A stretch of DNA of 36,002 nucleotides, from assembly GCA_018669945.1 (NCBI GenBank), contig JABHTA010000221.1, forward strand, positions 1 through 36,002. The letters run 5' to 3'. The notes below the pieces were generated by a model that made no database searches, was not told the origin of the DNA, and saw only the letters and a program-made list of their open reading frames with translations. The position numbers and the translations under genes were made by a program. How positions within the stretch are numbered: the first letter of the stretch is position 1; each line of letters opens with the position of its first letter. The DNA is from Flavobacteriales bacterium. Its GTDB lineage: Bacteria > Bacteroidota > Bacteroidia > Flavobacteriales_G > NORP312. Of this stretch, positions 1 to 36,002 are shown piece by piece.

Positions 1-72
1 ATTCTGGTCGAGCAAAAAAGTAGACATACTGCTCGATTTGTAATGAAAGATTTAGGTTGGGTAGAAGCCTAA
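1..72 (+). CDS. 3' end of a truncated CDS, product unknown (…ILVEQKSRHTARFVMKDLGWVEA*)
   Basis: Open frame from base 1 to TAA at 70-72; product not recognisable from 23 residues. Confidence 0.5.
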   Translation: MLVEQKSRHTARFVMKDLGWVEA

Positions 73-1025
73 ATGTAATTCGTTAAATCTTTCTCAATCT
101 TGTCGGCTAAAAAAGTAGATAGCTTAACATAAGATTCTTGCGTCCACCCAGCAATGTGAGGAGATAAAATCACTTTTTTAGAGTTAATTAGGAATTGAAA
201 GGGAGCCGGTAATTTAGTCGTTTCTAGATTCTCAAAAGAAGTTTTTTCATACTCCAAAACATCTAAACAAGCGCCTAAAATTTTCCCAGATTTAAGTCCA
301 TCTACTAAATCAGAAGTATTTAAAGACTGCCCTCTTGCAGTGTTAATGATGTAAATATTCTTTTCGAAACTTCTAATAAATTCATCATTAATCAGGTGCT
401 TTGTTTCATCAGTTAACGGAGTATGTAAACTAAGTACATCAGCTTTTTTGAAAAGCGTTTCCATTGAAACTTCCATCACCAATTTGTTGCCAAAATCAGA
501 TTTATATTTATCGTAAGCGATAACGTTGCATTCGAATCCTTGCAGACGCTGAGCGAATGCAGACCCCATATTCCCGTAACCTATTATACCGATAGTTTTA
601 CCTGCTAGTTCATGGCCCCGGTTTCCTTCTCTGTCCCAAATTCCTTTTCGAACTTCAGCATCCGCATTATTAAGATTATTGAATAAGCTAAGCAACATGC
701 CAACAGCTTGCTCGCCAACTGCGGTTCGGTTTCCTTCGGGGGAATTGTAAATCGCAACGTTCTTTTGCTGAGCGTAGTCTAAATCAATATTCTCTAGCCC
801 TGCTCCAGAACGGGCGATAAACTTTAGATTAATAGCGCGATCCAAAATCTCTTTATCAATCTTAAACTTACTGCGAATAACAGCCCCTGTAAAAGTGCTA
901 ATTACGCTCAATATTTCTTGCCGTGAATTATTGGTATAATCCAAACACTTAAACCCCATTTGGGTGAGTCGTTCTCTCAAAATTGGATGAACGGAGTCGA
1001 TGAAGATTATTTTATTGCTCTTCAA
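69..1025 (-). CDS. D-isomer-specific 2-hydroxyacid dehydrogenase (phosphoglycerate dehydrogenase-like)
   Basis: 318 aa; Rossmann motif GKTIGIIGYGNMGSAFA, ARSGAGLENID, NTARGQSL and SPHIAGWT motifs typical of the family. Confidence 0.9.
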   Translation of the reverse strand: MKSNKIIFIDSVHPILRERLTQMGFKCLDYTNNSRQEILSVISTFTGAVIRSKFKIDKEILDRAINLKFIARSGAGLENIDLDYAQQKNVAIYNSPEGNRTAVGEQAVGMLLSLFNNLNNADAEVRKGIWDREGNRGHELAGKTIGIIGYGNMGSAFAQRLQGFECNVIAYDKYKSDFGNKLVMEVSMETLFKKADVLSLHTPLTDETKHLINDEFIRSFEKNIYIINTARGQSLNTSDLVDGLKSGKILGACLDVLEYEKTSFENLETTKLPAPFQFLINSKKVILSPHIAGWTQESYVKLSTFLADKIEKDLTNYI

Positions 1026-1644
1026 CTTGGGGTTCTAATTTGGATCCGAAATAGTATTTTATACCTGTATTAAAGAACGGAAGGTTTGTTTTAATTCTAT
1101 AAAGTTGAATTTCAGAACAAAAGCCAGTTTCACAAGTTGAGTAACCGTCATAAACGTTTTGGGTGTAATCAATACCTCTAGTCCAGCCAATTTCTAGGTT
1201 CGTAAAGAAATTTTTACCAATGGGCCAATTTGCTCCTAGTATGAAATTGTAACCAGTAAAATCCATTCGAATATCATCTGGTGATGAGTTTATCAGGCTT
1301 AAATCATAATGAAAATTGTACATCTCATATTGATGATCCTGAGTGTTCCAAAGAAATTTCATTTTATATAAAGAAGTACTAACATAGTACTTGCAATACT
1401 TTGACCACCAGTAATAATTTCCGCCAAGATGGTAGCCAAAAACTTGCCGTTTGAGTTTGTTTGGGTTTAGGTAATAGCTATCAATGCCCGTGAAAACTTC
1501 AAACCTTCGGTATTTGACGTTTGCCTCAACAGTGTAGCGACTAATAAGCGACCACCCAAAATCGAGCCCAATGTTAAATTTATCTTGAGCTTTAGCCGTT
1601 GACAAAAAGGTGATTACAAAAATGACAATTAACTTAACTCGCAC
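1012..1644 (-). CDS. secreted/outer-membrane beta-barrel-like hypothetical protein
   Basis: 210 aa with signal peptide (MRVKLIVIFVITFLSTAKAQ) and alternating aromatic/hydrophobic strands; overlaps both neighbours in a same-strand operon. Confidence 0.65.
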   Translation of the reverse strand: MRVKLIVIFVITFLSTAKAQDKFNIGLDFGWSLISRYTVEANVKYRRFEVFTGIDSYYLNPNKLKRQVFGYHLGGNYYWWSKYCKYYVSTSLYKMKFLWNTQDHQYEMYNFHYDLSLINSSPDDIRMDFTGYNFILGANWPIGKNFFTNLEIGWTRGIDYTQNVYDGYSTCETGFCSEIQLYRIKTNLPFFNTGIKYYFGSKLEPQVEEQ

Positions 1645-1966
1645 ACCTTACACATTTAGTGCTACCAGGCATAAGCATTAACCTACCTATTGGTATAGGT
1701 TGTTTGCATCGTAAACAATTTCCAAAACCTTCAGTATCAACTTTATCGAAAGCAATTTTTAGATTGCTCATTTTTGCTTCCGCCACTCTTAATGCAGCTT
1801 CGTTAACGCTCTTATTGTTAATGGCATCCATTCGGCTGATTCTACCAATCGCATTTTCCGGAGCAATTGGTTTCGTTAATTCTTTAAGGTCTTTAATTCG
1901 GTTTTTCGTCTGTTCGAAAACCTCATTAAGTTTTTCTTTGAATTCTTTTTTTTCTTTTTCGTTCAT
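1634..1966 (-). CDS. TraR/DksA-family C4-type zinc finger protein
   Basis: 110 aa; C-terminal FGNCLRCKQPIPIGRLMLMPGSTKCVRCAS matches the DksA/TraR zinc finger pattern (CxxC…CxxC). Confidence 0.88.
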   Translation of the reverse strand: MNEKEKKEFKEKLNEVFEQTKNRIKDLKELTKPIAPENAIGRISRMDAINNKSVNEAALRVAEAKMSNLKIAFDKVDTEGFGNCLRCKQPIPIGRLMLMPGSTKCVRCAS

Positions 1967-1989
1967 TTGTACCTACAAACTTAGTTAAA

Positions 1990-2940
1990 ATGCCAGAATT
2001 TAGAACGGAGGTAATCCCAAATACACTTAAACAACAATTGTTTTATGAAGATAAAGTGCTGTTGATTGGGTCATGCTTTTCCGAAAATATAGGGACGAAG
2101 TTTCGTCACTTTGGATTTAATTCTATATCCAATCCTTTTGGCGTTGTATTCAATCCTATTTCGATTGCTAATTTATTACAACGCTGTATAGATAAAAGAT
2201 TATTCGAAGAAAAGGATATTTATTTTAATCAAGGTCGTTGGTTTTGTTTCGAAACCCATGGTGATTTAGCTGGGTTAACTAAAGTGGAGTGTCTAAAAAA
2301 GCACAATGAAGTATTAAATAGTTCGGCTGATTTTTTGGAACAAGCGAGCTGTTTGATAATCACGTTCGGTTCAGCTTGGGTATACGAACATATAGAAACA
2401 GACAATTTGGTTGCTAATTGCCATAAAGTGCCTAATACACAGTTTCGGAAAAGACTTTTGTCAATTGATGAGATTGAGAAGAACTTTAAACAATTAATAA
2501 AAAACTTTGAGCGTTCAACTTCGAGCGTTCAATTTATCTTCACGATTAGCCCAATTCGCCATTGGAAAGATGGGGTTATCGAAAACCAAAGAAGTAAGTC
2601 GTTACTTCATCTGGCGATACAGTCGTTGGTTGAGCAATATGACAATTTAAATTACTTCCCTGCATATGAAATTATGTTAGACGATTTACGTGATTATCGT
2701 TTCTATAAAGAAGATATGATGCATCCGAATCAGCAGGCAGTAAATTATATCTGGGAGAAGTTCAAAAATTTCGCAATTGATGAATCGTGTTTGGACTTGA
2801 TGTTACGTATGGATAAACTTAGAAGTTCTATTGCGCATCGGCCATTCAACAAAGATTCAACAGAATATCAAAATTTCAAGGAGGGGATAGCTAAAGAGGT
2901 TCTTTTAGTAAAAGAAATTCTCCCGCATTTAGAGTTATAA
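1990..2940 (+). CDS. GSCFA domain-containing protein
   Basis: 316 aa with diagnostic LLIGSCFSENIG near the N-terminus. Confidence 0.9.
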   Translation: MPEFRTEVIPNTLKQQLFYEDKVLLIGSCFSENIGTKFRHFGFNSISNPFGVVFNPISIANLLQRCIDKRLFEEKDIYFNQGRWFCFETHGDLAGLTKVECLKKHNEVLNSSADFLEQASCLIITFGSAWVYEHIETDNLVANCHKVPNTQFRKRLLSIDEIEKNFKQLIKNFERSTSSVQFIFTISPIRHWKDGVIENQRSKSLLHLAIQSLVEQYDNLNYFPAYEIMLDDLRDYRFYKEDMMHPNQQAVNYIWEKFKNFAIDESCLDLMLRMDKLRSSIAHRPFNKDSTEYQNFKEGIAKEVLLVKEILPHLEL

Positions 2941-3993
2941 AGAATTAACAAATGCTCTTATGGTTTGTTCCAATGTGTTTGTTTTATGAACCTGCGGAAT
3001 TCCTTTATAATTTCCAGCCATTTCCAATCCACTTTTCAGGTTTAAATCTTTTTGTTTTTGCCAGGAAGTATGTCCTTTCCCTCGGTGGTATTTTGCAAGG
3101 TATTCCTGCTCTGTTTGTCCAGGTGTTGGTATAAACATGGCTTTCTTTTCAAATTGCGCTAAATCCATTATAGTTGAGTATCCTGGGCGGGACACGATAA
3201 CGTCTGCAGCATTAATCGCTTCCGCCATTTGCTTGGAATCTAAATGAGAACGAATTTCAATATTACCTTCTGTTTTGTTAATGGTTTTATCCGGTTGCCC
3301 TAAAACTACCATTGCAGATTTGTTAAGATGTTTTAGCTGTGGAATAATCAAATTTTGAAATAGAGTTCGTTGCGGCTCTGGACCAGAAATAATAACAAGT
3401 ACTTCGTATTTTTTCTTACCAATATTGTATGTGTCTAGTCGCGAAATAGGACCAACATATTTTACGTTTTCTGGTGGATTCTTTTGCGATAATTTTCCAC
3501 TTAAATTTCCTTTGCCCTGAATGTCTGGCACCCAACATTCATTGTGTTTGTTGATGAATTTGCTGTTAATCTGTTTGAGCAAAAACTGCCCAATTGGAGC
3601 TTGAATGTTTAATTGGTGTGTGATGAAGGCGCTTGGTATTTCAATGTTATACAAGCCGTATCTATTGTCTGAAATAATGCCGTCTAGCTTATGCATTTCA
3701 TTTATTTCATCTAGGTATTGGTTCTCAATCATGATTTTTCCCACAAGTTTTCTGAACGATTTAATCATGTGCCAAGTCATGCCGCCATTTTTTGGGTAGT
3801 CAATTTTGTATCCAGGAAATTTAAGGTAAGGAACCGTTGGGAATTCCTTCCGCAATAGGTCTAATTGAGGGCCATCAGAACCGATAATTACTTCACAGTT
3901 TAAGTCTCTTAGGATTTTAATTATAGGCACGCATCTTGTTGCGTGACCAAGTCCCCAATCTAATGGGCTAATAAATACTTTTTTTCTGCTCAT
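2935..3993 (-). CDS. MurG-like (GT28-type) glycosyltransferase family protein
   Basis: N-term MSRKKVFISPLDWGLGHATRCVPI, C-term ADVIVSRPGYSTIMDLAQF. The ORF track extends to 4146, but the Met at 3993 is the likely start because the extension runs into the trmB promoter and start. Confidence 0.8.
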   Translation of the reverse strand: MSRKKVFISPLDWGLGHATRCVPIIKILRDLNCEVIIGSDGPQLDLLRKEFPTVPYLKFPGYKIDYPKNGGMTWHMIKSFRKLVGKIMIENQYLDEINEMHKLDGIISDNRYGLYNIEIPSAFITHQLNIQAPIGQFLLKQINSKFINKHNECWVPDIQGKGNLSGKLSQKNPPENVKYVGPISRLDTYNIGKKKYEVLVIISGPEPQRTLFQNLIIPQLKHLNKSAMVVLGQPDKTINKTEGNIEIRSHLDSKQMAEAINAADVIVSRPGYSTIMDLAQFEKKAMFIPTPGQTEQEYLAKYHRGKGHTSWQKQKDLNLKSGLEMAGNYKGIPQVHKTNTLEQTIRAFVNSL

Positions 3994-4013
3994 TAACACG
4001 AAATTAGTAATTC

Positions 4014-4021
4014 CAAACTTA
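4014..4021 (-). promoter_or_regulatory. candidate Bacteroidota -7 element (TAAGTTTG on minus strand) for the glycosyltransferase gene
   Basis: Plus-strand CAAACTTA is the reverse complement of TAnnTTTG, 21 bp upstream of the start at 3993; no clear -33 TTG. Confidence 0.35.
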
Positions 4022-4047
4022 ATTTTAGTGAAGAAACGGAATCTTAC

Positions 4048-4081
4048 TTTGATAATTATTCTCTTTGAACTTTTACCTTTG
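4048..4081 (+). promoter_or_regulatory. Bacteroidota-type promoter (TTTG-N22-TACCTTTG) for trmB
   Basis: TTTG at 4048-4051 and TAccTTTG at 4074-4081, just upstream of ATG at 4098; fits the Flavobacterium TTG/N17-23/TAnnTTTG consensus. Confidence 0.65.
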
Positions 4082-4097
4082 CACTCGAACTTTGAAT

Positions 4098-4790
4098 ATG
4101 GGAAGTAACAAAAATAAACTGGAGCGTTTTGCTGAAATGAAGTCATTCGCTAACGTGTTTGAGCCGGATATAGAAAACGTAAAAACGGGGCATTATCATC
4201 TAAAGGGTAATTGGCGAGAAGATTACTTTAAAAATGATAATCCGATTGTTTTAGAACTAGGTTGCGGAAAAGGTGAGTATACCGTTGGGATGGCTGAAAA
4301 ATTTCCAGATAAGAACTTTATCGCTATTGATATAAAAGGTGCCCGAATGTATATTGGATCAAAGCATGCACTTGAGCACGAGATGTACAATGTTGCTTTT
4401 TTACGCACTAGAATTGAATTTATTGAATCGTTTTTTGAAAAGGATGAGGTAGATGAAATTTGGATAACATTCCCCGACCCTCAGCCCATAGATAGGCGAG
4501 TTAAGAAGAGATTGACTTCCCCTTTGTTTTTAGATAGATATCTAAAATTTTTAAAACCCGGGGGTATTGTGCATTTAAAAACGGATAGCGCGATGCTGCA
4601 TGAATATACGTTGCAAGTGATAAGAGACCGAAAATATAAATTGATTGATGCTTCTGCTGATTTATATGCTAGTAAAATTTCTGAGTATGATATTGATACC
4701 CAAGAAATATTAGGAATAAAAACGCATTACGAAACATTGTTTTCAGAGAAAGGATTTAAAATTACTTATCTTAAATTTCAGATGAATTAG
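4098..4790 (+). CDS. trmB: tRNA (guanine-N7-)-methyltransferase TrmB
   Basis: LELGCGKGEYTVGMAEKFPDKNFIAIDIKGARMY and ITFPDPQPIDRRVKKRL motifs; start set at MGSNKNKLERF (4098) rather than the ORF start at 4065. Confidence 0.9.
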   Translation: MGSNKNKLERFAEMKSFANVFEPDIENVKTGHYHLKGNWREDYFKNDNPIVLELGCGKGEYTVGMAEKFPDKNFIAIDIKGARMYIGSKHALEHEMYNVAFLRTRIEFIESFFEKDEVDEIWITFPDPQPIDRRVKKRLTSPLFLDRYLKFLKPGGIVHLKTDSAMLHEYTLQVIRDRKYKLIDASADLYASKISEYDIDTQEILGIKTHYETLFSEKGFKITYLKFQMN

Positions 4791-4793
4791 AGA

Positions 4794-5141
4794 ATGAATC
4801 TTTCAGATAAAAGTCGTAATTTTTTTCTCGATGTGTACGAGGTTGTCAAGCTGATTCCAGAGGGTAAGGTAACTTCTTATGGTTCTATTGCGAAATATTT
4901 AGGCGTTGTTCGTTCTTCAAGAATGGTTGGCTGGGCAATGAATGCAGCTCACGGCAAACCAGAAGTTCCTGCACACAGAGTAGTAAATAGAGCTGGGTTG
5001 TTAACAGGAAAAGAACATTTCGAAAACCCATTCGCTATGCAAAGAAAATTAGAAGCTGAAGGGATTGTTGTTATAGATAATCAAATCGTTAATTTTGCCA
5101 ACCACTTTTGGGATCCGATGCAGGAATTAACAATCGAATAA
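4794..5141 (+). CDS. MGMT-family alkyltransferase-like (ATL) protein, catalytic Cys replaced by Ala
   Basis: 115 aa; PEGKVTSYGSIAKYLG…VGWAMNAA…PAHRVVNRAGLLTGK. The canonical PCHRV motif is PAHRV, with GCA at 4971-4973. Confidence 0.88.
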   Translation: MNLSDKSRNFFLDVYEVVKLIPEGKVTSYGSIAKYLGVVRSSRMVGWAMNAAHGKPEVPAHRVVNRAGLLTGKEHFENPFAMQRKLEAEGIVVIDNQIVNFANHFWDPMQELTIE

Positions 5142-5142
5142 A

Positions 5143-6222
5143 ATGGAGATAAATAGAGATACAGTAAGAAAAGCTTTAAGCTATGTAATTGAGCCAGATC
5201 TAAAGAAGGACGTCATAGCATTAAATTTGGTCACAGAACTTACCGTTTCGGGTAACAAAATTTCTTTTATTTTAAATGTAAGCAATCCAGCGATGCACAA
5301 TCGCAAACGAATGGAAGAGGCTTGTATGCATCAGTTAAATCGTTTTTTAGGAGAAGATATAGAAGTTAAAATACATGTCGCAGCAATGCCTCCAACTCAA
5401 GATAAACTGAAAGAGAATAGAACGGTTCTTCCTCAAGTGAAAAACATTGTTGCCATTGCCAGTGGAAAGGGAGGAGTAGGTAAATCCACTATTACAGCAA
5501 ACCTTGCGGTTGGCCTAGTAAAAAAAGGGTTTAAAGTTGGAATTATCGATGCTGATATTTATGGTCCATCTATACCAATAATGTTTGACGTTGCACAAGA
5601 AAAGCCTGGTGTTGCTAATGGAGAAACAAATAACAAAATGACCCCTGTTGAAGGTCATGGGGTTAAGATTCTTTCTATTGGTTTTTTCGCGGACTCTAAT
5701 CAAGCTGTAGCTTGGAGAGGGCCAATGGCTTCAAAAGCACTAAATCAAATGATTAATGATGTGGAATGGGGTGAATTAGACTACATGTTAATTGATTTGC
5801 CTCCTGGAACGGGAGATATTCACTTGTCTTTAGTTCAGGCTTTACCATTAACTGGAGCTATTGTTGTAAGTACTCCGCAAGTTGTCGCGTTAGCAGATGC
5901 TCGTAAAGGTGTAGCTATGTTTAAAATGGACGGAATTAAAGTTCCTGTGCTGGGAATAGTTGAAAATATGTCATATTTTACCCCTGCAGAATTGCCAGAA
6001 AATAAGTACTTTATTTTTGGGGAAGAGGGCGCAAAGCTTTTGGCAGAAGATTTGAAGCTTCCTTGTTTAGGTCAAATTCCTATTGTACAAAGTATTCGAG
6101 AGGCAGGAGATATTGGTCGCCCGTCAATTATGCAAGAAACCACACCTCAAGCATTAGCATTTAAAGAATTGACGGAAAATTTCTTGAAGCACTCAAAAAT
6201 TCAAGAATTTGCCAAAGCATAA
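5143..6222 (+). CDS. Mrp/ApbC (NBP35-like) P-loop ATPase, iron-sulfur cluster carrier, with N-terminal MIP18/DUF59 domain
   Basis: ASGKGGVGKSTITANLAVGL, IIDADIYGPSIPIMF, DYMLIDLPPGTGD motifs. Confidence 0.93.
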   Translation: MEINRDTVRKALSYVIEPDLKKDVIALNLVTELTVSGNKISFILNVSNPAMHNRKRMEEACMHQLNRFLGEDIEVKIHVAAMPPTQDKLKENRTVLPQVKNIVAIASGKGGVGKSTITANLAVGLVKKGFKVGIIDADIYGPSIPIMFDVAQEKPGVANGETNNKMTPVEGHGVKILSIGFFADSNQAVAWRGPMASKALNQMINDVEWGELDYMLIDLPPGTGDIHLSLVQALPLTGAIVVSTPQVVALADARKGVAMFKMDGIKVPVLGIVENMSYFTPAELPENKYFIFGEEGAKLLAEDLKLPCLGQIPIVQSIREAGDIGRPSIMQETTPQALAFKELTENFLKHSKIQEFAKA

Positions 6223-6239
6223 TTCTTTACATTTGTTTC

Positions 6240-6488
6240 ATGGCAGCCGCTGAGAAACATATAATTGAAGAAAAGATAGAACAGGCTTTAGACCAAATTC
6301 GACCTTTTTTAAATGAAGATGGCGGTGATATTCACTTGGTTGAATTAACTAATGAGTTGGTAGTTAAAGTTCAGTTTACAGGTGCTTGTACTGATTGCTC
6401 GATGCAAAACTCTACATTTAAAGCCGGTGTTGAGGACTCTATACTAAAAGCTATACCAAGCATAAAAAGTGTTTTAATTGTTAAGTAA
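6240..6488 (+). CDS. NifU C-terminal domain protein
   Basis: 82 aa; IRPFLNEDGGDIHLVEL…GACTDCSMQNSTFKAGVE with CxxC. Confidence 0.92.
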   Translation: MAAAEKHIIEEKIEQALDQIRPFLNEDGGDIHLVELTNELVVKVQFTGACTDCSMQNSTFKAGVEDSILKAIPSIKSVLIVK

Positions 6489-6551
6489 ATTTAAGTTTAT
6501 TTCTTTTTGAATAATTCTTTCTTCCAACTGCTTTCAGAACATAAAATCAAG

Positions 6552-6559
6552 TAATTTTG
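6552..6559 (+). promoter_or_regulatory. candidate -7 element TAATTTTG for the 2-oxoacid:ferredoxin oxidoreductase operon
   Basis: Matches TAnnTTTG 19 bp upstream of the ATG at 6578; no convincing TTG at N17-23. Confidence 0.35.
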
Positions 6560-6577
6560 CTGTACCAATAAGTTTTT

Positions 6578-8422
6578 ATGGTTGAGACCAAAGAAGAGAA
6601 AAAGACAGTAACTATTCTGTTTGCAGGTGACTCTGGTGATGGCATGCAGTTAACGGGGTCGCAGTTTACAAACACCAACGCATTGTTTGGAAATGATGTT
6701 AGCACTTTTCCAGACTTTCCGGCAGAGATTCGTGCTCCGCAGGGAACGATTGCTGGTGTTTCGGGATTTCAGTTAAATTTTGGAAGTGTTGACGTCTTTA
6801 CACCAGGAGATAATGCAGATGTTTTGGTAGCAATGAACGCTGCTGCTCTCAAAGCAAGTCTGCTTAAGCTTAAAATCGGAGGAACGATAATCGTAAATCT
6901 ATCTGGGTTTGACAAAAAGAATTTGCGGCTTGCTGGATTTTTAAATGATGAAAATCCGTTAACCGATAGTTCGCTTGGTAAGTATCGCGTTCTCGAAATG
7001 GATGTTACAAAACTTACACGTGCATGTTTGGCTGATACTGGTATGACTGTAAAACACATTGATAGAAGTAAGAATATGTTTGTACTTGGTGTTTTGTATT
7101 GGATGTATAATCGAAAACTAGACACAACGCTCGATTTTTTCAAGGTTAAGTTTAAAGGAAAACAAGATCTAATCGATGCCAACACTAAAGTATTAACGGC
7201 AGGCTACTATTTTGGTGATACCAGCGAAATATTCACATCGCGTTACGAAGTAAAGCCAGCACCTCTTTCAAAAGGAGTCTATCGCAATATTATGGGCAAC
7301 CAGGCTACAGCAATTGGTTTAATTGCAGCAGTAAGAAAAGCTAACCTAGATTTATTTTATGGCTCGTATCCGATAACTCCGGCATCAGATATCTTACACG
7401 AACTGGCGAAACACAAGAATTTTGGGGTTAAGACATATCAAGCAGAGGATGAAATTGCGGCTATTTGCGCTGCAATTGGAGCATCATTTGGTGGGCATTT
7501 AGGAGTCACCACTTCTTCTGGTCCTGGCATTGCATTAAAAGGAGAGGCCCTAGGTTATGCTGCGATATTAGAATTGCCATTGGTCGTCATTAACGTGCAA
7601 AGAGGAGGTCCTTCAACGGGCTTGCCGACCAAGACTGAACAATCCGATTTAATGCAGGCATTATACGGAAGAAATGGTGAAGCACCAATTCCGGTAGTTG
7701 CACCGTGCACACCTTCCGATTGCTTTGATGTAATATACGAAGCTGCAAGAATTGCTGTTGAACACATGACTCCCGTCTTTTTTCTCTCGGATGGTTATAT
7801 AGCTAATGGTTCAGAACCATGGAGTTTTCCTTTAGCAAAAGATTTAGTGCCGATAAAGGTCAAAAAACTTTCTGCTGGAGGAGATGATGAAAAATACAGG
7901 CCTTATGTTCGCAACGAGAAACTAGTAAGGGATTGGGCAATTCCTGGCGTAAAAGGATTAGAGCACCGAGTAGGCGGGTTGGAAAAGGAAAATGAAACAG
8001 GGAACGTTTCTTATGACCCTGCTAACCATGAATTAATGGTTAAATTAAGAGCAAAAAAAGTAGCTAATATTTCGGATACTATTCCAGATCAGAATATCGA
8101 AATTGGTGAGGATTCAGGTAAAGTATTAGTGCTAGGATGGGGTTCAACATTTGGCGCATGTAAAACTGCTGTAACTGAGTTAGTAAAAGATGGGGTGGAA
8201 GTTTCACAGGCCCATGTGCGCTATTTAAATCCGCTTCCGAAGAACCTAGGAGATCTTATTTCTAGATTTGATAAAGTACTTGTTCCGGAAATAAATGATG
8301 GCCAGTTTGTTAAACTTATTCGAGATAAATATTTAGTGGATGCAATTCCGTTTAATAAGATAATGGGAATACCTTTTAGCTCGCAAGAGATAAAAGAAAA
8401 AGTTCTTGAAATTTTAGGGTAA
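6578..8422 (+). CDS. 2-oxoacid:ferredoxin/acceptor oxidoreductase subunit alpha (gamma-alpha fused; KorA-like)
   Basis: 614 aa; N-terminal gamma-domain ILFAGDSGDGMQLTGSQF, then YGSYPITPASDILHELAKHKNFGVKTYQAEDEIAAICAAIGASFGG. Confidence 0.9.
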   Translation: MVETKEEKKTVTILFAGDSGDGMQLTGSQFTNTNALFGNDVSTFPDFPAEIRAPQGTIAGVSGFQLNFGSVDVFTPGDNADVLVAMNAAALKASLLKLKIGGTIIVNLSGFDKKNLRLAGFLNDENPLTDSSLGKYRVLEMDVTKLTRACLADTGMTVKHIDRSKNMFVLGVLYWMYNRKLDTTLDFFKVKFKGKQDLIDANTKVLTAGYYFGDTSEIFTSRYEVKPAPLSKGVYRNIMGNQATAIGLIAAVRKANLDLFYGSYPITPASDILHELAKHKNFGVKTYQAEDEIAAICAAIGASFGGHLGVTTSSGPGIALKGEALGYAAILELPLVVINVQRGGPSTGLPTKTEQSDLMQALYGRNGEAPIPVVAPCTPSDCFDVIYEAARIAVEHMTPVFFLSDGYIANGSEPWSFPLAKDLVPIKVKKLSAGGDDEKYRPYVRNEKLVRDWAIPGVKGLEHRVGGLEKENETGNVSYDPANHELMVKLRAKKVANISDTIPDQNIEIGEDSGKVLVLGWGSTFGACKTAVTELVKDGVEVSQAHVRYLNPLPKNLGDLISRFDKVLVPEINDGQFVKLIRDKYLVDAIPFNKIMGIPFSSQEIKEKVLEILG

Positions 8423-9459
8423 TGAGCATAAAAATGGAAAATGCGGAAATAAAATTATCAGGAAAAGACTTTGCGTCAGATCAAGAAGTAAAATGGTGCC
8501 CAGGTTGTGGAGATTATTCTATACTTAAGCAAGTGCAAAGCACCCTTGCAGATATTGGCGTAAAACGAGAAGATACTGTTTTTGTTTCGGGTATCGGTTG
8601 CTCATCTAGATTCCCATATTACATGAATACCTACGGCGTTCATAGTTTGCATGGCAGAGCAACTGCATTAGCAAGTGGATTAAAAACTGCGCGTCCCGAT
8701 TTAAATACTTGGATTGTGACAGGAGATGGAGATGCACTATCTATTGGAGGAAATCATTTGATCCATTTATTAAGAAGAAACTTGAATGTAAATATTTTAC
8801 TTTTTAATAATGAAATTTACGGATTAACTAAGGGTCAATATTCTCCAGCTTCTCCAAAAGGAACGATTACGAAGTCTTCCCCAATGGGTTCGTTAGATCA
8901 CTCTTTTAACCCTTTAGCTTTGTGTTTGGGAGCAGACTCAACATTTATTGCTCGCTCGATGGATCGCGACCCAAAACATTTAAGAGCTATTCTAGCAGAA
9001 GCAAACAATCATATAGGGACTTCGATGGTTGAAATTTACCAGAATTGTAATGTATTTAACGATGGTGCCTTTTTTACGTTTACAGAGAAAGCAACTAAAG
9101 GAAATACAACTCTGCAACTTGAACATGGTCAGCCATTAATCTTCGGGGATAATCGAGATTTAGGAATTAAATTAGACGGGTTTAAACCAGTAGTTGTTGC
9201 TTTAGATGAAAGTACCTCAACTGATGATCTTTGGGTTCATGATGAATCGGATCAGGTAAAGGCAGGTATCTTAACTCGATTTTTCGATATCCCATCAGCG
9301 GGAATGACTTTACCGAGGCCTTTTGGAGTGTTTTATAAAGAGAGCCGTTCTGTTTATGAAGAAGACGTTGCCATTCAAATTAATCAGGCTATAGAAATTA
9401 AAGGAGAAGGTGATTTGAATTCGCTTCTTGCAGGAGCTAATACCTGGGAGGTTATTTGA
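8422..9459 (+). CDS. 2-oxoacid:ferredoxin oxidoreductase subunit beta (KorB-like, ThDP-binding)
   Basis: 345 aa; WCPGCGDYSILKQVQ, GIGCSSRFPYYMNTYGVHSLHGRA, GDGDALSIGGNHLIHLLRRN. TAATG start/stop overlap with the alpha subunit. Confidence 0.92.
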   Translation: MSIKMENAEIKLSGKDFASDQEVKWCPGCGDYSILKQVQSTLADIGVKREDTVFVSGIGCSSRFPYYMNTYGVHSLHGRATALASGLKTARPDLNTWIVTGDGDALSIGGNHLIHLLRRNLNVNILLFNNEIYGLTKGQYSPASPKGTITKSSPMGSLDHSFNPLALCLGADSTFIARSMDRDPKHLRAILAEANNHIGTSMVEIYQNCNVFNDGAFFTFTEKATKGNTTLQLEHGQPLIFGDNRDLGIKLDGFKPVVVALDESTSTDDLWVHDESDQVKAGILTRFFDIPSAGMTLPRPFGVFYKESRSVYEEDVAIQINQAIEIKGEGDLNSLLAGANTWEVI

Positions 9460-10228
9460 TTCGAAGAGCTTTAGGCACTATGCAAACCGGTATAGGAATC
9501 ATTTTGTGTGTATTCGCTTTATTTAGTCTTTTGTAAATAACCAGCACTTCTTTTTCTCTAGCATTTAGGTTTTTTTCGTTTTCTATGTATTTCATAGCCC
9601 ATTCAAATTCTGGGTAGGATGCACCCAATTGGTCTTCGTCTGAGCGGTCATCTCCAAAAAGACCGTCTGTAGGTTTTGCTGTTTGTATTGATTTAATAAT
9701 GTTTAGTTCTTTAGCTAAACCAAAAACTTCTGTTTTGTTAAGGTCAGCTATTGGGCTAAGATCAACACCGCCATCGCCATATTTTGTAAAAAAACCTACT
9801 CCAAAATCTTCTACTTTGTTTCCTGTTCCTACAACTAACATTTTAGTATTTCCTGCAAAGGCATAAAGCGTTGACATACGAATTCTTGCCCTTAGGTTTG
9901 CCATGGTTAAGTCATCTTGTATCTCTAATGGTAGAGTTGTTTTCCAGTTTTCGAAATTGTTAGTGAGATCAACTGTTTTTTCGGTAATGTTGTCGAAATT
10001 ACTATTCAACCAATTAATATGTTCAATAGATCGTTGCAATTGCTCTTCGGCCTGATGTATGGGCATATTTACGCATATAACGGGTTTGCCAGTCATAGCA
10101 CATAGGGTGGAGGTAACAGCAGAATCTACACCACCAGATACACCAATCACAAAACCATGGGTATGTGATTTATTACTGTAATCTTTTAGCCAATTAACAA
10201 TATGTGTAATTATTTTTTGCTGCTCCAC
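9452..10228 (-). CDS. nadE: NAD+ synthase NadE
   Basis: 258 aa; VIGVSGGVDSAVTSTL PP-loop, GTGNKVEDFGVGFFTKYGDGGVDLSPIADLNKTEV. Confidence 0.93.
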   Translation of the reverse strand: MEQQKIITHIVNWLKDYSNKSHTHGFVIGVSGGVDSAVTSTLCAMTGKPVICVNMPIHQAEEQLQRSIEHINWLNSNFDNITEKTVDLTNNFENWKTTLPLEIQDDLTMANLRARIRMSTLYAFAGNTKMLVVGTGNKVEDFGVGFFTKYGDGGVDLSPIADLNKTEVFGLAKELNIIKSIQTAKPTDGLFGDDRSDEDQLGASYPEFEWAMKYIENEKNLNAREKEVLVIYKRLNKANTHKMIPIPVCIVPKALRIK

Positions 10229-10255
10229 GTAACTTTAATTACTCTTCATTAATCG

Positions 10256-11059
10256 TTAAAACTTGATCCCAACTTTTAACCCTACAAAGTTAGAAATCGC
10301 TTTCCGACTGGGCTCATCAACAGTCTTTGGTACTCCATTTTCGTCTAAAACTATCGAATTACTGCTGTCGTCATACTCGTACACTTTGGGATTGTTTTTC
10401 CCCCAAGCAAAGGTGTTAGTAAAGCCATTGTTGTACGTCAAGCCAACTGCTATAGAGGTATTTCCTGATAAGTTATATTCCACGCCAGCACCAATTACAA
10501 GAGGAAATCTAAATAAATATGCAGACGACCCCATGTCGCTATCTTCAGTTGTCGTACTTACTGGAGTATTGAATTCATCGATGTATGTAAACTTATTGTC
10601 TTGTCTTGCTTTGTATTTGATGCCAATGCTAGATCCTACTTCACCATAATAGGTTAGGTAGCCAATTTCATTAGTTTTCAGTTTTAGCATTATTGGAATA
10701 TCGATATAGCTTAGCTTGTATTTAGAGGTGCTCGTTCCAGTGTAATGAACCGTATCAGCTGGTGAATAAACATCGGGGTATTCAATTTTACCTGAATGGT
10801 AAAGCACTCCGGCCCCTGTAACAAATGCGTAGTTGTTGCTTCCGAAAAGTGCTAAATCGAATGCAACTCCAGCGCAATAACCCAAACCGACACCTTTTCT
10901 AGTATGTCCATATTTGCCATCAATATCAGGTTTTAGCCATGATGTGTTGCCTGTTCCGTATATTCCAATTGCTACTTTTTTTACCTCTTGTGCATTAGAT
11001 ATAATAGCCATTAATAATACAGTGGCGGTTGTAAATAGTACTTTGTTTATAATTTTCAT
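10256..11059 (-). CDS. outer-membrane beta-barrel protein (PorT-like)
   Basis: 267 aa with signal peptide, Gly/Tyr-rich amphipathic strands and C-terminal ISNFVGLKVGIKF. Confidence 0.7.
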   Translation of the reverse strand: MKIINKVLFTTATVLLMAIISNAQEVKKVAIGIYGTGNTSWLKPDIDGKYGHTRKGVGLGYCAGVAFDLALFGSNNYAFVTGAGVLYHSGKIEYPDVYSPADTVHYTGTSTSKYKLSYIDIPIMLKLKTNEIGYLTYYGEVGSSIGIKYKARQDNKFTYIDEFNTPVSTTTEDSDMGSSAYLFRFPLVIGAGVEYNLSGNTSIAVGLTYNNGFTNTFAWGKNNPKVYEYDDSSNSIVLDENGVPKTVDEPSRKAISNFVGLKVGIKF

Positions 11060-11069
11060 ACCAATATAA

Positions 11070-11098
11070 TTTGTTGGTTTATGCTATTAATACATTTG
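11070..11098 (+). promoter_or_regulatory. Bacteroidota-type promoter (TTTG-N17-TACATTTG) for gldB
   Basis: TTTG at 11070-11073 and TACATTTG at 11091-11098, 28 bp upstream of the gldB ATG. Confidence 0.6.
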
Positions 11099-11126
11099 AA
11101 CATTCAATAGTACTCAAAATTCAAGC

Positions 11127-12140
11127 ATGCGTTTTTTAAAGTCAATCGTATTTATCCTCATCTCATTGTTATTAATTACGTGCGATAGCGATAGGCTTGA
11201 TGTTAACGTCTCAGACATTGATGTTAGTATTTCTTTTGATCGGTTTGATAAAGAACTAGAAGCGGCCAACCAATCAAATATGGCAACAGAAGTGGAAAGG
11301 TTACATGGTAAATATGGTTTGTTTTTTGAGGAATATGTTAATTCAGTAATTAATACAGGGGGTCCAAATCCTGAAGTTGTGGCGAGTAATCTCATAGGGT
11401 TTTTGGAGGATGCAAACATTAGGGAGTTGCATCACAGAACATTTGATGAGTTTACTGAAACGAAAGAGATAGAAGAGGAGCTAAAAATTGCTTTCAAATA
11501 CTATAATTATCATTTTCCTAAAAAGGTTGTTCCAAAGATTGTAACGTTTATCTCCGGGTTTAACTATGCTATTATTGCAATGGATAGCACGTTGGGTTTA
11601 GGCTTAGATATGTATCTAGGGGCCAACTGTGAGTACTACCCAGCATTAGGAATTCCTAAGTATAAATCAAATATTATGACAAAAGATCATTTAGTAGTTG
11701 ATGCTCTAAAAGGTTGGTCGATGAGCGAATTTTCTAATGAAAGTAAGGAAAAAGATTTGCTGTCAGAAATGATTTATGAAGGTAAAATCATGTATTTGAT
11801 GGATGCTTTCTATCCAGCAAAAAGTGATACAATAAAAATTGGCTTTTCCTCAGAGCAATTGCTTTGGTGCGACCATGATGAATTTAATTTGTGGTCGCAT
11901 TTAGTCCAAAATAAGTTGTTGTTTTCAAAGAATCAATCTGATATTGTTCAGTTTACTGGAGAAGGTCCATTTACGAGAGGTTTCGACAAAGTTTCGCCTG
12001 CGCGGACTGGTGTATGGCTAGGTTGGCAAATTATAAGATCTTATATGAACAAACATCCCGAAGTTTCATTAGCAAAGTTAATGGAGGGTAATGATGCACA
12101 AGCAATTCTTCGTGATTCGGGATATAATCCAAAATTATAA
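11127..12140 (+). CDS. gldB: gliding motility lipoprotein GldB
   Basis: 337 aa; lipobox LLLITC; FISGFNYAIIAMDSTLGLGLDMYLGANCEYYP and adjacency to nadE and gldC. Confidence 0.88.
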   Translation: MRFLKSIVFILISLLLITCDSDRLDVNVSDIDVSISFDRFDKELEAANQSNMATEVERLHGKYGLFFEEYVNSVINTGGPNPEVVASNLIGFLEDANIRELHHRTFDEFTETKEIEEELKIAFKYYNYHFPKKVVPKIVTFISGFNYAIIAMDSTLGLGLDMYLGANCEYYPALGIPKYKSNIMTKDHLVVDALKGWSMSEFSNESKEKDLLSEMIYEGKIMYLMDAFYPAKSDTIKIGFSSEQLLWCDHDEFNLWSHLVQNKLLFSKNQSDIVQFTGEGPFTRGFDKVSPARTGVWLGWQIIRSYMNKHPEVSLAKLMEGNDAQAILRDSGYNPKL

Positions 12141-12141
12141 C

Positions 12142-12477
12142 ATGAGTAAATCATCAGATATAAATTTTAAAGTTCAGCTTGATGAGAATCAGGTTCCAGA
12201 AAAAATAGATTGGACAGCATCAGATGCAGGCGAGGAAAGTTCTTGTAAAGCCATGCTAGTATCGCTTTGGGACGAAAAGGAAAATAATACGTTGCGTATA
12301 GATTTGTGGACGAAGGAAATGACGGTTGATGATATGAAAAAATTCTTTCATCAGTCGATAATGACAATGGCTGATACCTTTGAAAGAGCAACAAATGAAA
12401 CTGAAATGGCTACAGAAATGAAAGAATTTGGGACAGATTTTGCTGAAAAAATGGGATTAATTGGGCCTGTGAATTAG
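12142..12477 (+). CDS. gldC: gliding motility protein GldC
   Basis: SSDINFKVQLDENQVPEKIDWTASDAG…KAMLVSLWDEKENNTLRIDLWTKEMTVDDMK; start at 12142 (MSKSSD) just after the gldB stop, not the ORF start at 12091. Confidence 0.9.
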   Translation: MSKSSDINFKVQLDENQVPEKIDWTASDAGEESSCKAMLVSLWDEKENNTLRIDLWTKEMTVDDMKKFFHQSIMTMADTFERATNETEMATEMKEFGTDFAEKMGLIGPVN

Positions 12478-12541
12478 TGATTTAAGCTTATTTTAAGAAT
12501 ACATATTTATCAAGTGTGAAACTAAAATTGTATCAATTTTG

Positions 12542-12549
12542 TATATTTG
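12542..12549 (+). promoter_or_regulatory. candidate -7 element TATATTTG for the T9SS cargo gene
   Basis: TAnnTTTG match 14 bp upstream of the likely ATG at 12563; no clear -33 element. Confidence 0.4.
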
Positions 12550-12562
12550 TATTGTGTGTAAA

Positions 12563-14362
12563 ATGCAGTTTTTAAAGCAGTTTATTTCTATTATAGTTAT
12601 TAGTGTATTGAGTACTTGTTTATCCGCGCAAGTTACTTTTTATAATAACGCTACAGTTTCCGTTATGCCGGGAGCTATTATGCAAATAAATGGAAATGTT
12701 GAACTTAATGGAAGTGGCTCCCCCGGTTTAATTAGTTCTTTTTTTGATAATAATGGTGACGTCACCGTCTCTAATAGCATAAACAATGGAGATCTTTTAA
12801 TTGATGATGCAGGTAATGCAGCCGTTTACATTGGGGGTGGCACAACACATATAGAAGGTGACTGGATCAATAAAGGAACTTTTATTGCTCAGTCAAGTAC
12901 TATTGAATTAACAGGGTCTAATCAGTTAATAACAGGAGATCAATTAACTATTTTTAATAATCTAACATTATTAGGTACAGGAGTAAAGACTCAAACAATT
13001 GACGTATTTATAAATTCAAAATTATCTCTTAACGATAGAGAATTAGCTACCGATAGCTTTACAATGTATGTATTAAATCCGGACACATCAGCGGTGACAA
13101 ATAATACAAACACCGTGGACACAGGATTTGTTAGTAGTTTGTCAACTGGTTCATTGTGGTGGCAAACCGAGCAAGCTGGCAAGTATCACTTCCCTTTGGG
13201 TTCAGCATTAAATAACTTTAAATATAGACCCATAGAGATTGAGATAACTGTGCCAGGAATTAACGCATTTTCTGCGCGACTTGTTAACAATTCAGCGACT
13301 ATCGATAGCTACGATGTTTTAAATTTATCAGATTCCATGTGTGAAATTAATCCTAACTATTATCACGACATACACAGAACGGCAGGTAGTTCGCCGATTA
13401 ACCTTACTATGTTTTATAAAGTAATTGATGGCGCTTTTGATGCGATAGGAATTTGGGGAACACCTGAAGCAATCTTATGGAATAAGACCGGTAGCGCGAC
13501 AGCATCTAATGCTGGAAATTTTGAATCGCTTTCAATTTCTAATTGGATTAATTTTAGTGAATTTCCTTTTGCTCTTGGTAAAAAATCTCCTGAAGGACCG
13601 ATCTTATCGGGTTTGTCTGATGCTTGCACTTCTCAATCATCAAGCTATTCATTAACTTCAAATAATTCGAATTCTGGTAATTTTAATTGGTTTGTAACTG
13701 CTTCAGATGCTATATTAAATCCTCAATTGCAGGGTACAGATGAAATGGAAATCATTTGGGGAAATATTGAGGGAGAAGTTTATGCGACTGAAACATATCC
13801 AAACGGATGTGTTTCACTGCCATCTAATTCGATTTCTGTTAAAGTATTTCAAGGTCCCATAGCGGCATTTACTTCGGTAGTAAATAATCCTCAACTCGAT
13901 ATCGTTGATTTCACTGATGCTAGCTCTCCTTCCTTCGGTTGGGAGTGGGATTTTGGTGATGAAAACATTTCATCTTCTCAAAATCCTAGGCATGAATATG
14001 ATGAAATAGGCACTTATACGGTTATGTTGATAGCTTCTGATGAAAACGGTTGTGTAGATACGGTTTACAATGAGGTAACCATTAATGAAGGTGTTATTCT
14101 GCCAATCGTATTCTCACCTAATAGTGATGGATTAAATGATGTATTTGTTGCCGCTAATGCAGGTGTTGGTCAATATGATTTACAGATATACAATAGATGG
14201 GGAGAGTTAATATTTGAAACTACGCATTCCAAAGGCGAGTGGTCTGGTTATACGTTTGGTGGGCAACCATGTGCTGCGGGAACATATTTTTATGTGCTAA
14301 CCGCTTCAGGTGTTTCGGGTGAAGATTATAGTCGCAATGGTCATGTTACCCTGTTAAGGTAG
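12563..14362 (+). CDS. secreted PKD-domain protein with T9SS type-B (gliding motility-associated) C-terminal sorting domain
   Basis: Signal peptide MQFLKQFISIIVISVLSTCLSAQ; PKD-like FGWEWDFGDENISSSQNPRHEYDEIGTYTVMLIASDENGC; C-terminal FSPNSDGLNDVFV…YDLQIYNRWGELIFET…GTYFYVL. Confidence 0.9.
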   Translation: MQFLKQFISIIVISVLSTCLSAQVTFYNNATVSVMPGAIMQINGNVELNGSGSPGLISSFFDNNGDVTVSNSINNGDLLIDDAGNAAVYIGGGTTHIEGDWINKGTFIAQSSTIELTGSNQLITGDQLTIFNNLTLLGTGVKTQTIDVFINSKLSLNDRELATDSFTMYVLNPDTSAVTNNTNTVDTGFVSSLSTGSLWWQTEQAGKYHFPLGSALNNFKYRPIEIEITVPGINAFSARLVNNSATIDSYDVLNLSDSMCEINPNYYHDIHRTAGSSPINLTMFYKVIDGAFDAIGIWGTPEAILWNKTGSATASNAGNFESLSISNWINFSEFPFALGKKSPEGPILSGLSDACTSQSSSYSLTSNNSNSGNFNWFVTASDAILNPQLQGTDEMEIIWGNIEGEVYATETYPNGCVSLPSNSISVKVFQGPIAAFTSVVNNPQLDIVDFTDASSPSFGWEWDFGDENISSSQNPRHEYDEIGTYTVMLIASDENGCVDTVYNEVTINEGVILPIVFSPNSDGLNDVFVAANAGVGQYDLQIYNRWGELIFETTHSKGEWSGYTFGGQPCAAGTYFYVLTASGVSGEDYSRNGHVTLLR

Positions 14363-14959
14363 TTGAAACAAGCTGTTAGTTTCTTCAATATAGTTTAGAA
14401 TTTCTTCCGCTCCAATTCTGTGAGAAGAAGAGGTGTAAAATGTTTTAGGTAATGTCTCCCAGTCTTGCAGTAAACGATTTTTATATACCTCCATATTCTT
14501 ACTGAAATTATTATCTGTCAACTTGTCTATTTTTGTGAAAACAACGGCAAATGGAATTTGGTTAACGGCTAACCATTCCATAAATTCTAAATCTATTTTT
14601 TGTGGACTGTGTCTTGAATCAATTAAGACAAATAGACTCATTAGGTTTATTCTGCCTAGTAGATAGGAATTTGTAAAACCAACCCATTTGTCTTTATCTT
14701 TTTTTGAGACTTTCGCGAAACCGTATCCCGGTAGGTCAACCATAAACCATTCTTCATTAATCGTAAAGTGATTAATAAGTTGCGTTTTTCCAGGCCGGCT
14801 AGAAATTTTGGCCAACGCCTTTTTGTTGGTCATCATATTGATTAATGAAGATTTCCCAACGTTAGACCTTCCTATAAAAGCGTATTCCGGTTTGTCTGGT
14901 TTAGGGCATTTGTCAGCCTCTGCACTGCTTTTTAGAAATGTGGCGGTGGTTATTTTCAT
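14354..14959 (-). CDS. engB: ribosome biogenesis GTP-binding protein YihA/YsxC (EngB)
   Basis: 201 aa; KPEYAFIGRSNVGKSSLINMMTNKKALAKISSRPGKTQLINHF, DLPGYGFAKV. Confidence 0.95.
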   Translation of the reverse strand: MKITTATFLKSSAEADKCPKPDKPEYAFIGRSNVGKSSLINMMTNKKALAKISSRPGKTQLINHFTINEEWFMVDLPGYGFAKVSKKDKDKWVGFTNSYLLGRINLMSLFVLIDSRHSPQKIDLEFMEWLAVNQIPFAVVFTKIDKLTDNNFSKNMEVYKNRLLQDWETLPKTFYTSSSHRIGAEEILNYIEETNSLFQLP

Positions 14960-14999
14960 TTAAACATCCTATATAAATAAGCAAGAAGATAGTAATCGA

Positions 15000-15761
15000 T
15001 TAAGGGTGTTGTTTGTTTAGCCAGGTATTATATAGGGTATTGAATTCCTGAGGCTGCTCCATCATCGGTGCGTGGCCACATTCGTCTATCCAAAATAAAT
15101 CTGCTTTTGGTAGAAGTTCTTTAAATTCTTCAGCTACTTCAGGAGGGGTAATTGTGTCATTTTTCCCCCAAATTAAGCATACAGGAATGTTTAACGCAGG
15201 TAAATCTTTTGCAACGTTGTGTCTTATTGCTGATTTAGCGAGCGCTAAAGTTCGTAGCGCACTTGCTCTGTCATTTACAATCTCATAACACTCATCAACT
15301 AATTCTTTCGTGGCATGTTTTGGGTCAAAAAATGTTAGCCCAACTTTCTCTTTAATATATTCGTAATCTTCTCTTCTTGGGAAAGATCCGCCCATGGCGT
15401 TTTCATATAACCCAGAGCTGCCGGTAAGAGTCAATGAGTTTACGGAGCTTAAGTGCTTCGTAGTGTAAACTAAACCAACATGACCCCCTAAGGAATTACC
15501 TAGTAGGTTGACTTTTTCATACCCTTTAAATTCAATAAAGTCATGGATAAATTTCGTTAAATTTTTAACATTTGTGTTAATTACTGGAAGCTCATAAATC
15601 GGCATCATTGGAATAACAACCGTATAGTTTGAGCAGAAATGTTCAACAACATCTTTGAAATTACTTAGCGCACCAAACAATCCGTGAAGTACGACAATCA
15701 CTGGTCCTGTGCCTTTCTCTAGGTATTTAAACCCTCCTTCTTCTTTGATTTTTAATTCCAT
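15000..15761 (-). CDS. alpha/beta hydrolase
   Basis: 253 aa; VVLHGLFGALSNFKDV, nucleophile elbow LLGNSLGGHVGLV, C-terminal CGHAPMMEQPQEF. Confidence 0.92.
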   Translation of the reverse strand: MELKIKEEGGFKYLEKGTGPVIVVLHGLFGALSNFKDVVEHFCSNYTVVIPMMPIYELPVINTNVKNLTKFIHDFIEFKGYEKVNLLGNSLGGHVGLVYTTKHLSSVNSLTLTGSSGLYENAMGGSFPRREDYEYIKEKVGLTFFDPKHATKELVDECYEIVNDRASALRTLALAKSAIRHNVAKDLPALNIPVCLIWGKNDTITPPEVAEEFKELLPKADLFWIDECGHAPMMEQPQEFNTLYNTWLNKQHP

Positions 15762-15974
15762 TAACTAACTAACAAGTGCGCCAAATTTAGTTAAAAAAGT
15801 ATTATGAAAACACGCATTAAGGTGAACCGACTTTGAACAGGCACTTGTTTAAAACGAAGTTAATAACTCCCACTTTTTTCTATTTCTTATTTAAACTATC
15901 TATTCCTTACTACTACTCGTTTTATTTGGTTTTCTGAAACCTTTAAAATCATCATTCGTTAAAAAGTTTTCAAC

Positions 15975-16010
15975 AAAGTGGTATAAAGTGGTAAAGAGTG
16001 GTAAATTGTG
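15975..16010 (+). promoter_or_regulatory. putative MraZ operator: four 10-bp-spaced repeats upstream of mraZ
   Basis: AAAGTGGTAT / AAAGTGGTAA / AGAGTGGTAA / ATTGTG starting at 15975, 15985, 15995 and 16005, in exact 10-bp phase, ending 37 bp before the mraZ ATG. Confidence 0.75.
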
Positions 16011-16047
16011 TCATATTCTTTCTACTTTTACCCTCAACTATTAGTGA

Positions 16048-16509
16048 ATGATAAACCTACTGGGCGAATACGACTGTAAGATTGATAGCAAAGGGCGATT
16101 CATGTTTCCTGCTGGCTTAAAAAAGCAGCTGGGTACAGAGGCTGAAAAAGGTTTCGTTGTGAATCGAAATCTCCATGCTGATTGTCTTGTTGTGTATCCG
16201 ATTGACGAGTGGGAGAAATTAAATCGTGGTCTTCGAAAATTGAATCGATTGATTAAGAAGAACGATGATTTTGTGAGGCGTGTCATGGGTGGTGCGACTC
16301 CAGTTTCTCTTGATGGTGTCGGTCGCTTTTTAGTGCCGAAGCCATTGGCTTCAAGCGCAGAAATTGCAAAGGAAGTTGCTGTGGTTGGCAGTGGGGGTGT
16401 TATCGAGATTTGGAACAAATCCAAACGCACCAATGCGATGAGTGAAGATTTAGATATCGAAGCTTTAGCAGAGGAGGTTATGGGTGATGTTTCATTTGGA
16501 GATGAGTAG
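16048..16509 (+). CDS. mraZ: transcriptional regulator MraZ
   Basis: 153 aa; MINLLGEYDCKIDSKGRFMFPAGLKKQL…VSLDGVGRFLVPKPLASSAEI, first gene of dcw cluster. Confidence 0.95.
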   Translation: MINLLGEYDCKIDSKGRFMFPAGLKKQLGTEAEKGFVVNRNLHADCLVVYPIDEWEKLNRGLRKLNRLIKKNDDFVRRVMGGATPVSLDGVGRFLVPKPLASSAEIAKEVAVVGSGGVIEIWNKSKRTNAMSEDLDIEALAEEVMGDVSFGDE

Positions 16510-17407
16510 CACAGGATATCATTTACCCGTTCTTTTACATGATTGTATAAATGGTTTGTTGATTGATTCTTCTGGAATCTATGTTGATGTTACTTTTGGA
16601 GGCGGAGGTCATTCTCGAGCGATTCTCGAAAAACTAATTTCGGGTCGTTTGATTGCTTTTGATCAAGACGTTGATGCGTTGCAGAATGTCCCAGAAGACG
16701 ATAAATTCACTTTAGTTCCACAAAACTTTAAGTACTTGAAAAACAACCTGCGTTTGTTGGGTTGTAAACAAGTTAATGGTGTTCTTGGAGATTTAGGTGT
16801 TTCTTCTCATCAGTTTGATATTCCAGATAGAGGTTTTTCAATCCGGTTTGACGCTGATTTGGATATGCGAATGGATCAGCGGTCGAAGTTGACCGCATCA
16901 ATAATCTTGAATGAGTATTCGGAAGATGATTTGTATCGAATATTTCGCACTTACGGGGAGGTAAGGAGTTTGGGTCGTTTGGTTTCAACCATCTTGAGCG
17001 CAAGGTCTGCTGAGAATATTAAGTCAGTGTTTCAGTTTAAAGAAATGATTGCCGATTGTATTGATAAGAGGAAGCCTTCTCAGTATTTAGCACAGGTTTT
17101 TCAAGCACTCCGTATTGAAGTGAATGACGAGATGAATGTTTTGCAAGAGTTTTTAAAGCAAAGTGCCGATGTGTTAAAGCCAGGAGGAAGGTTGGTGATA
17201 ATGTCATATCACTCTTTGGAAGACAGGTTGGTAAAAAACTTCATCAAGTCAGGGAATTTTGAAGGAAAGGTTGAGCAAGACTTTTTCGGAAATGTTATAA
17301 AGCCATTTAAAGCAATAAATAATAAGGTAATCACTCCTTCGAATGAGGAGCTGAAAGAAAATAATCGCGCTCGCAGCGCAAAATTAAGAATAGCAGAAAA
17401 GCTATGA
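16484..17407 (+). CDS. rsmH: 16S rRNA (cytosine(1402)-N(4))-methyltransferase RsmH (MraW)
   Basis: YHLPVLLHDCINGL…YVDVTFGGGGHSRAIL, GVLGDLGVSSHQFD, YHSLEDRLVKNF. Start could be 16484 or 16502 (MSSTGYH). Confidence 0.95.
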   Translation: MMFHLEMSSTGYHLPVLLHDCINGLLIDSSGIYVDVTFGGGGHSRAILEKLISGRLIAFDQDVDALQNVPEDDKFTLVPQNFKYLKNNLRLLGCKQVNGVLGDLGVSSHQFDIPDRGFSIRFDADLDMRMDQRSKLTASIILNEYSEDDLYRIFRTYGEVRSLGRLVSTILSARSAENIKSVFQFKEMIADCIDKRKPSQYLAQVFQALRIEVNDEMNVLQEFLKQSADVLKPGGRLVIMSYHSLEDRLVKNFIKSGNFEGKVEQDFFGNVIKPFKAINNKVITPSNEELKENNRARSAKLRIAEKL

Positions 17408-17796
17408 TGAGAGTAGTGAAAAATAAGTCAGGAACAAAAAAAGGTAAGAAGCAGAATTTCTTTAAGTCTTTGGTTGGCCTTGTTAATGGTAACGCTTTGG
17501 CTCGTGAGGAGTTTGTAGTTCATTTACCTTACTTGATGTTTTTATCACTCATTGCATTAGTTTATATCGTGAATGGGTATTGGGCGGAAAGTGCCGTTCG
17601 GAATATTAATAGCTCCTCGATTGAGCTGAAGGAGATGCGCTCAGAGTATATAACAACGAAATCAGATTTGATGTATATCAGTAAGCAATCCAAAATTGCC
17701 GGAATTGTTGAAGAAAGAGAACTGGGATTGAAGGAATCTTACACTCCACCTAAAAAAATTGTTGTCAAATCAAGAGAATATTTAGAAGTCGAGTAA
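17404..17796 (+). CDS. FtsL-like cell division protein
   Basis: 130 aa, single TM segment (HLPYLMFLSLIALVYIVNGYWAE) followed by a heptad-like region, between rsmH and ftsI. Confidence 0.8.
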   Translation: MMRVVKNKSGTKKGKKQNFFKSLVGLVNGNALAREEFVVHLPYLMFLSLIALVYIVNGYWAESAVRNINSSSIELKEMRSEYITTKSDLMYISKQSKIAGIVEERELGLKESYTPPKKIVVKSREYLEVE

Positions 17797-17802
17797 CGCA
17801 AA

Positions 17803-19914
17803 ATGGAAGAAAAGAAAGATATATTATGGCGTGTATACCTGGTGTACTTCTTTATGTGTCTTTTCGGGGCGGCTATTGTTGGGAGAATTGTCTTTATTCA
17901 ATTTGTTGAGGGCGATAAATGGATATCTAAGGCTGAAAATACCACCACTAAGCTAAAAGATATTGAGGCTGTTCGGGGAAATATCTATGCTGAAGATGGT
18001 AGTTTGTTGGCAACTTCTATTCCAATTTACGAAGTGCGCTTCGATCCTAATTGCGATGCACTTAAAGATGTGGTTTGGGATGAAAACATCGATTCACTTT
18101 GCATAAGTCTCTCAATATTATTTGATGATAAAACTGCTACAGAATACAAGAGGGATTTAATAGGTGCTAAAGAAAATGGTGCACGCTATCATTTAATTAA
18201 GAGAAATGTAAAGTATACGCAACTAAAAAAGATGCGTGAGTTCCCAATTTTTAAAAGAGGAAGGTATAAAGGTGGTTTTATTTTTATGCAACAGAATAAA
18301 CGCCAAAAACCATTCAGACAATTAGCAGCGAGAACGATAGGTTATGATAGAGATGGTTTAAAGCCTGTTGGTCTAGAGGGGGCGTATCGAACAGAGTTAA
18401 AAGGTATTGAAGGTAAGAGGTTGATGCAAAAAATTGGGGGCGGTGTTTGGATGCCTCTAAATGCTGATAATGAAATAGAGCCACAAGATGGTAGTGATAT
18501 TGTTACCACAATTGATGTAAATATTCAGGATGTTGCACATCGCGCATTATTAGAGCAGTTGGAATTGCATAATGCTGACCATGGTTGCGTGGTGATGATG
18601 GAAGTTTCGACTGGTGAAATAAAAGCTATTGCTAATTTATCTCGAGGAAAAGATGGAGATTATTACGAACAATACAATTATGCCATAGGGGAAAGTACTG
18701 AGCCCGGTTCTACGTTTAAGTTAGCTTCGGTAATCGCGGCACTTGAAGAAGGTCTCGTTAATGTCACTGATAGTGTTGATACAGGTAACGGACGGTACAA
18801 GTTCTATGATCAGGTAATGACAGATTCTAAGTTTGGTGGTCATGGAAAAATGACGTTCGGTGAAGCTTTGGTTGTGTCATCTAATATTGGGATATCGAAA
18901 GTTATTAATGATGCGTACGCGAAAAATCCTCAGGCTTTTGTGGATAGATTATATAAAATGAATCTTCAGCAATCTCTCGATGTTGAAATAGCAGGAGAGG
19001 GTAAGCCATTAATAAAAAGCACTAAGGATAAATCTTGGTCCGGTGTTACGCTGCCTTGGATGTCGATTGGTTACGAAGTGCAAATGACACCACTTCAAAT
19101 CTTAACTTTTTATAATGCCATAGCAAATAACGGTAGAATGGTGCAGCCGAAGTTTGTGAATGAAGTTCAGGTTCGTGGAAAGACTATTCGTAAGATTAAA
19201 ACCCAGGTAATTAATGAGTCGATTTGTTCAAAGTCAACTATCGAAAAGATAAAACCCCTGCTTGAAGAGGTTGTAGAAAACGGTACAGCAAGAAACTTGA
19301 AGAACGCACATTTTAAAATCGCGGGAAAAACAGGTACTGTTCAAATTGCTAACGATAAATATGGTTATAAGTATGATTCTAAGGTAAGTCATCAAGCATC
19401 TTTTGTAGGCTATTTTCCTGCTGAATCGCCAAAATATTCCTGTATAGTGGTGGTAAACGCCCCGTCTAACAATGTTTACTACGGAAACTTAGTTGCAGGA
19501 CCAATCTTTAAAGAAATTGCGGATAAAGTTTATGCTAATAGCGTTGAAATTCATGAGGAATTGCAACAACAAGAATTGATGGCAAATAACACAATACCTG
19601 TATCTAAAAACGGTAGTCAAAAGGATTTGGTTAAAGTATTCAAGAAGCTAGCTGTGCCAACTGATGTGCAGTCATTAGACAATCAATGGGCAATTACTAG
19701 AACTGGAGATGAGTCGGTGGAAATTCAAGTTAGAAAGGTGATTACAGGGTTGGTCCCGAATGTTGTTGGAATGGCCGCTACTGATGCTATTTTTCTTCTA
19801 GAAAACGCTGGGCTTGGTGTCAAAATAGATGGAAAAGGAACAATAAAATCGCAGTCAATAAAACCAGGATTAAGAGTTGGGATTGGCGATCAAATAACGC
19901 TCGAATTGTCTTAA
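17803..19914 (+). CDS. ftsI: FtsI-type penicillin-binding protein (transpeptidase) with C-terminal PASTA domain
   Basis: 703 aa; AVRGNIYAEDGSLLATS, STEPGSTFKLAS (SxxK), SSN motif in VVSSNIGISK, KTGT in AGKTGTVQIA; C-terminal VPNVVGMAATDAIFLLENAGLGVKI PASTA-like. Confidence 0.93.
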   Translation: MEEKKDILWRVYLVYFFMCLFGAAIVGRIVFIQFVEGDKWISKAENTTTKLKDIEAVRGNIYAEDGSLLATSIPIYEVRFDPNCDALKDVVWDENIDSLCISLSILFDDKTATEYKRDLIGAKENGARYHLIKRNVKYTQLKKMREFPIFKRGRYKGGFIFMQQNKRQKPFRQLAARTIGYDRDGLKPVGLEGAYRTELKGIEGKRLMQKIGGGVWMPLNADNEIEPQDGSDIVTTIDVNIQDVAHRALLEQLELHNADHGCVVMMEVSTGEIKAIANLSRGKDGDYYEQYNYAIGESTEPGSTFKLASVIAALEEGLVNVTDSVDTGNGRYKFYDQVMTDSKFGGHGKMTFGEALVVSSNIGISKVINDAYAKNPQAFVDRLYKMNLQQSLDVEIAGEGKPLIKSTKDKSWSGVTLPWMSIGYEVQMTPLQILTFYNAIANNGRMVQPKFVNEVQVRGKTIRKIKTQVINESICSKSTIEKIKPLLEEVVENGTARNLKNAHFKIAGKTGTVQIANDKYGYKYDSKVSHQASFVGYFPAESPKYSCIVVVNAPSNNVYYGNLVAGPIFKEIADKVYANSVEIHEELQQQELMANNTIPVSKNGSQKDLVKVFKKLAVPTDVQSLDNQWAITRTGDESVEIQVRKVITGLVPNVVGMAATDAIFLLENAGLGVKIDGKGTIKSQSIKPGLRVGIGDQITLELS

Positions 19915-21377
19915 TGAAGCTGTTAAAGGACATATTATATAAAGCAGGTATTGACGAGGTTGTCGGTTCTACCAATGTAGCTATCGAAAAAATTTGTTTT
20001 GATTCTAGAGCCATAACAAAGCTAAGTCTATTTGTTGCAGTTCCTGGGACGCAAGTTGATGGTCACAATTTTATTAATCAAGCGATAGAGGATGGTTCCG
20101 TTGCAATCGTTTGTGAAAAGTTACCGCGAAATTTAAATAGTAAAATCACTTATGTAAAAGTTGAAGATTGCAGCAGAGCTCTGGGATTTATAGCATCTAA
20201 CTTTTATGAGAATCCATCAGAAGAAATTAAGTTAGTAGGTGTTACAGGTACTAATGGGAAAACAACCACAGCAACGTTATTGTATGATTTGTTCAAATCA
20301 TTAGGGTATAAGGTTGGTTTACTTTCAACGGTTCGAAACCTAATTGGCAATGAGGAAATTCCTGCTAGTCATACAACGCCTGATGCATTGCAGTTAAATG
20401 CGCTGTTGCGGGAAATGGTTGGAAAAGGTTGTACCTATTGTTTCATGGAAGTTAGCAGCCATTCGATCGACCAAAATAGAATTGCGGGGTTAGATTTCGA
20501 TGGCGCAGTATTTACAAACATTACCCATGACCACCTAGACTATCACAAAACATTTGATGGATACATTAATGCCAAGAAGGCATTTTTTGATGGCCTAAAT
20601 GAAGAGGCTTTCGCGTTGATTAATGCAGACGATGTGCACGGAAACGTAATGGTTCAAAATTGCAGAGCCAAGAAGAGCACTTACGCTTTAAAATCAATGG
20701 CAGACTTTAAATGCCGCATCATTGAAAATCAGTTCGATGGTTTGGTCTTAAGTATCCATAATAATGAAGTTTGGACTAAGCTTATAGGTTCATTTAACGC
20801 ATACAATTTATTGACTATTTACGCAGTTTCTATTTTGTTAGGAGAAGATAAAATGGATGCGCTAACTTCTTTAAGTAAGTTGGTTTCTGTCGAAGGTCGT
20901 TTCGAGTATTTCAAAACGGAAAATAACATCACTGGAATTGTGGACTATGCCCATACTCCGGATGCATTAAAAAATGTTCTGAAAACGATTAACGATATCC
21001 GCACAGGAAATGAGCAAGTTATTGCAGTTGTCGGATGCGGTGGGGATAGGGACGCAGATAAACGTCCGAAAATGGCGGGTATAGCTTGTGAATTGGCAAC
21101 AAAAGTTGTGTTTACGTCAGACAATCCTAGAACAGAAAATCCATCTACAATTATTGAAGATATGCATAAAGGCGTTGCACCTCAATATTTCAAAAAAACC
21201 TTGTCAATTACAGATAGAAAGGAAGCTATAAAGGCTGCAAGTGCTATGGCGACAGAAGGTGACATAATTCTTATTGCAGGAAAAGGACATGAAAAATATC
21301 AAGAGATAAATGGGAAAAAAACGCCATTCGATGATATGGAAACTTTAATACAAATGCTTCAAATAGTTACTGGCTAA
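19914..21377 (+). CDS. murE: UDP-N-acetylmuramoyl-L-alanyl-D-glutamate--2,6-diaminopimelate ligase MurE
   Basis: 487 aa; [33 protein letters not shown] (DNPR motif of Dap-adding MurE). Confidence 0.94.
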
Positions 21378-22627
21378 TGTTATATCACTTGTTTCAATAT
21401 CTTCAAGAAATGAACGTGCCCGGTGCAGGTGTATTCGGCTATATTTCTTTTAGGGCAGCCATGGCTGCCGTGGTTTCACTCGTTATTAGTTTGTTGTTTG
21501 GCAAAAGAATAATTGCCTTTCTGCTTAAAAAACAAGTTGGAGAAACCGTTAGAGATTTAGGGTTAGAGGGTCAAATTGAGAAGCAGGGAACACCAACAAT
21601 GGGTGGCCTAATCATCATCGCAGCGATTGTAATTCCAACATTGTTGTTCGCTAGACTCGATAATGTCTATATCATTTTACTGCTCATTACTACTCTTTGG
21701 TTAGGTGCAATTGGCTTCACTGATGACTACATCAAAGTGTTTAAAAAGAATAAAGAAGGGTTAGCTGGCCGATTCAAAATTGTTGGACAGGTTGGTATAG
21801 GTTTAATTGTTGGGTTTACTGTTTATTTCCATCCTGCGATCAAAACACGTGTTGAAATTCCATTGGAAGTTGTTACTCAAGTTGACGCTTCATTAGTAAG
21901 TGTAATAGTAAATGATGATGGGAACACAACTTATTTGTTAGATAGAAAGTCACCAAATACAACTATACCTTTTGTGAAGAACAATGAGTTCAATTACTCT
22001 TCAGTTCTCGGTTTGATTAGTAATGATTTAAGAAGTTACACATGGATAATTTATGTGCTTGCTGTAATATTTATTATAACAGCCGTATCGAATGGGGCAA
22101 ACTTGACAGATGGAATTGATGGATTAGCGACAGGCACTTCTGCGATTATTATGTTAACAATTGGGGTGTTTGTTTATTTATCTGGTAATGTAATGTTTTC
22201 TGATTATTTGGATATCATGTATATCCCAAATATAGGAGAGTTAACCGTTTTTGTAGCTGCATTTATTGGAGCTTGCATAGGCTTCTTATGGTACAATTCA
22301 TATCCGGCTCAAATTTTTATGGGTGACACCGGAAGCCTTGCTATTGGTGGAATTATTGCAACGCTTGCAATTCTAGTAAGAAAAGAGCTGCTGATACCTG
22401 TTTTATGCGGGGTTTTCTTTATTGAAACTATTTCTGTGATGATGCAAGTAGGGTATTTTAAGTACACCAAAAAGAAACTAGGTGAAGGGAAACGAATTTT
22501 CTTAATGGCTCCATTACACCATCATTATCAGAAAAAAGGATTGCATGAATCAAAAATTGTTTCACGGTTTTGGATTGTTGGTATTATGCTAGCAATTATA
22601 ACTGTTGTAACGCTTAAGTTGAGATAA
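21377..22627 (+). CDS. mraY: phospho-N-acetylmuramoyl-pentapeptide-transferase MraY
   Basis: 416 aa; [56 protein letters not shown]. Confidence 0.95.
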
Positions 22628-22631
22628 TGTA

Positions 22632-23972
22632 ATGAAAAACTTAGTTGTTCTCGGTGGTGGAGAAAGCGGCATAGGGGCAGCTATTTTAGGGTTAAAAAAA
22701 GGGTATAAAGTATTTGTTTCTGACAAAGGCAGAATCAAAGAAAAGTATAAAAAAGTTCTTTCAAATCTCGCCCTTGAATGGGAAGAAAAGCAGCATTCTG
22801 AGGATTTAATATTTCAAGCAGATGTGGTTGTTAAAAGTCCAGGAATACCAGATACAGTTCTGCTGGTAGAACAGTTAATTGAAAAAGGTATTGAAGTTAT
22901 TTCTGAGATTGAATTTGCAGGCAGATTTACCGAGGCTAAAATGATTTGCGTAACGGGAAGCAATGGCAAAACAACAACAGCACTCTTATTGTACCATATT
23001 CTTAAGAATGGAGGATTAAATGTTGGGTTGGCCGGTAATGTCGGAAAAAGTCTAGCGCTGCAAGTTGCAGAAGACAATTTTGATTTTTATGTGGTTGAGT
23101 TGAGTAGTTTTCAGTTAGACGGGATGTTTCATTTTAAAGCGGACATCGCTATATTAATGAATATTACGCCAGATCATCTCGATAGGTACGATTATGAAAT
23201 GCAGAAATATATCGATTCTAAATTTCGAATTATTCAAAACCAAGCTTCTACAGATTACTTCATCTATTGTCTAGATGATGAAAATATCGCTAAAGAAGTA
23301 TCCAAAAGAGATTTCAAATCACAGCTTATACCATTCACGATAGAACAAGATTTAAACGAGTTACAAGGAGCATATATAAAAAACGAACAATTATTAATTA
23401 ACTACAAAAACCAGGAATTAAATATGTCAATATATAAACTAGCATTAGAAGGCAAACACAACATCTACAACTCTATGGCCTCGGGAGTTGCGTCTAGCAT
23501 TTTAGAACTGCGAAAGGATGTTGTTAGAGATAGTCTTACCGATTTTCAAAATGTAGAACATCGAATGGAGAAAGTGGTAAGCGTTCACGGAATCGACTTT
23601 GTTAATGACTCCAAAGCAACTAATATTAACTCTGCTTGGTACGCATTGGAAACCATGCCAGCTGGAGTAGTTTGGATTGTTGGCGGTGTCGATAAAGGAA
23701 ACGATTACTCTATCTTAAAAGATGTAGTTAAAGAAAAAGTAACAGCAATTGTTTGTTTAGGGAAGGATAATACCAAAATTAGAGAGGCGTTTAAAGATAG
23801 CGGTGTTTCTATTGCCGAAACGGTTTCTATGGAGGGCGCAGTCAAGTTTGCCTACCAGTTAGGTAAAAAAGGAGATACTGTTTTGTTAAGTCCTGCATGC
23901 GCCAGTTTCGATTTGTTTGAAGATTACGAAGATAGAGGACGGCAATTTAAAGAACAGGTAAGAGGCTTGTAG
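22632..23972 (+). CDS. murD: UDP-N-acetylmuramoylalanine--D-glutamate ligase MurD
   Basis: 446 aa; VVKSPGIP, CVTGSNGKTTTALL, NDSKATNINS, LSPACASFDLFEDYEDRG. Confidence 0.95.
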   Translation: MKNLVVLGGGESGIGAAILGLKKGYKVFVSDKGRIKEKYKKVLSNLALEWEEKQHSEDLIFQADVVVKSPGIPDTVLLVEQLIEKGIEVISEIEFAGRFTEAKMICVTGSNGKTTTALLLYHILKNGGLNVGLAGNVGKSLALQVAEDNFDFYVVELSSFQLDGMFHFKADIAILMNITPDHLDRYDYEMQKYIDSKFRIIQNQASTDYFIYCLDDENIAKEVSKRDFKSQLIPFTIEQDLNELQGAYIKNEQLLINYKNQELNMSIYKLALEGKHNIYNSMASGVASSILELRKDVVRDSLTDFQNVEHRMEKVVSVHGIDFVNDSKATNINSAWYALETMPAGVVWIVGGVDKGNDYSILKDVVKEKVTAIVCLGKDNTKIREAFKDSGVSIAETVSMEGAVKFAYQLGKKGDTVLLSPACASFDLFEDYEDRGRQFKEQVRGL

Positions 23973-24084
23973 AATTCGATAATTGAACATTAGGTGTTAA
24001 AAAGTATTTTTAGAGTAACGGTGATTATATTAGAATGCTTCGTAATATTACAATTACAATAGATGAATTAGTTAATTAAAACAA

Positions 24085-24615
24085 ATGGATATGAACACAA
24101 ATGTTAAAAGTAGCGAAGTTTCTAAAAAAAGTTTGGCTGATAAATTAGTTGAGTCAAGACAATCGAATGTAGACGAATTTGGTGGTATAGAGCATAGATT
24201 AGAGTTAATCTCAAACGTTAAAAGTGTAGATTATGTAAATGATTCTAAAGCCACAGATGTTAACTCTACATGGTATTCTTTAGAATGCATGGATAAGCCT
24301 GTTGTATGGATTGTTGGGCTTTCTGATTTGGAAACTGATTACATGATTTTTAATGATTTGGTAAATCAAAACGTAAAGGCAATTGTTTGTTTGGGTAAAA
24401 ACATTAATGGAGCGTTAAATTCCTTAATTGAAAGAGTGGATTGCTTTTCAGAAGCTTCTTCGGTTTCGGAAGCAGTGCAAATTTCTAGTTCGCTTTCAAC
24501 CGAAGGTGATGTGGTGCTATTCTCGCCTGCTTGTTCAAGTTTTCACTTGTATCAAAATTATAAAGATAGAGGTGAGCAGTTTAGAAAATCTGTTTTAGAG
24601 TTGTCTCAGAAGTAA
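24085..24615 (+). CDS. stand-alone MurD C-terminal (glutamate ligase) domain paralog
   Basis: 176 aa; EHRLELI…VDYVNDSKATDVNSTWYSLECMDKPVVWIVG…VKAIVCLGK…GDVVLFSPACSSFHLYQNYKDRGEQF aligns with the MurD C-terminus of the preceding gene; no P-loop. Confidence 0.88.
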   Translation: MDMNTNVKSSEVSKKSLADKLVESRQSNVDEFGGIEHRLELISNVKSVDYVNDSKATDVNSTWYSLECMDKPVVWIVGLSDLETDYMIFNDLVNQNVKAIVCLGKNINGALNSLIERVDCFSEASSVSEAVQISSSLSTEGDVVLFSPACSSFHLYQNYKDRGEQFRKSVLELSQK

Positions 24616-24692
24616 TTATTGCTCAAACAATGCTCCCATAGTTAAATAACATTTTTTAGGCAAAAGCATGTTTAAATTGAAGTAGTAGCGCA

Positions 24693-25853
24693 TTGAATAA
24701 TATTCTAAAATATACTAAAGGTGATCGAGCGATTTGGCTTGTAGTACTGTTTTTGTCTATTATTTCAACCCTAGTAGTTTATACCTCTATTACCTCTTTG
24801 GCTTATCGTCATCATGATGGTAATACTTTTTATTATCTATTTCGTCATACTACATTCCTTATAATAGGGCTTGGTATTATGTATGGAATCCATAGAATTA
24901 AATACAGTTATTTTTCCCGAGTAGCGCAACTTGCATTATATATTTCAGTACCGTTATTGCTACTTACACTATTAATAGGTTCTAATTTGAATAATGCAAG
25001 CCGTTGGTTAGTGATTCCGGTTATTAATCAGTCATTCCAAACTTCCGATTTAGCAAAACTGTCACTGATAATGTACGTAGCGAGAATACTTTCCATTAGG
25101 CAAGATGTAATCAAGGATTTTAAGAAGGCATTTGTTCCAATAGTTTTACCAATTTTCGCAGTTTGTGGGTTGATATTTCCTGCTAACTTTTCCACTGCAG
25201 CTGTTCTTTTTACTGTTTGTTTGGTGTTGATGTTTATTGGTAGAATTAGTTTAAAACATATTGGCGCCATGATAGGTTCAGGAATCGTGGCAATTGGGTT
25301 AGCATTTTTATTAGCGATGTCAGTACCGGGATTGTTGCCAAGAATTGATACATGGATTGCAAGAATTGAAAATTTCTCTAGTGCAGATAGTAAAGGAAAT
25401 TATCAAGCCGAACAGTCTAAAATTGCAGTGGCTGCAGGTGGAATAACAGGAAAAGGTCCTGGTAAAAGTACGCAAAGAAATTTCTTGCCACATCCTTATT
25501 CCGACTTTATTTATGCTATAGTTTTAGAGGAGTATGGTTTGATAGGGGGTGTTACTGTTCTGATGCTATACCTTATTTTATTGTATCGAGCAGTACGTAT
25601 TGTTGTTAAGAGCCCCAAAGCATTTGGGGCGTTATTAGCTGTTGGGATAGCATTTATGCTTGTTTTTCAAGCCATGATTAACATGGCTGTTGCAGTTAAT
25701 CTATTTCCTGTTACCGGCCAGCCATTGCCAATGGTTAGTATGGGAGGTACGTCAATTTGGTTTACCTGTATTGCAATTGGAATTATCCTCAGTGTAAGTA
25801 GGGGGGTCGAACATGAATCAACCTTAAATAGGATGGCTCATGCAAAAATATAG
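24693..25853 (+). CDS. ftsW: lipid II polymerase / cell division SEDS protein FtsW
   Basis: 386 aa polytopic; SLILYVARILS-like region, GKGPGKSTQRNFLPHPYSDFIYAIVLEEYGLIGG, PVTGQPLPMVSMGGTSIWF. Start codon is TTG (24693). Confidence 0.93.
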   Translation: MNNILKYTKGDRAIWLVVLFLSIISTLVVYTSITSLAYRHHDGNTFYYLFRHTTFLIIGLGIMYGIHRIKYSYFSRVAQLALYISVPLLLLTLLIGSNLNNASRWLVIPVINQSFQTSDLAKLSLIMYVARILSIRQDVIKDFKKAFVPIVLPIFAVCGLIFPANFSTAAVLFTVCLVLMFIGRISLKHIGAMIGSGIVAIGLAFLLAMSVPGLLPRIDTWIARIENFSSADSKGNYQAEQSKIAVAAGGITGKGPGKSTQRNFLPHPYSDFIYAIVLEEYGLIGGVTVLMLYLILLYRAVRIVVKSPKAFGALLAVGIAFMLVFQAMINMAVAVNLFPVTGQPLPMVSMGGTSIWFTCIAIGIILSVSRGVEHESTLNRMAHAKI

Positions 25854-26943
25854 AGTTATCATTAGTGGTGGCGGTACAGGTGGTCACATATTTCCTGCAA
25901 TTGCTATCGCAAATGCTTTAAAAGCATTAAGCCCAAACATTGAAATACTGTTTATCGGTGCTGAAGGCAGAATGGAAATGGAAAAAGTTCCTGCCGCAGG
26001 TTATAATATTAAAGGTTTATGGATAAGTGGTTTGCAGCGAAGTTTAACGCTTAAGAACTTGAGTTTTCCATTCAAACTTATTAGTAGCCTATTTAAGGCA
26101 AAAAAAATATTAAAGCAGTTTAAGCCTGATGTTGCTGTTGGAGTTGGGGGTTATGCTAGCGGACCAATGTTACACGTAGCTGCTAAATCTGGAATACCAG
26201 CACTACTTCAAGAGCAAAATTCTTACCCTGGAATTACTAATAAGTTGTTAGCAAATAAGGTGCAAAAAATTTGTGTTGCCTATGATGGTATGGAACGCTT
26301 CTTTCCAAAAGAAAAAATCATGTTAACAGGCAACCCTGTTCGAAAAGATATCAGAAATTTGGATGGAAAAAAGGCCAGGGGAGTCGAATATTTCAAGATT
26401 GATCCTGACAAAAAAACACTTTTAATAATTGGTGGAAGCTTGGGCGCTCGAACAATCAACCTGGCAATTGAAGCTAGTTTAAATATATATGCTGAAAATG
26501 ACATTCAAGTCATATGGCAAACAGGAAAGGCATATTTCGAGAAGGCCAAGACGGCATGTGTCAAATATGCTGATAAGGGAATTTATGCTCACGAGTTTAT
26601 CTCAAAAATGGATTATGCTTATGCAGTGGCAGATTTTGTTGTTTCAAGATCAGGAGCTATTTCGGTGTCGGAATTGTGTTTGGTAAAAAGGCCTGTAATC
26701 CTTATTCCGTCGCCTAATGTAGCAGAAGACCATCAGACTAAAAACGCGATGGCCCTAGTAGTTCATAACGCTGCGTTGTTAGTAAAAGACTTTGAAGCTG
26801 TTGATAAACTTGCAAATGAAGTACTAAACTTATCCAATAATATAGAATTGCAAGAAAAATTGAAGCAAAATATAGCGCAGCTTGGCAAAGCTGATGCTGC
26901 TGAAGTTATTGCAAACGAAGTAATTTCTTTGATTGAAAAATGA
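25840..26943 (+). CDS. murG: undecaprenyldiphospho-muramoylpentapeptide beta-N-acetylglucosaminyltransferase MurG
   Basis: 367 aa; ISGGGTGGHIFPAIAIANAL, GVGGYASGPML, LLQEQNSYPGITNK, VSRSGAISVSEL. Confidence 0.96.
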   Translation: MQKYRVIISGGGTGGHIFPAIAIANALKALSPNIEILFIGAEGRMEMEKVPAAGYNIKGLWISGLQRSLTLKNLSFPFKLISSLFKAKKILKQFKPDVAVGVGGYASGPMLHVAAKSGIPALLQEQNSYPGITNKLLANKVQKICVAYDGMERFFPKEKIMLTGNPVRKDIRNLDGKKARGVEYFKIDPDKKTLLIIGGSLGARTINLAIEASLNIYAENDIQVIWQTGKAYFEKAKTACVKYADKGIYAHEFISKMDYAYAVADFVVSRSGAISVSELCLVKRPVILIPSPNVAEDHQTKNAMALVVHNAALLVKDFEAVDKLANEVLNLSNNIELQEKLKQNIAQLGKADAAEVIANEVISLIEK

Positions 26944-28289
26944 GCTTGGAAAAAATACATAAAGTATATTTTATCGGCGTCGGAGGCATTGGTATGAGTG
27001 CCTTAGCGCGCTATTTCATCGCTATCGGGAAAGAAGTTTTTGGGTATGATAAAACCGAAACTATTCTTACCAATCAATTAGAGAAAGAAGGTGTTAATAT
27101 TCATTACACAGATTCACCTTCGCTAATTCCTTCAGAGATTGATCTAGTTGTTTATACACCCGCTGTACCGCAAGACTTAAAAGAATACAAGCATTGTTGG
27201 GACAAAGGGTATGTGATGAAAAAGCGTTCAGAAGTTCTTGGTATCATAACTAATGAGTCTTTCACGTTAGCAGTAGCAGGAACTCATGGAAAGACAACTA
27301 CATCATCTATTTTGGCGCACCTACTTAAGCAGTCAATTGGGTGTAATGCCTTTTTGGGAGGAATTACAAAAAACTATGATTCGAATGTTTTACTTACAGA
27401 AAACACAGAAAACACTGTAGTTGAGGCAGACGAATATGACCGATCGTTTTTAGAACTTCATTCGAACATGGCAATAATAACTTCTATGGATGCTGATCAT
27501 TTAGATATTTATGGAGACCATTCTAAATTTCTAGAATCGTTCGAATTGTTTTCAAGTCAAATTAGCCCTGGTGGATCACTAATTCTGAATAAGCAACTAG
27601 AAAATAAACTGACTCCTGCATGTGATGTAATAACTTATTCTATATCAGAAAAGGCGGATTATTATCTTGAGAATATTAAAGTAGTTGATGGGTATTATGT
27701 ATTTAGCGTGCAGGCTCAATCTGGGTTGATTTCTGATATCAAGTTCGGATTGCCTGGCAGGCACAATGTTGAAAATGCGATTGCAGCAATTGCAGCAGCA
27801 GACCAACTGAAGGTTTCTCATCAAGAAATTAAATCGGCATTAGAGTCTTTTAAGGGAATCAAACGTAGATTTGAGTATATCATAAAAAAACACGATTTGG
27901 TATATATTGATGATTATGCTCATCACCCAGAAGAGCTAAAGGCGACTATTTCTTCTGTCAAGGAATTATACCCAAAAAACAAAATTACGGGTGTTTTTCA
28001 ACCGCATTTGTATAGTAGAACAAAGGACTTCGCAGACGATTTTGCTAAAAGTCTAGATTTGTTAAATGAGTTAATTCTGTTAGATATTTACCCTTCTAGA
28101 GAACAGCCAATCGAGGGGATTACTTCTGAAATGTTATTAAGAAAAGTAACGATTAAGAACAAATCCATTAGCACAAAAGCAGAATTGGTTTCGGAGTTAC
28201 GACAAAGAAAACTAGAGGTTTTGTTGACCATGGGTGCTGGAGATATTGATAAATTAGTGGAACCTATCAAAAACGAATTACTGAATTGA
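26940..28289 (+). CDS. murC: UDP-N-acetylmuramate--L-alanine ligase MurC
   Basis: 449 aa; YFIGVGGIGMSALARYF, VAGTHGKTTTSSILAHLL, EADEYDRSFL, DDYAHHPEELKATI. Confidence 0.96.
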   Translation: MSLEKIHKVYFIGVGGIGMSALARYFIAIGKEVFGYDKTETILTNQLEKEGVNIHYTDSPSLIPSEIDLVVYTPAVPQDLKEYKHCWDKGYVMKKRSEVLGIITNESFTLAVAGTHGKTTTSSILAHLLKQSIGCNAFLGGITKNYDSNVLLTENTENTVVEADEYDRSFLELHSNMAIITSMDADHLDIYGDHSKFLESFELFSSQISPGGSLILNKQLENKLTPACDVITYSISEKADYYLENIKVVDGYYVFSVQAQSGLISDIKFGLPGRHNVENAIAAIAAADQLKVSHQEIKSALESFKGIKRRFEYIIKKHDLVYIDDYAHHPEELKATISSVKELYPKNKITGVFQPHLYSRTKDFADDFAKSLDLLNELILLDIYPSREQPIEGITSEMLLRKVTIKNKSISTKAELVSELRQRKLEVLLTMGAGDIDKLVEPIKNELLN

Positions 28290-29062
28290 GTAAAGTATTG
28301 AGCATATCATACTGGTTATTTATCATAGCGGTAATAATAGCACTGCTTGGTTTTGTAGAAAACAAAAACGTAGATGTAGTATGCCATAGCATGGAAATAT
28401 CAATCGATCGCCCTAATAAAAATTTCTTTGTGATGGAAGATGACGTCCGGAACATGGTCTTGAATTTAGGTTATGGTGAAGGAATGCGAATTGATCTAGT
28501 TGATGTTGCTCACCTAGAAAAATTATTGAATAACAATTCTTCAATAGGTTATGCAGAGGTGTATTCAACTATTGATGGAGTATTAAAAATTGAATTGAGT
28601 CAAAGAAACCCAATACTAAGAGTATTTACCGAATACGGAGATAGTTATTACATAGATGAAAATGGATGGATGATGCCGTTATCTGATAAGTTTACTTCAA
28701 GAGTTTTAGTAGCGAATGGAGCGGTAAAAACATCATTTTCTATGGGTTATGACATGAATATAATGGATTTAAAACAAGAAGATCAGAGGCTCAAAGATTT
28801 ATATCAATTGGCTTCGTTTATTAATAATGATAGTTTTTTGAAAGCGCAAATTGTGCAGATATATGTAAAAGAAAACGGAGATTTAGAATTGATACCAAGA
28901 GTTGGGAATCAAGAAATCATATTCGGAAAAGCGGAAAACATTAAACAAAAATTTGATAAGCTAATGGTTTTTTACAAGCAGGGGCTGAGTAAAACAGGTT
29001 GGAACGGATATAAGAGAATAAATTTAAAGTATAATAATCAGGTAGTTTGTACCAAAAAGTAA
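28286..29062 (+). CDS. ftsQ: FtsQ-like cell division protein
   Basis: 258 aa, one N-terminal TM, POTRA-like region, between murC and ftsA; TTG start overlapping the murC TGA stop. Confidence 0.8.
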   Translation: MSKVLSISYWLFIIAVIIALLGFVENKNVDVVCHSMEISIDRPNKNFFVMEDDVRNMVLNLGYGEGMRIDLVDVAHLEKLLNNNSSIGYAEVYSTIDGVLKIELSQRNPILRVFTEYGDSYYIDENGWMMPLSDKFTSRVLVANGAVKTSFSMGYDMNIMDLKQEDQRLKDLYQLASFINNDSFLKAQIVQIYVKENGDLELIPRVGNQEIIFGKAENIKQKFDKLMVFYKQGLSKTGWNGYKRINLKYNNQVVCTKK

Positions 29063-29066
29063 CCTT

Positions 29067-30347
29067 ATGGAAGAAGGATCAGAAATCGTTGTAAGTTTAG
29101 ATATCGGCACTACAAAAATTGTTTGTATGGTGGGGCGTAAAAACGAATTCGGTAAATTGGAAATTTTAGGAATGGGCAAAACCGAATCTGTTGGTGTTAC
29201 TCGCGGAGTGGTCTCTCACATAACCCCTACAGTGCATGCGATTGAAAAAGCTGTAGCAGAAGCTGAAGCTAAATCAGGTGTTGAAATTAATGTCGTTAAT
29301 GTTGGCATAGCTGGCCAGCACATTAAGAGTATTCAACATAGAGGTATACGAACTAGAAATAGTTTGGATGAAGAGATTTCTCAAGGAGACATAGATCATT
29401 TAATTGATGATATGTATAAGCTGGTAATGCTTCCAGGAGAAGAGATAATTCACGTACTTCCGCAAGAGTATATTGTAGATAACGAACAAGGTATTAGAGA
29501 CCCTATTGGTATGTCAGGTATTCGTTTGGAAGCAAATTTTCACATCATAACAGGACAAATGGCCGCCGCAAAAAATATTTATAAATGTGTTCGTAAGGCG
29601 GGACTCGAAGTTGCTGAATTAACATTAGAACCTTTAGCATCGTCAGAGGCAGTTTTAAATGATGAAGAAAAAGAAGCTGGTGTTGTATTGGTTGATATTG
29701 GCGGTGGAACCACTGATGTAGCTATTTTTCAAGATGGAATCATCCGTCATACTGCTGTGATACCATTTGGGGGTAACATCATATCTGAAGATATCAAAGA
29801 AGGGTGCACAATTATTAAGAAGCAAGCGGAGCTGTTAAAAGTGAAATTTGGTTCGGCACTAGCCAGTGAAAATCAAGATAATGATATTGTTGCTATACCT
29901 GGTTTGAGAGGACGTGAACCAAAGGAGATTTCATTGAAAAACTTGGCACATATCATACAGGCAAGAATGGAAGAAATTATAGAGCAAGTGTATTACGAAA
30001 TAAAGAATTCTGGTTTCGAGAAAAAGCTAATTGCAGGATTGGTTGTAACAGGCGGTGGGTCTCAGCTAAAACATGTAACTCAGTTGTTTGAATACATGAC
30101 TGGTATGGATACCAGAATAGGATACCCTACAGAACATCTTGCTTCAGGAGCTGAGGAGATTACTAGCCCAATGTACTCTACTGGTGTTGGTCTAGTGATT
30201 AAAGGTTTTGAGTATAGCGCAAGACATGCGAGAAGTACTTCTTCGGTGACAATGCATTCAAAGAAAAGTAAAGGAAGTTTTTTCGATAAAATACTTGATA
30301 AGAGCAAGGTTTGGTTCGAAGAAGATGCCGATCACGATAATAGTTAA
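29067..30347 (+). CDS. ftsA: cell division protein FtsA
   Basis: 426 aa; IVVSLDIGTTKIVCMVG, VLVDIGGGTTDVAIFQDG, VVTGGGSQLKHV. Confidence 0.96.
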   Translation: MEEGSEIVVSLDIGTTKIVCMVGRKNEFGKLEILGMGKTESVGVTRGVVSHITPTVHAIEKAVAEAEAKSGVEINVVNVGIAGQHIKSIQHRGIRTRNSLDEEISQGDIDHLIDDMYKLVMLPGEEIIHVLPQEYIVDNEQGIRDPIGMSGIRLEANFHIITGQMAAAKNIYKCVRKAGLEVAELTLEPLASSEAVLNDEEKEAGVVLVDIGGGTTDVAIFQDGIIRHTAVIPFGGNIISEDIKEGCTIIKKQAELLKVKFGSALASENQDNDIVAIPGLRGREPKEISLKNLAHIIQARMEEIIEQVYYEIKNSGFEKKLIAGLVVTGGGSQLKHVTQLFEYMTGMDTRIGYPTEHLASGAEEITSPMYSTGVGLVIKGFEYSARHARSTSSVTMHSKKSKGSFFDKILDKSKVWFEEDADHDNS

Positions 30348-30378
30348 TAACATATAGTAACCCATAAAACCCATTATT

Positions 30379-32145
30379 ATGCAATTCGATTTACCAAAAG
30401 ATCAGTCATCCATCATTAAGGTGTTTGGCATTGGCGGAGGCGGAAGCAACGCAGTAAACCATATGTACAAACAAGGAATCAAAGGTGTTGATTTTGTAAT
30501 TTGTAATACTGATAATCAAGCGTTAGACATAAGCCCAGTGCCGTTAAAAATTCAATTAGGAAGTAGTCTTACTAATGGAAGAGGTGCCGGTTCTATTCCA
30601 GAAGTAGGTAAGAATGCCGCGATTGAAGATATTGAACAAATAAGAGAAATTTTATCCAAGAATACTAAGATGGTATTTATTACTGCTGGTATGGGTGGCG
30701 GAACGGGAACAGGTGCAGCGCCAGTCATTGCGCAAGTTGCAAAAGAGATGGGGATTCTTACAGTTGGTATTGTGACCATGCCATTTTTGTTTGAAGGACG
30801 AAAACGAAAACTGCAAGCCTCTGAAGGTATTGAAACAATGCGCCAATGCGTTGATACCTTATTAGTAATAAACAATGATAAGCTCCGAGAGATGTTCGGT
30901 AATCTTAGTTTAAGGGATGCCTTCGAACAAGCAGATAACGTGTTAACCACTGCGGCAAAAGGTATAGCCGAAGTAATAACAGTAACAGGTGCAATCAATG
31001 TCGATTTCGAAGACGTAAGTACTGTAATGAAAGATAGTGGTGTAGCTATTATGGGTTCGGCTACTGCTACTGGAGAAGATAGAGCAGAAAAGTCCGTAGC
31101 TCATGCTTTAGCGTCACCATTGTTAAATGATAACAATATTGATGGGGCTAATTATGTGTTATTGAATATCACTTATGGTGAACAGGAAATCATGATGGAT
31201 GAAATAGCAGATATTACAGATTACATTCAAGCCGAAGCGGGTAATTCTGCCGATGTTATATGGGGTCATGGATATGATGAAACTCTTGGCGATTCTATTT
31301 GTGTTACAGTTATCGCAACGGGATTCTCTTCAACTCCAGACACAGGAGAAATTAGAGAAGTTCAGAAGAAGGTGGTTAGCCTTGAAGCTGATGTGCCTAT
31401 CAGTTTGACTCAGCCAATTAAAAATCCAGTATCACTTGGAGAGCAAGAAACTTCAGTTCAGCAAGATGAATCAAAAGAAGAAGAACCATATATGGTTAAT
31501 CCATCAGAATCATCTCAAAAGGAAATGTCATTTGATATTACGAACTCTAATTCCGTTGAAGCGGAGCCTGTTAATGATGATGTTACAGATGAAACACCAA
31601 TTAATGAAACTCCAGTTGCAGAAGTAAAAGAATCTCCGGATCAAACATGGGATTTTTCTGGACCTTCTATACCAACATCTACATGGACTCCTGATTTAAC
31701 TGACGAATCAACAGACAACATCAAATCAGATGAAAAAGTTGAAAATACTGCCTGGGAACCTTTTATGAAGGAAACAGACGAAGTAACATCGATAGAGGAA
31801 TCTTCTACCGCAGAATCGCCGACGCCTGATCCTGAAAAGAGCTACGAAGAACCTTACTTAAAGCAAGAAGCTACTGCGGTTACTCCAGAAGAACAGCAAG
31901 CTCGTTCTTCTGATCGAATTGGTAAATTAAAGGAGCTTAGTATGCGTTTAAGAACTCCATCTGGAATTGCTGATATGGAAAATGAACCAGCGTACAAAAG
32001 AAGACAGGTAGAGCTTGATGATGTGGAGCACTCTTCTGATTCACAAGCATCTCGTTATACTTTAAGAGAAGATACTGGTGTTGATGGTGAAAATAGGACA
32101 ACGCTAAACGACAACAATTCGTTTTTACATGATAATGTAGATTAA
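30379..32145 (+). CDS. ftsZ: cell division protein FtsZ
   Basis: 588 aa; KVFGIGGGGSNAVNHM, GMGGGTGTGAAPVIA (tubulin signature), C-terminal NNSFLHDNVD. Confidence 0.97.
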   Translation: MQFDLPKDQSSIIKVFGIGGGGSNAVNHMYKQGIKGVDFVICNTDNQALDISPVPLKIQLGSSLTNGRGAGSIPEVGKNAAIEDIEQIREILSKNTKMVFITAGMGGGTGTGAAPVIAQVAKEMGILTVGIVTMPFLFEGRKRKLQASEGIETMRQCVDTLLVINNDKLREMFGNLSLRDAFEQADNVLTTAAKGIAEVITVTGAINVDFEDVSTVMKDSGVAIMGSATATGEDRAEKSVAHALASPLLNDNNIDGANYVLLNITYGEQEIMMDEIADITDYIQAEAGNSADVIWGHGYDETLGDSICVTVIATGFSSTPDTGEIREVQKKVVSLEADVPISLTQPIKNPVSLGEQETSVQQDESKEEEPYMVNPSESSQKEMSFDITNSNSVEAEPVNDDVTDETPINETPVAEVKESPDQTWDFSGPSIPTSTWTPDLTDESTDNIKSDEKVENTAWEPFMKETDEVTSIEESSTAESPTPDPEKSYEEPYLKQEATAVTPEEQQARSSDRIGKLKELSMRLRTPSGIADMENEPAYKRRQVELDDVEHSSDSQASRYTLREDTGVDGENRTTLNDNNSFLHDNVD

Positions 32146-32173
32146 TAAGTTACGAGACTTGGGTCTAAAATTT

Positions 32174-32204
32174 AAAGCCCAAAGTTGTTAACTTTGGGCT
32201 TTTT
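32174..32204 (+). terminator. intrinsic terminator at the end of the dcw cluster
   Basis: Perfect 13-bp inverted repeat AAAGCCCAAAGTT-GTT-AACTTTGGGCTTT followed by TT AATTTT, 28 bp after the ftsZ stop. Confidence 0.88.
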
Positions 32205-32222
32205 AATTTTCATATCAAAACT

Positions 32223-32675
32223 ATGAGTTTAACAGATCAAATCAACGGAGATATTAAGAAGGCAATGCTTGCTAGAGAAAAAGACAAGCTAGATGCGTTA
32301 AGAGCCGTTAAATCAGCCTTGTTACTTGCCGGAACAGAAAAAGGAGCTGATGGTAGTGTTTCTGATGAGGTAGCTTTTAAAGTGCTTCAAAAGTTAGTTA
32401 AACAACGTAAAGACGCAGCGGCTATTTACACAGAACAAAACCGCAACGATTTGGCCGAACCAGAATTATATCAAGCGGATATAATAAGTAAATATCTTCC
32501 TGCCCAAATGGGAGAAGAAGCGGTCAAACAAGTTATCCAACAAATTATTGAAAGAACTGGTGCCAGCTCTCCATCAGATATGGGAAAAGTGATGGGGCCT
32601 GCTATGGGGCAACTGCAGGGTAAAGCCGAAGGAAAATTAATTTCTAGTGTGGTAAAAGAGTTGCTCGCAATATGA
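32223..32675 (+). CDS. yqeY: GatB/YqeY domain-containing protein
   Basis: 150 aa; MSLTDQINGDIKKAMLAREKDKLDALRAVKSALL…YLPAQMGEEAVKQVI…DMGKVMGPAMGQLQGKAEGKLIS. Confidence 0.93.
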   Translation: MSLTDQINGDIKKAMLAREKDKLDALRAVKSALLLAGTEKGADGSVSDEVAFKVLQKLVKQRKDAAAIYTEQNRNDLAEPELYQADIISKYLPAQMGEEAVKQVIQQIIERTGASSPSDMGKVMGPAMGQLQGKAEGKLISSVVKELLAI

Positions 32676-32821
32676 CAACAAAAGCTTTGTGCTAATTTTT
32701 CTAGTGAGTATTAGCGTTAATATTTAGTATGAATAATCATAGACCATTAATATTTTTAAAGTAAACTTTACACATAAAGTAAATGCGAAGTAAACTATTA
32801 TTTCCTTAGTAGATATGGAAT

Positions 32822-34102
32822 TTATTGTCGCTCAATTCGAATAGCCTTAGAAACACTAATAAGCTCACCATTATAGAAGGCAATAACAAAGGCGTCACTG
32901 AGACCAATAGATCTAATCTTTATCTTTATTTCTTCAACTTGTTGATAGTTGTAAAAAATACCTGTTCTATATCTGTAAAGTCCTCCGGCAATAGATTGAC
33001 CATTTATCGGATAAAGTCCCTTGTAAATATCGTATTCCGAAGGTATTAGCTGCTTGTGATATAAACCTAATTGGACGCTATATATTAGGCCATCAGGAAA
33101 AGGTTGGTCAACAGGAATTGGATTATTTTCATTGTAATACCCTTCTTTGCCAAAAGAAAAAATACTTGTACTATTGGAGTCGGACTTTATATATCCATCT
33201 CGTTTTGCATATTCTGCTAGTTGTTCACGTATGCTTTTCAGTTTACTTTCGGCGCCATTTCTTTTGTCTGCAAGAAGCTCTTTTTGAGCTTTAGCTATGT
33301 CAATTTCATTTTGTATTTTTTGTCTTTCTTCATCAGTGTTAGCATTTGCAAGATCCTTTAGTAATTGGTCGATTATTTGTTGTTTTGTGGCCATTCTTTT
33401 TTCGTACATCTCAACAATCGTAGTATATGTGGCCTCATCCACTTCTATTCTTCTGATTCGATTCAATTCTTCTGCAGATAGTGGTGATGCATTATCACCA
33501 CCTCCTTCAATGATTCCCGAATTACTGATTATTGTTTCAAATATAGTATCACATGGCGGGCAGACTGGACATGGCGTATTAGCAGATAAACCATCATTTA
33601 CGACTAAAACGTCTTCTGCTAATTCTCCATAAAAATAGATAGATGCATTATAGGAATCGATAGTAGCATCGCCGAGCCAAAAAATACAGAGATCGTATGT
33701 ATTACGTTTTTCGTTAGGTGAGGATGATCCGATTATGGAATTTAATGATTCTTGGGCCTCATGTAATCTTTTTAATGATTTTTTCATATAGGATTTAGCA
33801 ACAACACTTGTGTCGTTAGCAGTTTCGATGGCTTTTTCTCCAAATTCAATTGCTTTTTGTGTGTTGAAAGATATCGAGTCTGAAAAGCTATCTATGTTTT
33901 CCTTTCCAAAAAAGAGCTTTTCTGAAAAATGCATTGCTTTAGAAGAGTATTTTGCACTTATCACTGCGAAATTTTTAGCATCCCCATTAATAAAATACTG
34001 TTTTTCAAGATTGAAATAGTTATTTTGGGCAACCGTTAAGCCATATGACGCCATAAAAATGGCGAACAACATCATACTCTTAATATTTCTTTTCAAATTC
34101 AT
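32822..34102 (-). CDS. secreted coiled-coil protein with C-terminal SPOR-like domain
   Basis: 426 aa; signal peptide (MNLKRNIKSMMLFAIFMASYGLTVAQ); coiled coil around QIIDQLLKDLANANTDEERQKIQNEIDIAKAQKEL; C-term GLIYSVQLGLYHK…GGLYRYRTGIFYNYQQVEEIKIKIRSIGLSDAFVIAFYNGELIS resembles SPOR-like segments of Bacteroidota envelope proteins. Confidence 0.65.
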   Translation of the reverse strand: MNLKRNIKSMMLFAIFMASYGLTVAQNNYFNLEKQYFINGDAKNFAVISAKYSSKAMHFSEKLFFGKENIDSFSDSISFNTQKAIEFGEKAIETANDTSVVAKSYMKKSLKRLHEAQESLNSIIGSSSPNEKRNTYDLCIFWLGDATIDSYNASIYFYGELAEDVLVVNDGLSANTPCPVCPPCDTIFETIISNSGIIEGGGDNASPLSAEELNRIRRIEVDEATYTTIVEMYEKRMATKQQIIDQLLKDLANANTDEERQKIQNEIDIAKAQKELLADKRNGAESKLKSIREQLAEYAKRDGYIKSDSNSTSIFSFGKEGYYNENNPIPVDQPFPDGLIYSVQLGLYHKQLIPSEYDIYKGLYPINGQSIAGGLYRYRTGIFYNYQQVEEIKIKIRSIGLSDAFVIAFYNGELISVSKAIRIERQ

Positions 34103-34204
34103 TAATTTATTAATTAAAGAACAAATTACGTCTTTTTTACTGATAAATCATTCATAAAAAAAGGTAAATTACAGTTAAAATCTATTTTATAAAATAAATT
34201 TTCT

Positions 34205-34212
34205 TAAATTTG
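34205..34212 (+). promoter_or_regulatory. candidate -7 element TAAATTTG for the repeat-containing outer-membrane protein
   Basis: TAnnTTTG match 68 bp upstream of the ATG at 34280; no clear TTG at the expected spacing. Confidence 0.35.
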
Positions 34213-34279
34213 AACAGTACTAAATGATTTATACAAAGTAATAATCAAACAAACTTTAAAGTTACAAATAGACACAAAT

Positions 34280-35875
34280 ATGATTAGAATAACGAGCTTA
34301 GTGATTTTGTTTTTTTTCGCATTGCATGGCTTTGGGCAAGATATGCCTGTTATTGTTTCTGACACTGATACGGTTTCTAAAGCTGTTATTGTTTCTGAAA
34401 CTGATTCGGTTTCTATCTCCGAGTCTGATACTGTTTCTAAAGCTGTTTCTGTTTCTGAACCTGATTCGGTTTCTATTTCCGAGTCTGATACGGTTTCTAA
34501 AGCTGTTTCTGTTTCTGAACCTGATTCGGTTTCTATTTCCGAGTCTGATACGGTTTCTAAAGCAGTTTCTGTTTCTGAAGCTGATTCGGTTTCTATCTCA
34601 GAGTCTGATACTGTTTCTAAAGCAGTTTCTGTTTCTGAAGCTGTTTCTGAAACTGAATCTGCTAATTTGTTTCACCGTTCAATTAATGCACAAAGACCAT
34701 GGTTGGCTCATGTTAGTATTGATGGGTTTGTAGGAATGCATTATTTCCATGGGGATATTAGCGAAACTAAAAGCATTCCAAAATTTAATTCTGATTTCAG
34801 GGACGTAACTGGTCGGTCAAGCGGTATTGGTGTCAATAGAGCAAATATTTATGGTGGTATAGGAGCGTCCCTCCATTATATTCAAGGTGAGATTAGAGGT
34901 CGTAAATATGTAAGACATAATAACAATTATTATAGTTCTAGCATGAATTACTACAATGTGATGCTGGATGCATTTTATCCTATTAAACTTATACATTCCG
35001 AAGCTAAAGGTCACCATACTAGGTATGAACTTCACCCCCACATGGGTGTGGGACTGATGTTTTATCGGTCAAAGTCTAGTTATACGCATGAAGTAAACGG
35101 ACCGAAAACATTTCAATATTATGGATACCTTGCTCCTGCGGATGATTTATCAAGTCTAACTGGAGTATTGGAAGAAACGAAAAGGGAGGTTGCTTTTGTT
35201 GTTCCTACCGGGGTTAAACTTAAATTGTATTTAAATTCTCGATATGATTTGAATTTGGATTATACTTATGTCAAGTCATTTACCGACAAATTGGATGGTT
35301 GGGAAAAGGAGGGGACAGCCAATGATTCATACAGTAGGTTATCTTTTGGTATTAGCTATAATTTTAATAATTCAGATGATGATGTGCATTTCTCAAAACT
35401 GGACATCAGGCATGGTACTTCTGGAAATACTGGTGGTAATGAAATAGGTAATTCTAGTGATTCTTCATATGATGAAGATATGGATAAAACAGGATTATTT
35501 GGTAATATTTTTAAAGAAATACCAGGAGACTTTTCTGAAGGCAGGGAGGTCTTTCTTGTAAACGAGGATGGCAAGATTATGTACAAAACCAATTTAGATA
35601 AAGAGGGTAATTTCAATTTCGAAAACTTACCGGCAGACCAAAACTTTTTGGTGCGAGTGCAGGAACCGGACACTGATTTAAACATGATTGTTTTGAACGA
35701 GCTTGGTGAATTCGAAAGTAAAGCTAAACGAACTCCAGAAGGTGATTTTGAATTCCAGCGAGCAGAAGATGTGGACCCTTCAAGTTTATCTTCGAAAGAT
35801 AGAATGATGGATTTATTACTTAAGCTATACAAAACTCAGCTAAGAATCATTCAATATCAGCATTTAGACGAATAA
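34280..35875 (+). CDS. outer-membrane beta-barrel-like protein with N-terminal Ser-rich repeats and C-terminal carboxypeptidase-regulatory-like segment
   Basis: 531 aa; signal peptide MIRITSLVILFFFALHGFGQ; SDTVSKAVSVSEPDSVSISE repeats; barrel-like middle; C-terminal VFLVNEDGKIMYKTNLDKEGNFNFENLPADQNFLVRVQE. Confidence 0.75.
   Translation: MIRITSLVILFFFALHGFGQDMPVIVSDTDTVSKAVIVSETDSVSISESDTVSKAVSVSEPDSVSISESDTVSKAVSVSEPDSVSISESDTVSKAVSVSEADSVSISESDTVSKAVSVSEAVSETESANLFHRSINAQRPWLAHVSIDGFVGMHYFHGDISETKSIPKFNSDFRDVTGRSSGIGVNRANIYGGIGASLHYIQGEIRGRKYVRHNNNYYSSSMNYYNVMLDAFYPIKLIHSEAKGHHTRYELHPHMGVGLMFYRSKSSYTHEVNGPKTFQYYGYLAPADDLSSLTGVLEETKREVAFVVPTGVKLKLYLNSRYDLNLDYTYVKSFTDKLDGWEKEGTANDSYSRLSFGISYNFNNSDDDVHFSKLDIRHGTSGNTGGNEIGNSSDSSYDEDMDKTGLFGNIFKEIPGDFSEGREVFLVNEDGKIMYKTNLDKEGNFNFENLPADQNFLVRVQEPDTDLNMIVLNELGEFESKAKRTPEGDFEFQRAEDVDPSSLSSKDRMMDLLLKLYKTQLRIIQYQHLDE
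34381..34620 (+). repeat. 60-bp in-frame tandem repeat, 4 full units plus partial flanking units
   Basis: Units 34381-34440, 34441-34500, 34501-34560, 34561-34620; units 2 and 3 identical; partial homology at 34351-34380 and 34621-34650. Confidence 0.95.
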
Positions 35876-36001
35876 TCAGAAACCGTAATTAAGTCCTAGA
35901 ATTACGGTGTTTGTTTTTCCGTAATAAAGCTCAGGGGTAAATTGTTCTGATGAGCCAGAAGTGTTTTGATATAGGAACTGCAGAGAAATTAGTAGATCAT
36001 T
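35876..36001 (-). CDS. 3' end of an outer-membrane beta-barrel-like protein (truncated at window edge)
   Basis: Minus frame …NDLLISLQFLYQNTSGSSEQFTPELYYGKTNTVILGLNYGF*, stop at 35878-35876; C-terminal aromatic strand typical of OM barrels. Confidence 0.6.
   Translation of the reverse strand, partial: NDLLISLQFLYQNTSGSSEQFTPELYYGKTNTVILGLNYGF
35882..35918 (+). terminator. possible intrinsic terminator for the repeat OMP gene, inside the convergent neighbour's 3' end
   Basis: Inverted repeat ACCGTAATT-aagtcctag-AATTACGGT followed by GTTTGTTTTT. Confidence 0.4.
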
Positions 36002-36002
36002 A

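Follow-up and report, generated by a model that had tools for sequence, protein, structure and literature searches.

Why would a bacterium keep, between murD and ftsW, a second copy of nothing but the last domain of MurD? The question is raised by an open reading frame for a 176-aa protein (24085..24615, + strand) in the window, the 36,002-nucleotide stretch of a Flavobacteriales bacterium contig (JABHTA010000221.1) that is analysed here. With genes other than murD named by reading of their sequences, the order is murE–mraY–murD–copy–ftsW–murG–murC, with mraY at 21377..22627, murD at 22632..23972, ftsW at 24693..25853 and murG at 25840..26943, these four also on the + strand. The intact parent paralog, murD, lies 112 bp upstream of the copy, and ftsW lies 77 bp downstream. 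Translation of the copy could also begin at residue 3 (24091, + strand), which aligns with the start of most homologs.

A stand-alone Mur-ligase domain

The open reading frame is a stand-alone Mur-ligase C-domain. It aligns without gaps to the C-terminus of the neighbouring MurD (45% identity over 143 aa, E 3e-43), which bears out the collinearity described in an earlier note on this DNA. The Pfam family Mur_ligase_C (PF02875) matches residues 37–150 at 30.8 bits, above its gathering cut-off of 28.4, and this score together with the fold places the protein in the Mur ligase C-terminal domain superfamily. The NCBIfam murD model (TIGR01087) matches over model positions 295–439 only (of 441), and the resulting 131 bits fall below the cut-off of 212 for a full-length MurD. 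In the profile search the copy gave no match to PF08245 (Mur_ligase_M, the P-loop central ATPase domain), in line with the earlier description of a protein without a P-loop or central domain. With a C-domain only, the copy is predicted to be no ligase on its own, as had been supposed. The window MurD is full length and is the sole murD above the cut-off genome-wide (393 bits).

An AlphaFold model of the copy, run with a 21-row alignment, shows a complete MurD-like C-domain plus an N-terminal helix at a mean pLDDT of 83, and its best Foldseek matches are all MurD structures (E down to 1.5e-12). Residues 1–12 are disordered in the model and residues 17–33 (24133..24183, + strand) form the helix. 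The N-terminus had been described as the protein's own, which holds for the first 16 or so residues; from AlphaFold secondary structure and sequence comparison, residues 17–33 match the last helix of the MurD central domain, where LELRKDVVRDSLTDF of the window MurD aligns by eye with KLVESRQSNVDEF of the copy.

Loss of ligand-binding residues

In MurD, Lys348, Thr321, Ser415 and Phe422 (E. coli numbering throughout) touch the D-Glu moiety or its mimics (PMC3527612), and Arg302 is a hinge handle that contacts ADP (PMC4816537). The proposal that the copy shares the ligand-side motifs of MurD stands in part. EHR (residues 36–38, 24190..24198, the His301/Arg302 hinge positions), NDSKAT (residues 52–57, 24238..24255, Asn316–Thr321) and SPACSSF (residues 147–153, 24523..24543, Ser410–Leu416), all read on the + strand, are retained, and with them the equivalents of Thr321 and Ser415. 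The equivalent of Phe422 is Tyr, the same as in Bacteroidia MurD. The GGVDKGNDY loop of MurD is replaced by GLSDLETDY (residues 78–86, 24316..24342, + strand), in which the D-Glu-binding lysine, Lys348, has become Leu82.

The loss is general. We surveyed 75 stand-alone copies against 97 MurD rows: Arg302, Lys319, Thr321 and Ser415 are present in 100% and Lys348 in 98% of the MurD rows, whereas the stand-alone copies have Arg302 in 64%, Lys319 in 60%, Thr321 in 66%, Ser415 in 66% and Lys348 in only 14%. The Ser415 equivalent is Asp in 16% of the copies, and the GG.DKGNDY loop is lost in the family. By contrast, at least 85% of the copies retain His301, Glu304, Asn316, Asp317, Ser410, Pro411, Gly426 and Phe429, and most have VLFSP or VLYSP where MurD has VLLSP. 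Judged from these sequences, conservation seems to centre on the fold, one helix and the cleft loops.

These data bear on the idea, raised by the earlier note, that the copy is a sensor of D-Glu or UMAG; in a wider form of the idea, it would bind one of these or a nucleotide and inform the cell-wall machinery of the pool. The motifs retained in the window copy would suit such a sensor. However, the lysine is gone there and in 86% of the family, the other ligand residues are kept in 60–66% of copies, and the UDP-precursor and ATP sites of MurD lie in the two domains that are absent (PMC4816537). D-Glu sensing is unlikely as a shared function because the ligand residues are lost or relaxed across the family, and we consider a ligand sensor improbable.

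Distribution and synteny in Bacteroidia

The arrangement is not peculiar to this genome. A search of Bacteroidia genomes found syntenic orthologs between murD and ftsW across the class, a recurrence that the earlier note had left as a possibility. All 3 sampled species of the genus have the gene, the other two at 89–90% identity. Carriers in the order fall in genera g1, g6, g8, g11 and g17 (the window genus and four further genera), with the order murD–copy–ftsW wherever both flanks were available and murD–copy gaps of about 9–120 bp; in genera of the order that lack the gene, murD and ftsW are 34 bp or less apart.

The whole class was searched with an alignment of 17 copies, and genomes that gave a second match were then listed in full. 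At least 84 of the 395 Bacteroidia genomes sampled (counted from the search tables) have a stand-alone copy, a lower bound because the first pass of the large search scored nine candidates per genome. In addition to f1 and f3, about 20 family groups are represented among the carriers, which include named Flavobacteriales and Bacteroidetes metagenome-assembled genomes (MAGs; L042, L043, L047 and L049). Flanks were read in about 55 of these genomes, and ftsW is the most constant neighbour. The proteins are about 155–230 aa long, and the window copy falls among them by its single C-domain, its place before ftsW in the dcw cluster and its position in a separate clade. Outside Bacteroidia, a search of 297 Bacteroidota genomes did not find the gene; the second matches in 9 of them were traced to a split murD or to a different Mur ligase. 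A further 39 Bacteroidia loci in which no copy was detected have, with few exceptions, short murD–ftsW gaps that hold no remnants; named records without the gene include Carboxylicivirga linearis (L046) and Saccharicrinis (L045). As many Bacteroidia lack it and have clean murD–ftsW gaps, the protein is not a core component of FtsW function.

Several loci depart from the common pattern. Two tandem, very dissimilar stand-alone genes occupy the murD–ftsW interval of G362 (L186:3064-3576 and 3611-4141, + strand; the same record as L047). The copy–ftsW interval of G037 (L074) holds a 738-bp insert with two small open reading frames, the only such case seen in the order. In G001 (L057, about 2014–3170, reverse strand) ftsW lies in two overlapping frames, most likely through a MAG assembly error. 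In f10, G110 and perhaps G168 the gene has diverged almost past recognition. The gap from the murD stop to ftsW in G168 (L242, f21) contains a 157-aa open reading frame with an LLIEKRREQL helix, a PIIW strand and none of the other MurD motifs, perhaps an extremely diverged version of the family, and G285 has a 99-aa open reading frame at the same position.

Strongly diverged stand-alone paralogs also occur away from the cluster, in L131, L133 and L134 (f6), L181 (f48) and L176 (f44). Those of f6 have the N-terminus MDESFDLTSARG and lie near a MerR-type regulator, an ECF sigma factor and a photolyase-like gene, some of them also near an aldehyde-dehydrogenase-like gene. Another unlinked copy, in G411 (L143:3170-3778, – strand), has a zinc-ribbon-like N-terminal stretch, and its contig has a phage-type primase/helicase-like open reading frame.

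Origin and inheritance

In a maximum-likelihood tree of 72 C-domains, which left out long-branch or odd stand-alone copies, 32 stand-alone copies lie beyond one branch (support 98/94; 97% of bootstrap trees). The same split was recovered with support of 99/94 when four non-Bacteroidota MurD domains were added, the outgroups other than E. coli MurD being taken from retrieved sequences. A quick tree with nearly all rows needed 4 changes, against 58 in shuffles; it placed the unlinked copy of G411 near MurD. In the same tree the stand-alone gene of G335 (f45), which sits beside murD (L177:3260-3862 and 3873-5264, – strand), clusters with its own MurD, a sign that the arrangement may have arisen independently a second time. 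There thus seems to be one old stand-alone family with a single main origin, and one further lineage that evolved its own version.

Mapped on a tree of MraY, the first two MurD domains, FtsW and MurG, from genomes chosen for presence of the gene, presence requires 6 changes against 23 in shuffles. The gene has been mostly vertically inherited, with some losses. A phage origin was considered; neither the family alignment nor the unlinked copy gave a match when scanned against viral contigs.

Selective constraint

Nei–Gojobori dN/dS of the copy is 0.135, 0.046 and 0.049 in the three within-genus pairs and 0.02–0.20 across pairs from other groups with computable dS, ratios that are rough as dS is high in many pairs. 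The gene is maintained by selection in many Bacteroidia families, and the purifying selection predicted by the earlier note (0.05–0.14 within the genus) is upheld. A decaying or neutral partial duplication would account for the patchy presence, the fast divergence, the near-unrecognisable versions in G110 (perhaps G168) and the frame of G028, which is disrupted near its 3′ end in one MAG. It does not fit the low dN/dS of all computable pairs, a single origin old enough for many families, frames that are open and a position that is fixed throughout, or the finding that genomes without the gene, with few exceptions, lack it cleanly and show no remnants. Decay has the slightest probability of the explanations considered, and for the window copy is largely refuted.

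The stand-alone domain usually evolves faster than MurD. In family group f13 (L149–L152, L187 and L188) this is reversed, with identities between species of 97%, 91% and 92% for the copy against 75%, 66% and 67% for MurD. Copies of f13 and some of f29 also retain most ligand residues, including the GGVDK lysine, and the two features together would fit a role in trans, with the copy serving as a spare C-domain to complete the active site in MurD itself or in a further Mur ligase. The 97 MurD C-domains keep their catalytic set, however, and therefore leave nothing to complement, and most copies lack the lysine; complementation in trans is highly improbable.

Candidate partners and proposed role

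We hypothesize that a single early duplication in Bacteroidia yielded a second copy of the C-terminal, amino-acid-binding domain of MurD, which was severed from the ATPase and UDP-binding domains and has stayed in the mur/fts (dcw) operon immediately ahead of ftsW. The product would be a pseudoenzyme that catalyses no ligation. Its retained domain face and N-terminal helix may dock on FtsW, MurG or MraY, where the machinery for lipid II and septal synthesis faces the cytoplasm; docking could bring or release a Mur ligase, and precursor supply would thereby be coupled to FtsW. Our leading candidate, to which we give a little less than an even chance, is an adaptor or regulator that binds protein, without catalysis, on the cytoplasmic side of the FtsW/MurG/MraY machinery. 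This reading starts from what the sequence, the predicted fold, the ligand-residue loss, the single main origin, purifying selection and the fixed place before ftsW directly support; the steps that we infer from these are that the protein does not catalyse, that it acts by binding protein, and which partner it binds.

The partner could instead be MurD. As a dedicated subunit, an option that the earlier note also raised, the copy would dock against the central domain of a Mur ligase, MurD or another, replacing or flanking the mobile C-domain, so that D-Glu addition is slowed, sped up or stabilised. The copy descends directly from MurD and adjoins murD in nearly all genomes, the conserved His301, Glu304, Asn316–Asp317 and Ser410–Pro411 would suit docking on a Mur central domain, and rotation of the C-domain governs the opening and closing of MurD (PMC4816537). 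In most genomes the stand-alone gene is equally near murD and ftsW, and the informative cases are those in which the cluster is broken. In G082 murD and the copy are on separate contigs, and the copy adjoins ftsW. In the dcw cluster of G328 canonical murD is missing and mraY–copy–ftsW–murG is intact. The sole murD-like protein over the cut-off in G328 is an 876-aa MurL-like epimerase–MurD fusion away from the cluster (L185:3264-5894, – strand, and L184), the MurL-like part of which scores 258 bits to the MurL model, below that model's cut-off. Read from gene order, these two cases, which are few, would lean towards a role with FtsW, MurG or MraY.

Distances point weakly the same way. Partial correlations of the copy with the first two MurD domains range from −0.07 to 0.15, with no link in any genome set, and those with FtsW or MurG from 0.11 to 0.41, varying with the genome set; the copy thus follows FtsW or MurG somewhat better than MurD, if weakly. 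Excess co-variation with MurD was not stable, and the fast change of MurD in f13, where the copy is almost static, also speaks against a MurD subunit. Several columns in MurD, FtsW, MurG or MraY differ between genomes with and without the gene, from which nothing is concluded, since presence follows the tree (6 changes). We regard a dedicated MurD subunit as less likely, though it is the strongest of the alternatives. The fuller form of the preferred reading, in which an old MurD-derived Bacteroidia pseudoenzyme links the making of precursors in the cytoplasm to septal synthesis driven by FtsW, is plausible, and we hold it with some doubt.

For a link between the cytoplasmic synthesis of peptidoglycan precursors and the membrane synthases, a selected, predicted-dead Mur-ligase domain before ftsW in many Bacteroidia is a testable candidate. 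If the proposal is right, a regulator that many other lineages of the class lack arose by the freeing of one domain of an adjacent enzyme. The case also shows that a conserved family can reside in a central, essential gene cluster with partial MurD as the only label that profile libraries give it.

Comparison with known systems

The C-domain itself is known; a stand-alone family of it before ftsW, under selection and predicted to be catalytically dead, is most likely undescribed. Our literature search found no paper on a stand-alone MurD C-domain, and as subscription journals fell mostly outside that search an earlier description is possible. The family resembles MurD in its 45% identity to the neighbouring protein, its predicted fold and its operon, and differs in standing alone without the UDP-binding and ATPase domains, in the lost Lys348 loop, in its own clade and in its extra N-terminal stretch. 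MurT of MurT/GatD, to which the model has a weak Foldseek match (6h5e), is likewise a Mur-ligase relative with a partner protein in peptidoglycan synthesis. MurT is catalytic and retains the ATP-binding central domain, whereas the stand-alone protein is a C-domain only.

Two further systems are precedents for how such a protein might work. CwlM of mycobacteria has an amidase-like fold. It regulates peptidoglycan precursor synthesis and partners both FhaA and the membrane protein MurJ (PMC6180346; see also PMC12723410); unlike the family described here it is kinase-controlled, belongs to another phylum and is not homologous to the stand-alone domain. In the Mur complexes scaffolded by MurG, cytoplasmic Mur enzymes are physically coupled to membrane-side steps, although there MurG itself is the scaffold and a stand-alone Mur domain is not involved (PMC6420597). 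By analogy, and without homology to the stand-alone MurD C-domain, CwlM (PMC6180346) and the MurG-centred complexes (PMC6420597) indicate that couplings of the kind proposed here exist.
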